This document shows, piece after piece, positions 1-64,000 of a stretch of 64,000 nucleotides of DNA (within the stretch, counting starts at the first letter, position 1; every line of letters starts with the position of its first letter). Source of the stretch: Bacteroidota bacterium (GTDB lineage Bacteria; Bacteroidota; Bacteroidia; Chitinophagales; Saprospiraceae); assembly GCA_016124585.1 (NCBI GenBank), contig WGNL01000013.1, positions 124,001-188,000 of the forward strand, read 5' to 3'. The notes beneath the pieces were generated by a model, which had not been told where the DNA came from, did not search any database, and saw only the letters and a list, made by a program, of their open reading frames with translations. A program made the translations under genes and the position numbers.

Positions 1-57
1 GGCTTTTTATCCAGGCAAGTCAATTTTGACAAAGTAATTCAAAAGCCCTTTGTTTAA
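1..57 (+). CDS. Possible 3' end of a T9SS cargo gene (truncated by window edge)
   Basis: The first reading frame is open from base 1 to a TAA at 55-57 and gives GFLSRQVNFDKVIQKPFV. The pattern G-F-L...V-N-x-D-K-V-x-x-K-P-F-V resembles the last strand of type IX secretion sorting domains, and a strong terminator follows 30 bases later, as expected for the end of a gene. The second frame is also open for a shorter stretch (to 37), so the frame is not certain. The rest of the gene lies outside the window. Confidence 0.3.
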   Translation, partial: GFLSRQVNFDKVIQKPFV

Positions 58-86
58 GGTTGTTCATCCTTATTCAAAAAAATATG

Positions 87-115
87 AAGCCTGAGCTTAA
101 AGCTCAGGCTTTTTT
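87..115 (+). terminator. Rho-independent terminator
   Basis: The arms AAGCCTGAGCTT (87-98) and AAGCTCAGGCTT (100-111) are perfect complements around a minimal loop, so about 10 bp would form in practice, followed by a T run. It probably ends the gene whose tail lies at 1-57. Confidence 0.85.
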
Positions 116-485
116 ATTTGGTAAAATTGTTGAAAACAAAGCGAAAGGTTCTGAGGTGAAGGTAAAACCTTAAGCACATGAAGTACGTAGAAGAAAGAAA
201 TTTAAATTATTTTTTCGATAAATGTATTTTTGGAATAATGTTTGAATAAAGTCTTGCTGTTTAGATGTTTAACAATCAGTTTTTTACGAAATTATTTTTT
301 TATAAATTTTTAACAAAAACTGAAACCCAAAACACCCCCCATCACGTTATAGCTTAGAGAAAGCACCTAGATGGGATTTTAAAATAACTTTCACCGCAGC
401 AGGAGAACACAGGAAAAAGGCTTGATAGACTATAAACGTAAAGGCTTGGATTTTCTGATTCTGGTGCTGCCCATAACCGGGTCCC
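116..485. other. Intergenic region, AT-rich
   Basis: No convincing gene. A TAnnTTTG-type element (TATTTTTG, 225-232) on the plus strand could be the promoter of the coiled-coil gene, with TTTA about 20 bases upstream in place of TTTG. A 23-codon frame at 178-249 has no supporting feature. Otherwise I see only AT-rich sequence. Confidence 0.4.
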
Positions 486-1613
486 ATGAACAGCATGACA
501 AAAAAATTACCCTTGATTATAACGGCATCGGCCGTTTCACTTGCCCTAGTCGCCGTCATTCTTTACCAAGGTGGCTATATATCAGATCTAAAACAAACCA
601 TACAGAACAAAGACAAGAAAATCTTAGCAGTCAATCTTCAATTGGAGGAACAGGTTGGGATTTCAGCAGAGCTTGAAGCTAAGTTGCAAGTTTACAAAGA
701 CAGTGTGAACCTTTTGCTACTTGAAAACAAAGACCTGCATGCTAAAATAGAGACTTTAAAGGGCACTATTTCGAAGCTTAACCAAGTCATTCAAAAACAT
801 GACGACAAGGTTAACGAATTGACTTCTGAAATTAAAAAACTAAGAGAATCAGGGCAAAATAATGCCAACAGAATTAAAGACTTAGAGCAGCAGCGTGACA
901 ATCTGCTTAAAAAAATGGAAGCAATAGACCATGAACGGATTGCGCTCATGGAGGCTAGGAAAAAAAATGAAATTGACGAGCAAACTAACAATGCAAAAAT
1001 TGAAACTATAGAAAATTCAGCTCGTGTTGAAATGGATAAAGTCGATCCAGCGCCACTTATGCCAGCGCCTCCGGCCATCAACCAATCTCCTGCTGAGTCT
1101 AACACCCCTAATTTGAGTGGGCCAAATGTTTCAGAAGAGATGCAGGCGGCCATTATTTCAAGGCAGCAAGAGCGTCTATCAAACATTATGACTAAAACTC
1201 AGGTCAAGTTTGAATCCATTTCCCTTCGAAACCGTGAGGGTGGTAATGAATTGAAAAACATCAAGAAAAATGACAATGACTGGCGATACACTTTCATTGA
1301 TTTTGACCTTGACAATATTGATAGAGAGGCTATTATGGATGAGTATTTTGTCTTGCAGGTTTTCGACCTTGACAATAATGAAGTAATGCCTTTTAATGAA
1401 AAAAACATGGCTTTCCCAAAAAGTGAAATGGGAGCTATGGGCTATAAATTCAAGTACGACGGTAAGCCCGTCTCGATAAGATACATCAATACGCAGGCAA
1501 AAGAAGGCAGCAATTACGAAGTCCGACTGCTTTTTTTCAAAAAAGACCTTGCGTATGAGTTGGCCAACGGTAAAAAGAGGATAGTTGAATCAGGAAAAGT
1601 GACCGTTGACTGA
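486..1613 (+). CDS. Membrane-anchored coiled-coil protein of unknown function
   Basis: 375 residues. One hydrophobic segment at about residues 8-27 anchors the protein in the inner membrane, or acts as an uncleaved signal. Residues 30-170 are charged and heptad-like (runs of E, K, L, Q, N), typical of a long coiled coil. A Pro-rich linker follows at about 188-215, and a folded C-terminal domain of about 150 residues has beta-rich, acidic segments (FDLDN repeats twice). The layout suggests a scaffold reaching from the membrane to a C-terminal binding domain. An in-frame ATG at 495 is an equally good start. It lies 142 bases upstream of recF on the same strand, but recF has its own promoter element. 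I do not recognise the family. Confidence 0.7.
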   Translation: MNSMTKKLPLIITASAVSLALVAVILYQGGYISDLKQTIQNKDKKILAVNLQLEEQVGISAELEAKLQVYKDSVNLLLLENKDLHAKIETLKGTISKLNQVIQKHDDKVNELTSEIKKLRESGQNNANRIKDLEQQRDNLLKKMEAIDHERIALMEARKKNEIDEQTNNAKIETIENSARVEMDKVDPAPLMPAPPAINQSPAESNTPNLSGPNVSEEMQAAIISRQQERLSNIMTKTQVKFESISLRNREGGNELKNIKKNDNDWRYTFIDFDLDNIDREAIMDEYFVLQVFDLDNNEVMPFNEKNMAFPKSEMGAMGYKFKYDGKPVSIRYINTQAKEGSNYEVRLLFFKKDLAYELANGKKRIVESGKVTVD

Positions 1614-1743
1614 CCCTCAATTTTGGAAAGCCTTTATCTCAATAGAAGTTGTTTTTGGGCAGTGGCTTTAGGGCTACTGCCTTTTTTTATTTTTTCTTAC
1701 CCCCTTCCTTTTTATTTCCCCACCTTTTCAAAATAAGCTTGCC

Positions 1744-1751
1744 TATTTTTG
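1744..1751 (+). promoter_or_regulatory. Candidate -7 promoter element for recF
   Basis: TATTTTTG fits the Bacteroidota TAnnTTTG element. It lies only 4 bases before the recF ATG, so a transcript from it would be leaderless or nearly so. No clear TTTG -33 partner is visible. Confidence 0.4.
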
Positions 1752-1755
1752 TAGG

Positions 1756-2853
1756 ATGTACTTGAAGCAAATCAAGCTTACCAATTTCAGGAATTACGCA
1801 TTCCAATCAATAGGTTTTTCGGAACGCCTCAACCTTATTTCAGGGTTAAACGGCATGGGCAAAACCAACTTACTTGATGCAGTTTATTACCTGTGCATGG
1901 GCAAAAGCCATTTCCAGAGTACGGATAAAAACGTGGTAAAAAAAGGAGAAGCTTTCTTCCGATTGGAAGGTGATTTCCTGTTGGAGAAAGATGAAAAAAT
2001 AGTGGCAAAAGTAGTGCCCAGTGAACAAAAAACAATCGAAAGGAACAATACCCCATACCCTCGTATTTCCGAACATGTTGGGTTGCTGCCCATTGTTTTC
2101 ATGGCCCCAGATGACACGGCATTGGCCCTGGAGGGAAGTGAGGAGCGGCGGCGTTTTATGGACAACTCGCTATGTCAACTTGACCAGCAATACCTAGAAT
2201 CACTGGTGGCTTATAATAAGTTACTTGAAAAAAGAAATGCAATACTTAGGCAATTTGCTGCACATGGTGGCTTCAACCAAGTTTTAATTGAAACCTACAA
2301 CCATCAATTGACGGAGCCAGCTACCTATGTTTTTGAAAAAAGAAAATGGTTTAATTCACTTTTTCAGCCGCTTTTCAATCATTTTTATGCTTCGATTAGT
2401 CAAGAAGCAGAGCCAGTTGAATGCAACTACCGTTCACAGTTGTATGATTCAGGTCTAGAGCATTTACTTACGAATAGCTTGGAGAAAGACCGTCAATTGC
2501 AGCGAACAAGTTGTGGGATTCATCGTGACGACCTAGCTTTTCACCTAAAAAACTTACCCCTCAAGCGATTTGCATCGCAAGGCCAACTTAAATCTTTTGT
2601 GATTTCGATGAAACTTGCGCAATACGAATTGTTGAGGCAACACAAACAAAAACTGCCCATTTTATTACTTGATGACTTATTTGACAAATTAGATGACCGA
2701 CGTGCAAGCCAGTTAATTGAGCTATTGGTCAATGGTGATTTTGGGCAAGTTTTCATTACCGACACCCATCCTGAGCGGGCAGCAGAAATGACAAGTAGTT
2801 TCAATGGCGACTATAAAAAATTTATGGTTGAAAACGGAGTTGTTTTGGAATGA
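1756..2853 (+). CDS. recF: DNA replication and repair protein RecF
   Basis: 365 residues, the usual RecF length. RecF is an SMC-like ATPase that binds gapped DNA and, with RecO and RecR, loads RecA during recombinational repair. Walker A is GLNGMGKT at residues 30-37. The ABC-type signature is the SQGQLKSF segment near residue 275, and Walker B with its acidic pair is LPILLLDDLFDKLD at 300-313 (D306, D307). The N-terminal motif LTNFRNY is typical. It is not beside dnaA or dnaN here, unlike in many bacteria. Its stop is 3 bases from the end of the convergent FG-GAP gene, so the two transcripts probably overlap at their 3' ends. Confidence 0.97.
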   Translation: MYLKQIKLTNFRNYAFQSIGFSERLNLISGLNGMGKTNLLDAVYYLCMGKSHFQSTDKNVVKKGEAFFRLEGDFLLEKDEKIVAKVVPSEQKTIERNNTPYPRISEHVGLLPIVFMAPDDTALALEGSEERRRFMDNSLCQLDQQYLESLVAYNKLLEKRNAILRQFAAHGGFNQVLIETYNHQLTEPATYVFEKRKWFNSLFQPLFNHFYASISQEAEPVECNYRSQLYDSGLEHLLTNSLEKDRQLQRTSCGIHRDDLAFHLKNLPLKRFASQGQLKSFVISMKLAQYELLRQHKQKLPILLLDDLFDKLDDRRASQLIELLVNGDFGQVFITDTHPERAAEMTSSFNGDYKKFMVENGVVLE

Positions 2854-2856
2854 CTA

Positions 2857-4665
2857 TTAGGTTTTCAACAGTATTTTGGTCATCATTTTGCCTCCAATTT
2901 GGACTTGAACAAAGTAAATGCCTGGTGAAAAATTAGACGCATCTATTTTGATCGAATTAAATTTGGCATCCATTTTTATGTCCTTGACACTGTGCATTTT
3001 TTGGCCAATTGCGTTCAGGACATTTACTTGGAAACTCTCAGAAAAAAATAACCCTCCTTCGAACAAAATTGAAAAACTTTGATTTGTTGGATTGGGCTGA
3101 ATTTCAAAATTTAGCTTTACCTCAGAGTTTTCATCTGTTGCGCTCGACATCCCAATGTCATGCGGAGAAGGCATCCCGATTGGAGCAATCCATTTTAAAG
3201 TATCTGGTTCAGGTGCTGGTTCAACAATGACGATTTTTGTCTCTCCTTCAGTTACCTCCAATATCTGATTGGCAGCCACATTCTCAAAACTATCAATAAT
3301 TCCACTTGGCCAATTCAAGGTTAACAAGTCAACTAGCCCCGCACTCCCAAGACCAACGTGCTGCACTAAACTGTTTTGAGATGCCCAGCCACTTCCACCA
3401 TTTACCTCTTTGACCAAAGTTCTGTCTCCTATTTTAAACAGAAGCCTTGCACCAATTCCAGCGCTATTCGATTCAACACCGTTCAATTTTACCTTCAACC
3501 AATTATTCTCATTTGAATCATTGTTTCTGAAAAGTTGGTTGCCCAAAACACCTGAATTGTTGGCCAATAAAATGTCAATCCTGCCATCATTATCAAAGTC
3601 AAAACAACCAAAACCATAGCCAGCTTCCATACTTTGCAAAGGTGAATCTGCGCTCACAACAGAAAATGTGTTATTCCCATTATTTCTATAAAGCAGATTA
3701 GGTTTGGGAGAAAAATAGCCATCGTTTGCGACGTAGATATCTTGCCAACCGTCATTATCAAAGTCAAAAAAACTGCACCCCCACCCCATTCCAGTATCCC
3801 CTACTCCAGCTGTTTGGCTAATATCCGTGAAGCTGCCATTGCCATTATTTAACAACAGGGTATTAGCCCCTAAATTGGTAATGTAAATGTCAAGCCAGCC
3901 ATCGTTGTTCACATCACCGACATCCACGCCCATACCCATTGCTGCGATGTTGGCACCTGAAATAACTGAAACATTGGAAAATGTGCCGTTGCCATTGTTT
4001 CGATAAAGTATATTTGGAATGTTAGCATCATGTGTTAGATAAAGGTCCGGGTCGCCATCATTGTCATAATCAACGAAAACTGCACCCATTGAAATAGACG
4101 GATCCGAAGCCCCAGAGATAATGGTAATATTTGAGAATGTGCCATTGCCATTGTTGTGATATAGAATGTTTTCCATGCCAAGCCTTGCAAGGTAAATATC
4201 CAGCCAGCCATCCATATCCACATCAGCCAAAAGTGCCGCCTTTACTTTTGTCCCAGTTCCGACTCCAGCAGATAATGCCATGTCAGTAAAAGTACCATCT
4301 TGATTATTGAAGAACAAGGAATTTCCTTCATCCCGAGCTGCAATGAAAAGATCGAGCCACCCATCATTATTCAAATCGCCCCATACGGCAAATTGTGCTG
4401 AATTGCTCGTTGTAATGCCTGCCATCTCGGTTGCATTCGCAAAACTGCCGTCGCCATTATTCCTATAAAGTTGCCCGCCTAATATACTTCTAGTCGCAAA
4501 AATATCGTCCAACCCATCATTGTTGTAGTCAGCAATGGCAACTCCATTGTTCAAGCCAAGTTGAACAATTCCAGCCTCCTGTGTAATGTCGATGAAATCG
4601 ACTTGTGCTTGATTGTATTGCCCAAAAAAGGAGCAAAAAATAAGAAGCAAGTAACACTTCTTCAT
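2857..4665 (-). CDS. FG-GAP/VCBS repeat protein with ASPIC/UnbV domain and T9SS sorting domain
   Basis: 602 residues. A signal peptide (residues 1-20, ending NQAQ) is followed by at least seven FG-GAP/VCBS repeats with acidic calcium-binding loops of the type D-x-N-x-D-G (for example NDGWLD, NDGDPD, NDGRID). This is the beta-propeller fold also found in integrins and CRTAC1. An ASPIC/UnbV-like domain sits at about 395-480 (NSAGIGARL...GSGWASQ...LNWPSG). The last 80 residues (IQPNPTNQSF...GIYFVQVQ...KILLKT) are a type A T9SS sorting signal, so the protein should be exported and attached to, or released from, the cell surface. The role is unknown; adhesion or ligand binding is likely for this fold. 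Two stop codons lie in tandem (TAA then TAG). Confidence 0.88.
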   Translation of the reverse strand: MKKCYLLLIFCSFFGQYNQAQVDFIDITQEAGIVQLGLNNGVAIADYNNDGLDDIFATRSILGGQLYRNNGDGSFANATEMAGITTSNSAQFAVWGDLNNDGWLDLFIAARDEGNSLFFNNQDGTFTDMALSAGVGTGTKVKAALLADVDMDGWLDIYLARLGMENILYHNNGNGTFSNITIISGASDPSISMGAVFVDYDNDGDPDLYLTHDANIPNILYRNNGNGTFSNVSVISGANIAAMGMGVDVGDVNNDGWLDIYITNLGANTLLLNNGNGSFTDISQTAGVGDTGMGWGCSFFDFDNDGWQDIYVANDGYFSPKPNLLYRNNGNNTFSVVSADSPLQSMEAGYGFGCFDFDNDGRIDILLANNSGVLGNQLFRNNDSNENNWLKVKLNGVESNSAGIGARLLFKIGDRTLVKEVNGGSGWASQNSLVQHVGLGSAGLVDLLTLNWPSGIIDSFENVAANQILEVTEGETKIVIVEPAPEPDTLKWIAPIGMPSPHDIGMSSATDENSEVKLNFEIQPNPTNQSFSILFEGGLFFSESFQVNVLNAIGQKMHSVKDIKMDAKFNSIKIDASNFSPGIYFVQVQIGGKMMTKILLKT

Positions 4666-4781
4666 TTGGAAAATGAATTTTCACAAATTTAATAAGCGTC
4701 AGGAATTTCCAAAGCAAGTTTATTTATACATTTCACAAAAACAAAAATGAGTCTATTGTAATTTGGTGAATCAAAAATCCC

Positions 4782-4789
4782 TACCTTTG
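4782..4789 (+). promoter_or_regulatory. Promoter -7 element for rpsO
   Basis: TACCTTTG matches the Bacteroidota TAnnTTTG element exactly. A TTTG lies at 4762-4765, 16 bases upstream, which is shorter than the usual 19-21. The leader to the rpsO ATG would be about 155 nt. Confidence 0.65.
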
Positions 4790-4796
4790 CGCCGCT

Positions 4797-4948
4797 GTAA
4801 CTGATTTCCGTAATCACTAACGGCTAAAAACAGGCTCATGGGATGAGTTGATGTTTTTTTCAAAATGGTTTTACAAAATTCCAATTTGTTGAAAATCAAC
4901 AAGTTACAGCAACATGAGCGGTGTTTTTTGCGCAATTTTTTAGTTTTA
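4797..4948 (+). promoter_or_regulatory. Structured leader of rpsO, possible S15 autoregulation site
   Basis: The leader holds CCGT...ACGG (about 4808-4823) and a CTCAT-GGG-ATGAG hairpin (4835-4847), followed a few bases later by a run of seven T (4854-4860), which looks like a weak attenuator. S15 is known to control its own mRNA in several bacteria through unrelated leader structures. That this leader does so here is inference. Confidence 0.3.
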
Positions 4949-5224
4949 ATGGCAGTTTATTTAACGAACGAGAAGAAGCAAGAAATCTTCCAAAAGTACG
5001 GCGGTAACGAAAACAATACCGGTTCAATTGAAGGACAAGTCGCACTTTTCACCTACCGCATCAAAAGCCTTTCCGAGCATCTCAACAAATTCAAGAAGGA
5101 CCACGCTACTCGTCGCAGCCTAATCATGATGGTTGGTAAGCGTAAAAGCCTGCTTGAGTACCTCAAGCGCAAGGACATTACCAAGTATCGTGCGCTGATT
5201 CAGGAGCTAGGCCTACGTGGTTAA
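4949..5224 (+). CDS. rpsO: 30S ribosomal protein S15
   Basis: 91 residues. S15 binds the central domain of 16S rRNA and helps bridge to the 50S subunit. Residues after MAVYLTNEKK match the family: GSIEGQVALFTYRI, LSEHL..H..DHATRRSL, GKRKSLLEYLKRKD and Y..LI..LGLR. The frame stays open upstream to an ATG at 4865, but the extra 28 residues look nothing like S15 and overlap the structured leader, so the ATG at 4949 is taken as the start. A strong terminator follows, then pnp, which is the conserved rpsO-pnp order. Confidence 0.96.
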   Translation: MAVYLTNEKKQEIFQKYGGNENNTGSIEGQVALFTYRIKSLSEHLNKFKKDHATRRSLIMMVGKRKSLLEYLKRKDITKYRALIQELGLRG

Positions 5225-5232
5225 GAAAACAA

Positions 5233-5277
5233 AACCGGAACAGCGCACATCTAAGTAACCTGTTCCGGTTCTTTTTT
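5233..5277 (+). terminator. Terminator after rpsO
   Basis: Perfect 10-bp stem AACCGGAACA (5233-5242) with TGTTCCGGTT (5261-5270), an 18-nt loop and a T6 run. It separates rpsO from pnp, although partial read-through is possible. Confidence 0.85.
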
Positions 5278-5294
5278 CATTTCATTAAAACAGA

Positions 5295-5334
5295 AACGAT
5301 TGCAACTGGGGCACTGCCCCTTTATTCGTTGCTT
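5295..5334 (+). promoter_or_regulatory. Stem-loop in the pnp upstream region
   Basis: GGGGC-ACT-GCCCC (5308-5320) is flanked by GCAAC (5302-5306) and GTTGC (5328-5332), which extend the stem across an internal loop. It lies between the rpsO terminator and pnp. In E. coli the pnp leader hairpin is the target of RNase III/PNPase autoregulation; a similar role here is only a suggestion. No clear TAnnTTTG promoter is visible before pnp. Confidence 0.35.
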
Positions 5335-5452
5335 TTATACTCAAATCCCGATAATACGGGTTCTGGCTTTTAGCTGGATATGAACAGTAACTACAGTATC
5401 ATTATATAATCCGGTCTGGCAAACGGCTAGGCCACAATCACTCAAGTTTAAA

Positions 5453-7720
5453 ATGGGTAAACAAATTCCAACAACCACCTCGTTTAACTTGCCTGATGGC
5501 AAAGAGGTGACCATCGAAACGGGCAAACTTGCTGCCCAAGCCGATGGGTCTGCCGTCATTAGGGTCGGCAACACTATGCTGCTGGCTACCGTTGTCGCAG
5601 CAAAAACCGTCAAAGAAGGCCAGTCATTTTTTCCGCTTTCTGTTGACTACATGGAAAAATTTGCTGCAGCGGGTCGAATCCCCGGCAATTTCTTCCGCAG
5701 GGAAGCCAAACTTTCCGACTACGAAGTACTGACTTCCCGCCTTGTCGACCGTGCTATTCGCCCACTCTTTCCTGATGGTTTCATGGAAGAAACCCAAGTT
5801 ATCATTCAGTTGATTTCTGGCGACAAGGAAGAATTACCAGATGCTTATGCAGCGTTGGCGGCTTCTGCTGCACTTACCCTCGCTGATATTCCTTGGCAAG
5901 GCCCAATTTCCGAGTGCCGTGTTGCCCGCATCAATGGTGAATTTGTCGTGAACCCAAGTAAAACTGCCTCCGCAAATGCAGATTTGAACATCATAGTTGC
6001 GGCAGATTTGAAAAACATCATGATGGTGGAAGGCGAAGCCGCTGAATGTTCTGAACACGACTTGGTTGCTGCCATCAAAGTTGGACACGAAGCCATCAAA
6101 GTACAGTGCAACGCCCAATTGGCGCTTGCTCAAAAAGTTGGTGGAGTAGCTTTGACAAAGCGGGAAGTGCCAGAAATATATGAGAACGAAGAAATCAAAA
6201 GCCGAGTTGCTGAACTAGCCAAGGACAAGATTTACGAAGTTGCAAAAGGTTTCCTAGACAAAGGGGAACGGAAAAAAAAGTTTGCAGAAATTGAAGAAAG
6301 CGTCATAGAGACCTTCACAGCCGAAAAGGACGAAGAGTTCATGGAGGAGCACAAAGGCTACATCAAAGAATGTATCGGAAGCTTGAAGAAAAAAGTGGTA
6401 CGAAACATGGTGCTGACCGATGCTGTTCGTCTGGACGGACGTAAGTCTGATGAAATTCGCCATATCTGGTGCGAGGTGGATTATCTTCCTTCACCACACG
6501 GATCATCTCTTTTCACTCGTGGTGAAACTCAATCTTTGACCACTGTCACTCTTGGTACAAAACTCGATGAGGCCATGATAGATACAGCTATGGAACTGTA
6601 CCATGAGAAGTTTATTCTTCATTATAATTTCCCACCATATTCTGTTGGTGAAACAAAGCCACTTCGGGCACCAGGCCGTCGAGAAATTGGCCATGCCAAT
6701 CTCGCCAGCCGTTCATTGAAAATGATGATGCCGGATTCATTCCCGTACACGGTTCGGGTGGTTTCTGATATCCTCGAAAGTAATGGATCTTCATCAATGG
6801 CGACTGTTTGCGCTGGGTCTCTGGCACTTATGGACGCTGGGGTTCCATTCAAAAAACCAATGTCAGGTATTGCCATGGGTATGATTGCCGAAGGTGAAAA
6901 GTACGCCATCCTCAGTGACATTCTTGGTGACGAGGATGCACTTGGTGATATGGACTTCAAAGTAACCGGCACTGCTGATGGCATTTGTGGCTGCCAGATG
7001 GATATCAAAATCGATGGGTTGAGCTACGAAGTTTTAGAACAAGCATTGGTTCAGGCTAAACAAGGCCGTATCCATATTTTGTCGAAAATGGCAGAAGCGA
7101 TGGCAGAACCTAGGGAAGACCTCAAACCACATGCACCTCGTATTGTGGAAATGTTTATCGACAAGAGCTTTATCGGTGCTGTGATTGGGCCAGGTGGTAA
7201 AATCATTCAGGAAATTCAAAGCACAACTGGTACTATCATCAATATCGAAGAAATCGGTGACCAAGGCCGTGTTACTATCGCCAGCCCAAACAAGGCCAAT
7301 ATTGATGCGGCACTTTCTAGGGTGCGCCAAATTACCTTCACGCCATCAGTTGGTGATGTTTACGAAGCTGTTGTAAAAACAGTTATGCCGTATGGCGTCT
7401 TTGTTGATTTCAGCGGAAAAAGCGGTCTTCTTCACGTTACTGAAATGTCGCACACCCGTATTGACAAAGTTGAAGACGTTTTCCAAGAAGGCGACCCTGT
7501 GAAAGTCAAACTGATTGGTATTGATAAAACAACTGGTAAATTCCGACTTTCCCGAAAGGCTCTGATGGTAAAACCAGATGGCACGATGCCAACTGACGAT
7601 GAATACCTTGACAACGGTGATGGCGGAGGCGGCGGAAACCGTGGAGGTGGTGGCCATCGTGGTGGCGGAAACCGTGGAGGTGGTGGCCATCGTGGTGGCG
7701 GAGGCGGTGGAAGAAGATAG
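5453..7720 (+). CDS. pnp: Polyribonucleotide nucleotidyltransferase (PNPase)
   Basis: 755 residues. PNPase degrades RNA 3' to 5' by phosphorolysis, giving nucleoside diphosphates, and acts as a trimer in the cytoplasm. Domains in order: first RNase PH-like core (about 10-140), helical linker (about 240-310), second, catalytic RNase PH-like core (about 325-545, with LRAPGRREIGH and the D-x-x-x-D pair near DILGDEDALGDMD), KH domain with GPGGKIIQ (about 555-615) and S1 domain (about 625-695, VGDVYEAVVKTVMPYGVFVDF). The last 35 residues are an unusual Gly-Arg-His-Asn tail made partly from a duplicated 33-bp unit; such RGG-like tails usually bind RNA. It follows rpsO, the conserved neighbour. Confidence 0.97.
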   Translation: MGKQIPTTTSFNLPDGKEVTIETGKLAAQADGSAVIRVGNTMLLATVVAAKTVKEGQSFFPLSVDYMEKFAAAGRIPGNFFRREAKLSDYEVLTSRLVDRAIRPLFPDGFMEETQVIIQLISGDKEELPDAYAALAASAALTLADIPWQGPISECRVARINGEFVVNPSKTASANADLNIIVAADLKNIMMVEGEAAECSEHDLVAAIKVGHEAIKVQCNAQLALAQKVGGVALTKREVPEIYENEEIKSRVAELAKDKIYEVAKGFLDKGERKKKFAEIEESVIETFTAEKDEEFMEEHKGYIKECIGSLKKKVVRNMVLTDAVRLDGRKSDEIRHIWCEVDYLPSPHGSSLFTRGETQSLTTVTLGTKLDEAMIDTAMELYHEKFILHYNFPPYSVGETKPLRAPGRREIGHANLASRSLKMMMPDSFPYTVRVVSDILESNGSSSMATVCAGSLALMDAGVPFKKPMSGIAMGMIAEGEKYAILSDILGDEDALGDMDFKVTGTADGICGCQMDIKIDGLSYEVLEQALVQAKQGRIHILSKMAEAMAEPREDLKPHAPRIVEMFIDKSFIGAVIGPGGKIIQEIQSTTGTIINIEEIGDQGRVTIASPNKANIDAALSRVRQITFTPSVGDVYEAVVKTVMPYGVFVDFSGKSGLLHVTEMSHTRIDKVEDVFQEGDPVKVKLIGIDKTTGKFRLSRKALMVKPDGTMPTDDEYLDNGDGGGGGNRGGGGHRGGGNRGGGGHRGGGGGGRR
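7634..7699 (+). repeat. Tandem 33-bp duplication in the pnp tail
   Basis: Two identical 33-bp units (7634-7666 and 7667-7699) each encode GNRGGGGHRGG. They are identical base for base, which points to a recent duplication by slippage or unequal exchange. Confidence 0.95.
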
Positions 7721-7778
7721 TCTCTTTCTTTTTACATCCTCTTTTTTTATGATAATTTGATTTTCAATAGAATAAATT

Positions 7779-7808
7779 GCGGCCAGGTTTTTCAATCTGG
7801 CCGCTTTT
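7779..7808 (+). terminator. Terminator after pnp
   Basis: GCGGCCAG (7779-7786) pairs perfectly with CTGGCCGC (7797-7804), with a 10-nt loop, followed by TTTT. Confidence 0.8.
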
Positions 7809-7849
7809 CATTTTGAAAAACAGGTTAGACAGTGAGTTTTTTCAAATTA

Positions 7850-7881
7850 TTTGGCTCAATACAAACTTGGATATACCTTTG
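7850..7881 (+). promoter_or_regulatory. Promoter for the GlgE-like gene
   Basis: TTTG (7850-7853), 20 bases, then TACCTTTG (7874-7881): both elements and the spacing match the Bacteroidota primary sigma consensus TTTG-N19-21-TAnnTTTG. Transcription should begin about 50 bases before the ATG at 7939. Confidence 0.8.
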
Positions 7882-7938
7882 AACGGTAGAGCAAAACCTA
7901 ACCATAACTGAATTCTTTAACATCCTGATACTCAAAAA

Positions 7939-9885
7939 ATGAGAAACCGTGCCATCATCAACAATGTAAAACCCTTACTTTCCGACGGCAATTATTACAT
8001 CAAGCGAATACCCGGTGAAGAGGTAAAAGTCACTGCAGATATTTACTGCGATGGCGATGAATTGCTAAGGGCAGCTGTCATTTATCAGCTTGTAGGTGAG
8101 GCCAATTGGCATGAAGCTAATTTGACACCAACCCAAAATGAACAATGGGAAGGAACTTTCAATGTTGAAAAAATTGGTTTTTACCACTACCGTATCGAAG
8201 CTTGGGTAGACCATCTAGCTACTTGGCACCATAGTTTCCAGTGGAAAAGCAACGCTGGCCAAAACTTAGCAAACGACTTGCTGATTGGCACTGGATGGCT
8301 GAAAAAAGCAGCTGAACAGGCCGACAAAGCCACTTCCAAATTATTACATAGTTGGGTAAAAATCATGGAAAACCCTGCTAAATACAAGGAAGCATGTGAA
8401 TTGCTTTTGAGCGAAGAAGCTAGCAAAATTTTAGGGAAGTGCCAGTTGAAATTACATCCGACCGTCTTTGACAAAAACATGCTCGTGCGTGTTGGTCGAC
8501 CTAAAGAGCTGTTTAGTACTTGGTACCTGATGTTTCCACGCTCTTCAAGTCCAATTGAGGGGCAACATGGCACCTTGAAGGATTGCAAAGCCCTTCTTCC
8601 TCGGATAGCTGATATGGGATTTGATGTGCTTTTCTTGCCACCTATTTTTCCTATTGGAAATACCAACCGTAAAGGCAAAAATAACAGTGTAGTTCATGAG
8701 CCTAACGACGTAGGCTCACCTTGGTCAGTGGGAAATGCCGATGGAGGGCACATGACTGTTAACCCTTTGCTTGGAAATATCAAAGACTTTGAGGCACTTG
8801 TAAAAGATGCCAGAAAACTTGGGATTGAACTGGCTTTGGACATTAGCCTGCGTTGCTCAGCCGATCATCCGTACACCAAGTCACACCCAGATTGGTTCAA
8901 TTTGATGCCCGACGGCCGCTTGGCAGTCGAGGAAGTACCTCCTCTGAACTATCAGGATATCGTAGATTTCAATTTTGAGTGTGACGATTGGCAAAATCTC
9001 TGGGAGGAGTTGAGAAAAATCTTCCTGTTTTGGGCTGAAAAAGGGGTAAGGATTTTCTATGCCAGCACACCTCATCATCAGCCATTTGGATTTTGGAACT
9101 GGCTAATTGTTGAAGTGCAAATGGCATACCCCGATGCCATTTTCCTCTCAGGTGCGTTTACCCGCTCAGTCATCCAAGAGGAATTGGCAAAAGTTGGTTT
9201 CAACCAATCATTCACATATTTCATTTGGCGAAATTCAAACAAAAACGATATCCAACAGTACGTTTCTGAACTGATCAACGGAGATACCAGTGAATACCTT
9301 CATCCAAATTTCTTCACTAACACCCCGGATATTTTACCCAGCTATTTGGCGCAAAAAGGAGAGAATGCGTTTTTGCTTCAATATGCTTTGGCATCCATGA
9401 TTTCATCAAATTGCGGTGTTTACGGCCCAGCGTTTGAATTGATGTACAACCAACGATTCCCTGGCAGCAAAGAGCGTTACAACCATTCTGAAAAATATGA
9501 AATTGCCAACCACGACTGGTCAAAACGAAACAAACTCACGGACTTTATTACTAAATTGAATCAAATTCGCCGTGAAAATCCTGCATTGCACAATGTTTTT
9601 AACCTCACCTTTACAGGTACTGATAATGACCATCTACTGAGCTTTGTTAGAGCAACTGACGACCGAAAGAGCATTATTTGGTGTATCATAAACCTAGATG
9701 CTGAGCACAGCCATGCTGGCTACGTTGAAGTGCCACGGGAATTACTGGGATTAAAAGGAAAGTGGTTTAATCTAGAAGTTACCGACCTGCTTACCAACGA
9801 GACATACCATTGGTTCAATGATTGGAATTTCGTCGAACTCCGTATCGACAAATATCCACTACATATCTTGAAGATGGATATTTAA
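7939..9885 (+). CDS. GlgE-family (GH13_3) protein with lost catalytic residues, probable pseudoenzyme
   Basis: 648 residues, close to normal GlgE length. GlgE transfers maltosyl units from maltose-1-phosphate to alpha-glucan. The N-terminal domain (about 1-120) and the GH13 barrel align over their whole length (ALDISLRCSADHP, NTPDIL, SEKYEI, LNQIRRENPAL). The active site does not. The family motif F-R-V-D-N-P-H-T-K-P reads F-Y-A-S-T-P-H-H-Q-P, so the nucleophile Asp (D394 in Streptomyces coelicolor GlgE) is Ser376 and the preceding Arg is Tyr374. The acid/base Glu of FLSEAFT is Gly405 in FLSGAFT; the 29-residue spacing from the nucleophile is kept. The phosphate-site segment N-P-P-K-K-Y-Q-D reads V-P-P-L-N-Y-Q-D (333-340). 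Only the third acid (D464 in NTPDIL) remains. The frame is intact with a strong promoter, so this is an expressed non-catalytic homologue rather than a decayed gene. Glucan binding or regulation is inference. No treS, mak or glgB gene is nearby. Confidence 0.85.
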   Translation: MRNRAIINNVKPLLSDGNYYIKRIPGEEVKVTADIYCDGDELLRAAVIYQLVGEANWHEANLTPTQNEQWEGTFNVEKIGFYHYRIEAWVDHLATWHHSFQWKSNAGQNLANDLLIGTGWLKKAAEQADKATSKLLHSWVKIMENPAKYKEACELLLSEEASKILGKCQLKLHPTVFDKNMLVRVGRPKELFSTWYLMFPRSSSPIEGQHGTLKDCKALLPRIADMGFDVLFLPPIFPIGNTNRKGKNNSVVHEPNDVGSPWSVGNADGGHMTVNPLLGNIKDFEALVKDARKLGIELALDISLRCSADHPYTKSHPDWFNLMPDGRLAVEEVPPLNYQDIVDFNFECDDWQNLWEELRKIFLFWAEKGVRIFYASTPHHQPFGFWNWLIVEVQMAYPDAIFLSGAFTRSVIQEELAKVGFNQSFTYFIWRNSNKNDIQQYVSELINGDTSEYLHPNFFTNTPDILPSYLAQKGENAFLLQYALASMISSNCGVYGPAFELMYNQRFPGSKERYNHSEKYEIANHDWSKRNKLTDFITKLNQIRRENPALHNVFNLTFTGTDNDHLLSFVRATDDRKSIIWCIINLDAEHSHAGYVEVPRELLGLKGKWFNLEVTDLLTNETYHWFNDWNFVELRIDKYPLHILKMDI

Positions 9886-9888
9886 AGC

Positions 9889-9925
9889 AAAAGGGGCGAT
9901 TCAGATGAAATCGCCCCTTTTTTTA
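9889..9925. terminator. Bidirectional terminator between the GlgE-like and pfp genes
   Basis: AAAAGGGGCGATT (9889-9901) pairs with AATCGCCCCTTTT (9909-9921), a 13-bp stem with a 7-nt loop. T runs follow on both strands, serving the two convergent genes. Confidence 0.9.
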
Positions 9926-11179
9926 TTAGTCTTCAATTGGTCGTAAAACCGCTGATGGTTTAAACTCCCAATTCATTAATTTATAGAAATCGAAAGCATG
10001 AGGATTTAAAAGGTATTTTTTTGCTTTTTCATAATCATTATGGTTCAAAACATGAAGGTCACTTAAAACCAATCTTGCAAATTCAGTATTGATGTCCACC
10101 AATCGAGGCGGAATCTTACCGGTCTCATCCTCAATGTCTTTCATGAAAATGGGAACAATGTCAGCCATTCTAGTAGTCGAGACAATGCACCCCTTCATAC
10201 CTTGTTCATACAGTTTTTTCACACCCATGCCCAACACTGTGCAAAGCGTCAAGTCAAAGGCCACTGGCCGGCAGCATCGCAGTTCATAACCCAGCTCTAC
10301 TGGCCGGCTTTTGATGTCAATATTAAGCTCCTTCAGTTTGCGTTGCAAAAGCACATTGATGATATGCGCCTTGCTCACGTTGCCTAATTCTGGATGTCCG
10401 TGCGCATCAAATGTGAACGTGATACCGCAATTCCGGATTACCTCTTCGTCCATGATATGAAAAACACCTTCGCTGACGATAGCCACACCGTGATCCACGT
10501 GATTGATTTTGCGTTTAATCATGGACGAGATGATCAAGTCAACTATCAGGTCTAGGGTCACATCAACCTTGTTGAACATCTCAGGGATAATGATGATGGG
10601 ATAGTGGCAACTTGCTCCAATTTCAAAAGCTAAGTGCCCGGCCGAACGCCCCATCGAGCTAATCACAAACCAGGTGCTACTGGTGCGGCTATCTTCGTAA
10701 ATGGTATTCCCAATCCTAACGCCCTCGTCCTTGGCCGAGTTGAAACCAAAAGTAGGCATGAGGTCTGGCAATGGTAAGTCGTTGTCTATGGTTTTCGGAA
10801 CGTGGATATTCTGGATATTGATGTGCTTGCTCTCCAACCACTTTGTCAGGCGGTTGCTTGAGGAAGCCGTGTCATCCCCACCAATTGTTACCAGTAGTTT
10901 GACATTGTTGTTGACAAAAAAATCAGCAGAAAACTCATGGTCCTTTGGCTTGTAACGGCTCATTCGAAGCGTTGAGCCACCTCTGGGAAAGATTCTGTCT
11001 GCGTAATGAAAATCAATGTTGACAACATCTGCATTGCCATTGAAGAGGTTTTTGAATCCATCATGAATACCAATCACATTGTATCCATCTTTCAAAAAAA
11101 CCTTGGCAATCGTGGAGATTACAGTATTGATACCTGGGGCTGGCCCGCCTGCGCAAAGTATTGCAATTGATTCTTTCAT
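9926..11179 (-). CDS. pfp: 6-phosphofructokinase, probably pyrophosphate-dependent
   Basis: 417 residues. It phosphorylates fructose 6-phosphate to fructose 1,6-bisphosphate in glycolysis. CAGGPAPGIN near the N-terminus, GGDD at 100-103, PKTIDND at 128-134 and MGRSAGHLA mark the PFK-A superfamily. The second Asp of GGDD (D103) and the Lys of PKTIDND (K129) replace the two glycines found in ATP-dependent enzymes such as E. coli PfkA. Both changes are the accepted marks of PPi use, and a PPi enzyme can also run in reverse. It is a single gene ending in a shared bidirectional terminator with the GlgE-like gene. Confidence 0.85.
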   Translation of the reverse strand: MKESIAILCAGGPAPGINTVISTIAKVFLKDGYNVIGIHDGFKNLFNGNADVVNIDFHYADRIFPRGGSTLRMSRYKPKDHEFSADFFVNNNVKLLVTIGGDDTASSSNRLTKWLESKHINIQNIHVPKTIDNDLPLPDLMPTFGFNSAKDEGVRIGNTIYEDSRTSSTWFVISSMGRSAGHLAFEIGASCHYPIIIIPEMFNKVDVTLDLIVDLIISSMIKRKINHVDHGVAIVSEGVFHIMDEEVIRNCGITFTFDAHGHPELGNVSKAHIINVLLQRKLKELNIDIKSRPVELGYELRCCRPVAFDLTLCTVLGMGVKKLYEQGMKGCIVSTTRMADIVPIFMKDIEDETGKIPPRLVDINTEFARLVLSDLHVLNHNDYEKAKKYLLNPHAFDFYKLMNWEFKPSAVLRPIED

Positions 11180-11273
11180 GTGAATGCTGAGTTAGTGTTA
11201 ATGAAACTACAAGACCGAAATGTAATAAGATTCAGCTAAACCCAACATGAAATTTTAATTGCAAAAAAACTTC

Positions 11274-13052
11274 TTAGTTAAAATTTACAATAACTGGCAG
11301 CCTGGCTTGCACCCCTTTCATTTTTAGCCAGCCCTTAATTTGCTTGTAGTTAGGGTAAATTTGGCTCAATTCACGCTCCATAGCTTTCGCTTGTATGCCG
11401 TTGTCCTCATTTTCGCCAGTCAACTCTTGGATAAGTTCTTGCATGGGGTCTGCCATCTTGGGATATTCCTGTAAACGGTATTTTTCAATCCCAGCAAGTT
11501 CAGCTGCTGAAGCTAATGCCATGTCAATGTTCCCAATATCATCAACTAGGCCGATTTGTTTAGCTTTTTCGGCTATCCAAACACGGCCTTGTGCAATTTG
11601 ATGCACGCTATCAGTCGTCATATCACGACCATCAGCCACTCTTTTCAAAAAAGTAGCATACATAGCTTGGGTTGAGTACGTCAGTTGCTCTGCCTCAACA
11701 GGGGCAATGTCGTAAAATGGATTTACACCGGTACTGTATTTGGCCGTTTTGACTGTGTCCCAATGAATACCCAATTTTTCATCAAATAATTTGGAGGCAT
11801 TTGGCATCATGCTGAAAACCCCAATTGAACCGGTCAAAGTATTTGGTTCAGCATAGATTTTATCGGCATTACAAGCAATATAGTACCCTCCAGAAGCTGC
11901 ATAATCGCCCATTGATACCACAATTTTTTTACCAGCTTCCTTGTTCAATTGGAGCTCTCGCCAAATATTTTCAGATGCAATTGCGCTACCACCACCTGAA
12001 TTTATCCGTAGCACGATTGCCTTTATTTTGTCGTCTTTCCTTATTTCACGAAGTATTTTTACATAGTCTTGGTCAACGATGGTGCCACGACCGCCTTGAT
12101 CCATTAGTATATCACCTTCGGCAAATACTAGTGCAATCCGGTCTTTGGCTTTGTAGTCCCTTTTCTTCGTAAAGCTGGCGGCATAATCTTCCAAAGTCAC
12201 AATGTTCAATTTGTCATCAGCGTTTATTCCTATTCTTTTTTTCATTTGCTCGATAATCTCATCAGTATAACCAACCTTATCCACCATACCCAGATTCAAA
12301 GCATCTTCCGCTGTCCTTACTTTTAACCCATCTGCGATGCTACGCAAAGTATCCACTTCAATGTGCCTTGATGCACCAATATCGGTTAGGATATTTTTAT
12401 AGACAGGCTCCAAAAATTCCCGCATTTGGAGCCGGTTTTTATCGGTCATTTTATTGAGTCGGAAAGGTTCTGTGGCGCTCTTAAAATCGCCTGCATAAAA
12501 GACTTCCATCTTGACCCCAATCCTGTCCAGCATATCCTTGAAAAATGGAATCATTGCTGAAAATCCATGAAAGTCAATGTTTCCAAGTGGATTTATATAA
12601 ACAGTATCTGCCGCTGAGGCAAGGTAGTAGGCACCCTGCGAATAATATTTCGAATTGGCAATTACGAATTTGCCGCTTTCCCTAAATTTTGCAATTGCCT
12701 TTCGCAGAGTAGCAGCTGAAGCCATTCCCATACCTAGGCCATTTTCAGGATTAAGATAGATGCCTTTAATCTTGTCATCTTGAGCTGCGTGATCCAGTGT
12801 CTCAACGATGTCAGTCAGGCCGAGCACATCTTTTTGCTTCAGTGAAAAAGCGTTTTTTTCAACATTGTTGGTTAGTTCTGGCACTTGTTGGTCAAAGGAC
12901 AATTTGAGCACTGTTTTGTCAGAAACTGAAACAGATTTGTCTCCACTGCTGCCGGCGGCAATACCGATGAATAGCAAAATGAAAAAAAGTAGCCCAAATG
13001 CCAAGGATACTCCGAGACAAGATGCAAGAACATTTTTGAGGAATTGACTCAT
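11274..13052 (-). CDS. sppA: Signal peptide peptidase SppA (protease IV, 67K type)
   Basis: 592 residues, the long two-domain form of peptidase family S49. It cleaves leftover signal peptides in the inner membrane. One N-terminal membrane helix (about residues 13-35) precedes two Clp-like domains. The general-base Lys is K191 in YAGDFKSATEPF in the first domain, and the nucleophile Ser is S387 in DYAASGGYY in the second, the same split catalytic pair as in E. coli SppA. LRINSGGGSA (348-357) is the conserved segment before the nucleophile. It faces the same way as pfp, 94 bases upstream of it, with no visible terminator between. Confidence 0.95.
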   Translation of the reverse strand: MSQFLKNVLASCLGVSLAFGLLFFILLFIGIAAGSSGDKSVSVSDKTVLKLSFDQQVPELTNNVEKNAFSLKQKDVLGLTDIVETLDHAAQDDKIKGIYLNPENGLGMGMASAATLRKAIAKFRESGKFVIANSKYYSQGAYYLASAADTVYINPLGNIDFHGFSAMIPFFKDMLDRIGVKMEVFYAGDFKSATEPFRLNKMTDKNRLQMREFLEPVYKNILTDIGASRHIEVDTLRSIADGLKVRTAEDALNLGMVDKVGYTDEIIEQMKKRIGINADDKLNIVTLEDYAASFTKKRDYKAKDRIALVFAEGDILMDQGGRGTIVDQDYVKILREIRKDDKIKAIVLRINSGGGSAIASENIWRELQLNKEAGKKIVVSMGDYAASGGYYIACNADKIYAEPNTLTGSIGVFSMMPNASKLFDEKLGIHWDTVKTAKYSTGVNPFYDIAPVEAEQLTYSTQAMYATFLKRVADGRDMTTDSVHQIAQGRVWIAEKAKQIGLVDDIGNIDMALASAAELAGIEKYRLQEYPKMADPMQELIQELTGENEDNGIQAKAMERELSQIYPNYKQIKGWLKMKGVQARLPVIVNFN

Positions 13053-13167
13053 TTTATGAAGATAAATGATGAAATACTAAATGTAAATTGGCAAACAGCG
13101 AAAGTAGCTCACGGTTATTGGGTGCTGAGTTTTTATAGATGAAAGCATTATTTGCAAATACAAAGGG

Positions 13168-14103
13168 CTATTTTTCAGGTAGAAACACTTCAGCCATCAT
13201 ACATCTTGCACTACCACCTCCATAGGTCTCAATGGTTGGAATTGGCGAATGTAAAATATTGGTGTGTTTGTTTATCTGAGCAATTTGCGACTCATTTAAT
13301 GATTCAAAAGCCTGACTTGACATCACCAAAAAAGTCTCGCCTTTGGCATTTCGAACTTGCAGCATGTTGCCAGCAAAATGCATCATCTGGTCCAAGGAGA
13401 TTTCAATGATTTCTTTTCCAGTTGCCTCGAATTTTTTGTGGAGTAACTCTTCTTCCAACTCGCTTTGTACCGTTTCCAAACAGATGATTACGAAAGTTTC
13501 ACCCAATGCCATCATCACATTTGTGTGGTAAACCTCCATCCCATCAGCATCCACTGCATGAAAGGGCACAGCTGTGTAACCCATCAATTTGCAGAACCTT
13601 TGCAGTAAATCATGGTGCGTCCTGGGGCTAAGGCAAGCGTACACCAGTTTGTTTGGCCGGTCAATAATCATGCTACCAGTGCCTTCCAAATATTGGTCAA
13701 TTTCTTCGTATTCCTGCAACTGCAGTTTTTGTTCCACCCGGAATGCATCTTGAATTTGGCGGATTATGTCTTCCCGGCGCTCCAACCGACGGACAACTGC
13801 GGTCATTGGGTAGGTCACAATTGTCCCATTTTGATGGAAGGTCACCCAGTTGTTGGGGAAAACAGCATCTGGTTTCAAGGGGCGGTTTGTGTCTTCGGCT
13901 ACGATGACGTTTACCCCTACAGAACGCAATTTTTCCACGAAAGCATCAAACTCTATAATTGCTTTGCGGCTAATCTCAGTTTGAGAAATTGAATTATCGT
14001 TGGTTTGAAATGCATTGCTAGCTGCCGTTTCATCATTGAAGCCAAAATTGGCCGGGCGTACCATCAATATATTTGAAGTTGTCTGTGCTGTTTCTTTTAG
14101 CAT
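13168..14103 (-). CDS. ctlX: CtlX-like guanidino-group hydrolase (arginine deiminase/amidinotransferase superfamily)
   Basis: 311 residues. The motifs are PDAVFPNNWV (D79), GTGSMIIDR (142-149), EVYHTNVMM (H193) and, at the C-terminus, GGGSARCMMAEVF (C301). The Asp-His-Cys set is that of the pentein superfamily, which hydrolyses or transfers guanidino or ureido groups. Closest in pattern is CtlX, described for citrulline use in Francisella, and many Bacteroidota carry it as an arginine deiminase-related protein. The true substrate cannot be read from the sequence. It is transcribed divergently from the Gfo/Idh/MocA gene, 134 bases apart. Confidence 0.8.
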   Translation of the reverse strand: MLKETAQTTSNILMVRPANFGFNDETAASNAFQTNDNSISQTEISRKAIIEFDAFVEKLRSVGVNVIVAEDTNRPLKPDAVFPNNWVTFHQNGTIVTYPMTAVVRRLERREDIIRQIQDAFRVEQKLQLQEYEEIDQYLEGTGSMIIDRPNKLVYACLSPRTHHDLLQRFCKLMGYTAVPFHAVDADGMEVYHTNVMMALGETFVIICLETVQSELEEELLHKKFEATGKEIIEISLDQMMHFAGNMLQVRNAKGETFLVMSSQAFESLNESQIAQINKHTNILHSPIPTIETYGGGSARCMMAEVFLPEK

Positions 14104-14237
14104 CTTGCTGTTTTAAGTTTCCTGGCGCAAATAACCAGCTTTTTCAATAAAAAATGGGCAAGACCAGAAATTTGCAGCTGCCTTTTGCTAAAATTGCCGA
14201 AACCTACTTCATTATTACACTCACCAATTTTTTTATC

Positions 14238-15626
14238 ATGAAAAACACTCGACGTTCGTTTGTGAAAAAACTGGCAGCGGGAGCTTTTGCCGCTGGCTTT
14301 ATCCCCAAACAAGCCTATGCTGAAGGGAAAGTAAAAGTGCTGGAATATGAAAAGGCCTACCAGAAATTTTCCGCAAATGATAAAATTAGAGTGGCCTGTA
14401 TTGGCATGGGTATTATGGGCTTCAACAATTGCCGCACCACCGTTGAAGTCCCTGGGGTTGAGTTGGTAGCGACTTGCGATTTGTATCAAGGTCGCCTCGA
14501 CCGTTCGAAAGAAGTTTTCGGTAACCAGTTGTTCACTACCAAAAACTATCAAGCTATCTTGGAAAGGAAGGACATTGATGCAGTCATAATTGCCACCTCC
14601 GACCATTGGCACGACCATATTGCCATTGCGGCCTTACAGGCAGGCAAAGCAGTTTATTGTGAAAAACCAATGGTACAGCATTTGGACGAAGGCAAGGCTG
14701 TAATTGAGGCACAAAGAAAAGCTGGGAAAGTGCTGCAAGTAGGCAGTCAAGGAGTGAGTGGCCTGGTTCAGCGCAAAGCAAGGGAGCTATTTGCTTCTGG
14801 GGTCATCGGTCAATTAGTTGCCGCAGAAGCTTGGAATGACCGTCAATCTTCGAATGGGGCTTGGCAGTATTCCATACCAACCGATGCTTCTACGAAAACG
14901 GTTGATTGGGAAAATTTTATTGGTGATGCCCCTAAAATGCCCTTCGACGTAAACCGCTTTTTTCGCTGGCGCAATTATCAGGATTACGGTACTGGAATTG
15001 CTGGGGACCTTTTCGTGCATTTGTTTTCAGGAATCCACAATGTAACTGGATCTGCGGGGCCAGAAAGGATTTATGCCAGTGGTGGCACCCGATACTGGAA
15101 GGATGGCCGTGATGTTCCTGACCTGATGCAGGCCATTTTTGACTACCCTGAAGCTAAAACGCATCCTGCTTTTAACCTGCAGCTTCGGGTAAATTTTGAA
15201 AGTGGTGATGGTGGTGGACAAAAAACCCGTTTTGTCGGGACAGATGGCGTCATTGAACTGCGGGGTGGAAGCGTCATTGTGACCCGGCATAAACTTGACA
15301 CTATGCCGAGTTATGGCGGCTGGGATAGTTTTGACACATTCACCAGCGCCCAACAGAAGGAATATGAAGCATGGTTTAAAGCCAAGTACCCCAGTCTGCC
15401 ACCAGCTATCCAAGAACCTGCTGAACAGGTTTACAAAGTGCCTGAGGATTACAGCGACCACTACGAACACCATTTTAATTTTTATGATTGCATCAGAAAT
15501 GGCGAGACCCCTGTAGAAGATGCTGTGTTTGGGATGCGAGCGGCCGCACCTTCACTAGCGGCAAATTTGAGTTATTTTGAAAAAAAAGTAGTACACTGGG
15601 ACCCAATTAACATGTCTTTGAAATAG
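14238..15626 (+). CDS. Gfo/Idh/MocA-family oxidoreductase with Tat signal
   Basis: 462 residues from the ATG at 14238. The frame is open to 14154, but the extra residues precede a complete twin-arginine signal, NTRRSFVKKLAAGAFAAGF, so the downstream start is preferred. The protein should be exported folded with its NAD(P) cofactor. The nucleotide-binding segment is RVACIGMGIMG and the family EKP motif is CEKPMVQ. The C-terminal half carries the substrate domain (DLFVHLFSGIHNV, YDFxNxxRNGxTPVEDAVFGMRAAA-like). Exported members act on sugars or sugar acids, often from glycans. The substrate is unknown. Confidence 0.88.
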   Translation: MKNTRRSFVKKLAAGAFAAGFIPKQAYAEGKVKVLEYEKAYQKFSANDKIRVACIGMGIMGFNNCRTTVEVPGVELVATCDLYQGRLDRSKEVFGNQLFTTKNYQAILERKDIDAVIIATSDHWHDHIAIAALQAGKAVYCEKPMVQHLDEGKAVIEAQRKAGKVLQVGSQGVSGLVQRKARELFASGVIGQLVAAEAWNDRQSSNGAWQYSIPTDASTKTVDWENFIGDAPKMPFDVNRFFRWRNYQDYGTGIAGDLFVHLFSGIHNVTGSAGPERIYASGGTRYWKDGRDVPDLMQAIFDYPEAKTHPAFNLQLRVNFESGDGGGQKTRFVGTDGVIELRGGSVIVTRHKLDTMPSYGGWDSFDTFTSAQQKEYEAWFKAKYPSLPPAIQEPAEQVYKVPEDYSDHYEHHFNFYDCIRNGETPVEDAVFGMRAAAPSLAANLSYFEKKVVHWDPINMSLK

Positions 15627-15646
15627 AGACGAATTTCAGCCAAATC

Positions 15647-16411
15647 TTACGACATAACTTTATTAGTAAACATTGAACAAACAATACCTGCTGCCACTCC
15701 TGCATTCAAGGATTCGGCACCTCCACCCTGCCCTCTCGGAATGGAAATACGGTGTGTGAGTTTTAATTGAATTTCAGAAGAAAGCCCATTGCTTTCATTC
15801 CCAATCGCAATGATGGCTGGACACAGGAGTTGTTCGGAAAAAATGGAACTGCCATCTAACACGGTACCGTAAACGGGAGTTTCAGGAAGTCTTGCCAGTA
15901 AATCTTCAAATTCAATTTCCATATATTTAACCCGTAGAAAAGCTCCCATGCTTGACTGCACTACCTTGGGATTAAATACCTCTACACTGCCAGGTGAGCA
16001 GAAGACCCACGGTATTCCGAACCAATCTGCTATGCGAAGAATCGTACCTAGGTTACCTGGGTCACGGATGTCATCAAGGTACAAGGAGAGTTTTGGGGAA
16101 ATTTTATTTTTTTCAAAAAGTTGGTTGGGTTGTTTTGCCACCAAAAAAACTTGATTTGGGGTCGAAAGCAGTGAGATTTTTTTGAGTTCACTTTCTGTTA
16201 CTGGTACTATATTATCAACTGCTTTGAGCAGGTTTGCGTTTTGCGACAACCATTCAGAAGTAGCAACTACCATCTCTACATCTAGAGCATTGCTTATCAA
16301 TGTCTCATTTGCCAATTTGACGCCTTCCACTATGAAATTGTGGTACTTTTGGCGGTATTTGCGCTCACGCAAAGATTTAAGGTATTTTAACTGATTGATG
16401 GATAATTTCAT
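15647..16411 (-). CDS. TrmH/SpoU-family RNA 2'-O-methyltransferase
   Basis: 254 residues from the ATG at 16411; an ATG at 16432 would add 7. The N-terminal substrate-binding domain has SLRERKYRQKYHNFIVEG. The SPOUT domain has the three knot motifs: RDPGNLGTILRIADWFG, AIAIGNESNGLS and RISIPRGQGGGAESLNAGVAAG. It uses SAM to methylate a ribose in rRNA or tRNA; the exact target is not readable. It is divergent from tamL with about 55 bases between the start codons and convergent with the Gfo/Idh/MocA gene, 20 bases apart. Confidence 0.92.
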   Translation of the reverse strand: MKLSINQLKYLKSLRERKYRQKYHNFIVEGVKLANETLISNALDVEMVVATSEWLSQNANLLKAVDNIVPVTESELKKISLLSTPNQVFLVAKQPNQLFEKNKISPKLSLYLDDIRDPGNLGTILRIADWFGIPWVFCSPGSVEVFNPKVVQSSMGAFLRVKYMEIEFEDLLARLPETPVYGTVLDGSSIFSEQLLCPAIIAIGNESNGLSSEIQLKLTHRISIPRGQGGGAESLNAGVAAGIVCSMFTNKVMS

Positions 16412-16466
16412 GTCCAAATTCAGGTTAAGCATTCAAAGGGTTTGAAAAAATCAATTGTTTTCTAAA

Positions 16467-18947
16467 ATGAAATTCAAGAATCGCCATTTCTTTTTCCTAG
16501 TGCTTGCGGCAGTGCTTTGCAGTTGCAATACTACCCAGTTTTTGGACAAATCGAAAGGTGAACAATACTTGCGCAAAAACATCATTGAGCTTGATGAATC
16601 GAATGGGAAGGTCAAAAACAAATCAAACCTGGTTGCTGAATTGGCAAAGCTTTATGTCAAAAAGGAGAATCGAAAAATGTTTGGCATTCCAAGGCAATAT
16701 TTCTACTATGTTTCACAAGATACGTTTGACAAGTCAAAATTTGGATTAGCATTTACAAGATGGGAAGCTAAACGGGGCGAATTACCTGTCTTTTTTGATT
16801 CTGCCTCCGTGGAAGAAACGAAGTTGGCTATGGAGTCCTATTTGCAAAGCAGGGGTTATTTTTTTGCACACGTAAACTACAAGGTCAAGTCAAACAAAGA
16901 CACTACGAAAGCTACTGTAACCTACGAAGTCCATCCTGAAGCTAGGTTTACAATAGATTCTTTGGAATTTCAGAGCAAGGATACTGCCATACTCCGTATC
17001 CTAAATGAAATCGCACCAAGCTCCCTTCTGAAGCCCGGCAATCCTGTTGATGTGAAACTTTATGACCAGGAAGTTGCTCGAATTACCAAGCACTTGCGGG
17101 ACAATGGTTACACCTATTTTTACCCACAATACATCTCGACCCTTGAAGGGTTTGACAGCTCAAATGTGGAGAGGACAGTCAGCATTCGATTAAAAGTGCT
17201 GACTCCGCCCAAGCTTGAAAACAATGTCAAATACACGATAGGGAACATTTACGTATTCCCAGATTATGACCCAAATACTGACCAAATCAAGCCTGACACA
17301 CTGATTGATGGATTATTTTTTGGTACTAGCGGAAAAGAGTTTAGGGTAAAACCAAGAACCTTAGCCAGTTCAATTTTTATCCGAACCGGTGAAATTTATA
17401 GCCAAGAAGCACTGGATAATTCCATGAGGCAATTGGGAGCACTGGGTGTATTCCGCCCACCAACACTCCGGATGGAGGAAGACTCCAAAAATCCCGGAAA
17501 CCTCAACATTTTTATCTTTTTGACAGCCAATAAAAAATGGGAAATTGGTTGGGAAGGCGGTTTTAGCACCACTGAAAGACCAGCGCTTGGAAACAAAAAC
17601 CTCATCGGTGTTTCATTCAATCCTTCGCTGCGCAATCGAAATTTTCTACGAGGAGCTGAACTTTTGGTGGCCAATTTGAATTTTGGGGCAGAGTTCAACT
17701 TTTTTAGTGGCAAAGATGAATTGGTTAATTCTTTGGATTTTAGGTGGCAAAACGACCTTTATTTCCCAAGATTTAGTGACTACTTGGGGATTTGGGGGCG
17801 GCTGGAAAAATGGAAAATCACTGGCCCACAATTCAACAAAAACCTAAGACAAAAGGCGACTAGCCGTGCTTCTGCCAGTTACAATTTATTGGACTTGAGG
17901 GGCAACTATACCCTTCAATTCACTAACCTTTCCTACGGGTATGACGTCCCTGTATCCATCAACCACCAAGTATCCATCAATCATTTTGGGATAGACCTTG
18001 TACTGCCGAGAATTGTGCCGGGTTCTATTTTTGATTCTTTGTTACAGAAAAACCCTGCCTTGCGCACCAGTTTTGACAAACAGTTTATTACAGGTTTTTT
18101 GTTTAGGGACATCAATTTTGTGTACACGAGCCCACCTAAACCAGCCGGAAGTTCGTGGTATTTCAGGGGTTATTTTGATATTTCCGGTATAGAAGTGATG
18201 GCTGCTAATGCAGTTTACGATGCAATTTCAGGGAACAATACCAGCTTTAAAGTAAAAGGGGTAGACTTTTCCCATTATGCGAAACTGGAGTTGGACGGCA
18301 GGCACTATTGGCAATTCGGTACTAATCGAAGTTTAATTTTAAGATTGAACGCAGGCATGGCTCTTCCATTTTACAAGTCGAATTCAATACCCTATGTCAA
18401 ACAGTTCTATGTGGGTGGGCCTTATGATATTCGGGGTTGGTACACACGTGAGTTAGGACCAGGACTTTACAAAGACTTGACTACCAACGATGCAAGCAAT
18501 AGAAACTTGTTTTATCAAGCAGGTGATATAAAATTGGAGTACAACCTAGAGTATCGATTTCTTGCTGCACGCCCATTTGGCATGTTCAATATATATGGTG
18601 CCGTTTTCTTGGATGGTGGTAATGTATGGACAAAGGATTTCGACCCAGATAGGGTTGGTTCCCGTTTCACACTTAGGCAAAAGATAAATGAGAAAGGCCA
18701 AATTGAGGAAGATGCATTTTACAGAGAGATGGGAATTGCAACTGGTTTTGGATTGCGCTTCGATTTCAGCTATTTTATTTTTCGACTCGATTTTGGAACG
18801 CCCATTCGGAACAATTACCCTGACCCAGCGCGTGCTAACTCCTATTTTATTGATCCAAAATTGTGGAAAATCAATAGTGTAGGTGATGTATTTAGGAAGT
18901 TCAATAACAATATTCGTTACCAGTTAGCGATTGGTTATCCATTTTGA
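16467..18947 (+). CDS. tamL: TamL, lipidated BamA/TamA-family outer-membrane assembly protein
   Basis: 826 residues from the ATG at 16467; the frame extends to a TTG at 16455. The signal peptide ends in a lipobox, with the lipidated Cys at residue 20 (VLCSC). This fits TamL, the Bacteroidota form of TamA, a lipoprotein unlike its proteobacterial relative. POTRA-like domains occupy about 100-370 (SRGYFFAHVNY, LRDNGYTYFYPQYI, IFIRTGEIYS). The 16-strand barrel follows with PFYKSNSIPYVKQFYVGG and the conserved IRGWYTRELGPG loop, and ends in a C-terminal phenylalanine (YPF). It helps insert or export outer-membrane or surface proteins together with TamB. No tamB is seen next to it here. Confidence 0.9.
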   Translation: MKFKNRHFFFLVLAAVLCSCNTTQFLDKSKGEQYLRKNIIELDESNGKVKNKSNLVAELAKLYVKKENRKMFGIPRQYFYYVSQDTFDKSKFGLAFTRWEAKRGELPVFFDSASVEETKLAMESYLQSRGYFFAHVNYKVKSNKDTTKATVTYEVHPEARFTIDSLEFQSKDTAILRILNEIAPSSLLKPGNPVDVKLYDQEVARITKHLRDNGYTYFYPQYISTLEGFDSSNVERTVSIRLKVLTPPKLENNVKYTIGNIYVFPDYDPNTDQIKPDTLIDGLFFGTSGKEFRVKPRTLASSIFIRTGEIYSQEALDNSMRQLGALGVFRPPTLRMEEDSKNPGNLNIFIFLTANKKWEIGWEGGFSTTERPALGNKNLIGVSFNPSLRNRNFLRGAELLVANLNFGAEFNFFSGKDELVNSLDFRWQNDLYFPRFSDYLGIWGRLEKWKITGPQFNKNLRQKATSRASASYNLLDLRGNYTLQFTNLSYGYDVPVSINHQVSINHFGIDLVLPRIVPGSIFDSLLQKNPALRTSFDKQFITGFLFRDINFVYTSPPKPAGSSWYFRGYFDISGIEVMAANAVYDAISGNNTSFKVKGVDFSHYAKLELDGRHYWQFGTNRSLILRLNAGMALPFYKSNSIPYVKQFYVGGPYDIRGWYTRELGPGLYKDLTTNDASNRNLFYQAGDIKLEYNLEYRFLAARPFGMFNIYGAVFLDGGNVWTKDFDPDRVGSRFTLRQKINEKGQIEEDAFYREMGIATGFGLRFDFSYFIFRLDFGTPIRNNYPDPARANSYFIDPKLWKINSVGDVFRKFNNNIRYQLAIGYPF

Positions 18948-18979
18948 ATTGCATTAAAAAAACATAACTTGTTCAAAAT

Positions 18980-19849
18980 CTAAACATAAAAATCGAGAAT
19001 AACCAAGCTACAAAAAATCAGGCTGGCAATACCGTTGGTTGTAAAAAAGGCTAGATTCACCCTCCTCAAGTCATCTGGCTTCACTAATTTATGTTGATAG
19101 AAAAGTAAACCTCCAAAGAATGCAACAGCACAATAACTCAACCATCCTAATTGAGAGTATTCATTAACAGCCATCCAAATTCCATAGGCCACGAAGATGG
19201 TACTGAAGAAATGTAAAAGTTCTGACACTCTAAGAGCCCTAGTTTTACCAAGCACTGCTGGTACCGAGTTTAAATTGTTATCTTTATCAAATTCCTCATC
19301 CTGCAGCGCATAAACAATATCAAATCCAGCCACCCAAAGGAAAACGGAAATAGAAAATAATATTGGTAAATAAGCGAAATGTCCAACCACTGCTAGATAG
19401 GCACCTATTGGGGCAAGCGATAACCCCAAACCCAAAACAAAATGGCATAATGATGTGAATCTTTTTGTGTAGCTATATCCCAAAACTATCACCAGCGCTA
19501 CCCAACTCAATTTAAAACAAATAGGATTGATGAACCAGGTAGTTCCAATAAACAAAACAGCACTAATTATGGTGAAAACTAAAGCTGCACTTGGGGAAAT
19601 CACCCCGGCTGGGATTTCACGAATCGCAGTCCTAGGATTTTTTGCATCAATTTCTCTATCCAAATAACGGTTGAAAGCCATCGCTGCACTGCGAGCAAAA
19701 ATCATACATAATGCCACTAATACTAGTAGTCGCCAATCTAAAGAAGAAGTAATTGCCTGAATACCAAGAACAAAGCCAAGCACTGCAAAAGGCATGGCAA
19801 AAATGGTATGACTGAATTTAATAAGTGACAGGTATCTTTTCAAAATCAA
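18980..19849 (-). CDS. mqnP: UbiA-family prenyltransferase, MqnP-like (menaquinone synthesis)
   Basis: 289 residues. It is an integral membrane enzyme with 8-9 helices. The two Asp-rich motifs are NRYLDREID, followed by AKNPRT, and DEEFDKD, followed by NNLNSVP. This wording is closer to MqnP of the futalosine pathway than to MenA. The frame is open to a GTG at 19927, but that codon lies inside the terminator of the upstream gene, so translation must start later. The TTG at 19849 (MILKRYLSLIKFSH) or at 19843 fits the family N-terminus; there is no suitable ATG. It converges with tamL, 32 bases apart. Confidence 0.8.
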   Translation of the reverse strand: MILKRYLSLIKFSHTIFAMPFAVLGFVLGIQAITSSLDWRLLVLVALCMIFARSAAMAFNRYLDREIDAKNPRTAIREIPAGVISPSAALVFTIISAVLFIGTTWFINPICFKLSWVALVIVLGYSYTKRFTSLCHFVLGLGLSLAPIGAYLAVVGHFAYLPILFSISVFLWVAGFDIVYALQDEEFDKDNNLNSVPAVLGKTRALRVSELLHFFSTIFVAYGIWMAVNEYSQLGWLSYCAVAFFGGLLFYQHKLVKPDDLRRVNLAFFTTNGIASLIFCSLVILDFYV

Positions 19850-19910
19850 ATTTATTTCCGCAAGATTAGGGAAAAAACAAAAGAGGAGACATTGGGTTGG
19901 CAAAATGACA

Positions 19911-19950
19911 AAAAAAAGCCTGCACACTCTTAAGTGTGCAGGCTTTTTAT
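19911..19950 (-). terminator. Terminator after the DUF1573 gene
   Basis: A 16-bp perfect stem (19913-19928 with 19933-19948) with a 4-nt loop. On the minus strand it is followed by a T run of seven, which ends the DUF1573 transcript and isolates it from the prenyltransferase gene. Confidence 0.92.
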
Positions 19951-19969
19951 CATTATGATCTAAAATAAA

Positions 19970-20530
19970 TTAGTGCGATTGTGGGGCACCAGCAGCAGGG
20001 GCAGCAGTATTAGGATCAGCAATTACATCACCTTTAATGTAGATAATTGACTGAACAGGGTCAGTGTTAGCAGTGATAGTAACTTGCTTAGTCTGTGGAC
20101 CGCTTTTGCCCTTACTATCAAAGTTAACTTTGATTTTTGCTGAAGCACCAGGTGCAATTGGCTCTTTTGGCCACTCAGGCACTGTACAGCCGCAGCTACC
20201 TTTTGCATTGCTGATAACCAATGGCTCTTTACCAGTATTCTTGAAAGTGTACTCGTGCTCTACTTTTTCACCAGCTTTTACTTTACCGAAATTGAATTCA
20301 GTTTCACTGAAAGACATAACAGTTGTTGGGCCAGTTGGAGCTGCAGGCTCAGCAGGATTGGCGTTTACACCAGGTTGTGTGATTGCTTGGCCGCCTTCAG
20401 CAGGAGCAGCAGGTTGAGTGACATCGGTGCCAGTAGAAGCGTTTGCTGTGTCGGCAGTGTCATTTTTGCAGCTTGCGAGTGCAGCTACAGTCAGCATAGT
20501 GAGAAAACCAAATTTGATTTGCTTCAACAT
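19970..20530 (-). CDS. DUF1573 lipoprotein
   Basis: 186 residues from the ATG at 20530; upstream in-frame codons to 20584 overlap the promoter element and are excluded. The signal peptide ends at a lipobox (ALASC, Cys21). A low-complexity Ala/Pro/Thr/Gly linker follows (about 25-75), then one DUF1573 Ig-like domain: FSETEFNFGKVKAGEKVEHEYTFKN is the recognised pattern (given here in pieces: FNFGKVKAGE and YTFKNTGKEPL), ending SCGCTVPEWP and KVNFDSKGKSG. Such proteins are abundant in Bacteroidota. The role is unknown; the fold suggests binding or packing at the outer membrane. Confidence 0.9.
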   Translation of the reverse strand: MLKQIKFGFLTMLTVAALASCKNDTADTANASTGTDVTQPAAPAEGGQAITQPGVNANPAEPAAPTGPTTVMSFSETEFNFGKVKAGEKVEHEYTFKNTGKEPLVISNAKGSCGCTVPEWPKEPIAPGASAKIKVNFDSKGKSGPQTKQVTITANTDPVQSIIYIKGDVIADPNTAAPAAGAPQSH

Positions 20531-20581
20531 TTTCTTAAATTTTTTTGTGATGAAATTTTTGTTGCGATGAAAACAGCGACG

Positions 20582-20589
20582 CAAAATTA
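20582..20589 (-). promoter_or_regulatory. Promoter -7 element for the DUF1573 gene
   Basis: On the minus strand the sequence is TAATTTTG, an exact TAnnTTTG match, about 50 bases before the ATG at 20530. No well-spaced TTTG partner is visible. Confidence 0.5.
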
Positions 20590-20705
20590 ACGAAATTTTG
20601 AAAACAAAATAAACGTGCTGTTCAGCTGTGCAAAGCTAAGCCAATCTCATGCCCAGCCCATTACAACAGCTACTGAACATGTGTTAACGGCCTGTTAAAA
20701 TGACA

Positions 20706-20738
20706 AAGCGCCCAGGCAAATGTATTGCCCGGGCGCCT
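20706..20738 (-). terminator. Likely terminator after the 20763-21731 gene
   Basis: GCGCCCAGGCAA (20708-20719) pairs with TTGCCCGGGCGC (20725-20736) apart from one A-C mismatch. The minus-strand T tract after it is short and broken. Confidence 0.55.
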
Positions 20739-20762
20739 TGAACACAACATATTTATGTTCTA

Positions 20763-21731
20763 TCAATACTTGATAGTTACCTTATAATTGTCGTTGTTGT
20801 CGTTGTCAGTTTGAGTGATCGTGTCAATCTTAACTAGGTAGTACGTATTAGTTGAGCTTTTGTAAACCGCAAATACGTCACCTTCTTGAACAATATCACT
20901 AACCAAGAAAGTACCCCAAACAACCAGGTGACCATCGATAGTAGAATTTGCTGGCACGAAGTCAGTACCGCCATCAAACATAGCTTCGATAGCTTCTTTT
21001 GAAGCAACTGCACCGAAGTCAGTGCTGCCGCTTGTGTTACCTACGAAGCGAACTTGAGTGCCATTGATGCCACCCAAACGACGGCGCCAGTTAGTAGCAG
21101 TTGAAACAGCTTGAGAATCAATTCCCATGTCACGAAGTTCAGCCATCAAGTAGCTATCGTCGCCACCAGAGCTCAATTTTGTGCCAGTGCTTGCTCCATT
21201 GTCAAGGTCAATGCCACCTTTGCCAGCAGGGCCACCTGCATTCCACAGTTGGATGGTTGCACCTGTAATGGTCGCATCAAGAGGAGTAGCCGGAGCAGTA
21301 ACATTAACTGTGAAAGATACTTCGTCAGAAAGGCCACCTTCATCTTCAACTTTTACAGTGTAATCAACTACACCTTCAGTTGCTGTAACTTTAATATCAA
21401 TGTCCAAGTCCATTGCGTCTGTTACATTTGCAAGTTGGTTAGGGTTAGCATCGGCCAACTTACCATTAACATTGAAGTCATCAATTGAAACCTTTACACC
21501 TGATTCGTAAACATATACGTATTTCAAGGCTTTAGTACCTTTAATAGCATTTACTGTAACAGTCACATAAGTATCAGTGCCCTCTGTAACTGATGCAGGA
21601 TTAGGCCCATCAGTCAAAGAAACTACTGGAGCGAGGTCGTTTACAGTGGTACTGTCATCACCACAACCGGTGGTAAAAATGGCCGCAGAAAGTAAAAGTG
21701 AGCTGGAGAAAATCCAAAGAATTTTTTTCAT
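20763..21731 (-). CDS. Lipoprotein of unknown function
   Basis: 322 residues. A signal peptide leads to a lipobox (TTGC, Cys23). The region of about 35-150 reads as one or two Ig/cadherin-like beta domains (PVVSLTDGP, ..VTVTVNAIKG, DYTVKVEDEGGLSDEVSFTVNVT). The rest, about 150-322, contains many Asp, Gly, Ser and Thr and ends with an acidic Asn/Asp stretch (TDNDNNDNYKVTIKY). It is probably an outer-membrane lipoprotein facing the surface or the periplasm. I recognise no enzymatic motif. It stands alone, with more than 400 bases of upstream DNA and a hairpin downstream. Confidence 0.75.
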   Translation of the reverse strand: MKKILWIFSSSLLLSAAIFTTGCGDDSTTVNDLAPVVSLTDGPNPASVTEGTDTYVTVTVNAIKGTKALKYVYVYESGVKVSIDDFNVNGKLADANPNQLANVTDAMDLDIDIKVTATEGVVDYTVKVEDEGGLSDEVSFTVNVTAPATPLDATITGATIQLWNAGGPAGKGGIDLDNGASTGTKLSSGGDDSYLMAELRDMGIDSQAVSTATNWRRRLGGINGTQVRFVGNTSGSTDFGAVASKEAIEAMFDGGTDFVPANSTIDGHLVVWGTFLVSDIVQEGDVFAVYKSSTNTYYLVKIDTITQTDNDNNDNYKVTIKY

Positions 21732-22149
21732 GTTGATTTGAAAATTAAGTTAAGTGATTATGGTTTCCTTGTTTGAAAGATTCTGGACTTTAACTTTTGG
21801 GATTTTTGGATAATTCCTTTTGTCAAATTTCAAACCTGTTCAAACTAGATTTGTATTTAAGATAGTTAACCGTTAAAGAGGTCACAAATGGTATTTGTTC
21901 ACTTTATTTGTGTAAAAATTTTGTGGTGAACCCATTTTTTGCCCCAAAAACGTGCAGAATGGTAGGAATGATGCCTGTCAAATGATTAATATTTTGTTAA
22001 CAGCGCCGCAAAGAAACACATTTTATAGCGGTGTAACAAGAAACTATCTGATTTTTGGCAACAATTATTCACTAATGATTTGCTTAATTTGCAGCAAGTT
22101 CATGACTTACTTTTTCGCAATGCATTGATTATCAACGTTAATTTTTTTT
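21732..22149. other. Intergenic region between divergent genes
   Basis: AT-rich. A plus-strand TAGATTTG (21846-21853) fits TAnnTTTG, and a TTTG lies at 21819-21822, 23 bases upstream and a little too far. It could drive pepT with a leader of about 290 nt. No gene or firm RNA structure is seen. Confidence 0.4.
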
Positions 22150-23397
22150 ATGACTATCAAAATTGAACACTCAGTCCTTGAACGTTTCCTTCGTTACGTA
22201 ATAATTGATACCCAATCTGACCCAACTTCTAAATCAACTCCATCTACAGAGAAGCAAAAAAACCTGGGGAAAATATTGGTCAAAGAACTGAAAGCCATAG
22301 GGGTTTCTGATGCCAAGCTTGATAAATTTGGCTACATAATAGGAACCATTCCCTCTAATACAGATAAACAGGTACCTACAATTTGTTTTTGCTCACACAT
22401 GGACACCTCTCCTGATTGTAGCGGTGAAAATGTCAAACCGATTGTTCACAAGAATTATCAAGGCACTGATATTGAACTTCCAGATGACCCAACTCAGGTA
22501 CTTCGCCCAAGTGAACATCCCCATCTCGCCGACCAAATTGGAAATGACATAGTTACTGCAAGTGGGACCACCTTACTTGGGGCAGATAACAAAGCAGGTT
22601 TAGCTGAAATCATGGATGCAGCGGCATTTTTAATGTCACATCCTGAAATTAAACATGGTGAAATCAAAATCCTATTTACACCTGATGAGGAAATTGGGAG
22701 AGGGGTGGACAAATTGGATATGAAAAAACTAGGTGCCCAATTTGGTTATACAATAGACGGTGAAAAAGCGGGTTCAATCGAAGACGAGACATTTTCTGCT
22801 GATGGCGTACTGATTACAATAAATGGCGTGAGCGCACATCCTGGATTTGCAAAAGGAAAAATGGAAAGTGCCATTAAAATTGCTAGCGAAATTGTGGCTG
22901 CATTGCCCAAAGTTGGTCTTTCACCTGAAACCACCGAGGGTAAAGAAGGATTTATACATCCCGTAGTAATGGAGGGAATGGTTGAAAAAGCTACAATCCG
23001 CTTTATTATTCGTGATTTCACTGATGAAAAATTAGCAGAACATGAAGATTTGCTACGCAAAACTATGGGCAAAGTCCTTAAAAAGTATCCAAATTCTACG
23101 GCTGAATTCAAAGTAACGGAACAATACCGTAACATGAAAAAAGTACTTGACCAACATCCGGAAGTAATGGAAAATGCCGTCGAAGCCGTTCGAAGGGCTG
23201 GCTTGATGCCTCAACGTTCGAGCATCAGAGGTGGCACTGATGGATCAAGGCTTTCCTTCATGGGTTTGCCGTGTCCCAATATTTTTGCTGGCGAACATGC
23301 ATTTCACTCAAAACTAGAGTGGGTCTCGGTTCAGGATATGGAGGCTGCTGTGCTTACTATTGTTCATTTAGCGATGATTTGGGAAGAAAAAGCCTAA
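22150..23397 (+). CDS. pepT: Peptidase T (tripeptide aminopeptidase)
   Basis: 415 residues, typical PepT length, family M20B. It removes the N-terminal residue from tripeptides in the cytoplasm using two zinc ions. Zinc ligands and catalytic residues are visible: H83 and D85 in SHMDTS, D146 in LLGADNKAG, E180-E181 in FTPDEEIGRG, the D in TIDGEKAG, and the C-terminal His in GEHAFHSKLEW. The dimerisation domain is inserted at about 215-320 (VSAHPGFAKGKM). It is a single gene with no partner on its strand. Confidence 0.96.
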   Translation: MTIKIEHSVLERFLRYVIIDTQSDPTSKSTPSTEKQKNLGKILVKELKAIGVSDAKLDKFGYIIGTIPSNTDKQVPTICFCSHMDTSPDCSGENVKPIVHKNYQGTDIELPDDPTQVLRPSEHPHLADQIGNDIVTASGTTLLGADNKAGLAEIMDAAAFLMSHPEIKHGEIKILFTPDEEIGRGVDKLDMKKLGAQFGYTIDGEKAGSIEDETFSADGVLITINGVSAHPGFAKGKMESAIKIASEIVAALPKVGLSPETTEGKEGFIHPVVMEGMVEKATIRFIIRDFTDEKLAEHEDLLRKTMGKVLKKYPNSTAEFKVTEQYRNMKKVLDQHPEVMENAVEAVRRAGLMPQRSSIRGGTDGSRLSFMGLPCPNIFAGEHAFHSKLEWVSVQDMEAAVLTIVHLAMIWEEKA

Positions 23398-23565
23398 TTT
23401 TTGTTACAGGTATTTGCTGAAATAACTAGTCTTAACATTTCCAGAATTAAGTTATTAATTCTTAACAGATGCACTTGCTCCTTTAACTGGATTTTAGCAG
23501 GTGCAAGCTGATAACCCTCCTACATTGCTGAAAAGATAAAAATTTTACATCAAAACGATTCAGCC

Positions 23566-24759
23566 ATGTTAACACCATCATTAAAATCCGTTCTGTTTGC
23601 GTTTTCTATTGTTTTAATTTTAAGCGCATGTTCACGTCCTGAAAAATTATTGGAACGTGGTAATTACGAAGATGCGATTTCGTTAAGCATCAAAAAATTG
23701 TCAGGAAAAAAGAAAAAAAATGTCAAATATGTAAAAGCATTAGAATCCGCATTCTCAAGAGCAACTCTATCGGATATGAGGGAGATAACTGTGCTCGAAA
23801 AAGAAAATAGGGATGAAAATTGGATCGAAATCAACCGGATACACCGCAGAATTCAATATCGTCAGCAACTAATTGAGCCACTGCTCCCACTTTACTCAAG
23901 TGATGGCTACAAAGCGGATTTTAAATTCGTGAAAATTGAAGATTTGGAGCTTGAATCTAAAAAGAAAGCTGCTGATTTCTGTTATTCTGAAGGTGTGCGA
24001 AACTTAGAGGAAGCAGAACAAGGAGACAAAATTGCTGCTCGCCTAGCTTTTGAAAATTTCGAAGACATCCAAAGGTATTACAAAAACTACAAAGACGAAG
24101 CTAAGCTGATGCAACGTGCTCGGGAATTAGGCAAAATAAATGTGCTTTTCAAAATAGAAAACGACAGCCGCAGCTTTCTTCCTAGAGATTTCGAAAGAGC
24201 AATTAAGCAAATAAGCGTGAGGGATTTAGAAAGTGATTGGAAGACTATTCACCTTAATGCCAACAGCAACATCAATTACGATTATACTGTTACAATGCGC
24301 TTGACGGATATTGCTGTTTCTGCCGATTTAGTTAAAGAGCGGGAGTATATCGACGACAAAACAATAGAAGATGGCTGGGAATACTTGCTTGATAAAAATG
24401 GAAATGTTAGAAAAGATAGCGCCGGAAACGATATTAAAATTCCCAAAAAAGTGCTCATCAAAGCTAGGGTCTTTGAATCCTACCAACGCAAAGAGGGTCA
24501 TGTTGGAGGAGTCTTGGAGTTTTACGACAATATTGGCCGTGAAATAGTACATGCTGAACCACTTGCGGTTGATGCGCTCTTCGAAAACTATGCAGCCCGT
24601 TTTGATGGAGATAAACGAGCACTTACAGATGACTCTAAGCGTAAGATTGGCAATCAACCACGACCTTTCCCAACAAGTGAAAGCCTAATTTTACAAGCAG
24701 CAGACTTGTTAAAACCAATTGTAAAAGACAAAATATCCCGAAGCCGGGTACTGATTTAA
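23566..24759 (+). CDS. Lipoprotein of unknown function
   Basis: 397 residues. The signal peptide ends in a lipobox (LILSAC, Cys22). The N-terminal half (about 28-205) is helical and charged and starts with a TPR-like segment (ERGNYEDAISLSIKKL). The C-terminal half (about 220-397) has alternating beta strands, including VTMRLTDIAVSADLV, RKDSAGNDIKIPKK and GGVLEFYDNIGREIVHAEPL. No enzymatic motif is seen. Its architecture (lipid anchor, TPR-like part, beta domain) suggests a periplasmic scaffold. Its stop is about 30 bases before a bidirectional terminator shared with hom. Confidence 0.75.
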   Translation: MLTPSLKSVLFAFSIVLILSACSRPEKLLERGNYEDAISLSIKKLSGKKKKNVKYVKALESAFSRATLSDMREITVLEKENRDENWIEINRIHRRIQYRQQLIEPLLPLYSSDGYKADFKFVKIEDLELESKKKAADFCYSEGVRNLEEAEQGDKIAARLAFENFEDIQRYYKNYKDEAKLMQRARELGKINVLFKIENDSRSFLPRDFERAIKQISVRDLESDWKTIHLNANSNINYDYTVTMRLTDIAVSADLVKEREYIDDKTIEDGWEYLLDKNGNVRKDSAGNDIKIPKKVLIKARVFESYQRKEGHVGGVLEFYDNIGREIVHAEPLAVDALFENYAARFDGDKRALTDDSKRKIGNQPRPFPTSESLILQAADLLKPIVKDKISRSRVLI

Positions 24760-24790
24760 TAAAAAAATCACAAACTTGTGTTTTAAAAGG

Positions 24791-24824
24791 AGCGCTGTCG
24801 AATTGAGATTTCGACAGCGCTTTT
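24791..24824. terminator. Bidirectional terminator between the lipoprotein gene and hom
   Basis: AGCGCTGTCGAA (24791-24802) pairs perfectly with TTCGACAGCGCT (24810-24821), with a 7-nt loop and T tracts on both strands. Confidence 0.88.
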
Positions 24825-24829
24825 ACTTT

Positions 24830-26035
24830 TTAAGATTTAGCAATACCTTCTTCCAGTAATACCAGTGAAACACCTGGCTTCTTCCACCAATCATTCTGTT
24901 GCATTTTTTTCATTGAAACAATGCCTTTTCGATAATGGAATGATTTTCCGGAATAATATTCACTTATTTCCTCAAAGGCATCAACAGGAAGCATCTGCCA
25001 GTCCTGAAAGCTCACATACACTTGTAACTTCACATCTTCGCACAGGACTGATGGAGCTTGCAGCAAGCGCTTTTTATACTCATACCTGTAGTCATAGCGC
25101 AATGCTGAAAGGTCAGCAAGGATAGCCGAAGCCGTTGGAAAACCACCAGCACCTTTACCATAAAAAAACTGCTCGTCCGCTAAAGCGCTGGTCAAAACTA
25201 CCCCATTGTACTCATTTCGAACGTTGTGTAGTAAGTGTGGTGGTTTTACAAATTGAGGAAGCACAAATGCGGCAACTTCTCCGTTGGCCTGCTTTATTGC
25301 CCTTGCGACTAATTTTATCTGGGAGCCTTGGGCTGATGCAACCTCACTATCAATTGAATTTATTCTGTGAATGCCATGACATAATAGTTTAGTGGGATGC
25401 ACAACAATTCCATAGGCATGTGCAAGAAGTAAACAAAGTTTATTCAAGGCATCATGGCCTTCAACATCTAGAGCAGGGTTACTTTCAGCAAATCCAAGCG
25501 TTTGAGCCAGTTTCAAAGCCTCTTGGTAAGAAAGTTTATCGTCAAATATTTTGCTTAAAATAAAATTTGTGCTGCCATTTATTATGCCTTCCAAACCGTG
25601 CAGCAAATCATTATCATAATATTCTTCCAAATTTCGAATAACAGGAATACTTGCGCAACAAGCTGATTCATACAACAATGGAGTTTCAAATTGTTGCTGC
25701 AAATCAATCAACTCAGCTAAATTTTCAGCAACCATTTTCTTGTTTGCTGAAATGACAGCTTTGCCCCTACGGAGACTTTCACGAACAATATCAATGGCGG
25801 CATCGGAATCGTCAGTCATTTCAACGATGACATTAATCTCTTCATTTTCAATTAATTCCGATTTGTTTGTAGTAAAAAAACTCCCACTGATATTGCGAGG
25901 CTTGTCTGGGTTCTTGATACAAATCTTTGATACTTGGGCTTGGAGGGAAGGGGTATGGTTCAATACCTCAAAAACAGCACTCCCAACCACTCCGTAGCCG
26001 AAAAGGCCAATGTTCAAACTTTTTTGATAGGACAT
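24830..26035 (-). CDS. hom: Homoserine dehydrogenase
   Basis: 401 residues. It reduces aspartate semialdehyde to homoserine with NAD(P)H, the branch step towards methionine and threonine. The Rossmann motif is GLFGYGVVG at residues 10-18. The middle has SANKKMVAEN and GIINGSTNFILSKI, and the signature FAESNPALDVEGHDALNKL carries the catalytic Asp and Lys. The last 60 residues do not look like a classical ACT domain, so threonine feedback through ACT is not evident. Instead the gene is preceded on its own strand by a SAM-I riboswitch and terminator, so it is repressed when SAM is plentiful. It is monofunctional, with no aspartokinase fusion. Confidence 0.95.
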   Translation of the reverse strand: MSYQKSLNIGLFGYGVVGSAVFEVLNHTPSLQAQVSKICIKNPDKPRNISGSFFTTNKSELIENEEINVIVEMTDDSDAAIDIVRESLRRGKAVISANKKMVAENLAELIDLQQQFETPLLYESACCASIPVIRNLEEYYDNDLLHGLEGIINGSTNFILSKIFDDKLSYQEALKLAQTLGFAESNPALDVEGHDALNKLCLLLAHAYGIVVHPTKLLCHGIHRINSIDSEVASAQGSQIKLVARAIKQANGEVAAFVLPQFVKPPHLLHNVRNEYNGVVLTSALADEQFFYGKGAGGFPTASAILADLSALRYDYRYEYKKRLLQAPSVLCEDVKLQVYVSFQDWQMLPVDAFEEISEYYSGKSFHYRKGIVSMKKMQQNDWWKKPGVSLVLLEEGIAKS

Positions 26036-26113
26036 TTTGGTAAATATTTTTGTGCGTCATTAATCTTGCGCCGAACATTTACCAAGAAATAGCTGTGGTT
26101 CGCAACTTACCAA

Positions 26114-26151
26114 AATGAAAAAGCTCATCTGGCAAGTCGCCAGATGAGCTT
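26114..26151 (-). terminator. Riboswitch-controlled terminator before hom
   Basis: On the minus strand AAGCTCATCTGGC and GCCAGATGAGCTT form a perfect 13-bp stem with a 5-nt loop, followed by TTTTT and then CATTTT. It lies 48 bases downstream of the aptamer and about 80 bases before hom, where a SAM riboswitch expression platform is expected. Confidence 0.88.
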
Positions 26152-26198
26152 AATATTTTGAAAAAGGTATGATTTTCAATTGTTAAACACTCACAGCG

Positions 26199-26311
26199 AC
26201 TTATCTACCCTTGCAAGAGCAAGGTTGGAGTTGACACCTTATCCAGATGTGAATCTTAGGACAGGTTGTCAAGGCGTCGTAGGGCCATTCCCTCAGCCTT
26301 TCTTGATAAGT
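26199..26311 (-). promoter_or_regulatory. SAM-I riboswitch (S-box) aptamer
   Basis: Read on the minus strand, all the parts are present in order. P1 is ACTTATC (26305-26311) with GATAAGT (26199-26205). Then come AAGAAAGGCTGAGGGA and GGCCC forming P2, GCC closing P2a, and the GACAACC segment. P3 uses ACCT/AGGT with TCC/GGA, then the conserved GGTGTCAACTCC. P4 is CCTTGC-TCTT-GCAAGG (26209-26224). The aptamer binds S-adenosylmethionine; binding stabilises P1 and lets the downstream terminator form. The target is hom on the same strand. Confidence 0.96.
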
Positions 26312-26335
26312 GTTGCGGATCAAGGAACTTTTGGG

Positions 26336-26343
26336 CAAAGGTA
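26336..26343 (-). promoter_or_regulatory. Promoter -7 element for the riboswitch-hom transcript
   Basis: TACCTTTG on the minus strand is an exact TAnnTTTG match, about 25 bases upstream of the 5' strand of P1. It lies just after the stop of the heptose kinase gene, so hom has its own promoter. Confidence 0.75.
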
Positions 26344-26385
26344 AAGATGTTGGTCAAGGATGCACAGTCTTTTGAGTTACAAATT

Positions 26386-27390
26386 TTATACCTCTAACAA
26401 AATCTGAAGCAATTCTCGCCTTAGCTGAGCTTTATTAACTGTAACTACACCATTTTTTTCGACAACTTGCCCACCTGCCAAGTTTGCCAACAAAGCAATT
26501 TCATTCGATGGTAATCCTGCACCTAAAGCTAAAGCAGCAATGCTGATAACCGTATCACCTGCTCCGCAAACATCAGCAACGTTCCGTGGTTTTGTTGGAA
26601 AAATTTGGGTATCATGACCATCATCTAGAAAAACACCAAGCTCAGAAAGTGTGATTAGCGTAATTGTACAATTTAATTTACCCTTGATGATATCTGAAGC
26701 AGTTTTCAAGTTATGTAAGTTAGGATTAACCTTCATTTGAACTGCGTCACAAACCTCTTTTAAATTAGGTTTGAAAAGGTCAACATGCGGATAGTTCCAA
26801 AAATTACGAAATTTTGGATCTACACTAACTTGAATATGAAGGGATTTGCATGCAGAAATTAAGGTTCGAATTACCTCAACAGTAAGCACACCTTTATTGT
26901 AATCTTGAAAAATTAAGCCAGTAATTGATTTTCTTTCTAATAATTCCAGGGCTCTTTTTAAGAATTGTGAAGATTCACTTTTCGTTAGTTCATGCGTGTT
27001 TTCTTTGTCTAAGCGAATTAATTGTTGTTTGCCGGAAATTATTCTAGTCTTCACAGTTGTGATTCTATCAGAGCTGCTCATTACACCTTCGCAATCCAAG
27101 TCATGCGCCTCCATTTTGTCAAGGAGAGTTTGACCATCAGCATCTTTGCCAATTACCCCACAAAGAATTGGTATAGCCCCCAAGGCTTGTAAGTTTAGTG
27201 CAACATTTGCGGCACCGCCCAATCGATTGTCCTCTTCCAAAATTTCAACAATTGGTACAGGTGCTTCAGGTGAAATGCGGCTTGTAAAACCTGATATGTA
27301 CCTATCCACCATTACATCGCCCACAACCATAATCCGTTGATTTTCAAAGGATTGAAAAATAGAATCAGGATTGGTCAAAACTTTAGACAT
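26386..27390 (-). CDS. hldA: D-glycero-beta-D-manno-heptose-7-phosphate kinase (HldE kinase domain only)
   Basis: 334 residues. It phosphorylates heptose 7-phosphate at C1 on the way to ADP-heptose for the lipopolysaccharide core. The PfkB-family ribokinase fold shows MVVGDVMVDRY (21-31), the HldE-type motif SRISPEAPVPIV (37-48), NRLGGAANVA and the anion-hole motif DVCGAGDT (273-280, base D279). E. coli HldE has a C-terminal cytidylyltransferase domain; it is absent here, so a separate nucleotidyltransferase is needed, as in two-gene systems. A minus-strand terminator hairpin lies just upstream of its start. Confidence 0.9.
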   Translation of the reverse strand: MSKVLTNPDSIFQSFENQRIMVVGDVMVDRYISGFTSRISPEAPVPIVEILEEDNRLGGAANVALNLQALGAIPILCGVIGKDADGQTLLDKMEAHDLDCEGVMSSSDRITTVKTRIISGKQQLIRLDKENTHELTKSESSQFLKRALELLERKSITGLIFQDYNKGVLTVEVIRTLISACKSLHIQVSVDPKFRNFWNYPHVDLFKPNLKEVCDAVQMKVNPNLHNLKTASDIIKGKLNCTITLITLSELGVFLDDGHDTQIFPTKPRNVADVCGAGDTVISIAALALGAGLPSNEIALLANLAGGQVVEKNGVVTVNKAQLRRELLQILLEV

Positions 27391-27411
27391 GAGAACAGAA
27401 TTAACAAAAAC

Positions 27412-27443
27412 AAAAAAGCCGACTTCCAGTGAAGGAAGCCAGC
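27412..27443 (-). terminator. Terminator-like hairpin directly upstream of the heptose kinase gene
   Basis: On the minus strand GCTGGCTTCC and GGAAGTCGGC form a 10-bp stem (two G-U pairs), followed by TTTTTT. The T run ends 22 bases before the ATG at 27390. No minus-strand gene lies upstream, so it would act on the leader of the kinase gene as an attenuator, or end an unrecognised short RNA. Confidence 0.6.
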
Positions 27444-27815
27444 TTATTTAACCCCAAAAAACCAAATCTTTAAGCAAATTATTTGCTTTATATCTTAAGA
27501 AAATTACTTTCAAAAATTCAAAGAAGCTTGTTAAGCTTTTGTTTGATTAAATAAATCAACGTTGCAAAGAAAAGAACTTTTATAGAACCAATCCAAATTA
27601 TTTTCAATCTTTTTTCAAAAAAATGTTGGTACAAATGTTGAAAAATTCAAATACCCTTTTGTTTGCTGGGGTTTCTAAGTAACGATGTGTTTTGCAAAAA
27701 ATAAAAACAAGAACACAGGAGGAAGTCAAAAATTTAAAACGAAAACATTTCAAGGGATTATTTTCTTAACAAAAACTACCTTTACCATTCATATTTTGAA
27801 TTTTCTAACTTACAA
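27444..27815. other. Intergenic region, very AT-rich
   Basis: I see no gene. A small hairpin AAGCAAA-TTA-TTTGCTT lies at 27472-27488. TACCTTTA (27778-27785) is one base from TAnnTTTG and could serve the phosphatase gene on the plus strand. No exact promoter match was found on the minus strand. Confidence 0.4.
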
Positions 27816-28919
27816 GTGAAATTTATTGCATTTTCTTTCATATCCATTTTGACAGTAGGTTTTTATTGGGAAAAACATCGACCTATTGATAAAGCCTCCT
27901 TTGAAGCAAACCCCAAAAACATCATTTTAATGATTGGGGATGGAACAGGTCTGGCTCAAATATCAGCAGGTTTTTACCGAAACAACCAAAAGTTTAGCCT
28001 CGAAAGTTTCCCTGTAATTGGATTTCAAAAAACCTATTCAGCTAATAATTTAATAACTGATTCAGCAGCAGCAGCTACGGCAATTGCCAGTGGCCAGAAA
28101 ACTAATAACTCAGTGCTAGGACAAGATGTGAATGGCAAACCTTGTAAGACTATTTTAGAAGAAGCCAGTGATAATGGGTTAGCTACGGGTATGGTTGTGA
28201 CCTCCTCTATCCAACATGCCACTCCAGGTGGGTTTATTGCGCACAGGATTGCCAGAAATCTTTACGAGGAAATTACGCTTGACCTTCTCAATTCCAATAT
28301 TGATTTCTTTATTGGTGGAGGAAAACAGTATTTTGACAGAAGGGAAAGTGATGACAAGAATTTACTTGATTCTTTGAAGTACAAAGGGTTCAATGTTTAC
28401 AACTATTTCAACGATGACTTGAACAAAGTTAAGCCTGACCCCAGCAGTAAATTTGCTTTTTTTACTGCCGACAATCAACCATTACCCGCATTTCAAGGAA
28501 GGGATTATTTACCCCAAGCAGCGAAAATTGCAGCTGATTATCTTAAACTACGCAGTAACAAAGGCTTTTTTTTAATGGTGGAAGGCTCTCAAATAGATTG
28601 GACTTGCCATGCAAATCAGGTGGAACCAATGTATAGCGAATTGCAAGATTTCAATTTGACGATTGAGAAAGTCTTACAATTTGCTGAAAAGAATGGTGAA
28701 ACTTTGGTGATAGTAACAGCCGATCACGAAACTGGCGGCCTTGGACTAAACGGTGGCACAGCTAGGGTCCTGAATCCAAAATTCACCACCAATGGACACA
28801 CAGCTGCGATGGTACCTGTATTTGCCTTTGGCCCTAAATCTGAACTTTTTAGGGGGATTTATGAAAACACGGCACTATATTATAAAATGCGAACTGCTTT
28901 TGGGTTTTCTGAAAATTGA
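27816..28919 (+). CDS. Alkaline phosphatase (PhoA family)
   Basis: 367 residues from a GTG start; there is no in-frame ATG upstream. A hydrophobic N-terminus (about 1-18) acts as signal or anchor. It removes phosphate from monoesters outside the cytoplasm. Metal and catalytic residues are complete: D42 in MIGDGTG, nucleophile S83 in TDSAAAATA, the TSSIQHATP segment, E, D and H in VEGSQIDWTCH, D-H in TADHETGG, and H in TNGHTAAMVP. It is shorter than E. coli PhoA, as is common in Bacteroidota. It is followed by the acyl-CoA dehydrogenase on the same strand after 81 bases. Confidence 0.93.
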   Translation: MKFIAFSFISILTVGFYWEKHRPIDKASFEANPKNIILMIGDGTGLAQISAGFYRNNQKFSLESFPVIGFQKTYSANNLITDSAAAATAIASGQKTNNSVLGQDVNGKPCKTILEEASDNGLATGMVVTSSIQHATPGGFIAHRIARNLYEEITLDLLNSNIDFFIGGGKQYFDRRESDDKNLLDSLKYKGFNVYNYFNDDLNKVKPDPSSKFAFFTADNQPLPAFQGRDYLPQAAKIAADYLKLRSNKGFFLMVEGSQIDWTCHANQVEPMYSELQDFNLTIEKVLQFAEKNGETLVIVTADHETGGLGLNGGTARVLNPKFTTNGHTAAMVPVFAFGPKSELFRGIYENTALYYKMRTAFGFSEN

Positions 28920-29000
28920 ATGGAAAAATCCAAACCTCCATTTAATATTTGAGTTAAATGAGCAATGGAACCTAACTAAATTATTACCAAAATTAGAAAG

Positions 29001-30140
29001 ATGACAGCAGAATTGATTGATAACCTTGCAATGATTGAACAAAGCGCCAAAGATTTTGCGGAGGCGTACATCAAACCTTATATTATGGAATGGGATGAAT
29101 CCCAGCATTTCCCAATTGAGATGTTCCACAAAATGGGGGAATTTGGTTTTCTAGGCGTGCTTGTTCCAGAAGAATACGGTGGAGTTGGCTTGGGTTACCA
29201 AGAATATATTTCTGTAATTGTTGAAATTGGCAAAGTTTGCGGTTCAATTGGACTTTCTGTTGCAGCGCATAATTCACTTTGTACTAACCATATTTTGTCC
29301 TTCGGGAATGAGGAACAAAAACAAAAATACCTTCCCAAACTAGCAAGTGGGGAATGGATAGGTGCATGGGGACTGACTGAGCCCAATACTGGCAGTGATG
29401 CTGGAAGGATGAAGTGTGTGGCTGTGCAAGATGGCGATTATTACATCTTGAATGGCACAAAAAACTTTATCACACATGGCAAATCTGGGCATGTGGCCGT
29501 TGTAATTGCCCGCACAGGAGAACTGTTAGATAGTCATGGGATGACCGCATTTGTGGTGGAGCGAGGTACACCTGGATTTTCTGGAGGAAAAAAGGAAAAC
29601 AAACTCGGAATGAGAGCGAGTGAAACCGCCGAAATGGTTTTTGACAACTGCAGGATACACAAGAATCAAGTATTAGGTGAAGTTGGAGACGGGTTCATTC
29701 AATCCCTGAAAGTTCTGGATGGCGGAAGGATTTCTATCGCTGCAGTTTCGCTTGCAATTGCCAAAGGCGCCTATGAGGCCGCTGTAAAATATGCACAAGA
29801 AAGGGAGCAGTTTGGCAAGACTATTTCAAAATTCCAAGCTATCAGCTTTAAATTGGCCGACATGTCTACTAAAATTGAGGCTGCCGAATTATTAACCCGA
29901 CAAGCTGCAAATCTAAAAAATCAGGGGCAAAAGTGTACGAAGCAATCCGCAATGGCTAAGTACTATGCTTCAGAGATTGCCTGTCAGATTTCAAATGAAG
30001 CTGTTCAAATCTTTGGTGGGTATGGTTATACCAAAGATTTTCCAGTCGAAAAATTTTATAGGGATGCTAAGCTTTGTACCATCGGTGAAGGAACGAGCGA
30101 AATTCAAAAAGTGGTAATCGCTAGGGACATTCTTCGCTAA
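29001..30140 (+). CDS. Acyl-CoA dehydrogenase
   Basis: 379 residues, the size of short- and medium-chain enzymes. It oxidises acyl-CoA to enoyl-CoA with FAD. Signature segments are [15 protein letters not shown] (FAD and substrate binding), [47 protein letters not shown] and IGEGTSEIQ, with the catalytic base E363. It resembles butyryl-CoA-type dehydrogenases. The exact chain length is not readable. No electron-transfer flavoprotein genes are nearby. Confidence 0.95.
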
Positions 30141-30157
30141 ATTCTGAAATAAGTCGG

Positions 30158-30856
30158 TTATTTCCCAAAGTGATATTTGGCTTCGTATCCAAAGTAGTAG
30201 GTCATGGAAAGTCCTACAAAAATGAAGGGGTCATTCTTTTTTGGGTTGCCGTTGTGGCTAACACCATCCAAGTAATCATTGAATGTCACCCGCCACCCAC
30301 CTTCTAGTGTAGCAATATAGTGTTCGTTAAAATCATAACGCAGGCCCAAAACGATTGGCAAACTCAAAGCAGTTGTCGTACGTTGTGACTCTGGGAAAAG
30401 TATTGCGTCTTGCGGGTTTTCAACTTTAACCTTTGGATTGAAGTTAACAAAGCCAGCCCCCGCTCCAACATAAGGTGACAGTTGCGGTCTAAAAAATCCT
30501 GCATTGTCTTCTCGTGGCCTTCCCCAAGGATGATATTCTGCCACAAAAGTGAGTTCAACCAAAAAAGATTCGTAACTCCACCCTCTTGCATACAATGCAG
30601 GGTCCTTGGCATTTTTGTCTGTACCTGAAATGTGTCCATAAATCACATGGCCCCTTACCTTCCACTTGTCATCAAAATGATATCGAAGCAGCCCTCCAAA
30701 AGCTGGGTTGAATTCGTTGATTTCAAAAATATCACTCTCCGAAAGGTCTCCTTGGTAGACAACAACCCCTCCGAAAAGACCTGCTTCTAGGGGAGATTGG
30801 GCATTGGATATTTTAAACAACAAAAAGAGAGGAATAAGCAGGGCTAGTGGTTTCAT
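30158..30856 (-). CDS. DUF6089-type outer-membrane beta-barrel protein
   Basis: 232 residues. The signal peptide (1-19) ends ISNAQ. Alternating short strands (GLFGGVVVYQGDL, GGLLRYHFDD, SPYVGAGAGFVNF) and the C-terminal pattern GLRYDFNEHY, EGGWRVTFNDYLDGVS, FVGLSMTYYFG match the DUF6089 family seen across Bacteroidota. The function is unknown; an 8-stranded barrel is likely. It converges with the acyl-CoA dehydrogenase gene, 17 bases apart. Confidence 0.85.
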   Translation of the reverse strand: MKPLALLIPLFLLFKISNAQSPLEAGLFGGVVVYQGDLSESDIFEINEFNPAFGGLLRYHFDDKWKVRGHVIYGHISGTDKNAKDPALYARGWSYESFLVELTFVAEYHPWGRPREDNAGFFRPQLSPYVGAGAGFVNFNPKVKVENPQDAILFPESQRTTTALSLPIVLGLRYDFNEHYIATLEGGWRVTFNDYLDGVSHNGNPKKNDPFIFVGLSMTYYFGYEAKYHFGK

Positions 30857-30911
30857 TTCTTGCTTGTTCTAGTTTTATTTTTGAGAAGCAAAGTTGATTT
30901 GGTTTTCGTTT

Positions 30912-30919
30912 CAAAAGTA
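30912..30919 (-). promoter_or_regulatory. Promoter -7 element for the DUF6089 gene
   Basis: TACTTTTG on the minus strand, an exact TAnnTTTG match, 56 bases before the ATG. No TTTG partner at the usual spacing. Confidence 0.5.
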
Positions 30920-31215
30920 TGATTTCTGTGTTAATTTTTTGTTGGGAAAGAAAAAATAAATTAGCAAGACATAGCTTTGCATATGAATTTTCACTCAGAG
31001 TAAAATATTGAAGCTTATGTCAAAACTATTGTGACTTAAGATTTTAATTTAAGTCAAAACAGTTTATGAGGATTTTATTTTATTGTTTAAATTGGTTTTA
31101 ATAAGCATCTTAATAGAACTGATATCAAACAATCTTGAAGCAAATACTTCATAACAAATGCAAATATCTTTCAATATCTCTACTCTTTGATTTAATTAAA
31201 TTACAAAAAAAATTC
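30920..31215. other. Upstream region of the T9SS paralogue pair
   Basis: A plus-strand TAGCTTTG (30972-30979) fits TAnnTTTG and may drive the first paralogue. Downstream of it, TGACTTAA (31032-31039) and TTAAGTCA (31049-31056) form a perfect 8-base inverted repeat, and GTCAAAAC occurs twice (31019-31026, 31053-31060). This pattern could be an operator. No gene is seen. Confidence 0.35.
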
Positions 31216-32328
31216 ATGAAAAAAATTTTCACCCTCCTTTTTATTGCCTTAAGTTGCAATTTAGCATTCACTCAACTCTTAACTTGGAATTTTTCTGGTC
31301 AACCTGGAACTCAAGTTACCCAGAATTCCGCATCTAGTGCTGTTGGTATTGGGACTGGTGTTTTATCTAGAGGTAGTGGGCTAAGTCCCAATGCAGGTTC
31401 AAATTCAATGAACTCATCAGGTTGGTTGGAATCAACTAACGATATTGATGATGAAACTGAACAAATGTTAGAAAATGACTACTACGAATTCACACTTCCA
31501 ATTCAATCAGGTTATACTGCGGACATTACCACTGTGTCAGTAACAATTGCATCATCTGGGACAGGACCTAATGGGGCAACTCTTTTTTGGAGTGTTGATG
31601 GCTATTCTACATCCTTAGGTACAATTTCTTCTGGAAATGGAACTTTAACTGGTAATATTAACCAAGTTCAAGGCCCAAATTCAACAATTTCTTTTCGATT
31701 ATACGGAACCCGTTCAACTACTGGAGGGGGTACTACAGGTACATGTAGAATAAACAGCCTTGTAATAAATGGAACCACTTCTCCATTGCCAGTTGAAATG
31801 GTTTATTTTAAAGTAAAAAATCAATTTGACAATAATTTACTGTTTTGGGAAACAGCATCTGAACTTAACAACTCTTATTTTTCAATTGAAAAAAGTAATA
31901 ACGGCATTGCATTTCGTGAAATTAGCGCAGTCCAAGGCAATGGAACCAGCCTTGAAACACATAACTATAATTTTGTAGATAGAGCGCCAGATAAAGGCAT
32001 TAATTACTACCGACTTAAGCAAGTTGATTTTGACAGCAATTTTGAATACTCAAAAGTAGTATCCGTTTATTTTGGTGAAGGAAATGGACATACCCTACTC
32101 TACCCTACAATTACAGATGATAAAGTTACAATGAAATTCCCAAGCCCAATAGAAGAAGGTGGAAGCATTCAGATTTTCGACTTGAATGGTAAACTTGTAA
32201 AAATAATAAACATTGATTCAGAAACTGAAACCCTAGAAATCTCCATTAACGAACTGCAAATTGGCGCATATTTTATTAAATTATTCCAAGGACAAACTAC
32301 AGAAACCTTAAGGTTTGTAAAGAAGTAA
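31216..32328 (+). CDS. Secreted protein with T9SS sorting domain (paralogue 1)
   Basis: 370 residues from the ATG at 31216; the frame extends to a TTG at 31135 but the signal peptide begins at MKKIFTLLFIA. After the signal peptide (1-19) an N-terminal beta domain (about 20-195) is rich in Ser, Thr, Gly and Asn. From SPLPVEMVYFKVK onward comes the block common in T9SS cargo (LLFWETASELNNSYFSIEKS...INYYRLKQVDFD), followed by the sorting domain (SIQIFDLNGKLVKI...IGAYFIKLFQGQ...LRFVKK). It is adjacent to a paralogue with which it shares this C-terminal half. No enzymatic motif was recognised in the N-terminal part. Confidence 0.85.
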   Translation: MKKIFTLLFIALSCNLAFTQLLTWNFSGQPGTQVTQNSASSAVGIGTGVLSRGSGLSPNAGSNSMNSSGWLESTNDIDDETEQMLENDYYEFTLPIQSGYTADITTVSVTIASSGTGPNGATLFWSVDGYSTSLGTISSGNGTLTGNINQVQGPNSTISFRLYGTRSTTGGGTTGTCRINSLVINGTTSPLPVEMVYFKVKNQFDNNLLFWETASELNNSYFSIEKSNNGIAFREISAVQGNGTSLETHNYNFVDRAPDKGINYYRLKQVDFDSNFEYSKVVSVYFGEGNGHTLLYPTITDDKVTMKFPSPIEEGGSIQIFDLNGKLVKIINIDSETETLEISINELQIGAYFIKLFQGQTTETLRFVKK

Positions 32329-32374
32329 AACCACTAAAAATATAGAAATTATCTAATCATAGATAATGAAAAAT

Positions 32375-32416
32375 AAGAGATGTATGTCATAATATATGAT
32401 AATACATCTCTTTTGG
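32375..32416 (+). terminator. Terminator between the two T9SS paralogues
   Basis: AAGAGATGTAT (32375-32385) pairs perfectly with ATACATCTCTT (32402-32412), with a nested TCAT/ATGA pair in the loop, followed by TTTT. The two paralogues are therefore probably separate transcripts. Confidence 0.75.
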
Positions 32417-32482
32417 TTTTGACAGCACACGCTTATTGCCCAACATGTAAGACGGAGACTAGCCTATTAAAACAAATCTTCT

Positions 32483-33673
32483 ATGAAAAAGCTTCACTAC
32501 CTACTGCTGCTCATTTTTTGCAGTGCCTCAATTACTTTGTTTGGTCAGCTTACAGCTGGTTGGGATTTTGACCCACTTCCTGGTGGAACAGGTAACTTTG
32601 GACCTAGCCCATACGATGCTACTTCCACTGGCACAAATGTGACAGTTGGGGGCTTAACTAGAGGCTCTGGAGTTACAACTCTATTAAGTGGGGCGGCAAA
32701 TGCTTGGGGCGGTAATGGCTGGGATGGGGCTACCGATTTAAGCACAGCAGTTTCGTTGGGAAACTTCGTAACTTTTACGATAACACCAAATTCAGGTTAT
32801 ACGCTTTCTTTTTCAAGTATTGATTTTTATAATATTAGAAGATCCTCAACTGGGCCAACTACAGGTCAGTGGCAATACAGGATTGGTACAGGATTATATA
32901 ATAACATAGGTTCTCCAATTACTTGGGGTAGCAATACTTCTTCTGCAGGTAACCCGCAAAGTTTGATTTCACTGACAGGAATAACTAATTTACAAAATAT
33001 TTCACCCGGCACAATTGTGACTTTCAGGGTTGTTAATTGGAATGCGAGCGGCAACACTGGTACATGGTATTTCAATGACCCGAACGGAACTTTCGGGGAT
33101 GATTTAATCATAAATGCCTCAGAATCTCTTTTCCCAGTTGAGTTGACTGATTTCAAAGCAAATCAAAATCAAGGCAATATGTATTTAACTTGGCAGACCG
33201 CCTCCGAGCTGAACAATTCCCTCTTCTCAATTGAAAAAAGTACAAACAGTTTTGACTTCAAAGAAATCGGAGTTGTGTCAGGAAATGGCACTTCCACTGA
33301 AACTCACAATTATTCTTTTATTGACTACTTCCCTGTTGCTGGAAACAATTATTATCGTCTTAGGCAAGAAGACTTTGATGGACATATCGAATACAGCAAA
33401 GTTGTCAATGTATTCTACATTGATGCAAAACAAGAAATATCACTTTACCCAACTTTAGCCAACAATGTAATAACCCTCCAGTTTGGTGAGCCAACCAAAA
33501 TTGAAGGAACGATTCAGATTTTTGATTTAAACGGGAAGTTATTTGAGGTCACTAAATTTGAAAGCGATATTTCTGAATTCACACTTCCAATTGACGACCT
33601 ACCAACTGGCAATTATTTCACAAAAATCCAAGCTGGAAGGACCTTCCAGACATTGCGGTTCACAAAATTTTGA
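32483..33673 (+). CDS. Secreted protein with T9SS sorting domain (paralogue 2)
   Basis: 396 residues. The signal peptide (1-21) ends TLFGQ. The N-terminal domain (about 22-210) begins LTAGWDFDPLPGGTGNFGPSP, shortened here to its start, and continues with NSGYTLSFSSIDFYNIRRS and GDDLIINAS. It resembles the repetitive beta domains of secreted Bacteroidota proteins. From LFPVELTDFKANQ to the end it closely parallels paralogue 1 (TWQTASELNNSLFSIEKST, NNYYRLRQEDFDG, IQIFDLNGKLFEV, TLRFTKF). The pair looks like an old tandem duplication with a diverged or exchanged passenger domain. Confidence 0.85.
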   Translation: MKKLHYLLLLIFCSASITLFGQLTAGWDFDPLPGGTGNFGPSPYDATSTGTNVTVGGLTRGSGVTTLLSGAANAWGGNGWDGATDLSTAVSLGNFVTFTITPNSGYTLSFSSIDFYNIRRSSTGPTTGQWQYRIGTGLYNNIGSPITWGSNTSSAGNPQSLISLTGITNLQNISPGTIVTFRVVNWNASGNTGTWYFNDPNGTFGDDLIINASESLFPVELTDFKANQNQGNMYLTWQTASELNNSLFSIEKSTNSFDFKEIGVVSGNGTSTETHNYSFIDYFPVAGNNYYRLRQEDFDGHIEYSKVVNVFYIDAKQEISLYPTLANNVITLQFGEPTKIEGTIQIFDLNGKLFEVTKFESDISEFTLPIDDLPTGNYFTKIQAGRTFQTLRFTKF

Positions 33674-33692
33674 GGTCATTCCCTGCAAGTAA

Positions 33693-33756
33693 TACCAAAT
33701 AAATCTAGGTGTCATCTTGAAAAAAAATTAAAGATGACACCTAGATTTATTTGGTA
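33693..33756. repeat. Long perfect inverted repeat (26-bp arms)
   Basis: Arms at 33693-33718 and 33731-33756 are perfectly complementary over 26 bases, with a 12-base A-rich loop. No plus-strand T run follows, so it is not an ordinary terminator for the T9SS gene. It could still block both convergent transcripts. The right arm contains the -33 TTTG of the promoter at 33750-33780. Confidence 0.95.
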
Positions 33757-33780
33757 AACCAAAAGCCGTTTTTACCTTTG
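33750..33780 (+). promoter_or_regulatory. Orphan promoter
   Basis: TTTG (33750-33753), 19 bases, then TACCTTTG (33773-33780): a full match to the Bacteroidota promoter consensus, but no plus-strand gene starts within 2 kb apart from a possible tiny frame at 35964. Confidence 0.65.
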
Positions 33781-33786
33781 GGCTTC

Positions 33787-33955
33787 TTCTTTAACCTACC
33801 TGCATTTATTTTCCCATAACATTCTCATTGTCAATCTTTTGTACTATGGATGCACTACTTCTGTATCAGTTGAAGAGGCTATCCTGAAACCGATTTACAA
33901 CTGGCGGCTGCTCCCAAAGCAGTGACTTGCCAACAAATTCACGCTCTTTTTTTTC
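33787..33955 (+). ncRNA. Candidate small RNA after the orphan promoter
   Basis: The expected transcript runs about 165 nt to a T8 run (33946-33953). Inside are CAGTTG and CAACTG, able to pair across about 25 nt, and a TGGC-CTGC/GCAG-GCCA stem with an internal loop. No stable stem abuts the T8 run, so termination there is uncertain. No known RNA family was recognised. The 3' part lies antisense to the downstream region of ggt. Confidence 0.3.
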
Positions 33956-33964
33956 CTTTTTATG

Positions 33965-35677
33965 TTAAAATCCACAAGCATGGTCGTCTGGGTTTCTGTT
34001 GTCGCCGACTCCTTGAAGCTTGCCATCTGGCAGCACCATCACTGCCTTAATTAGGGCCATCCTACTTACATTCTCCAGCTTGTACCCCATTGCCCAAAGC
34101 TGTTTTCTTACCGTAGTGTCTATTGCAGCTTCTTCGCAGGTTATCACATCTGGCAACCATTGGTGATGAAATCGAGGCGCCCACACTGCTTGGTCTAAGT
34201 TCATCCCATAATCAGTAACACCGAGTAAGGTTTGCAATACTGCCGTTATTATGGTTGAACCACCCGGTGCACCCAATACCATGAACAGCTTTCCGTCTTT
34301 TTCCACTATTGTTGGCGTCATCGAACTTAGCATCCGCTTGCCAGGTTGGATGGCATTGGCTTCTGCTCCAATCAACCCAAAATAATTGGGAACACCAGGC
34401 TTGGCACTAAAGTCGTCCATTTCATCATTCAAGAAAAAACCAGCACCTTGTACAATGACTTTCGAGCCATAGTTCAAATTTAAGGTGGTGGTCACCGATA
34501 CTGCATTTCCAGTTTGGTCTACAATTGATGTATGGGTTGTTTCGTAGGACTCCACACCAATTTTAACTTGAGGGCCAAGTACCGCACTCGGAGTTGCCTT
34601 CATTGAATCAAAATCCGCCATCTTGGTGTTTAGGTAAGTGGTATCTAAAAGCGAATCAACTGGGACATAGTAAAAATCACTGTCCCCTAAATATTTCGCT
34701 CGGTCAGCATAGGCTCTTCTTTCAGCTTCTACAATTGCATGTACAGACTTTATAGATTGAAACCCATAATTTTTTAGGGGAAATCGTTGCAGCATTGTCA
34801 AAATTTGCATGAGCACAATTCCACCGCTTGATGGCGGAGGCATCGTGATAATCCTATAATTTTTGTAATTTCCGACAACGGGCTTCCTCCATTTTGCCTC
34901 GTAGTTTTTCAAATCTTCCAAACTTATCAAACCGCCACCCCGCTTCATCTCAGACTCAATTTTATCAGCTGTTTCACCTTGATAAAATCCCATTGACCCA
35001 TTTTCGCTAATCAGCTTCAAGGTGTTTGCTAGGTCAGACTGAACCAACTTGTCGTTCATTTTCCAAACTGCTTCCTGAACGAATGGTATTGGGTCAGGGT
35101 TTGCTTTTTGAAATTGTGACTTATACTCATTCAGACGGCTGGCCTCTGACTCCGTAATGGCAAAACCATCTTCAGCCAAGTGAATAGCAGGTGCAAGCAA
35201 AGCTTTCCAATCTTTGAGTTTACTGTATTTCATGTAGGCCTGCTCCATACCAGCCACAGTACCTGGCACCCCAACAGCTAAATGGCCTTCTTTGCTAAGG
35301 CTTTCTTCAACATTTCCATTTTCATCCAAATACATATCACGTGTGGCCAGAGCAGGCGCTTTTTCACGATAGTCCAATGCATCGACTGTTCCATCTGCAA
35401 GTCGAATCACCATGAACCCGCCGCCGCCAATATTACCAGCTCTAGGGTGCACGACTGCCAAAGCAAATTGCGTAGCAATGGCAGCATCAACAGCATTACC
35501 TCCAGCTTGCAAAATTTCTTTTCCAACCTGAGCAGCCAAAGGATGCTCTGCTACGACCATCGCTGAGTCTCCCACTAAGTTCTGAACAACCTCATACGGC
35601 GGTTTTGGAGTTGAAAAATTACAGGCTGTTGAAATTAAAATTAATGAAAATATGCAAAAAATGATGCTTCGTTTCAT
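33965..35677 (-). CDS. ggt: Gamma-glutamyltransferase (gamma-glutamyltranspeptidase)
   Basis: 570 residues. It hydrolyses or transfers the gamma-glutamyl group of glutathione in the periplasm. The proenzyme cuts itself in front of Thr380 (ET-THTSIVD), which becomes the N-terminal nucleophile of the small subunit. LMLSSM-type and GAPGGSTIITAV segments complete the active site (MLSSMTPTIV, LGAPGGST). The signal peptide has a lipobox (ISTAC, Cys19), so the enzyme is probably membrane-anchored rather than free. HPRAGNIGGGGFMV near the N-terminus is typical. It is a single gene. Confidence 0.95.
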   Translation of the reverse strand: MKRSIIFCIFSLILISTACNFSTPKPPYEVVQNLVGDSAMVVAEHPLAAQVGKEILQAGGNAVDAAIATQFALAVVHPRAGNIGGGGFMVIRLADGTVDALDYREKAPALATRDMYLDENGNVEESLSKEGHLAVGVPGTVAGMEQAYMKYSKLKDWKALLAPAIHLAEDGFAITESEASRLNEYKSQFQKANPDPIPFVQEAVWKMNDKLVQSDLANTLKLISENGSMGFYQGETADKIESEMKRGGGLISLEDLKNYEAKWRKPVVGNYKNYRIITMPPPSSGGIVLMQILTMLQRFPLKNYGFQSIKSVHAIVEAERRAYADRAKYLGDSDFYYVPVDSLLDTTYLNTKMADFDSMKATPSAVLGPQVKIGVESYETTHTSIVDQTGNAVSVTTTLNLNYGSKVIVQGAGFFLNDEMDDFSAKPGVPNYFGLIGAEANAIQPGKRMLSSMTPTIVEKDGKLFMVLGAPGGSTIITAVLQTLLGVTDYGMNLDQAVWAPRFHHQWLPDVITCEEAAIDTTVRKQLWAMGYKLENVSRMALIKAVMVLPDGKLQGVGDNRNPDDHACGF

Positions 35678-35963
35678 ATTGGTACGGTAGTTGGTAAATA
35701 TTAAAATGAATTTAGATTGGTTTACTTTATCAAGTAAACTATTCGAGAGGTCATGCTAAAAACTGCTTGTTCCCTCGCACTTTGAAACACATTTCACCGG
35801 GAAGTTCTACATGGCATCCCCCCGCCGTAAAGGCTCCCGGTGATTCTTTCCCTTTCACTTTTCAAAGTCATTTATTTTGAAAAGTAGGTTGGGAAATGTA
35901 CCATTTCCAACTCGCAATTTTTTTGCGCTAAATTTCATCAGACACCTGCACATTGGCAGGATT
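35678..35963. other. Intergenic region with structured segments
   Basis: TCACCGGGA (35794-35802) and TCCCGGTGA (35835-35843) form a 9-bp stem enclosing GCC-GTAAA-GGC, which abuts the 3' arm. A second hairpin, GTTGG-G-AAATG with CATTTCCAAC, lies at 35888-35911. Neither is followed by a T run on either strand. On the minus strand the first would lie in the ggt leader. I do not recognise either as a known RNA family. Confidence 0.4.
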
Positions 35964-36020
35964 ATGAATAAAGTTTGGTTAATTATTTTCATGGTTATGT
36001 TGTCGTGCCATCCTTGTTGA
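35964..36020 (+). CDS. Possible 18-residue lipopeptide
   Basis: ATG to TGA encodes MNKVWLIIFMVMLSCHPC. It reads as a lipoprotein signal peptide: a positive residue at position 3, a hydrophobic core and a lipobox-like MLSC, with only C-H-P-C left after processing. CAGGAT before the ATG could help ribosome binding, and a small hairpin (CCTGC...GCAGG) lies just upstream. The last codons run into a strong plus-strand terminator, which otherwise has no gene to serve. No good TAnnTTTG promoter is seen, and chance cannot be excluded for a frame this short. It could instead be a leader peptide. Confidence 0.3.
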   Translation: MNKVWLIIFMVMLSCHPC

Positions 36021-36034
36021 TGGCACTTTTTTTT
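36005..36034 (+). terminator. Plus-strand terminator upstream of purB
   Basis: GTGCCATC (36005-36012) pairs with GATGGCAC (36019-36026), with a 6-nt loop, followed by eight T. No recognised plus-strand gene precedes it except the possible lipopeptide. Confidence 0.9.
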
Positions 36035-36170
36035 GCCCGAAATTGAAGGGCTAAACTTTCCACCAAAAGCCGCACACACCTAGACAAACAACCGCAGGAA
36101 AGCTAGGGCTCGATTTTCATGCGATAGCCTTACTTTCCATCTACATTCTTTTTTCCTCATTCCTAAAAAC

Positions 36171-36178
36171 TACCTTTG
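36171..36178 (+). promoter_or_regulatory. Promoter -7 element for purB
   Basis: TACCTTTG, an exact TAnnTTTG match, 20 bases before the purB ATG. No clear -33 TTTG. Confidence 0.65.
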
Positions 36179-36197
36179 CGGCCTAAAATGAAAAATA

Positions 36198-37529
36198 ATG
36201 CTCACAGCAATTTCACCAATAGATGGCCGCTATGCGGGTAAAACAAAGCAACTTTCCGAATATTTCTCCGAATTCGCCCTGATAAAATACCGAGTGCTTG
36301 TGGAAATCAGGTACTTTCTTGCCATTTGTGAAATCCCACTACCGCAGCTTGCAAAAATTGAAAGAAAAAAATTGAGCGAAGTAGAAGCAATTTCAACCAA
36401 TTTTACGGTGGAGCAGGCGCAGCAAATCAAAGACATCGAGAGCACAACCAATCACGATGTGAAGGCAGTTGAATATTTTATCAAATCAGAATTTGACCGA
36501 ATTGGCCTATCCGAATTTAAAGAGTTTATCCACCTTGGCCTCACCTCCCAGGACATCAACAACACAGCAACTCCAATGCTCACAAGGGATGCCATTCGAA
36601 ACATCCTAGTGCCAGAATTAAAAAAAGTACGTGACTTAATTTTTGATGCTTCGCAAAACTGGGCAAATGTGGCTATGCTGGCTCGTACTCATGGTCAACC
36701 AGCCTCCCCTACAAGGCTAGGCAAGGAATTTATGGTTTTTGTGGAACGGTTAGATGAACAATTGCGCCAGCTGGATGAAATTCCGTGGCGAGGAAAATTT
36801 GGCGGGGCCACTGGCAATTTCAATGCTCATCACGTAGCCTACCCTGCTACGGATTGGGTTGCTTTTGGCAACCATTTCTTGGAGAGTCACCTCGGGTTAG
36901 TTCGGTCACAATTCACCACACAGATTGAACACTACGACAACCTTGCGGCTATTTTCCATGCCATTAGCCGAATCAACACGATTCTGATCGACTTGTGCAG
37001 AGATATTTGGACCTATATTTCAATGGAATATTTCAAACAAAAAACCGTGAAGGGAGAAATTGGCTCATCGGCTATGCCACATAAGGTAAATCCGATTGAT
37101 TTTGAAAATGCAGAAGGCAACCTTGGACTCGCCAATGCCATTTTTGGGCATTTGGCCGATAAGTTGCCGATTTCTCGTTTGCAACGAGACCTTACTGACA
37201 GCACGGTGCTTCGCAATGTGGGGGTTCCGTTTGGGCATTCGCTAATCGCTTTGCAGTCCATCCAAAAAGGAATCGGCAAATTGGTTCTGAACGAAACTAA
37301 ACTTAAAGAAGACTTGGAAAACAACTGGATGGTAGTGGCTGAAGCGATTCAAACAATTTTGCGAAGAGAAAACTACCCTCAGCCCTATGAGGCTTTAAAG
37401 GAGTTAACACGTGGTAAAATACAAGTAACCCGCTCAGACATCCATGAATTTATTGATGGACTTACTGTCAGTGAATCCATTAAAAATGAACTCAAGCAAA
37501 TAGAACCGGGCAATTATGTTGGAGTTTAG
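36198..37529 (+). CDS. purB: Adenylosuccinate lyase
   Basis: 443 residues, of the same type as E. coli PurB (starts LTAISPIDGRY). It cleaves SAICAR and adenylosuccinate, releasing fumarate, at two steps of purine synthesis. The catalytic loop GSSAMPHKVNPIDFENAEGN (key residues S, M, K, N) is intact. The His motifs are in TSQDINNTA and ARTHGQPASPT. The ATG at 36198 is preferred over one at 36188, which is out of frame. It is followed after about 100 bases by divIC, which has its own promoter element. Confidence 0.97.
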   Translation: MLTAISPIDGRYAGKTKQLSEYFSEFALIKYRVLVEIRYFLAICEIPLPQLAKIERKKLSEVEAISTNFTVEQAQQIKDIESTTNHDVKAVEYFIKSEFDRIGLSEFKEFIHLGLTSQDINNTATPMLTRDAIRNILVPELKKVRDLIFDASQNWANVAMLARTHGQPASPTRLGKEFMVFVERLDEQLRQLDEIPWRGKFGGATGNFNAHHVAYPATDWVAFGNHFLESHLGLVRSQFTTQIEHYDNLAAIFHAISRINTILIDLCRDIWTYISMEYFKQKTVKGEIGSSAMPHKVNPIDFENAEGNLGLANAIFGHLADKLPISRLQRDLTDSTVLRNVGVPFGHSLIALQSIQKGIGKLVLNETKLKEDLENNWMVVAEAIQTILRRENYPQPYEALKELTRGKIQVTRSDIHEFIDGLTVSESIKNELKQIEPGNYVGV

Positions 37530-37601
37530 TTCAAAGACATTGCTTATTAAATTGCATTCTTCAGTCGAACAAGTTTTCAGGCATTTCCCGGCTAAAAGTC
37601 A

Positions 37602-37609
37602 TAGCTTTG
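37602..37609 (+). promoter_or_regulatory. Promoter -7 element for divIC
   Basis: TAGCTTTG, an exact TAnnTTTG match, 22 bases before the ATG at 37631. Confidence 0.55.
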
Positions 37610-37630
37610 CACCGTCAAAATCATAGAGTT

Positions 37631-37945
37631 ATGGCATTACAAGTACAAAATCCACTGCAAATCATTGCGAAAAAACTACCAAAGCCTCTTCGCAATAAAT
37701 ATTTCATGGCTATCGCCATTTTTGCAGCCGTTATGATTTTTTTTGATAAACACGATTTGCTGACGCAATGGAAATTGCGAGGCTCAGTGAAGCGGCTTGA
37801 ACATGACAAAGCATATTATGATTCCAAATTGGATCAAGCCAAAATAGACCAAGAAAATATCAACCAAAATAAAGAACAATTCGCTCGGGAAAAGTACAAC
37901 ATGCACAAATCCGACGAAGATGTTTTCATCATAGAGGAAAAATAG
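37631..37945 (+). CDS. Septum formation initiator (DivIC/FtsB family)
   Basis: 104 residues from the ATG at 37631; the frame opens at a TTG at 37607 that overlaps the promoter element. There is one membrane helix at about 25-41 with a short cytoplasmic N-terminus, then an extracytoplasmic coiled coil (LRGSVKRLEHDKAYYDSKLDQ) and the family motif FAREKYNMHKSDEDVFIIEE. FtsB/DivIC with FtsL and FtsQ links the divisome to septal wall synthesis. This short form is standard in Bacteroidota. Confidence 0.9.
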   Translation: MALQVQNPLQIIAKKLPKPLRNKYFMAIAIFAAVMIFFDKHDLLTQWKLRGSVKRLEHDKAYYDSKLDQAKIDQENINQNKEQFAREKYNMHKSDEDVFIIEEK

Positions 37946-38026
37946 GGGTTGATAGATGTGGGCTGTGATCCGTCACCCCCAACTTACTAACACCTAATCA
38001 TCATCATTCACCCATTTTATACATTC

Positions 38027-38908
38027 ATGTCTGTTTTAGTAAACAAAAACTCCCGCATTATCGTCCAGGGTTTCACTGGCAAAGAAGGCACTTTCCACGC
38101 AACACAAATGCTAGAATATGGAACCAATTTGATAGGTGGCGTTACACCTGGAAAAGGAGGTACCACACATCTCGAAAAGCCTGTTTACAATACCGTAGCC
38201 GATGCTGTAAAATTGGGTGGAGCCGATGTTTCAGTCATTTTTGTCCCACCTCCATTTGCTGCTGATGCAATCATGGAAGCTGCAGAGGCTGGTATCAAAG
38301 TCATCATTTGCATTACAGAAGGCATACCAGTGCAAGATATGGTGAAAGTGAAAGCCTATTTGGAAGATAAGCCTGAATGCAGGCTCGTTGGCCCCAACTG
38401 CCCAGGAGTCATCACTCCCGACGAGGCAAAATGTGGTATCATGCCAGGTTTCATCCACCGCAAGGGCCGGATCGGCATTGTGAGCCGTTCAGGTACATTG
38501 ACCTACGAAGCCGTTGACCAGGTAACTAAAGCTGGCATGGGACAATCAACCTGTATCGGCATTGGCGGAGACCCAATAGTTGGTACAACTACAAAAGACG
38601 CCGTTCAGCTTTTGATGAATGATCCAGAAACAGACGGCATCATCATGATTGGTGAGATAGGTGGTGGTATGGAAGCCGAGGCAGCCCGCTACGTGAAACA
38701 GTACGGTACGAAGCCTGTGGTAGGATTTATCGCAGGTCAAACAGCACCTAAAGGCCGTAAAATGGGACACGCTGGTGCTATCATTGGCGGTGCTGATGAT
38801 ACTGCTGAGGCTAAGATGAAAATCATGGCTGAATGTGGAATCCATGTCGTAAAATCACCGGCTACAATTGGCGAAACCATGAAAAAAGCAATGGCTGGAG
38901 AACTGTAG
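38027..38908 (+). CDS. sucD: Succinyl-CoA synthetase, alpha subunit
   Basis: 293 residues, normal length. With SucC it converts succinyl-CoA to succinate while making ATP or GTP. The CoA-binding segment is [12 protein letters not shown], the phospho-histidine is H248 in [10 protein letters not shown], and GPNCPGVI and [10 protein letters not shown] are conserved. sucC is not beside it. It ends in a strong terminator and has no obvious TAnnTTTG element upstream. Confidence 0.97.
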
Positions 38909-38926
38909 TTAATCTAGCTTTCAAAT

Positions 38927-38967
38927 AAAAAAGCCTGCCATGCCCCCTTCATGTGCAGGCTTTTTTT
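38927..38967 (+). terminator. Terminator after sucD
   Basis: AAAAAAGCCTGC (38927-38938) pairs with GCAGGCTTTTTT (38955-38966), with a 16-nt loop and a T7 run. Confidence 0.88.
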
Positions 38968-39525
38968 GTTTTCAAGTTTAAGTAATTTTGATTTTGCTGT
39001 CTCCCACACTTGACAAAAGAAACAATTTTGAAAAAAAATTAAATTGAAATCTTTTTTCATTCGATTGATTTCAAATTCTTTAAACATTCTATTTTTTTTC
39101 AATTCAAAATATACCCTTACCAATAAACTAATTGGTACACAAACAGGCAACGTTTTTGCCTAATGTGTTGAATAAGAAAAGAAATAAAGGCTCCATCAAA
39201 AAGGTCGAATCAAATAGCCAAAGTCAAAATAAATCTATCTAGAGGCTTTCAATTTGATTGGGATTTCAAGAAAACTACTTCCTTCTGTTTTTCCTATTGT
39301 CTTACACTTCCATTGATTAAAGAAAAGGCTTTCCAACAAGTCGAAATGCACAAATTCTATGGTTGAGCTTTTGAGGTATTTCTTGATTTTTGGGTATTGA
39401 CAGTTTGGCTTCCAAACTGTAAGCTCAAATTCAATTATTACTTCCAAATTCTCAGCGCTCTGAACTTGTACAGTGACGGCTCGCTGATTTTTCACACTCC
39501 AATTCTTTAACTTAAATCCAATCCC
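38968..39525. other. Intergenic region with a possible small minus-strand gene
   Basis: A TAATTTTG (38983-38990) fits TAnnTTTG on the plus strand with no gene close by. A small hairpin GGCAA-CGTTT-TTGCC lies near 39147. On the minus strand one frame is open for the whole stretch 39525 down to 39235. From a GTG at 39495 it would give 86 residues with alternating hydrophobic strands (TVQVQ, EVIIEFELTVW, IEFVHFDLLESLFF), unusual for spacer DNA this AT-rich. It lacks an ATG and a promoter element, so I do not call it a gene. Confidence 0.3.
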
Positions 39526-42500
39526 ATGGTGAATCCGGCAGTTACTCCGGCATTCAGGAGGCGACTTTTTGCATGTTTGTTGGCCTTCTGCACATTTAGT
39601 GTTTTTGCATTTGCGCAACCTACCCCAGTTATTACTGGAGAGCAAGTAGTTTGTCAATTCAATACCTACCTCTATACCACTGACTTTGTTGCTGGCCATT
39701 CATGGTCTTGGACAACAACTCCAGGCGGTGTCATCACACAAAATCTCGGCAATTCCATCGAAGTTACTTGGTATGGCCCCCAAAACAGCACACAAAGTGT
39801 GAATGTGGTGGAGTCTGACCAAAACGGCGTGACTGCATCTGATTTCCATACGGTTTATATCGTGCGGCAATTGCTTATTTGTGAAAATTCAGTTCAGGTT
39901 TCCATTGACCAAGATGGAGTGTCTGAAATCACGCCTGATATGTTATTGGAAGGAACCTACAATACATACGGAAGCTTCTCTGTTGAAATCTACACGCAGC
40001 CAGGAGTGTTCATTGGGGATGAATTGGATTGTTCGCATGTGGGAATGACGCTTGTAGGCAAAGTAAAAGATAGCTGTAGTGGCAATACTTGCTGGTCAAC
40101 TATAACTGTAGAGGACAAGCTAAAGCCATATTTTGACTGTCCAGTTGATCCCATTGAAATTCCTTGTGATGCAAATATTGATTCCATACCAGCGCCATTG
40201 GTCTTTGACAATTGCGACGTTGACATTGAAGTACATTTGGTGGGTTACCAAGCCAACAACACCAATGTCTGCGACGGCGTCTGGATTACCCGTAATTGGA
40301 CGGCGCAGGATGACCACGGAAACACTGGCTATTGTTCTGAGACTTTGCACATTAGTCCAAATGGACCGATTGATTTTCCGAAAGACACAACTTGGACATG
40401 CACACAGTATGCAGAATATCCAAACATCACGGACGCAACTCCACTTACCGATAGCCTGAACACCACAGGTTCGGGGAAGCCTTATGGAGTTGGCGGGCCA
40501 TATTGCCAATATAATTATTCGCACGTGGATGATACGCTGTCCGTTTGTGGAAATTCATTCAAAATTATCCGTACTTGGACAGTAATCAATTGGTGTACTA
40601 GTCAGGTTATCCTTGAGGATTTCGAAGGAGACAAAAACCAGCAGTTGATTAAGGTGATGGATTTCAACAAACCGACCATCAGCGTACCGGACATTGTCAT
40701 CAATGCCAATCTACAAGGTGTCCACCCGCATCCATGTGCATCAACCGGACTTTTGCCTGCACCTGTTGTATTTGACTCCTGTAATGAAGTCACCGTTCGA
40801 ATTTTTACAGCCGTGGGTGAAGCCGTGTATGTGAATGGTGTCGATGGCAAGGACGGTGGAAATGTACCGTACCCAGGTTTGAAAATTGGAACTCATATTA
40901 TTACCTACAAAGTAACAGATGCTTGCGGCAATTTTACTGAGCTAAATGTGGTAGCGCATGTAGTTGACCAAATTGCACCTACTCCAATTTGTGTTGCTTT
41001 TACCGATGTTACCCTTGAAGCTGATGGGTTCACGGAAGTGCCAGCCGATGCCTTCGATTTAGCCAGTTATGATAACTGTTGCCTTGACCATTTTTTAGTA
41101 AAACGCCTAAGCGAACCTGAGTCCAGTTTTGCCCCTTCCATTGACTTTGGTTGTGATGATGTCCCGGAAGTCATGGTGGTAATGCGAGCGGTAGACTGCT
41201 ACGGCAATTCAAACGATTGTATGGTCGTGACACATGTGAAGGATAAAATCAATCCGATTTGCATCCCTCCCCAACAGAAAATCATTCCTTGTACAGACGT
41301 GCCAGCGGATATTACCCAAGCTTGGTTGGATGGTCTTGGCGATGCCAGTTATTACGATAATTGTGAAGCAACAATCACAGAATTACCTTACACTGAAGAC
41401 ATCAACTCCTGCGGTGAAGGCCATGTAATCCGTCACTGGCAAGTGGTAGACAATTCTGGCAATGTATCTGGTACTTGTGACCAACCAATTTATATTGTTC
41501 CAAACTCGGATTGGGTTATCAAATTCCCTGCTGATTTTTATGGCTCATGCGATGACTTTGTGGATGCACAGGACATTGAAGTAGTCAATTTCGGTTGCGA
41601 CTTATTTGCAGTGAGCCATGAAGACCAATATTTTGCCCTGACGCTAGGTGACAGTGCATGTTACAAAATCGTACGGACTTGGAAGGTAATCAACTGGTGT
41701 ACTTACAATACGTCCCTAACTTACCAGGTAGTCAACCATGACCCGCTTGGCATTTGGGTGGACGAAGAAGATTTCAACAATTATGGAGCATACCAGTATC
41801 AGCAAATCATCAAGATATACGACGACACGCCTCCAGTGCTCAGCTACCCATTCGATGATGTATTTTGTAGCCAAGATGCTACCTGCACGTCTGGAGATGT
41901 TTACTTACCTATCCAAATTGACGGAGTTTGCTCTAATGCTTTTACCATCGTGTACCATTTGGACATCAATAACGACCTGACTTACGACCTAAATGGCACC
42001 GATTTTTTCCAAGGAGCATTGCCAATAGGCAAGCACAGGATTGTTTATGTGGTACAAGATGGTTGCAACAACAATGCACAGATTACCGTCAATTTTGAAG
42101 TGAAAGATTGCAAAAAACCAACGGCAGTATGTGAAAATGGCATATCCGTAGAACTAATGCAAACTGGGATGGTGCCTGTCTGTGCGGCAGCACTGGATTA
42201 TGGTAGCTATGATAACTGCCCAGGCGATTTACAGATTTCATTTTCGCCAGATGTAAATGATTCTTGTAGGATTTTCACTTGCCTTGATTTCGGGGTGAAC
42301 CCTGTGAACATTTGGGTTACGGATGCTGCCGGTAATCAAGACTTTTGCACGACTTTCATTGACGTCCAAGACAATACTTTTAGCTGTTCAAATGGAGCGC
42401 CACTGAACGGATTGATTGCGACTGCTGAAACTGAACCTGTAGAAGGTGTCACAGTCATGCTCAATAACAACAACTCAGGAAATCAGGATTTTACGACAAA

Positions 42501-43662
42501 TGCAGATGGAAATTATCAATTCCCAGGCCTGACAATTGGCGAAGACTACACTGTCACTCCACAAAAAGATGACGATCCACTAAATGGTGTAACCACTTTT
42601 GACCTGGTACTTATTTCAAAGCATATTCTTGGGGTGGCTAAATTCACTTCACCCTATCAAATCATTGCTGCGGATGCAAACAAATCAGGTACTGTCTCGA
42701 CTTTCGACCTTGTGGAAATCAGGAAGCTGATATTGTTCATCAACGCTGATTTTCCAAATAACACTTCTTGGCGATTTGTAGACAAAAGTTATCAGTTTCC
42801 GAATCCAACCAACCCTTGGCTTGAAGTCTTCCCCGAAGTCATCAACGTCAATGATTTACCTGCCGCACAAAGCGGGATGGACTTCGTGGCAATCAAAATC
42901 GGTGACGTGAACAGCAGTGCAACAGTGAATGGTGTGGTAAGTGAACCAACGGGTGAAAGGAGCAATGGCACCTTGAATTTTACCATGGAAAATATTGCTT
43001 TCCAAACGGGTCAGTCTGTACCAGTAACGTTTAAAGCTAAAGACTTCAACACCGTTTATGGTTTTCAATTCACCATCGACTTCAATCCACAATTGCTTGA
43101 ATTCCAAAATGTTGTACAGACTTCCATCACTGGCTTGGGTAATTTTGGAACCACAATGACCGACCAAGGCGCTGTTACAGTTAGTTGGGAGACCAATCCT
43201 CCAATGACCTTGGAAGACGGCGTCCCTGTCATCAAATTAAATTTCATCGCCAAAGCTGACGGAAACCTTTCTGATGCAGTAGCCTTGAACTCCCGATTTA
43301 CCGCTGCAGAAGCTTACGTTGGTGAACCAGTAGAACAGTTTGATGTGGCGCTGATTGTGACTAACGGCAATACTTCGGCAACTATAAATAGTTCTCGACC
43401 TGCTTTCGAATTGTTCCAAAATATCCCTAACCCATTCAGTAAAAAAACAGTGATTGGGTTCCAGCTACCTACTGCCAGCGAAGCAACCCTGACTGTTTTT
43501 GATGCCACTGGTCGTACCTTGACTAGCATCACGGACAATTTTTCTGGTGGCTACAACGAAATCGAACTTGACCGTAATGCCTTGCCTTCTGAAGGGCTGG
43601 TTTACTACCGATTGGAAGCTGGCAGCTATACGGGTTCTCGCTCAATGACCATTGTTCAGTAA
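39526..43662 (+). CDS. Giant secreted surface protein with HYR-like, dockerin-like and cohesin-like domains and a T9SS sorting domain
   Basis: 1378 residues. The signal peptide (about 1-30) ends AFAQ. A PKD-like domain (about 32-110) is followed by several HYR/Ig-like modules with regular Cys pairs and D-N-C motifs (DNCDVD, DNCCLD, DNCEAT, DNCPGD). A CNA-B/SdrD-like module (about 960-1010: TAETEPVEGVTVML, TNADGNYQFPGL) is followed by a dockerin-like pair of calcium loops (about 1020-1065: GVTTFDLVLISKHILG and ANKSGTVSTFDLVEIRKLI). Next is a cohesin-like domain (about 1145-1270: QSVPVTFKAKDFNTVYGFQF, IKLNFIAKADG) and finally a T9SS sorting domain (FELFQNIPNPFSKKTVIGF...SRSMTIVQ). It is probably a structural or adhesive cell-surface protein. 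Carrying both halves of a cohesin-dockerin pair, it might bind itself or its neighbours, which is inference. Confidence 0.85.
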   Translation: MVNPAVTPAFRRRLFACLLAFCTFSVFAFAQPTPVITGEQVVCQFNTYLYTTDFVAGHSWSWTTTPGGVITQNLGNSIEVTWYGPQNSTQSVNVVESDQNGVTASDFHTVYIVRQLLICENSVQVSIDQDGVSEITPDMLLEGTYNTYGSFSVEIYTQPGVFIGDELDCSHVGMTLVGKVKDSCSGNTCWSTITVEDKLKPYFDCPVDPIEIPCDANIDSIPAPLVFDNCDVDIEVHLVGYQANNTNVCDGVWITRNWTAQDDHGNTGYCSETLHISPNGPIDFPKDTTWTCTQYAEYPNITDATPLTDSLNTTGSGKPYGVGGPYCQYNYSHVDDTLSVCGNSFKIIRTWTVINWCTSQVILEDFEGDKNQQLIKVMDFNKPTISVPDIVINANLQGVHPHPCASTGLLPAPVVFDSCNEVTVRIFTAVGEAVYVNGVDGKDGGNVPYPGLKIGTHIITYKVTDACGNFTELNVVAHVVDQIAPTPICVAFTDVTLEADGFTEVPADAFDLASYDNCCLDHFLVKRLSEPESSFAPSIDFGCDDVPEVMVVMRAVDCYGNSNDCMVVTHVKDKINPICIPPQQKIIPCTDVPADITQAWLDGLGDASYYDNCEATITELPYTEDINSCGEGHVIRHWQVVDNSGNVSGTCDQPIYIVPNSDWVIKFPADFYGSCDDFVDAQDIEVVNFGCDLFAVSHEDQYFALTLGDSACYKIVRTWKVINWCTYNTSLTYQVVNHDPLGIWVDEEDFNNYGAYQYQQIIKIYDDTPPVLSYPFDDVFCSQDATCTSGDVYLPIQIDGVCSNAFTIVYHLDINNDLTYDLNGTDFFQGALPIGKHRIVYVVQDGCNNNAQITVNFEVKDCKKPTAVCENGISVELMQTGMVPVCAAALDYGSYDNCPGDLQISFSPDVNDSCRIFTCLDFGVNPVNIWVTDAAGNQDFCTTFIDVQDNTFSCSNGAPLNGLIATAETEPVEGVTVMLNNNNSGNQDFTTNADGNYQFPGLTIGEDYTVTPQKDDDPLNGVTTFDLVLISKHILGVAKFTSPYQIIAADANKSGTVSTFDLVEIRKLILFINADFPNNTSWRFVDKSYQFPNPTNPWLEVFPEVINVNDLPAAQSGMDFVAIKIGDVNSSATVNGVVSEPTGERSNGTLNFTMENIAFQTGQSVPVTFKAKDFNTVYGFQFTIDFNPQLLEFQNVVQTSITGLGNFGTTMTDQGAVTVSWETNPPMTLEDGVPVIKLNFIAKADGNLSDAVALNSRFTAAEAYVGEPVEQFDVALIVTNGNTSATINSSRPAFELFQNIPNPFSKKTVIGFQLPTASEATLTVFDATGRTLTSITDNFSGGYNEIELDRNALPSEGLVYYRLEAGSYTGSRSMTIVQ

Positions 43663-43761
43663 ATGATTGATGTGATTGGAATTTGGCGATGGAAACATTT
43701 GCTAGCTTCCAATCACACCCAAATTAAACCTAAGACAGATAGATTTGGAGTAAAATTTGGG

Positions 43762-43793
43762 CCGCCTCCCGCAAGGGGGCGGTTTCTTTTTTT
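43762..43793 (+). terminator. Terminator after the giant surface protein gene
   Basis: CCGCCTCC and GGGGGCGG (43762-43782) form an 8-bp stem with one T-G pair, followed by TTTCTTTTTTT. Confidence 0.8.
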
Positions 43794-43859
43794 GTCAAAA
43801 CACCAAAAATTAACAGTCGCTTCCAGCAGTTTTTCCTTTCCTTCGTGAAAAATTTATTG

Positions 43860-45887
43860 ATGAAAAAAGCTGCACCTTCTATCTTATTTTGGTTGCTCCT
43901 CTTGTCATTTCGCCCTACGGTTTTTGCGCAGCAAGAAGATTCTGACACGTTGATAACCAATGATTTGCAAACAGTGACCGTCACCGCTTACCGGCTTGAA
44001 ACGACCGACCTCGAAACACCACTTTCAATTACCAGAATCAATGAGCGCCAACTTCAAACAGGAACACAGCAACTGGCGCTCGATGAGGCTTTGGCCAATA
44101 TCCCAGGTGTTTTTGTTCAGAATGGCACCAACTTCGCCCAAGATATTCGGATAAGTATTCGGGGGTTTGGTGCTAGGTCAGCATTTGGGATTCGTGGAAT
44201 AAAAATACTTGTGGACGGATTCCCAGAAAGCACCCCAGATGGTACCGCTCAAGTGGACGCCATAGACCCTAGTGCTTTGACTGGAATTGATGTTATTCGG
44301 AGCGGCACAGGTGGTTTGTATGGTAATGCAAGTGGTGGTTATATTAATTTCAACACTATGCGTTTTGTGGAGAAGCAATGGGGTGAAATGAGTTCAACAA
44401 TTGGCGGTTACGGCTTCCATAAAAGCCAGCTAAGGCTTGGAGGCAGTTTAACCAATAAGTTTCTTTATTCCTTGAACAGTTCATATGTTGCATTAGAGGG
44501 CTATCGTGAACATAGTGCTATGAGGAATTTCCTCCTAAATGGTGGCTTTTTAGCGCCTATTGATAGTTCATTGAGCATACGAGGAGTATTTACTTTCGTA
44601 AATAGCCCATTGGCACAAGATCCGGGCGGTTTAAATGCTAAACAAATAATACAAGACAGAACAAGTCCAGGCAATAATTATGAATATTATGATGCTGGAG
44701 AGAACTTGTGGCAAGTACGCATGGGCATTGGGTTGATAAAGAAGTTTTCAAAACAGCATCGTATTAACACCAGCTTTTTTCAAACCAACCGCAGCTTTAA
44801 CAGCAATTTGATTAATGATATAGTACAATTTCAGCGGTCATATACTGGAGGAAGTTTTAGCTATCAATTCGAAACAAAGCCTAACACAGTTAATTGGCAG
44901 TTCACAGCAGGTATTGACTTAGAAAAACAGACCGACGACAGAAGTAGATTTGAAAATAATGGAGGAGAAAGAGGCGACCAATATGCATATGGAACGGAAA
45001 CATTTGGTTCGCTTGGCATTTTTTTGGTTCAGAAATTAGAATTGGGGCAACATTTTACCCTGTTACCTGCATTTAGATATGATGCAGTCCGAATAGCTTC
45101 AGATGATAAAACGCCAAACTCATTACCGGATTTAGACTTAGTGGACTCCTACCACTCACTCAATCCTTCCATTGGTTTTTCAATCATGTTGGCACCCGGG
45201 TTCCATCTATTTACCAATTTCAATAAAAATTTCGAAACCCCTACCCTACTTGAAATCAGCCAATCTGCCAACAAACAGTTAAAGCCCCAAAAATCTAAAT
45301 CTATTGAAATTGGCTATAAAATAGCAATGGCCAACGGAAAGATAAGGTTCGAACCGTCTATTTTCAAGATAAAACTTAAAGATGAAATCATATTATACAG
45401 ACCCGACCTTAGTTCAAACTCCCAATATGACAATATTGGCAAATCAACTAGATTGGGCTTAGAAGCAATACTTTCTGGGCAATTTTCCAAAAACATTTAT
45501 GCAAATATCAACTACACACATAGCAACTTTACAATCAATGAATATGGTGATTTTAGAGATAAAATAACTCCCGGAATTCCTAATAATGTATTGGGGATGT
45601 CAGTTGTTTATTCATTTCCGAATGGAATTTCACTCACTTATGGAAATACCCGTGTTGGCCGGATTTACTCATATTACGACAATGAAAACAAGATTAAACC
45701 ATATTGGAATGGTTATTTGAAATTTGATTATTCCTTCTCATTGAAAGTTATTCAAATGTCTCTATTTGGCGGCGCTAACAACCTCTATAATAAATGGTTT
45801 AATGCCAATGTCAGAATCGACGCTTCAAAACCTTATGAACCAGCCCCACTCCGAAATTATTATGTAGGTGCTAAATTCAAGTTTTAA
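43860..45887 (+). CDS. TonB-dependent outer-membrane receptor
   Basis: 675 residues from the ATG at 43860; a GTG at 43845 would add 5. The signal peptide ends VFAQQ. The plug domain (about 45-160) has LQTVTVTAYR, IPGVFVQNGT, SIRGFGARSAFGIRGIKILVDGFPE (key: IRGFG, ILVDG) and GTGGLYGNASGGYINF. The 22-strand barrel ends in LRNYYVGAKFKF, with a terminal Phe as expected for Bam recognition. No N-terminal carboxypeptidase-like domain is present and no SusD partner follows, so the cargo is more likely a metal chelate or small molecule than a glycan, which is inference. Three bases separate it from the next gene, so the two form an operon. Confidence 0.92.
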   Translation: MKKAAPSILFWLLLLSFRPTVFAQQEDSDTLITNDLQTVTVTAYRLETTDLETPLSITRINERQLQTGTQQLALDEALANIPGVFVQNGTNFAQDIRISIRGFGARSAFGIRGIKILVDGFPESTPDGTAQVDAIDPSALTGIDVIRSGTGGLYGNASGGYINFNTMRFVEKQWGEMSSTIGGYGFHKSQLRLGGSLTNKFLYSLNSSYVALEGYREHSAMRNFLLNGGFLAPIDSSLSIRGVFTFVNSPLAQDPGGLNAKQIIQDRTSPGNNYEYYDAGENLWQVRMGIGLIKKFSKQHRINTSFFQTNRSFNSNLINDIVQFQRSYTGGSFSYQFETKPNTVNWQFTAGIDLEKQTDDRSRFENNGGERGDQYAYGTETFGSLGIFLVQKLELGQHFTLLPAFRYDAVRIASDDKTPNSLPDLDLVDSYHSLNPSIGFSIMLAPGFHLFTNFNKNFETPTLLEISQSANKQLKPQKSKSIEIGYKIAMANGKIRFEPSIFKIKLKDEIILYRPDLSSNSQYDNIGKSTRLGLEAILSGQFSKNIYANINYTHSNFTINEYGDFRDKITPGIPNNVLGMSVVYSFPNGISLTYGNTRVGRIYSYYDNENKIKPYWNGYLKFDYSFSLKVIQMSLFGGANNLYNKWFNANVRIDASKPYEPAPLRNYYVGAKFKF

Positions 45888-45890
45888 CAG

Positions 45891-47969
45891 ATGATAAAAT
45901 TTCATTGCGTCATATTTTTACTTTTTATCGGAATTATGGTCGAGGCCCAAACCGACAGCCTCAACCTTGCACCCAGTAGCGAGGACCTACTTGAATCCTA
46001 CTCGCAGGGCCAAGAAGAGGAAGCGAGTTTTGACTACAACGACCTTTTCGACCGATTAGCCTATTTGCGTCGTCGGCCACTTGACCTCAACAAGGCTACA
46101 GCTACCGATCTAGCAGAGTTCCCATTCCTGACAGATTTACAACGGAATGCACTACCAATATACCGCAATCAATACGGTAACCTGATTTCAATTTATGAAC
46201 TACAGGCTATTCCAGGATTTGATGTGGCCACTATCAAGCAACTCTTGCCATTTGTAACTGTAACTGGGCCTGGCCTCCTCAACCAAGAAAGGCAAACCTT
46301 GGGCAACAATCACCAACAAGTAATTATGCGCTGGTCGAGGCAGTTGGAGAAAAAAAATGGCTTTCTCGTTCCAGACACGGATTTAACAGCAAGCCGGTAC
46401 CTTGGCAGCCCAGACCAATTGTATTTTAGGTACCGTTTTACCCGTGGCGACCGAATTTCAGCAGGAATCACTGCCGAGAAAGATGCTGGGGAAGAATTCT
46501 TCAAGGGTAGCAATCGCAAAGGTTTTGACTTTTACAGTGCACATTTATTCATCAAAAATCCAGTACAAAGAGTAAAGGCTTTGGCACTTGGTGACTATGC
46601 CGTCACTATGGGCCAAGGGCTTTTGGTTTACCAAGGATTTGCCCCAAGAAAAAGTGCCGTTACTACCCTCGTGAGCCGAAGTGGAAGGCCACTCAGGGCA
46701 TTCAGTTCGGTCAGTGAGTATGATTTTTTCAGAGGTGCTGCCACAGTCATTGATTTGGGGAAAAACTTAGACTTGCTGGCCTTCGCATCTAGTCGAAAAA
46801 GGGACGCCAACCTCGACACACAAGACGGAACTGATGACCCCGATGCGGAATTTGCAACTTCGTTACAAACCAGTGGGCTGCACCGTACAAAAAATGAATT
46901 GGCTGACAGAGCTGCTATTCAACAGAACTCGGCAGGGGCTTCTTTGAAGTTCCAACGAAAACGTCTTGGCATCGCATTAAATGGGCTTTATGAACACCTT
47001 GACAAGCCGCTTCAGCGAACTGCTGCTGTTTATAACCAATATTATTTCAATGGCACATCCCTGTTAAACATGAGCATTGACTATAATTGGTCACTTCGCA
47101 ATGTGTATTTTTTTGGTGAAACAGCACGTAGTAAGAATGGTGCGGTATCCAGCATAAACGGGTTGGTTGCTGCACTGGACCGAAGAGTTGATTTGGCGTT
47201 GGTGTTACGAAATTTTGCAAGGGATTATCAATCCTTGAACGCCAAACCATTTGCTGAAACCTCCTCAGGGGGATTAAACGAAAAAGGAGCCTACCTAGGC
47301 CTTCAAGTTACGCCCAACAAACATTGGCTCTTGAATGCTTACTTCGACCAATGGCACCATGATTGGCTCAGGTTCTCTGTCGATGCACCTTCCCAGGGCA
47401 GTGAATGGCTGGCTCGTGCGACATACATACAAAAGCGAAAACTGGAGGTTTATGCCCAATTGCGAAGCGAAAAAAAAGAAGAAAACCAGCCAGCCAATGA
47501 AACGAAAATTGACCAGTTGGTTTTTCGCCATAACCTGCAAGCCCGTCTAAACCTTGGGTTAAAACTAAATCCCAATGTCGAATGGCGGAGCCGTCTCGAC
47601 CTCGGAAGTTCGGAGGTGCCGGGCGACAAAACCAAGGGCATTTCCCTATTTCAGGAATTGATTATCAAACCACAAAACTCCCCATTCTCTGCCAGCACTC
47701 GGTTTGCCATTTTTTCAACGGATGGTTATAATGTCCGATTTTATTCCTACGAACGGGATGTGCTGAATGCTTTTTCCATACCAGCTTATTATGACCGTGG
47801 AACACGTTTTTATGTGAATTTAGGTTATCGGGTCAATCGTCAAATTAGACTGGAAATGAGATATGCCACCACTTATTACCCAGACCAAGATATGATCGGA
47901 AGTGGACTCGAAACGACAAATGGTCATCGAAGAAGTGAGGTGAAAGTACAGCTGAGAGGAGAGTTTTAA
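45891..47969 (+). CDS. Helix-hairpin-helix domain outer-membrane barrel protein
   Basis: 692 residues. The signal peptide (1-19) ends MVEAQ. ComEA-like helix-hairpin-helix segments lie at about 55-125 (LDLNKATATDLAEFPFLTD, LQAIPGFDVATIKQLLP). A long beta-barrel-like region follows with alternating aromatic strands to the terminal Phe (RRSEVKVQLRGEF), for example GDYAVTMGQGLLVYQGFAPRKS. Proteins with this odd combination are common in Bacteroidota, but I know of no established function. HhH domains usually bind DNA, while the barrel suggests the outer membrane. It follows the TonB receptor by 3 bases, so a shared task is likely. Confidence 0.82.
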   Translation: MIKFHCVIFLLFIGIMVEAQTDSLNLAPSSEDLLESYSQGQEEEASFDYNDLFDRLAYLRRRPLDLNKATATDLAEFPFLTDLQRNALPIYRNQYGNLISIYELQAIPGFDVATIKQLLPFVTVTGPGLLNQERQTLGNNHQQVIMRWSRQLEKKNGFLVPDTDLTASRYLGSPDQLYFRYRFTRGDRISAGITAEKDAGEEFFKGSNRKGFDFYSAHLFIKNPVQRVKALALGDYAVTMGQGLLVYQGFAPRKSAVTTLVSRSGRPLRAFSSVSEYDFFRGAATVIDLGKNLDLLAFASSRKRDANLDTQDGTDDPDAEFATSLQTSGLHRTKNELADRAAIQQNSAGASLKFQRKRLGIALNGLYEHLDKPLQRTAAVYNQYYFNGTSLLNMSIDYNWSLRNVYFFGETARSKNGAVSSINGLVAALDRRVDLALVLRNFARDYQSLNAKPFAETSSGGLNEKGAYLGLQVTPNKHWLLNAYFDQWHHDWLRFSVDAPSQGSEWLARATYIQKRKLEVYAQLRSEKKEENQPANETKIDQLVFRHNLQARLNLGLKLNPNVEWRSRLDLGSSEVPGDKTKGISLFQELIIKPQNSPFSASTRFAIFSTDGYNVRFYSYERDVLNAFSIPAYYDRGTRFYVNLGYRVNRQIRLEMRYATTYYPDQDMIGSGLETTNGHRRSEVKVQLRGEF

Positions 47970-48046
47970 AATTTTTGGTGTGACAGAAACGTGTTAGAAT
48001 CTCAAGCCTGCCTATCATTCCACCGAAATTACCCAACATGTTTCAC

Positions 48047-50062
48047 CTAAAACTGCCAACCCAAATTCAATACAAAATTCCGTCCTTGGTCGTGCATATT
48101 GATGTATTTCAACAAGGATAAGTGATCATTGTAAACCCTGTTTGTAAGGTTGCGACAGGTCAGCAAAATTCGAAAGGAACGAATTGTGACACCAGCCCCT
48201 GCTTGCACTAGCCAATAAGATGGCGTTCTTGTTTCATTGACAGAGGGATGGTCTTGAGCCTGGGTGAAACTAGTTCCAAGAGAAACAAATGGCAGTGTCC
48301 AAACTGTATTTTTTATCGGCAAAAAGTATTTACCCTTGGCCATAAATCGATTGGCAGGAATGAAAGGTAACCATGTCCCGTCGTTCCGACGAGCATCCAA
48401 GAAGGCGTAATCCGCATCTATTTGGAATTTCCCCACTCGTTCGTAACTGGCACTCGCCTCAAAACCTTGGAGCATTGCATCCGTTTGCTCATAACGGAAG
48501 ACAGGAAAATCCATGATGCGATCATTCGTCGGATTGAGGTAGATGTAATTGCGAAAGTGGTTTCTGAAAACAGAACCTTGCAATGCGAAGCCACCAAGCC
48601 TCCACTGTGCTGAAAGGTCCAAATTGATGCATTGCTCCACTTTCAAGTTCGGATTTCCTACATACCAACGTGGGGTGCCTTCGTGCTGACCATTGGCAGA
48701 AAGCTCTGCCAAATTTCCAGTCCGAAAGCCAGTTCCAACATCTGCTTTCAGTACCAGGTTTCCGAGTATAATACTTTGGCCAATGGAGCCATTCAACTCA
48801 TCGAATGGTTTACTAAACGGTGAAACCACACCTTGAGCAGGATTCAATGTTTCCGTCTCCAGCGTCTTGATTTGGCGTCGGTCATACCGAATTCCCACCT
48901 CGAAATTGCCCTGAAGCCTTTCCGTGGCTATTTGTTTTTTGAAATAGTTGAAAACTCCAGCCTCCAGTGTATTTGCATCCGGCACGAGTATGCGATCGCC
49001 GATGTTCCGGTTGGTTTGGGCCATTGCAGCCGTACCAATGGTCCAGGCCCAATTGTTGTCAAATTGTTTCAAGATGGAAGCATTCAGCGTAAAAGTTTTG
49101 AGCCATAAATTGAGGCTAGATTCTTCTTCACCTTCCACTTCTTGCCGATGGTTGGCTTGCAAGCCAACTAACAAGTTCAGTCTGCAGTCTTCATCCAGCT
49201 CTATCGTGTTTTTGCTGCTCAAAATTGTAAACAGCACACGCTGGTTTTCATCTTCAAATTCTCTTGAGAGCCTTGGCTCCGAAGCTGCTTCTTGCACTTC
49301 TACCGTATCCTTTAGGAAGCCAAATTGATTTAGGGAGACATGCAGCCTAGTATCCGACGTCCAATTATTTCGATGTAGAAGATAGCCTGTTTTGAGGTTG
49401 TACATGGCAAATCGGGTGTTTGGTACCCGATTACCATCGCCATCGGAATAGTCTGCATGATTTTCCAGTCCAGCTCGAAGCAGGAATTGGTACTTCCCTG
49501 AAGTCTTTATCCCATAATCCAAGCCTGCACCGTAAGTATTGCTGAAAGCTTTTAAGTTTAGTTCTTGTCTGGTTTTTCCAAGTCCTGCGTAATCTTCTTC
49601 GATTAGGTTAACCACACCACCCAATGCTTCAGAACCAAAAAGAAGTGATGATGGGCCTTTTATCAGTTCCACTCGCTGCACGCCTATGTCCGATAAGCCA
49701 AGTCCATTTTCATCTTCCCATTGCTGGTCTTCGAGGCGCTGTCCTCCCAAGTTTATCTGCAAACGATTGCCAAATAAACCACGGATAACAGGCCGGGAAA
49801 CAGGGCCTGTCGTCAATTGCCCCACGCCTGGCAGCGTTGCTAGTGCATCCGACAAGGTTTGCGCCCCAGTTTCCCTCATTTCAGAATTGGTGATGGCGGT
49901 AATGTTTCGGCTGCTGGTGGCAAACGATGGCTTTGCTTCCACGACGAAAACAGGCTTTAGTACCAGCAATTGTAAGGTGTCTTCTTGCTGAGCAACAACA
50001 ATAGTAGATAAGGAAAAAAAAACTAGGAAAAGGCCAAAAGGTGTAGGTAATAAAGTCCGCAT
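48047..50062 (-). CDS. TonB-dependent outer-membrane receptor
   Basis: 671 residues. The signal peptide (about 1-24) ends VVAQQ. The plug (about 35-160) has TLSDALATLPGVGQL, RPVIRGLFGNRLQI and GPSSLLFGSEALGGVVNL. The barrel includes GFRTGNLAELSANGQHEGT and YVGNPNLKVEQ, wording also seen in zinc and small-ligand receptors such as ZnuD, and ends in LNLGWQF with the terminal Phe. The ligand cannot be fixed from sequence. No SusD or carboxypeptidase-like domain is present. It faces the HhH barrel gene, with a 77-base gap between the stops. Confidence 0.92.
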   Translation of the reverse strand: MRTLLPTPFGLFLVFFSLSTIVVAQQEDTLQLLVLKPVFVVEAKPSFATSSRNITAITNSEMRETGAQTLSDALATLPGVGQLTTGPVSRPVIRGLFGNRLQINLGGQRLEDQQWEDENGLGLSDIGVQRVELIKGPSSLLFGSEALGGVVNLIEEDYAGLGKTRQELNLKAFSNTYGAGLDYGIKTSGKYQFLLRAGLENHADYSDGDGNRVPNTRFAMYNLKTGYLLHRNNWTSDTRLHVSLNQFGFLKDTVEVQEAASEPRLSREFEDENQRVLFTILSSKNTIELDEDCRLNLLVGLQANHRQEVEGEEESSLNLWLKTFTLNASILKQFDNNWAWTIGTAAMAQTNRNIGDRILVPDANTLEAGVFNYFKKQIATERLQGNFEVGIRYDRRQIKTLETETLNPAQGVVSPFSKPFDELNGSIGQSIILGNLVLKADVGTGFRTGNLAELSANGQHEGTPRWYVGNPNLKVEQCINLDLSAQWRLGGFALQGSVFRNHFRNYIYLNPTNDRIMDFPVFRYEQTDAMLQGFEASASYERVGKFQIDADYAFLDARRNDGTWLPFIPANRFMAKGKYFLPIKNTVWTLPFVSLGTSFTQAQDHPSVNETRTPSYWLVQAGAGVTIRSFRILLTCRNLTNRVYNDHLSLLKYINMHDQGRNFVLNLGWQF

Positions 50063-50158
50063 CGTCCATCGTTTTGATAAAACAAAATCATGAAAATCAG
50101 CGGCTAAGTAACGGGTATATCAATAAACAGGGGATTATCTTTTTGTAAACTCGGAGTT

Positions 50159-50199
50159 CTAAAAACGCTGCTATTACAATTTGCAATAGCAGCGTTTCA
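50159..50199 (-). terminator. Terminator of the efflux operon
   Basis: AAACGCTGCTATT (50163-50175) pairs perfectly with AATAGCAGCGTTT (50185-50197), a 13-bp stem with a 9-nt loop. The minus-strand T5 run follows. Confidence 0.88.
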
Positions 50200-50205
50200 A
50201 TTTTA

Positions 50206-53200
50206 TCAGGCATAGGTGCCATTCCAGACTTTTTTACCTGTTATCCAACGTACAAGGTACATGAATGCAACAAAAATGAAGAAAAGTGGCCCCAAGAAAC
50301 CCAGCAATGCGATAAACTTCGTTCCATAGAATTTTTCCATGGGCCTCCTCAATCGCTCTGACATGATATACATACTTGGAATCATTAGCAGAGTGAGGAA
50401 GAATGAAAAAATTAAACCAAATATAATCGTCCAAGCTAATGGGCCCCAAAACACGACACTATCACCACCTATCCATATATGTGGGTTAAAATCAGTGAGT
50501 AGGGTGACAAAATTGATATTAAAACCAATTGCTAAAGGAACAAGACCCAATATCGTAGCAACAGCGGTAAGCAATACAGGTATAATACGTACTTTTCCAG
50601 CTTCAATTGCTGCCTCTCTCGTCTTGTAGCCTCGCATTCTTAGTTCATCGGTAAATTCAATTAATAATATACCATTCTTGATTACAATACCTGCTAAACC
50701 AATAACTCCGACCAATACCATAATCGTTGGCATGGACATCCCAGTTATTGCATAGCCTACCAATACCCCAATAATCGAGAAGAATATCTCCGTTAGAATA
50801 ATAAATGGCTTACTCAAAGAATTAAACTGCAAGACTAATATTAGGAATATCATTCCTAATGCGATAATAAGTGCATTGCCGAGGAATGCGTTGGTTTCTT
50901 TTTGTTGTTCACTTTCACCAGTTTGAACAATTGTTACTCCTTCCGGCATTGGATAGGTTGCCTTAAACTCTCCTATTTTTTGTCCAAGTACTTGATTGAT
51001 TTTTGGTGCAGCAGCAAGGTCAGTCACGCTTGACTGCAATTGAATCATTCGCTTCATGTTTTTCCGTTTGACCATACCTGGAGTACTCGTGAAGTCAAAT
51101 TTTGCTACTGAACTAATAGGAACCTGCTTTATTCTACCAGTATTAAAATCACGGAAAGTGATACGCATATTCAATAGATTTTGCAGATCATTTCGCTCTT
51201 CCTGTTTATATCTTACTTGAATTTTATACTCGTCTTCACCATCCTTCAATTTACTGGCCTCATAACCAAAAAGGGCTGTCCGGATAGCACTCCCAATTTG
51301 AGCAGAACTAATTCCTTCCACGGCTGCCCTTTCTTTGTCTACCACGATGGCAACCTCGGGATTGTTCAAATCAACATCAATCGCTAAATTTTCGATACCC
51401 TCTACCCTACTGGTATCCAAGAAATTATGCAAATCCTTGGCCACCATTGCAATCGCATCAAAATCATCACCTGCAATTTCAATATTGACGGGTGGGTCTG
51501 TAGGTGGTCCTGAACTTTCTTGTTCCACAGTGACTTCGGTACCAGGTATGCCTTTAACCAATGCCCGAACACTATCAAGATATGGCAATGTAGGGGTGTA
51601 AGGACGTTCCGCAAATTCAACAAAAGAGACTTGAATTCGACCTAGGTTTGATTGGACACTCCTGTTGTTGTCCATTGGATTATTGGCATTTACCGCCACA
51701 TTTGATATAACACTCTCAACAATAGAGCCGGGTTCTCCAGGGTGCAGACTGGCTAATGCTTTATTGGTTTTAGCTTCCAATATTTTTAACACTCGGTCTG
51801 TTTCCTCCGCTTTAGTCCCAATGGGCATTTTTAAATAGACGTAAATGAAATTGGGTTGTCCACTTGGGAAAAAAGGCAAGTCTGGTTTGCGTGCAATCAA
51901 TGCAAAAAGGGCGATGAAAAAGAAAATAAACACGGAAAAGAACGCCCAAGCTGGTCTTTTGCCCTTTAAAAGCCAATGTAAAAGCCGCTCATAGCCCCCC
52001 ATCATTTTAGGCAGAATGGAGTTTTGGAAATAGAAGATTATATCTTTTAACAACAATCTATTAATCAAAGTGAATATTGGGAATAATATCAAAACCGTAC
52101 CCAATGCTTTTACACCAGCAAGTCGTGCCAATATGCCAAGGATGAACATCGCATAAATCCACCATTTCTTGAAAATGCTGTATTTATTGGTTTGCTGCTT
52201 TTCATCTGGACGCATGAAACTAACCGCAAATACTGGGTTGACAATAAAAGCTACTATCAAAGATGCCAACAGTGTAAATATCAATATTGTCGGTAGGTAA
52301 ATCATAAATTTACCAATAATACCTTTCCAAAACAAAAGCGGAAAAAATGGCGCAACTACTGTAGCTGTACCTGCCAATACTGGAACAAATACCTCACCTG
52401 CCGCCATTTTCGCAGCACGTACAATTGGCATTTTACCATTTTCAAATAAACGGTGCGTGTTTTCAATAACCACAATTGCATCATCCACAATAATTCCTAA
52501 ACCAAACAACAATGCAAAAAGTACAATGAAATTCAAAGTGACATTGCTGCCCACAATTAAATCGGCGGCTGGTAAGAACATAAATGCAACGAATATGCTC
52601 AACGGCACACTCAATGCCACAAAAAAGGCATTCGTTACACCCATGAAAAACATCAAAACCAACAATACCAAAATAAAACCAATGACAATGGTATTGACCA
52701 GTTCATTAAAGGAGGTGGCAGCTTGTTTACTTTGGTCGCCAGTAATTACAATATCCAAGTCTTTCGGCAGTTCTGAAACTTGCATCTCACCAACCACTTC
52801 TTTTACCTTCGCTGCACAATTAATCAAGTTTTCCCCAGGTCTTTTTACGATATTGAGCGTGACTACGTTTTTCCCATTTAACCTTGCATAGCTTTCTTGC
52901 TGCTTGATAGTATCTTTGATTTCAGCAATATCTTTCAATCGAATACTACCACCAGTTGGGGTCTTAACTATGAGGCCGCCAATTTGAAGGCTACTAGCAA
53001 GTTGGCCCTTCACACGCAATGCCCGGTTCATTTCACCTACTTCCAATTGACCACCACTAATGTTCATATTCTCACTGGCGATAGCATTGGAAATATCATT
53101 GAAAGTGACCATCGACTTTTCCATTGCCAATGGATCAACGTCGATTTGAATTTCACGTTCTGGGGCCCCTACAATATCTACTTTGTTAATCTCGGTTAAT

Positions 53201-53742
53201 GTTTCAAATCTATCTTTTAATTTATCGGCATATTGCTTTAATTTAAGACCATCATAATCACCACTTATGTTTACGAACATAATTGGCATATCACTGAATG
53301 AAAATTCAATGACATCAGGCTGGCTAGTCAGGTTATTTGGCAGGTCTGTCTTTGCCTTATCTACTGCATCCTTTACTTTTTGCTTCGCAATTTCTGGGGT
53401 AATATCTGTATCGAACTCGACAATAATAATGCTGTAATCCGTCATGGAGATAGAGTTCACCTTATTGACCTTTACACCAGAAATACCCTTTATTTGCTTT
53501 TCAATCGGCCTAGTAACGAGGTTCTCAATATCTTGGGGTGAATTGCCTACATAAACCGTTGATACCGAAATTGTCGGGACAACAATGTCTGGGAATTGTT
53601 CTTTGGGGAGAGAGGTAAACGTATAAAAACCAAACAGCGTAATGATAATGGTAATTACATACAATGCTGTTTTGTTGTTCACAGCCCAACTCGTGGGTTT
53701 GAATTCCTTGAAAACTTCTTCTTTAATATGTGACCTTTGCAT
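50206..53742 (-). CDS. RND efflux transporter, inner-membrane pump
   Basis: 1178 residues, longer than AcrB. Twelve membrane helices are arranged in two halves, each with a large periplasmic loop. The proton-relay pair is D420-D421 in GLGIIVDDAIVVIEN (helix 4). LPKEQFPDIVVPTISV after helix 1 and GLAGIVIKNGILLIEF in the second half are typical of the AcrB/HAE-1 group. Between the halves is an extra hydrophobic stretch (about 535-580: KWWIYAMFILGILARLAG, LILFPIFTLINRLLL) that adds helices not present in AcrB. It is the last gene of the TolC-adaptor-pump operon, 48 bases after the adaptor gene. Confidence 0.94.
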   Translation of the reverse strand: MQRSHIKEEVFKEFKPTSWAVNNKTALYVITIIITLFGFYTFTSLPKEQFPDIVVPTISVSTVYVGNSPQDIENLVTRPIEKQIKGISGVKVNKVNSISMTDYSIIIVEFDTDITPEIAKQKVKDAVDKAKTDLPNNLTSQPDVIEFSFSDMPIMFVNISGDYDGLKLKQYADKLKDRFETLTEINKVDIVGAPEREIQIDVDPLAMEKSMVTFNDISNAIASENMNISGGQLEVGEMNRALRVKGQLASSLQIGGLIVKTPTGGSIRLKDIAEIKDTIKQQESYARLNGKNVVTLNIVKRPGENLINCAAKVKEVVGEMQVSELPKDLDIVITGDQSKQAATSFNELVNTIVIGFILVLLVLMFFMGVTNAFFVALSVPLSIFVAFMFLPAADLIVGSNVTLNFIVLFALLFGLGIIVDDAIVVIENTHRLFENGKMPIVRAAKMAAGEVFVPVLAGTATVVAPFFPLLFWKGIIGKFMIYLPTILIFTLLASLIVAFIVNPVFAVSFMRPDEKQQTNKYSIFKKWWIYAMFILGILARLAGVKALGTVLILFPIFTLINRLLLKDIIFYFQNSILPKMMGGYERLLHWLLKGKRPAWAFFSVFIFFFIALFALIARKPDLPFFPSGQPNFIYVYLKMPIGTKAEETDRVLKILEAKTNKALASLHPGEPGSIVESVISNVAVNANNPMDNNRSVQSNLGRIQVSFVEFAERPYTPTLPYLDSVRALVKGIPGTEVTVEQESSGPPTDPPVNIEIAGDDFDAIAMVAKDLHNFLDTSRVEGIENLAIDVDLNNPEVAIVVDKERAAVEGISSAQIGSAIRTALFGYEASKLKDGEDEYKIQVRYKQEERNDLQNLLNMRITFRDFNTGRIKQVPISSVAKFDFTSTPGMVKRKNMKRMIQLQSSVTDLAAAPKINQVLGQKIGEFKATYPMPEGVTIVQTGESEQQKETNAFLGNALIIALGMIFLILVLQFNSLSKPFIILTEIFFSIIGVLVGYAITGMSMPTIMVLVGVIGLAGIVIKNGILLIEFTDELRMRGYKTREAAIEAGKVRIIPVLLTAVATILGLVPLAIGFNINFVTLLTDFNPHIWIGGDSVVFWGPLAWTIIFGLIFSFFLTLLMIPSMYIMSERLRRPMEKFYGTKFIALLGFLGPLFFIFVAFMYLVRWITGKKVWNGTYA

Positions 53743-53790
53743 TTTGTTTTGAATTAATTAGGCGAAAATTATTGGGCTATCAATGCCTGT

Positions 53791-54948
53791 TCAAATATTG
53801 TTCAATAGTTGGCCTTCGTATAAATCTTGATAACCCTTTGTCACCAATTTATCGCCAGGTTTCAAGCCACTCAATATTTCAATTTGGTCGCCATATAAGT
53901 CCCCAAGTTTCACGGTTACTTTCTCAGCTACTTTCTTGCCGCCATTATCACGCATTAAATAGACATATTTCCCTTGTTCATCGGATTGGACGATATTTAC
54001 TGATATAACAATTGCTTTGGCATTGGAATGGCTGAGGATTTTTACTGAAGCAGACATATTGGGTTTGAGGCCATCAGCAGAAGGTATTTTGCATTCGGCA
54101 GTAAACCCCAAGGAGGAGGCATTCACTGACTGGCTAATCCTCTCCACAGTGGTTTTGAATGTTTTGTTGACAGCAGGAATCTCAACCAAAACTTCGGTAC
54201 CTTTTTTAACATCGTTTGTGTAGTTTTCAGGAACATTCACTTTAATCGAGAGGTCATTATTATTTACGATTTGAATTTGTGGGCCGGTAGCACCCATTCC
54301 AGTAAAAAGTTCGCCAGGTTTGATATTCACAATTTCAGCAATGCCATTTTGATCGGCATATACCATATATGTTTTCAATTGTTCCTCTTGGACAGCTATC
54401 TGGCTTTTCAAATTGTCAACATTGTTTTTAGCACTGAGCAATTGAACCTCTGTTCCGATTTTTTTATCCCATAATGCCTTTGTACGATTATAAACATCTT
54501 CGGCAAAAGCTAGCTGGGTCTTTATAGATTCTATTGATTGACGAAGCACTTGATCGTCCAATTTTATAATCAACTGGCCTTTTTTGACAGCTTGCCCCTC
54601 TTTCACATATAATTCCTTAACATAGCCGCCCATGCCATTTCTTGGTGCTACATAAGATATATTCTCAGAACTTACTGAACCTTGCAGATTGATATATGCC
54701 TCAAAACCCTCTGGTGCTATTTCAGCCACAGATACCAATTTAGGCTGTATTGCCTTTGAAGGATCCAGTGTTATTATCTCAGCTTCCAGGGCAGCTATTT
54801 TCTGAGATAAATCAGATTGTTGGGCTTTCAATTTCGTAAGTTCAGCATTTTTTGATGCCAAGTTTTTGCTGCCTTTTGAATCTTGGCCAGCATTATTGCA
54901 AGCACTAAAAACAGCAATAAAAAAGAGGATATAGAATTTGCTACGCAT
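53791..54948 (-). CDS. RND efflux periplasmic adaptor (membrane fusion protein)
   Basis: 385 residues. The signal peptide ends in a lipobox (AVFSAC, Cys17), so the adaptor is held in a membrane by lipid. A coiled segment at about 34-60 is followed by the lipoyl/biotinyl-like domain (GYVKELYVKEGQAVKKGQLIIKLDD, key G..V.EG..VKKG). A helical hairpin follows (LRQSIESIKTQLAFAEDVYNRT), then beta-barrel and membrane-proximal domains (VLVEIPAVNKTFKTTVERIS, KLGDLYGDQIEILSGLKPGDKLVTKG). It bridges the pump and TolC. It sits between the tolC and pump genes with gaps of 48 bases on both sides. Confidence 0.94.
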   Translation of the reverse strand: MRSKFYILFFIAVFSACNNAGQDSKGSKNLASKNAELTKLKAQQSDLSQKIAALEAEIITLDPSKAIQPKLVSVAEIAPEGFEAYINLQGSVSSENISYVAPRNGMGGYVKELYVKEGQAVKKGQLIIKLDDQVLRQSIESIKTQLAFAEDVYNRTKALWDKKIGTEVQLLSAKNNVDNLKSQIAVQEEQLKTYMVYADQNGIAEIVNIKPGELFTGMGATGPQIQIVNNNDLSIKVNVPENYTNDVKKGTEVLVEIPAVNKTFKTTVERISQSVNASSLGFTAECKIPSADGLKPNMSASVKILSHSNAKAIVISVNIVQSDEQGKYVYLMRDNGGKKVAEKVTVKLGDLYGDQIEILSGLKPGDKLVTKGYQDLYEGQLLNNI

Positions 54949-54996
54949 AATTTTATTGTTGAAAGTTGTGAGGGTTTGTTTTGATTTAGAATTGGC

Positions 54997-56400
54997 TTAA
55001 AGCCTACCTATTGATTTATTAAAAGCTATTCTGGCAACATAGCAATCATATAATGCTTGGAAATAAGAACCTTGGGACTGTTGCAAAGCAGCATCTGCCT
55101 GTATCAATTCAATACTAGAACCTACACCTGACTCATATTTTGTCTGTGTGGTTTCAAATACTTCTTTGGCCAAATCGACATTCCTTTGCTGTACATCAAG
55201 ATTTAGTAAAGCATTTTTCAAAGAGTTCTTTGCAATGTTTTGCTCCATGTCAATTGCCCTTTTCAATTGCTTGAGACTATTGTCAACCTTTACCACTTGG
55301 AGCTTTGCCTGTTCGACTTTATACTTGGTCTGGAATCCATCGAAAATAGGTTGATTAATGCTCAGACCAACCAAGCCAGTATTAAAATAGAACCAAGGGC
55401 TTGCCCCCGGCAAAGCAAAATCAGGGTTGCGTTGGCCCGCACGTTGGAGTTGATAAAAAGCAGCAATAGTTGGCAAATGGCCAGATTTTTGGCGCACCAA
55501 ATCCACTTCCTGCAACTTGCGGGCAGAATATAATAGCCCTATTTCACTGCGATTCTCGTAATTAAAATTATCAGTGCTTTCCAATAACAAGGCCTGCAAG
55601 TCCTGAGGTTCCAGTTTTTCAGTCAACAAGATTTCATCGTTCATGGGCAAGCCAACTGTGTTCTTCAACAAAGACTTACTGATGTTAATTGAATTGTCAA
55701 TTTGATTAATGGCCGTGTTGGTGTTGTTTTTTGAGACAGTTAATTTATCAATATCAAGTTTTTCAGCAAAACCGCTATTAAACATTTCCGTCATTTCTGT
55801 AGTGAGCCTGTCCAATCTTGTCAATGTCTCTGAAACGATTTTTTTCTGCTCAACTGCGATCAAAACAGAATAATAAGCCTTTTGGACTTCCTCTTTGATT
55901 TTCTCCTCTGATACTCTTGTATTTGCTCTATTATATTGCAGCACTTCATCTCTAGCCTTTAATGCAACAAAAATATCTGGTTGAAAAAGCAATTGATTAA
56001 CTGCCACGCCAAATTGAAAGTTTAATGGCGCCTGAAAACTTATCGCTTGGGAGGAAGTCGTAGAATTGCTCGTGGTTATTGGGTTCCCGTTTTGGTCTCT
56101 AACGCCCTCATTCTGCAATACCTGATAAATCGGGTAGTTTGAATTTGGGAATTGAACCTTTGGAAGATTGGTATAGTAGGTGCCTTGACCAGATGCAGAA
56201 ATCTGTGGATAAATTGAACCGGTCACTTCCTTGTTGTTCAATTCTTGGATTTTCTCGTCTAGTCGGAGGTTTTGCAGTTCCTCGGCATTTTGAAGTGCCA
56301 AGTCAATTGCCTGTTGTAAGCTTAATTCGTGTACTGTTTGGGCAACAGTTTTTCCGAAAAAAAGATAGGTAAGGAAGGTTAGTATTAGAACAAATCGCAT
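54997..56400 (-). CDS. TolC-family outer-membrane efflux protein
   Basis: 467 residues. The signal peptide (about 1-20) ends TVAQT. The two repeated outer-membrane efflux domains (about 25-230 and 270-460) show the usual long helical pairs, for example LSLQQAIDLALQNAEELQNLRL near the start (key: ..A...AL..N) and QTKYESGVGSSIELIQADAAL in the second repeat. It forms the trimeric exit duct of the tripartite pump. It is the first gene of the operon. No regulator gene is adjacent. Confidence 0.94.
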   Translation of the reverse strand: MRFVLILTFLTYLFFGKTVAQTVHELSLQQAIDLALQNAEELQNLRLDEKIQELNNKEVTGSIYPQISASGQGTYYTNLPKVQFPNSNYPIYQVLQNEGVRDQNGNPITTSNSTTSSQAISFQAPLNFQFGVAVNQLLFQPDIFVALKARDEVLQYNRANTRVSEEKIKEEVQKAYYSVLIAVEQKKIVSETLTRLDRLTTEMTEMFNSGFAEKLDIDKLTVSKNNTNTAINQIDNSINISKSLLKNTVGLPMNDEILLTEKLEPQDLQALLLESTDNFNYENRSEIGLLYSARKLQEVDLVRQKSGHLPTIAAFYQLQRAGQRNPDFALPGASPWFYFNTGLVGLSINQPIFDGFQTKYKVEQAKLQVVKVDNSLKQLKRAIDMEQNIAKNSLKNALLNLDVQQRNVDLAKEVFETTQTKYESGVGSSIELIQADAALQQSQGSYFQALYDCYVARIAFNKSIGRL

Positions 56401-56765
56401 ATGCCTGTTTTAAGTTGATTTTCGAGGCCCGAAAAAGTTGGTCACGGCCATTTTTGTTTTCAATAAAGGCAAGAAACAACAGGCAGTTGGAAATAGTTCT
56501 ATCAATAAAATCAAAAAAAATAGCGGTAGGTACAAGCATCAAAATCTTGATTAACATACAAGTAATATCATACGTAGCAAAACTTGAAGCTGTTGATACA
56601 ACATTTCTATAAAATAGTCACTTCCCTATGTTTATTGACTTAAAAAAATGAAAATGATTAATGCAGCTGATAATTATATCACTTAAAAGCCTTTCCTTTG
56701 GTAAAATGATTCACAAAGTAATTGTTTGCTCTTAAATCTAAACTTAAGTTAACAACCAGCTGAAG
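56401..56765. other. Intergenic region between the efflux operon and rnd
   Basis: AT-rich, with no gene. No exact TAnnTTTG element was found on the minus strand ahead of the tolC gene. AACTTAAGTT near 56745 is a palindrome without a T run, so no clear terminator for rnd is seen. Confidence 0.4.
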
Positions 56766-57959
56766 CTACTCAACCTCTGCTTCCTGCATCTTTAGTTCAA
56801 ATTTTCCATCCAAGAACTTGATTTCCAAGTTGCGGCGGAACTTAAACCACGACACGATTTCTTCACCTAAAAACTCCCGTCTCCAACCAGAAAAGACTTC
56901 ATCATCAAAGTAGTCCTTGTCATTTTTCATCTTTTTCAGGATATTTCGAGGCATGACAATATGGTGGGAAATGCCTTCCTGTAAGCATTTGTAGCGAACC
57001 AAAAGATCCAACATTTCCATTAAGATATCTTGCTTAGGGTTGTCGCTGTTGTCCCTTGGAATGCGGCTAAGCACCTCTTTTTCCTCGGCAGAGGCTGGTG
57101 CATCATAGAGTTCGACGAATTTTTTGCCGAATTTTCCAATCAAACTATCAGGAAGACGGCGGTCATTTTGGAGTGCATCAAGTCCAGAATGCACATCACG
57201 TACAATAGCTCCAATATACTTGCTGGGCAACACCATTTCTTTAGAATGGTTACGGCGCTGTGCCTCTTCCGTTCGCCAAAGCATCAGACGCAGCAAAAAC
57301 ACTTGCTCTCTTTTACGTAAACTTTTGACAATATTGCTCTCAAGTACCTCCTTGTAGGGGTCAGTTTCGTAGCTGCTGGGGTCTTCGAGCAATTTAAATT
57401 CTTCATAAGCCCAAGAGAGGCGGCCTTTTTTTTCCAATTGTTTTGATATTTTTTTCCAGAGGTCATATAAATGCACTACATCGTGGAGTGCATATTTGAG
57501 CTGTTTAGGTTGAAATGGACGCTTTTCCCAATCTGTAACTGTATAGCCCTTGCTGACCATAATGCCTAATTCACTTTCCACCAATTTACTGAAGCCAACC
57601 GGGTGTTTATAGCCAATAAAAGAAGCCGCCAATTGTGTGTCAAAAGTATTGAGCGGAAGGATTCCAAAATGAGTGTTGAATAGGCGATAATCATTGTCTC
57701 CAGCATGAACAATTTTGAGCACGTTCTTGTCTACTAGCAAATCGATGATTGGCTGGATGTCTTTTACTTTCAGAGGATCAACGAGGTAGAAACCATGAGG
57801 GGTGCCAATTTGAATTAGGCAAATGAGGGTCAGAAACCGCCTCTCACCAATAAACTCCGTATCAAAACACATCCATTCAATACCTTTATTGGCTTCCGCA
57901 AATTTTGCTAAACCATCAGCATTTTCTATTAGTTCGTAATTAACACCACCTTCTGACAT
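56766..57959 (-). CDS. rnd: Ribonuclease D
   Basis: 397 residues. It is a 3' to 5' exoribonuclease of the DEDDy group, acting in the cytoplasm on tRNA precursors and other small RNAs. The acidic residues are D33 and E35 in CFDTEF, D90 in HAGDND, and D160 with Y156 in YALHD. An HRDC domain lies at about 215-295 (RKREQVFLLRLMLWRTEEAQRRN, LPSKYIGAIV). A C-terminal extension of about 80 residues follows. It is a single gene; upstream is a 300-base divergent spacer shared with the SDR gene. Confidence 0.94.
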   Translation of the reverse strand: MSEGGVNYELIENADGLAKFAEANKGIEWMCFDTEFIGERRFLTLICLIQIGTPHGFYLVDPLKVKDIQPIIDLLVDKNVLKIVHAGDNDYRLFNTHFGILPLNTFDTQLAASFIGYKHPVGFSKLVESELGIMVSKGYTVTDWEKRPFQPKQLKYALHDVVHLYDLWKKISKQLEKKGRLSWAYEEFKLLEDPSSYETDPYKEVLESNIVKSLRKREQVFLLRLMLWRTEEAQRRNHSKEMVLPSKYIGAIVRDVHSGLDALQNDRRLPDSLIGKFGKKFVELYDAPASAEEKEVLSRIPRDNSDNPKQDILMEMLDLLVRYKCLQEGISHHIVMPRNILKKMKNDKDYFDDEVFSGWRREFLGEEIVSWFKFRRNLEIKFLDGKFELKMQEAEVE

Positions 57960-58274
57960 AAAATAGGATTTATTAGTGTTGTTTTGGGGATGGAAAAATT
58001 TATTAATCGTGAAAAGCTAGGTTAAGTTTCATGGTGCATTTATCTTGAATTGCACAGCCCTACTCTCCAAAAAAAATCTCGGCGAAGATAGAAAATCTGG
58101 CCGCTGTGCAAAGAAAAATCTCAACCTTCGCAATAGTAAAACAATAACTTTGGTAGCAATTTCAATTTTATTTTATGTTGAAAAATTGCAACAGATTGAA
58201 GTGTCATAATTTTTTATTTTCTCAAAAAATCTTGAGGGGATTTTTTTGAATGAGTAAATTCTTATTTGAATTCA
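57960..58274. other. Divergent intergenic region between rnd and the SDR gene
   Basis: A plus-strand TAACTTTG (58145-58152) fits TAnnTTTG and probably serves the SDR gene, 122 bases downstream. No exact minus-strand match for rnd, and no gene or clear RNA structure. Confidence 0.45.
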
Positions 58275-59132
58275 ATGAAAAAAATACTAGTAACAGGAGC
58301 ATCAGGGTTCCTTGGTTGGTATGTCATTCAACAGGCTCCTGCCGACTGGCGGGTAGTGGGTACTTGGCATCATAACCCCAATAGGTTGCCCTCTAAATCC
58401 GAGGCTGTGCAACTTGACTTAATAGACCGTGATGCAACTTGGAATTGTTTAAAGGCAATTCAACCTGATGCAGTATTTCACTTAGCCGCAGCCTCAAATC
58501 CTAGCTTTTGCGAAGCAAATCAACAAGAATCTAGCGCAATAAATGTGAATGCAAGCACCACTCTCGCAGAAATGTGTGCAGAGAGAAAATGTAAATTCTT
58601 TTTTTCTTCAAGTGAACAGGTTTACGATGGTGAATTTGCCCCTTATAATGAACTGAATCAGCCTATTCCCCAAAACGAATACGGACGACAGAAGCTAGCT
58701 GCAGAACAGGCTATCCAAGATATTGATGCGGCGGCTACAATTGTCCGCTTTGCTGTAATGTATGGCCAAGCAGGCCTTGGCATCAAAAACTTTCTAGGTC
58801 AATGTTTGGAAACTTGGAGGCAGGGCGAACCTGTCACAGCTTTTGAAGATGAAATTAGGTCATTCTTGCCTGGAAAGTTGGCCGCTGAGGGTTTGTTTTT
58901 GCTGTTGAAAAAAGATGTTTCTGGCATTTTCAACGTTGGCGGAGGGCTAGCCATGAGTAGATTGGATTTTGCAAAGCTAGCCGCTGAACATTACCAGTTG
59001 CCTAATGCTATAATCACCAGTAAATCTCAAAAAGATGTAGAAATGGTAGCATTCAGGCCACAAAATTTGACGCTCGATATGGGAAAGATTCAGGATATTG
59101 GGTTTGTGCCAAATTCAGTACCAATTTGGTGA
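58275..59132 (+). CDS. NAD-dependent epimerase/dehydratase, RmlD-like SDR
   Basis: 285 residues from the ATG at 58275; the frame extends to a TTG at 58266. It is an extended short-chain dehydrogenase with NAD(P)-binding GASGFLGWYV (8-17), catalytic YGRQK (Y136, K140) and the SSSEQVYDG strand before it. The pattern (HLAAASNPSFCE, VNASTTLAEMCAE, FAVMYGQAG, FNVGGGLAMSRLDFAKLAAEHY) is closest to dTDP-4-dehydrorhamnose reductases and related sugar-nucleotide reductases. No other rhamnose genes are nearby, so the substrate is open. Confidence 0.85.
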   Translation: MKKILVTGASGFLGWYVIQQAPADWRVVGTWHHNPNRLPSKSEAVQLDLIDRDATWNCLKAIQPDAVFHLAAASNPSFCEANQQESSAINVNASTTLAEMCAERKCKFFFSSSEQVYDGEFAPYNELNQPIPQNEYGRQKLAAEQAIQDIDAAATIVRFAVMYGQAGLGIKNFLGQCLETWRQGEPVTAFEDEIRSFLPGKLAAEGLFLLLKKDVSGIFNVGGGLAMSRLDFAKLAAEHYQLPNAIITSKSQKDVEMVAFRPQNLTLDMGKIQDIGFVPNSVPIW

Positions 59133-59159
59133 AAGTAGATTTCAAAAAAATGAAAAAAT

Positions 59160-59786
59160 CTAAAAAACATACATGCTTCTGAAGGCAAGAAAATAGCCCA
59201 CAAGTGAGTCTAAGCCTAACTGGTTGTTTTTATTGTTGTACAACAAATTGATGGAGTGGTTCCACCTTGCTCCTAATGCAAAATGTTTAGAAATAAAAAA
59301 ATCTGCGCCAATGGTGATTCCATAATCGTTGTTGTTGAAACTACCTACCTCTGCATCATGCTTGCTGCCTTCGGCCGAGGCATTGATAAGCCGGCTAAAA
59401 GTCAAGCCACCAGTTAGTTGAACTTTGTAATAATCCTCTTCTTCTTTGTACCAGTCCTTGTAGGCCAACATGATTGGAATCTCAACATAATTCAATTTTA
59501 TGCTCAGGTCACCGTTGGGGAATTGGTCAACATTATTGTCAAAACTGCCTCGCTGCGAGTAAAGCAGTTCAATCAACAAATCAGTTTTGTCCTTTAAAAC
59601 AGTGATAGCTCTGAGCCCACCATGCAATCCCAATTTGTTGTAACCTGCCGAATCATCTCCTTTGATTTGGGCAGCATTCACGCCAACTACTAATCCGGCC
59701 TTGAACCGTTGTTGTGCAAGCACCTTAGCTTGAAAAGAAAAAAAACTGGCCAGCAAGAGGAGTACAATTGTCAAATAATTTTTCAT
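59160..59786 (-). CDS. PorT-family outer-membrane beta-barrel protein
   Basis: 208 residues. The signal peptide (1-25) ends VLAQQ. The rest is an 8-stranded barrel of the PorT/outer-membrane beta-barrel 2 type: FKAGLVVGVNAAQIKGD, GLHGGLRAITVL, IELLYSQRGSF, LNYVEIPIMLAYK, TGGLTFSRLI, DYGITIGADFFISKHFALGARW. Members of this family are many, and only one (PorT itself) is known to serve T9SS, so no specific role is claimed. It lies 36 bases downstream of plsC on the same strand and may be co-transcribed with the acyltransferases. Confidence 0.88.
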   Translation of the reverse strand: MKNYLTIVLLLLASFFSFQAKVLAQQRFKAGLVVGVNAAQIKGDDSAGYNKLGLHGGLRAITVLKDKTDLLIELLYSQRGSFDNNVDQFPNGDLSIKLNYVEIPIMLAYKDWYKEEEDYYKVQLTGGLTFSRLINASAEGSKHDAEVGSFNNNDYGITIGADFFISKHFALGARWNHSINLLYNNKNNQLGLDSLVGYFLAFRSMYVF

Positions 59787-59822
59787 AGATACTTTAGATT
59801 AGGAGGGGTATTTCATACAGTT

Positions 59823-60593
59823 TCACTTGGCAAACGACGGATCCGACTTTCTTGTTTTTTCAGCGTCAAATTCTTGCCGGATATTTACCATTTTGTCATC
59901 TATCCATTGTTTAGTCTTGCTTACTAATGTTTCTACATCATCTGCAAATATTGGCTGCCCGTACCTGATTTTAACGTGCATCTCTTTCCTTTTGAAGCTT
60001 CGGATAAAATGACCGATAAATGTATCATCACCGACCCAGGCATCTGTCAGGTTCTCATAATCAATAGCCATTGGAACTATGCCATACCCTTTTTTTGCAG
60101 CCATGTTGAAGGCGCCAGTTCTAAACTCCAACGTAGTAGGCTCAAGATGGGTAGTTCCCTCTGGGTAAACCAATACTGAATAACCCATTTCCAGTGCTTC
60201 TCGCATCGCATCCAAAGTAGCTGAGCGGCTCATTTTACTTTCCCTCTTCACAAAAATAATTCCGGTGAGCTTGGCGCCATAACCTACCAATGGCCAATTG
60301 GCAACTTCTGCTTTCACAACAGGCAGTGAGCGCACTTCTGACATGGCAATAATGCCGTCCAAGTAAGAGCGATGGTTTCCAACAAAAATGAAGCTTCCGG
60401 TAGGTGGCTTTCCTTGTTTGTCAATTTTGAGACCCAATTTTCGCAAAAACCACCCTAGCCAAATTTGGCTGATTCTCAAGGCACGATCGACATCCCTTCC
60501 TTTAAATATTCCTGGAACAACAACCCAAACAATGTGAAACACAAGGCAGCCTACCAACAAAATCATCCTGGAAATAACTCGAATCAAACTCAT
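59823..60593 (-). CDS. plsC: 1-acyl-sn-glycerol-3-phosphate acyltransferase (PlsC family)
   Basis: 256 residues. A hydrophobic N-terminus (about 8-30) anchors it in the inner membrane. The catalytic HX4D motif is NHRSYLD (H74, D79) and the substrate-binding motif is YPEGTTH (E145-G146-T147), both intact. It adds an acyl chain to a lysolipid. Lying 100 bases downstream of the GNAT acyltransferase gene, it may be the O-acyltransferase partner for an amino-acid-containing lipid instead of, or as well as, phosphatidic acid synthesis. Confidence 0.9.
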   Translation of the reverse strand: MSLIRVISRMILLVGCLVFHIVWVVVPGIFKGRDVDRALRISQIWLGWFLRKLGLKIDKQGKPPTGSFIFVGNHRSYLDGIIAMSEVRSLPVVKAEVANWPLVGYGAKLTGIIFVKRESKMSRSATLDAMREALEMGYSVLVYPEGTTHLEPTTLEFRTGAFNMAAKKGYGIVPMAIDYENLTDAWVGDDTFIGHFIRSFKRKEMHVKIRYGQPIFADDVETLVSKTKQWIDDKMVNIRQEFDAEKTRKSDPSFAK

Positions 60594-60693
60594 ACATTAA
60601 TAAAATTGCCTGTGCTGAATTTCAAAAAAGTGGGCAAAGCTATTTGTTTTCCGAATTATCTAGTTTTTTACCCCACGTAATTTGAAGTGTTTC

Positions 60694-62289
60694 TCAACCA
60701 ACTTCCTTTTTTAGCGATTCAATCATGGCAATAGGCACATCATTTAGGTCGAGAATGATAAACCCGTCCAGTACATCCGAGAAGTTGGGGTCCACATTGA
60801 AGCTGATGAAGCGGGCATTTAGTTTGAGATATTGACGAACAAGAACGGGTAGGCGAAAATGTTCCGGCTCAATGTCTTCAATCAAGTTGTCAAGTGCTTG
60901 CAGTTCATCACCAAGATTCTCGGCCAACATTTCAATATCTACTTTACCTACCTTGACTTTGAAAGGTTTGCGAGGTTTGAGAAAATTGGCCAATTCATCG
61001 TTGAAAAAGTATTTTTTTATGAAAGCGACTATCACCCCACGTGAAAGATTTGAGTAGTATTTGCTGATGCTGACAGGGCCGTAGAGATAGCTAAACCTTG
61101 GGTTTTTCAATAAAAAATAAAGGATACCCTTCCAAAGCAAAAACAGTGGCAAGCGCTTTTTTTGGTGCTGCGGCACGATGTAGGAACGCCCCAATTCCAC
61201 TGATTTTTTCATGTACGGGTGAAAACCTTCCTTGATTTTAAAAAGACTGCTGATATAAAAGCCTTCGGCGCCATAACGCTCAAAAATCTCATCGCCAACA
61301 CCCATCCGATAGCCACCCGCTATCTGTTTTGACTCCCTGTCCCAAAGAATCAGCTGTCTGTAGTAAAGGTCGTACTCGTCCAAATCCCGAGGCTTGCCAG
61401 TCCCTTCACCTACTTGACGAAAGGTCAATTCCCGGAGCCTTCCAATTTCTTTGATGGTGTGTGGAATGTCCGTGGCTTCTACAACGAAAATATCATATTC
61501 GCCTTGAGAAGCTATCAAGGACTTGAACTTGAAATGTCCAATTTCCTCTTCAATTAACTGGCTATCAATTGGTTCTGCAATCGGTTCTTCCTGCTCTTGC
61601 TGGGTAAAAAAATTGCGCAAAAAATAAAACGGCTTCACTTCCAAACCAGAACCCAAAGAGAAAATCCGGGATTGGATAAAACGCTTGAAATCCTTCGCCC
61701 TTTCAAATTTATCTTGCTCTTCCACGGTAATTGAGCTGCCAACCCGCACAGTCATTTTATGGGGTTCGCCACGCATCCACTGGACTATTCGGCCCCCGAT
61801 ACTCGGCCTCACAAATCCCGGAAAAGATGTTTTCAAACGAACTGGCACTACCGGTATCTCAGCTCTTTTTACCGACCGCATAAGTCGAGTGAGAAATCGA
61901 TCTCTTACCGGAGTGTCCAAAGTTCTATCGGTGAAATGAAGGATTAAGCAGAGGGAATAGCCACCTGATTTTGCTTTAATCAATTCCTTAAAAATAGCCC
62001 GGACGTAATCTTCCCACTGTACTAAGTAATAATCCAAATGCAAAAAATGGTGAGCAAGTGCAGGTTCTGGAATGCTCTTCCGCTCTATCAATTTGAACGG
62101 CACTCCCCTGCCTTCTAGCAGCCCGATTAGGACCAATTCGTCTACATCATCCAAGGCTTGGTTGACGATGAAAAGCGTAGGTTTTTTTACAGCAAGGTTT
62201 TTCAAATCACGCTCATCGGCTTCGATTTGCACATTTTTCTTTCGAAGGGCTTCTTGGACAATTGGACTGTTCGTAAAATTTTCAGGCAT
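60694..62289 (-). CDS. Two-domain acyltransferase: degenerate PlsC-like domain fused to OlsB/hemolysin-type N-acyltransferase
   Basis: 531 residues from the ATG at 62289; the frame opens at a TTG at 62313. The first half (about 20-235) follows the PlsC layout (PTLFIVNQALDDVDELVL, LILHFTDRTLD, IPVVPVRLKTSFPGFVRP, HKMTVRVGSSI). However, the HX4D His is Gln in N-Q and the PEGTR motif reads FTDRT, so it should be inactive. The second half (about 265-525) is a GNAT acyltransferase of the OlsB/hemolysin group: LRELTFRQVGEGTGKPRD, YGAEGFYISSLFKI, ELGRSYIVPQHQKKRLPLFLLWKGI, LYGPVSIS, and the tail LVRQYLKLNARFISFNVDPNF. Such enzymes N-acylate ornithine or glycine in Bacteroidota aminolipids. The intact plsC next door may supply O-acylation. 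Confidence 0.82.
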   Translation of the reverse strand: MPENFTNSPIVQEALRKKNVQIEADERDLKNLAVKKPTLFIVNQALDDVDELVLIGLLEGRGVPFKLIERKSIPEPALAHHFLHLDYYLVQWEDYVRAIFKELIKAKSGGYSLCLILHFTDRTLDTPVRDRFLTRLMRSVKRAEIPVVPVRLKTSFPGFVRPSIGGRIVQWMRGEPHKMTVRVGSSITVEEQDKFERAKDFKRFIQSRIFSLGSGLEVKPFYFLRNFFTQQEQEEPIAEPIDSQLIEEEIGHFKFKSLIASQGEYDIFVVEATDIPHTIKEIGRLRELTFRQVGEGTGKPRDLDEYDLYYRQLILWDRESKQIAGGYRMGVGDEIFERYGAEGFYISSLFKIKEGFHPYMKKSVELGRSYIVPQHQKKRLPLFLLWKGILYFLLKNPRFSYLYGPVSISKYYSNLSRGVIVAFIKKYFFNDELANFLKPRKPFKVKVGKVDIEMLAENLGDELQALDNLIEDIEPEHFRLPVLVRQYLKLNARFISFNVDPNFSDVLDGFIILDLNDVPIAMIESLKKEVG

Positions 62290-62349
62290 AATTCCGTTTT
62301 CAAGGCAAGGCAAACAAAATCATATTTCGTCTAAATTGCCGTATTGCCC

Positions 62350-62357
62350 CAAAGTTA
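62350..62357 (-). promoter_or_regulatory. Promoter -7 element for the acyltransferase cluster
   Basis: TAACTTTG on the minus strand, an exact TAnnTTTG match, about 60 bases before the ATG at 62289. Confidence 0.55.
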
Positions 62358-62381
62358 ATTTCACTGGAACGGATTTAAACT

Positions 62382-62389
62382 TAATTTTG
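62382..62389 (+). promoter_or_regulatory. Promoter -7 element for the small barrel gene
   Basis: TAATTTTG, an exact TAnnTTTG match, 21 bases before the ATG at 62411. It lies 24 bases from the divergent element at 62350-62357, so the two promoters overlap back to back. Confidence 0.55.
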
Positions 62390-62410
62390 CCCAAAATCAA
62401 ACCTTTCAAC

Positions 62411-62965
62411 ATGAAAATTAACCACCTATTCACCTTTATTTTACTCTTCGCATTTATCTGTTGCAATGCGCAAAAAAAGGTTTTCGACATAGGCATTGAG
62501 GCACAGATCTACCCAACTGGCTATATACCCGGCTTTTACGCTGAAAAAAGTTTTAGCCAGAGAGACTTGGGAACAGTGCGGTTTGGCTACCAAATTATTG
62601 ACCACCGTGACCAAGGAAAACATGACAGTGAAAAGGGTTCTGGTTATGGGGGCACTTTAGGATACAAACATTATTTTAAAAAATATTTTGTGGGGCCTAG
62701 TTTAAGTCTGCGTACTGATTTTTGGGCGAACAAGCTAGACTGGACAACCAATTTGGAAGCTGGTGGTGAAATCAAAGGAAAAACTGATATTTTGGTCTTG
62801 CAGCCTACGTTGGAATTCGGCTGGGCATTTGCCATTGGCGATAATTTTGCCTTGACGCCTACCGTTGCTTATGGTTTTGAGAAAAACATAAAAACCAAAG
62901 GTGAACCAACAGGAGAGGGAGCAATCATGCTAGCCGGACTTAAAGCTGCTTATCGGATTTGGTAA
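62411..62965 (+). CDS. Small outer-membrane beta-barrel protein
   Basis: 184 residues from the ATG at 62411; the frame is open much further upstream, but that part is antisense to the acyltransferase gene. The signal peptide (1-20) ends CCNAQ. Strand-like segments alternate: FDIGIEAQIYPTGYIPGFYAEKSF (key start FDIGIEAQ), GTVRFGYQIIDH, GGTLGYKHYF, KYFVGPSLSLRTDFW, LQPTLEFGWAFAIGDNFALTPTVAYGF, ending LKAAYRIW. An 8-stranded barrel is likely. The function is unknown. It precedes the malic enzyme gene by 31 bases on the same strand. Confidence 0.82.
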   Translation: MKINHLFTFILLFAFICCNAQKKVFDIGIEAQIYPTGYIPGFYAEKSFSQRDLGTVRFGYQIIDHRDQGKHDSEKGSGYGGTLGYKHYFKKYFVGPSLSLRTDFWANKLDWTTNLEAGGEIKGKTDILVLQPTLEFGWAFAIGDNFALTPTVAYGFEKNIKTKGEPTGEGAIMLAGLKAAYRIW

Positions 62966-62996
62966 TTGTTCAATCCATTTCACAACCTAACCAAAC

Positions 62997-64000
62997 ATGG
63001 ATTATTTTAAAGAATCACTCAGCCTTCACAAAAATTTGAAGGGCAAAATCAGAATCACGCCAAAAATGGACGTTCGGACAAAAGAAGAATTGTCCTTGGT
63101 TTACTCGCCCGGAGTAGCAGCCCCTTGCCTCGAAATAGCAGAAGAACCTGAGAAAGTTTGGGATTACACCATAAAATCCAATTCGGTGGCTATCGTCACC
63201 GATGGTTCGGCTGTGCTTGGGTTGGGCAATATCGGCGCTCATGCCTCCATCCCAGTGATGGAAGGAAAGGCTTTGCTTTTTAGGCGTTTCGCAAGGATTG
63301 ACGCCTTCCCGATTTGCATTGATTCGCAGGACACTGATAAAATTGTGGAAACCGTTCGCCTTATCGCCCCTGTTTTTGGTGGGATTAATCTGGAAGACAT
63401 AGCCGCACCTCGCAGCTTCGAAGTCGAAGAACGGCTGCAAGACCTTGGCATCCCAGTTTTTCACGATGACCAGCATGGCACGGCCATCGTGGTGCTAGCG
63501 GCTTTGCTCAACGGAGCCAAAGTGATTGGCAAAAAAATCAATGACCTGACGGTGGTCATCAATGGTGCAGGCGCAGCGGGCATTGCCATTGCGAAGCTGC
63601 TGAAAGGCGTTGGCCATGAGGAAAGCGAACGCCGGGTTTCTGTGAAGGAAGTGATTCTTTGCGACACGAAAGGCATTTTGCACAAAGACCGCAATGACCT
63701 GAATTCTTCAAAAAAAGCGGCACTTGAATTCAGCAATTTGACCAATAAACAAGGCAGTTTTAAGGACGCACTCGTCGGTGCCGATGTTTTCATCGGGGTG
63801 AGCATCGCCAATTTGATGGACAGAAATGATGTGAAAACGATGGCGAAAGACCCCATCATTTTGGCCTTGGCCAATCCGATTCCCGAAATCATGCCCGATG
63901 AGGCATATGCTGGCGGAGCAGCCATCGTTGGAACTGGCCGCAGCGATATGCCAAACCAAGTTAACAACGTACTCGGGTTTCCTGGCATTTTTCGTGGGGC
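62997..64000 (+). CDS. maeB: NAD(P)-dependent malic enzyme, 5' part (cut by window end)
   Basis: 334 codons are visible, with no stop before the window ends. It decarboxylates malate to pyruvate, making NAD(P)H. The short bacterial form is recognised by YSPGVAAPCLEIAE (about 35-48), the metal and substrate segment IVTDGSAVLGLGNIGAHASIPVMEGKA (key: TDG, LGLGN.G), NLEDIAAPRSFEVEERL, PVFHDDQHGTAIVVLAALLN (D, H) and the Rossmann motif INGAGAAGIAIAKLL (about 182-196). GTGRSDMPNQVNNVLGFPGIF follows near the window end. Whether a phosphotransacetylase domain is fused at the C-terminus, as in MaeB, cannot be seen. Confidence 0.95.
   Translation, partial: MDYFKESLSLHKNLKGKIRITPKMDVRTKEELSLVYSPGVAAPCLEIAEEPEKVWDYTIKSNSVAIVTDGSAVLGLGNIGAHASIPVMEGKALLFRRFARIDAFPICIDSQDTDKIVETVRLIAPVFGGINLEDIAAPRSFEVEERLQDLGIPVFHDDQHGTAIVVLAALLNGAKVIGKKINDLTVVINGAGAAGIAIAKLLKGVGHEESERRVSVKEVILCDTKGILHKDRNDLNSSKKAALEFSNLTNKQGSFKDALVGADVFIGVSIANLMDRNDVKTMAKDPIILALANPIPEIMPDEAYAGGAAIVGTGRSDMPNQVNNVLGFPGIFRG

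What the first reader, a model, noticed from the sequence alone, without database searches (positions are those of the whole stretch)
7939..9885. GlgE homologue with the nucleophile, acid/base and phosphate-site residues all replaced
Seen: the protein aligns with GlgE end to end, but the nucleophile motif R-V-D-N-P-H-T-K-P reads Y-A-S-T-P-H-H-Q-P (Ser376 for Asp) and FLSEAFT reads FLSGAFT (Gly405 for Glu). The segment N-P-P-K-K-Y that holds the phosphate of maltose-1-phosphate reads V-P-P-L-N-Y. The 29-residue spacing between nucleophile and acid/base is unchanged, so this is substitution rather than misalignment. Known: in S. coelicolor GlgE these are D394 and E423. Inference: the gene is intact, with a consensus promoter and terminators on both sides, so it is kept for a non-catalytic task such as glucan binding, assembly with another glycogen enzyme, or regulation.
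Basis: partly seen in the sequence, partly recalled or inferred. Interest (0 to 1): 0.75.

Follow-up and report, generated by a model that had tools for sequence, protein, structure and literature searches.

The report
Conserved GlgE lacking its catalytic residues
A group of uncultured bacteria keeps, under strong selection, a glycogen-building enzyme whose chemical machinery has been lost while its sugar-gripping surfaces remain, which suggests an enzyme turned into a binding or regulatory protein.

Summary
Window 7939-9885 (+) encodes a full-length GlgE homologue with Ser at the nucleophile, Gly at the acid/base, and the phosphate site replaced. It is not a sequencing error: all 11 homologues found in 14 genomes of the genus read S/G, and 5 in a second Saprospiraceae genus read S or A and G or A. 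All 144 other GlgEs examined read D and E. Codon-model omega is 0.044-0.048 in the altered groups, against 0.042-0.053 in canonical sets. The donor supply is gone: a maltokinase match occurs in 56 of 57 Saprospiraceae genomes with canonical GlgE, in 0 of 16 with the altered one, in 0 of 34 without GlgE. In the window's genus, changes concentrate in the -1 and phosphate sites; the maltose -2 subsite and acceptor residues are kept. Constraint has shifted from the lid to domain C, which carries the secondary glucan site in S. coelicolor GlgE. Best reading: a lineage-conserved pseudo-GlgE, probably an alpha-glucan-binding accessory of the GlgA/GlgB system. Loss of GlgE chemistry and retention are well supported by sequence; the task is inferred. 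The claimed consensus promoter is not supported. New variant of a known kind.

The parts
7939..9885 (+). pseudo-glgE coding sequence, 648 aa
   Evidence: AlphaFold2 pLDDT 93.1; Foldseek ranks 1-15 all GlgE
7948..8496 (+). domains N and S (residues 4-186)
   Evidence: PF11896 match
8851..8853 (+). R305 in place of Gln324 (contacts O6' of the -1 sugar in GlgE)
   Evidence: R in 10 of 10 aligned genus sequences, Q in 126 of 127 canonical with 1 gap; role from a passage of PMC4526890
8935..8952 (+). V-P-P-L-N-Y (333-338) in place of the phosphate-site segment N-P-P-K-K-Y
   Evidence: role from a passage of PMC4526890
9058..9069 (+). Y374-A375-S376-T377 in place of R392-V-D394(nucleophile)-N395
9151..9153 (+). 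G405 in place of acid/base Glu423
9328..9330 (+). D464, retained equivalent of Asp480
   Evidence: 10 of 10 genus, 5 of 5 second genus, 127 of 127 canonical
9607..9876 (+). domain C (557-646, boundary set by me near the GLGE_C match 558-645), more constrained than in canonical GlgE; F631 aligns with the glucan-stacking Tyr646
   Evidence: Tyr646 role from passages of PMC5076824
7779..7804 (+). terminator-like hairpin between pnp and glgE
   Evidence: no more such sites in the region than in shuffles
9889..9921 (.). terminator-like hairpin between glgE and the convergent phosphofructokinase gene
   Evidence: found on the + strand; same caveat
9926..11179 (-). phosphofructokinase gene, convergent neighbour; adjacent or near in 7 of 10 genus genomes with informative flanks
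   Evidence: PF00365

Best explanation
This is a lineage-conserved pseudoenzyme of the GlgE family. In two Saprospiraceae genera no maltokinase, the enzyme that makes maltose 1-phosphate in this pathway, is found, and the GlgE that remains has lost its nucleophile, acid/base and phosphate-site lysine, so it should not perform maltosyl transfer by the GlgE mechanism (shown by sequence, not by assay). In the window's genus the protein keeps the fold, the maltose -2 subsite, key acceptor residues and an aromatic at the domain C secondary site. Inferred: it works as an alpha-glucan- or malto-oligosaccharide-binding accessory protein that helps place or regulate the GlgA/GlgB glycogen enzymes. Confidence is about 0.9 that it is not a GlgE-type catalyst and is retained by selection, and about 0.45 that glucan binding is the retained task; the figure given is for the whole statement.
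For: S/G in 11 of 11 genus homologues; second genus S4/A1 and G3/A2 in 5 of 5; D and E in 144 of 144 others. Omega 0.044-0.048 against 0.042-0.053 in three canonical sets. Maltokinase match in 56 of 57 canonical, 0 of 16 altered, 0 of 34 GlgE-less genomes. Of the -2 subsite side chains, K264, N268, Ser at 279, W281, D359 and K534 are kept in 10 of 10 and Y535 is Y9/F1; acceptor H397, W448 and E527 are kept in 10 of 10 and R449 is R6/K3/Q1. Of 107 near-invariant canonical columns, 75 are kept in all ten genus sequences and 17 lost in all ten; 10 of the 17 are Q324, E423 and two stretches at the phosphate loop and nucleophile. Domain C is more, and lid B less, conserved than in 2000 of 2000 matched canonical sets. 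The genome holds a GlgA (419 bits, over the TIGR02095 cut-off) and a GlgB over its cut-offs.
Against: No assay. The second genus has lost parts of the sugar-binding surface (W448 to K3/S1, W in 1; K264 to I2/F1, K in 2; N268 to F in 3 of 5), so glucan binding may not be the shared reason for retention. Three of 14 genus genomes show no homologue although all 14 hold a PF08323 (GlgA-type) domain. No glycogen or GH13 gene of the own genome has a homologue in the flanks read, with one exception: a pullulanase-type gene about 4 kb upstream in G159. Only 6 of the 17 lost columns are strictly invariant within the genus.
Confidence: 0.5

Rival explanations
1. Small-ligand sensor or regulator: the emptied catalytic pocket now binds a different sugar or sugar phosphate and signals through the dimer or a partner protein, with no glucan role.
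For: D394 to S and Q324 to R are both 10 of 10 in the genus, and both originals contact O6' of the -1 sugar, so an acidic/neutral spot became small and basic. Within the genus 16 of 23 pocket sites are invariant against 229 of 646 columns overall. The phosphofructokinase gene is near in 7 of 10 informative genomes and in 0 of 14 canonical regions read.
Against: R392 to Y/F and Q324 to R change together (both kept in 5 of 5 of the second genus), so R305 may only replace the lost arginine's charge. Of the 16 invariant sites 12 are ones that canonical GlgE also keeps. The phosphofructokinase gene is convergent, so not co-transcribed in the window, and was not found in the flanks of 3 of 10.
Confidence: 0.22
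2. New enzyme: the remodelled pocket catalyses another reaction, so the protein is neofunctionalised rather than dead.
For: Strong constraint; retained D464 and D301; one GH13 group with an aberrant triad, BmaN1, is active (PMC5347038, abstract and opening text seen).
Against: BmaN1 lost only the transition-state stabiliser; here the nucleophile and the acid/base are both gone and nothing obvious replaces them. The second genus tolerates S or A and G or A at the two positions, unlike a new catalytic pair.
Confidence: 0.15
3. Relic: the gene was left over when the pathway was lost and is decaying.
For: No homologue in three of 14 genus genomes; lid B is less constrained than in canonical GlgE.
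Against: No stop inside the matched stretch in any of the 16 genomes, five of them cut by contig ends; omega as low as in canonical relatives; domain C more constrained than in canonical relatives; at least 53% identity to the window protein kept across the genus.
Confidence: 0.03
4. Still a maltosyltransferase, using other residues.
For: D464 and the -2 subsite are intact.
Against: Phosphate-site K355, N352 and N395 are replaced, and no maltokinase was found in 16 of 16 genomes to supply maltose 1-phosphate. Another source, a GlgM-type GT4, was not searched.
Confidence: 0.03

Closest known systems
GlgE, alpha-1,4-glucan:maltose-1-phosphate maltosyltransferase (GH13_3), S. coelicolor GlgE1, PDB 3zss, 4cn1, 5lgw
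   Same: Same N/S and C domains and fold (Foldseek ranks 1-15, TM 0.81-0.88 by query length); -2 subsite, acceptor residues and Asp480 kept
   Different: Nucleophile D394, acid/base E423, R392, N395, Q324, N352 and K355 replaced; no maltokinase found in the genome
Plant isoamylase ISA2 (non-catalytic partner of ISA1)
   Same: A glucan-active enzyme type conserved without a functional catalytic site, thought to act through glucan binding (PMC12510319, abstract seen)
   Different: ISA2 works in complex with its paralogue ISA1; no second GlgE was found in these genomes
BmaN1-type alpha-amylases with an aberrant triad
   Same: GH13 group that shares a replaced catalytic residue
   Different: Only the transition-state stabiliser is replaced, and the enzyme is active (PMC5347038, abstract and opening text)

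Membership tests
GlgE (GH13_3) by descent | GlgE N/S domain plus GLGE_C domain, GlgE fold | tested here: met
GlgE (GH13_3) as an enzyme | Asp nucleophile (D394) | tested here: not met
   S376; D in 144 of 144 canonical
GlgE (GH13_3) as an enzyme | Glu acid/base (E423) | tested here: not met
   G405; E in 144 of 144 canonical
GlgE (GH13_3) as an enzyme | Phosphate site N352, K355, Y357, N395 | tested here: not met
   V, L, Y, T: only the Tyr kept (site list from a passage of PMC4526890)
GlgE (GH13_3) as an enzyme | Transition-state Asp480 | tested here: met
   D464
GlgE (GH13_3) as an enzyme | -2 maltose subsite and acceptor residues | tested here: met
   K245, N249, S260, W262, D340, K519, Y520; H379, W430, R431, E512
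GlgE pathway | Maltokinase in the genome | tested here: not met
   0 of 16 altered-GlgE genomes against 56 of 57 canonical
GlgE pathway | TreS in the genome | tested here: inconclusive
   Own genome only: of the GH13 hits, the one that spans the whole Pfam model, L071, scores 337.9 against the TreS cut-off of 678.35; the shorter GH13 hits, other than GlgB and the pseudo-GlgE, were not scanned with the TreS model, and the other genomes were not searched for TreS
GlgE (GH13_3) as an enzyme | Maltosyl transfer from maltose 1-phosphate | not testable with these tools
   needs purified protein
GlgE (GH13_3) as an enzyme | Homodimer through domain N | not tested
   only monomer prediction was available
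ISA2-like non-catalytic partner | active paralogue of the same family in the genome | tested here: not met
   one PF11896 match in the own genome; one GlgE-like gene per genome in the two genera

The most novel reading that the evidence does not exclude
In the window's genus the emptied -1 site has become a receptor for a 6-phosphorylated (or 6-acidic) glucoside, such as glucose 6-phosphate, trehalose 6-phosphate or a phosphorylated maltose. Two residues that hold O6' of the -1 sugar changed in every aligned sequence, Asp394 to Ser and Gln324 to Arg, turning an acidic spot into a small basic one, while the -2 glucose subsite stayed intact. The protein would report sugar-phosphate status to glycogen synthesis or glycolysis, in keeping with the neighbouring phosphofructokinase gene.
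Probability: 0.1. Interest if true: 0.82.

Novelty: new variant of a known kind. Interest (0 to 1): 0.6.

Why it matters
GlgE is a genetically validated tuberculosis drug target (PMC5076824, abstract), and the residues lost here are kept in 144 of 144 other GlgEs examined. A lineage that keeps the body of the enzyme under full selection after losing both its chemistry and, as far as found, its substrate supply implies that GlgE can have a second, non-catalytic function. The two genera, diverging differently around the same lost centre, give a natural experiment on what that function is, and the shift of constraint to domain C points to where to look. Annotation by domain alone would call these genes active maltosyltransferases and wrongly assign a GlgE pathway to these bacteria.

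Tried and rejected
Heteromer with an active GlgE (as ISA2 with ISA1): rejected, no second GlgE in the own genome or in the other altered-GlgE genomes.

Maltokinase test with Pfam Mak_N_cap alone (0 of 14 genus genomes): found too weak, since it gave only 30 bits on one Saprospiraceae maltokinase and no listed match on the fused TreS-Mak; repeated with alignment A1. One canonical genome, G202 (84% complete), had no match; G198 had only a 33-residue piece at a contig end and G182 two contig-end pieces, both counted as matches.

Lower model confidence at residues 331-340 (mean pLDDT 73) looked like a loosened phosphate loop; a control model of a canonical GlgE (L100) shows the same dip (71 in block 331-340, 69 in 321-330), so it says nothing.

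GT3 glycogen synthase: no PF05693 match in 33 of 33 genomes searched, so no alternative synthase of that type.

Pairwise Nei-Gojobori dN/dS in the genus: synonymous sites saturated, no value. Only the codon-model omega is used there, one fit per set, read from the logs; the unsaturated second-genus pair L170/L171 gives 0.051. The second-genus set has only 411 gap-free codons, and one planned canonical set of two sequences was skipped by the script.

First tree put one long-branch second-genus sequence beside the genus. Rebuilt without the active-site columns, with five second-genus sequences and 54 of 144 canonical ones (quick tree): each genus is one clade, and joining the two is not rejected (log-likelihood 5.87 higher, p-AU 0.688). 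One loss or two cannot be told.

Literature: no paper with GlgE and pseudoenzyme, none with Saprospiraceae and GlgE. The listings showed no title or abstract start on a GlgE without catalytic residues; passages of PMC11206854 describe a Bacteroidota GlgE locus and say nothing of lost residues. Only open-licence papers are held.

Rows dropped: L038 and L041 (two contig-end pieces of one gene, G158) were left out of column counts, though L038 reads S/G; L090-L099 are the same genus genomes again and were not counted twice. The 70 canonical sequences from genome contigs are the best 80 of 379 confirmed candidates, preselected by two peptide patterns, less the ten of the genus. The 144 may include a few genomes present in both collections.

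TreS absence was lowered to inconclusive.

Full report
WHAT IS THERE. The window lies in a 6.63 Mb, 45-contig genome (G000; completeness 100). Genus relatives in genome contigs are metagenome-assembled genomes with titles such as Saprospiraceae bacterium, so the host belongs to an unnamed Saprospiraceae genus. ORF 7939-9885 (+) is intact and 648 aa long. It matches GlgE_dom_N_S and GLGE_C over their cut-offs, but the GH13 catalytic-domain model only at 21.1 bits, under its cut-off of 22. Against solved structures by sequence it aligns with S. coelicolor GlgE1 over residues 7-644 (E 1.6e-132). The AlphaFold2 model has mean pLDDT 93.1 and pTM 0.90, and the 15 best Foldseek matches in the PDB are all GlgE (TM 0.81-0.88 by query length). 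That GlgE is GH13_3 is from a passage of PMC11206854.

THE SUBSTITUTIONS. Numbering below is S. coelicolor, from the alignment; residue roles are from passages of PMC4526890, passages and sections 7 and 9 of PMC5076824 and passages of PMC8238978. Nucleophile D394 is S376. Acid/base E423 is G405. R392 is Y374. N395 is T377. Q324 is R305. Phosphate-site N352 is V333 and K355 is L336, while Y357 is kept. D480, which contacts the -1 sugar hydroxyls, is kept (D464). So are the side chains of the -2 subsite (K264, N268, the Ser at 279, W281, D359, K534, Y535), the acceptor residues H397, W448, R449 and E527, and an aromatic at the secondary-site Tyr646 (F631).

IT IS A LINEAGE TRAIT. In the genus, 11 of 14 genomes hold a homologue and all 11 read S and G, the ten others at 53-84% identity to the window protein. 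In the ten sequences used for column counts: S 10, G 10, L336 10, R305 10, Y374 Y9/F1, T377 T9/A1, V333 V9/E1. In a second genus (g97), 5 of 6 genomes hold a homologue, with S4/A1 at the nucleophile, G3/A2 at the acid/base, and V at N395 in 5 of 5. That genus keeps R392 and Q324 in 5 of 5, but has lost parts of the sugar-binding surface (W448: K3, S1, W1). The other GlgEs examined read D and E: 57 of 57 further Saprospiraceae (73 of 398 family genomes matched, less the 16 above; sequences; count), 70 of 70 from other groups in genome contigs, and 17 of 17 from other families of the order. That is 144 of 144; K355 and R392 are also 144 of 144.

SELECTION. Codon-model omega is 0.048 for the ten genus sequences, 0.045 for six closer ones and 0.044 for the second genus, against 0.045, 0.053 and 0.042 in three canonical sets. 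Synonymous changes are saturated in the genus, so the values are rough; the closest pair in the second genus gives 0.051 by Nei-Gojobori. By this measure the protein is held as tightly as its canonical relatives.

PATHWAY LOSS. A two-sequence maltokinase profile (A1, from L063 and L061) finds a match in 26 of 26 and 30 of 31 genomes with a canonical GlgE. It finds none in 11 of 11 genus and 5 of 5 second-genus genomes with the altered GlgE, and none in 34 of 34 genomes without GlgE (3 of the genus and 5 others; 1 of the second genus and 25 others). These are not independent observations: the altered group represents at most two events, and several second-genus genomes are incomplete (64-87%). 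In the own genome the GH13 matches comprise GlgB, a pullulanase-type protein, a cyclomaltodextrinase-type protein, two proteins with secretion tails, an alpha-glucosidase-type protein with a lipoprotein-like start, and the pseudo-GlgE; the alpha-glucosidase-type one is far below the TreS cut-off. TreS was not searched otherwise. A GlgA and a GlgB over family cut-offs are present, so the classical route is likely, though GlgC was not searched.

WHERE CONSTRAINT WENT. Of 107 columns at least 98% uniform in 127 canonical sequences, the ten genus sequences keep 75 in all, lose 17 in all and vary at 15. Eight of the 17 lost columns lie in two stretches (331-336 and 374-380), and Q324 and E423 add two more. 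Compared with 2000 sets of ten canonical Saprospiraceae sequences (drawn from 55) matched in overall identity, lid domain B is less conserved than in all 2000 and domain C more conserved than in all 2000; the other domains do not stand out to that degree, though A2 is at or below 1921 of 2000. Domains B and C behave the same way when the most divergent canonical groups are left out (32 sequences, 2000 sets). The sets overlap and share ancestry, so these are not probabilities, and domain boundaries were set by me. In S. coelicolor GlgE, domain C binds glucan around Tyr646, and loss of that site lowers kcat/Km for polymer 31-fold, while the equivalent change in S. venezuelae did not affect growth (PMC5076824).

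HOW IT PROBABLY WORKS. Shown: a conserved protein of GlgE fold that lacks the residues doing GlgE chemistry, in genomes where the enzyme that makes its donor was not found. Follows from known GlgE mechanism: it should not form the maltosyl-aspartyl intermediate or protonate phosphate. Inferred: since -2, acceptor and secondary-site residues are kept in the genus, it still binds malto-oligosaccharide or glycogen, and acts as scaffold, anchor or regulator for GlgA/GlgB. Against: the second genus has lost some of these residues, so the common reason for retention may be something else, such as a surface of domain C or the dimer.

NEIGHBOURS. pnp lies upstream. A convergent phosphofructokinase gene (PF00365) is the next gene in five genus genomes (G000, G150, G154, G156, G158), tail to tail at a contig edge in G152, and with one gene between in G061: 7 of 10 with informative flanks. 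It was not found in the flanks of G157, G161 and G151; G159's contig ends too soon. It is in 0 of 14 canonical regions read. Convergent genes are not co-transcribed, so this is a weak hint. Eight glycogen or GH13 proteins of the own genome were searched against the whole window and 16 flank loci: apart from two weak partial matches of a secreted amylase's tail region in the window (30-33% over about 170 residues, 31.8-33.6 kb), only G159 gave hits, a 71%-identical pullulanase-type gene about 4 kb upstream of its glgE. In the 14 canonical regions a maltokinase or TreS-maltokinase gene adjoins glgE in three (L061, L062, L063).

LITERATURE. See Tried and rejected for the searches. The 2024 Chem Rev review (PMC11046441) was searched by terms only, in the first 300,000 characters held; the passages returned do not mention an inactive GlgE.

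Noticed in passing
L257:6731-7552 (own genome C11): A 274-aa protein holding only the N-terminal half of a GT5 glycogen synthase (PF08323, 171.8 bits), beside a full GlgA elsewhere (L256:7097-8524). PF08323 frames of 276-299 aa occur in 12 of 14 genus genomes. The Chem Rev review notes that Bacteroidetes keep a GlgA-GT5 fragment (passage): another possible pseudo-enzyme of glycogen metabolism.
   Followed up: partly
L053, L222, L223, L224: In the second genus a D12-class adenine DNA methyltransferase gene lies head to head with the altered glgE in 4 of 4 genomes with upstream flank (Pfam on L053 only); G162's contig ends at the gene.
   Followed up: partly
L172 (G163) and L173 (G162): Second-genus sequences with A/A and S/A at nucleophile and acid/base but the Asn of N-P-P kept in the phosphate loop: they look less far along than the others and may record the order of loss.
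   Followed up: no
window 9926-11179 (-): The phosphofructokinase neighbour scores best with the diphosphate-dependent model NF041103 (346 bits) but below its cut-off of 550, so its phosphate donor is open.
   Followed up: no
L083:1524-3674 (G159): A pullulanase-type gene, 71% identical to the own genome's L068:4929-7061, lies about 4 kb upstream of the pseudo-glgE in G159 only; in the own genome it is on another contig.
   Followed up: partly
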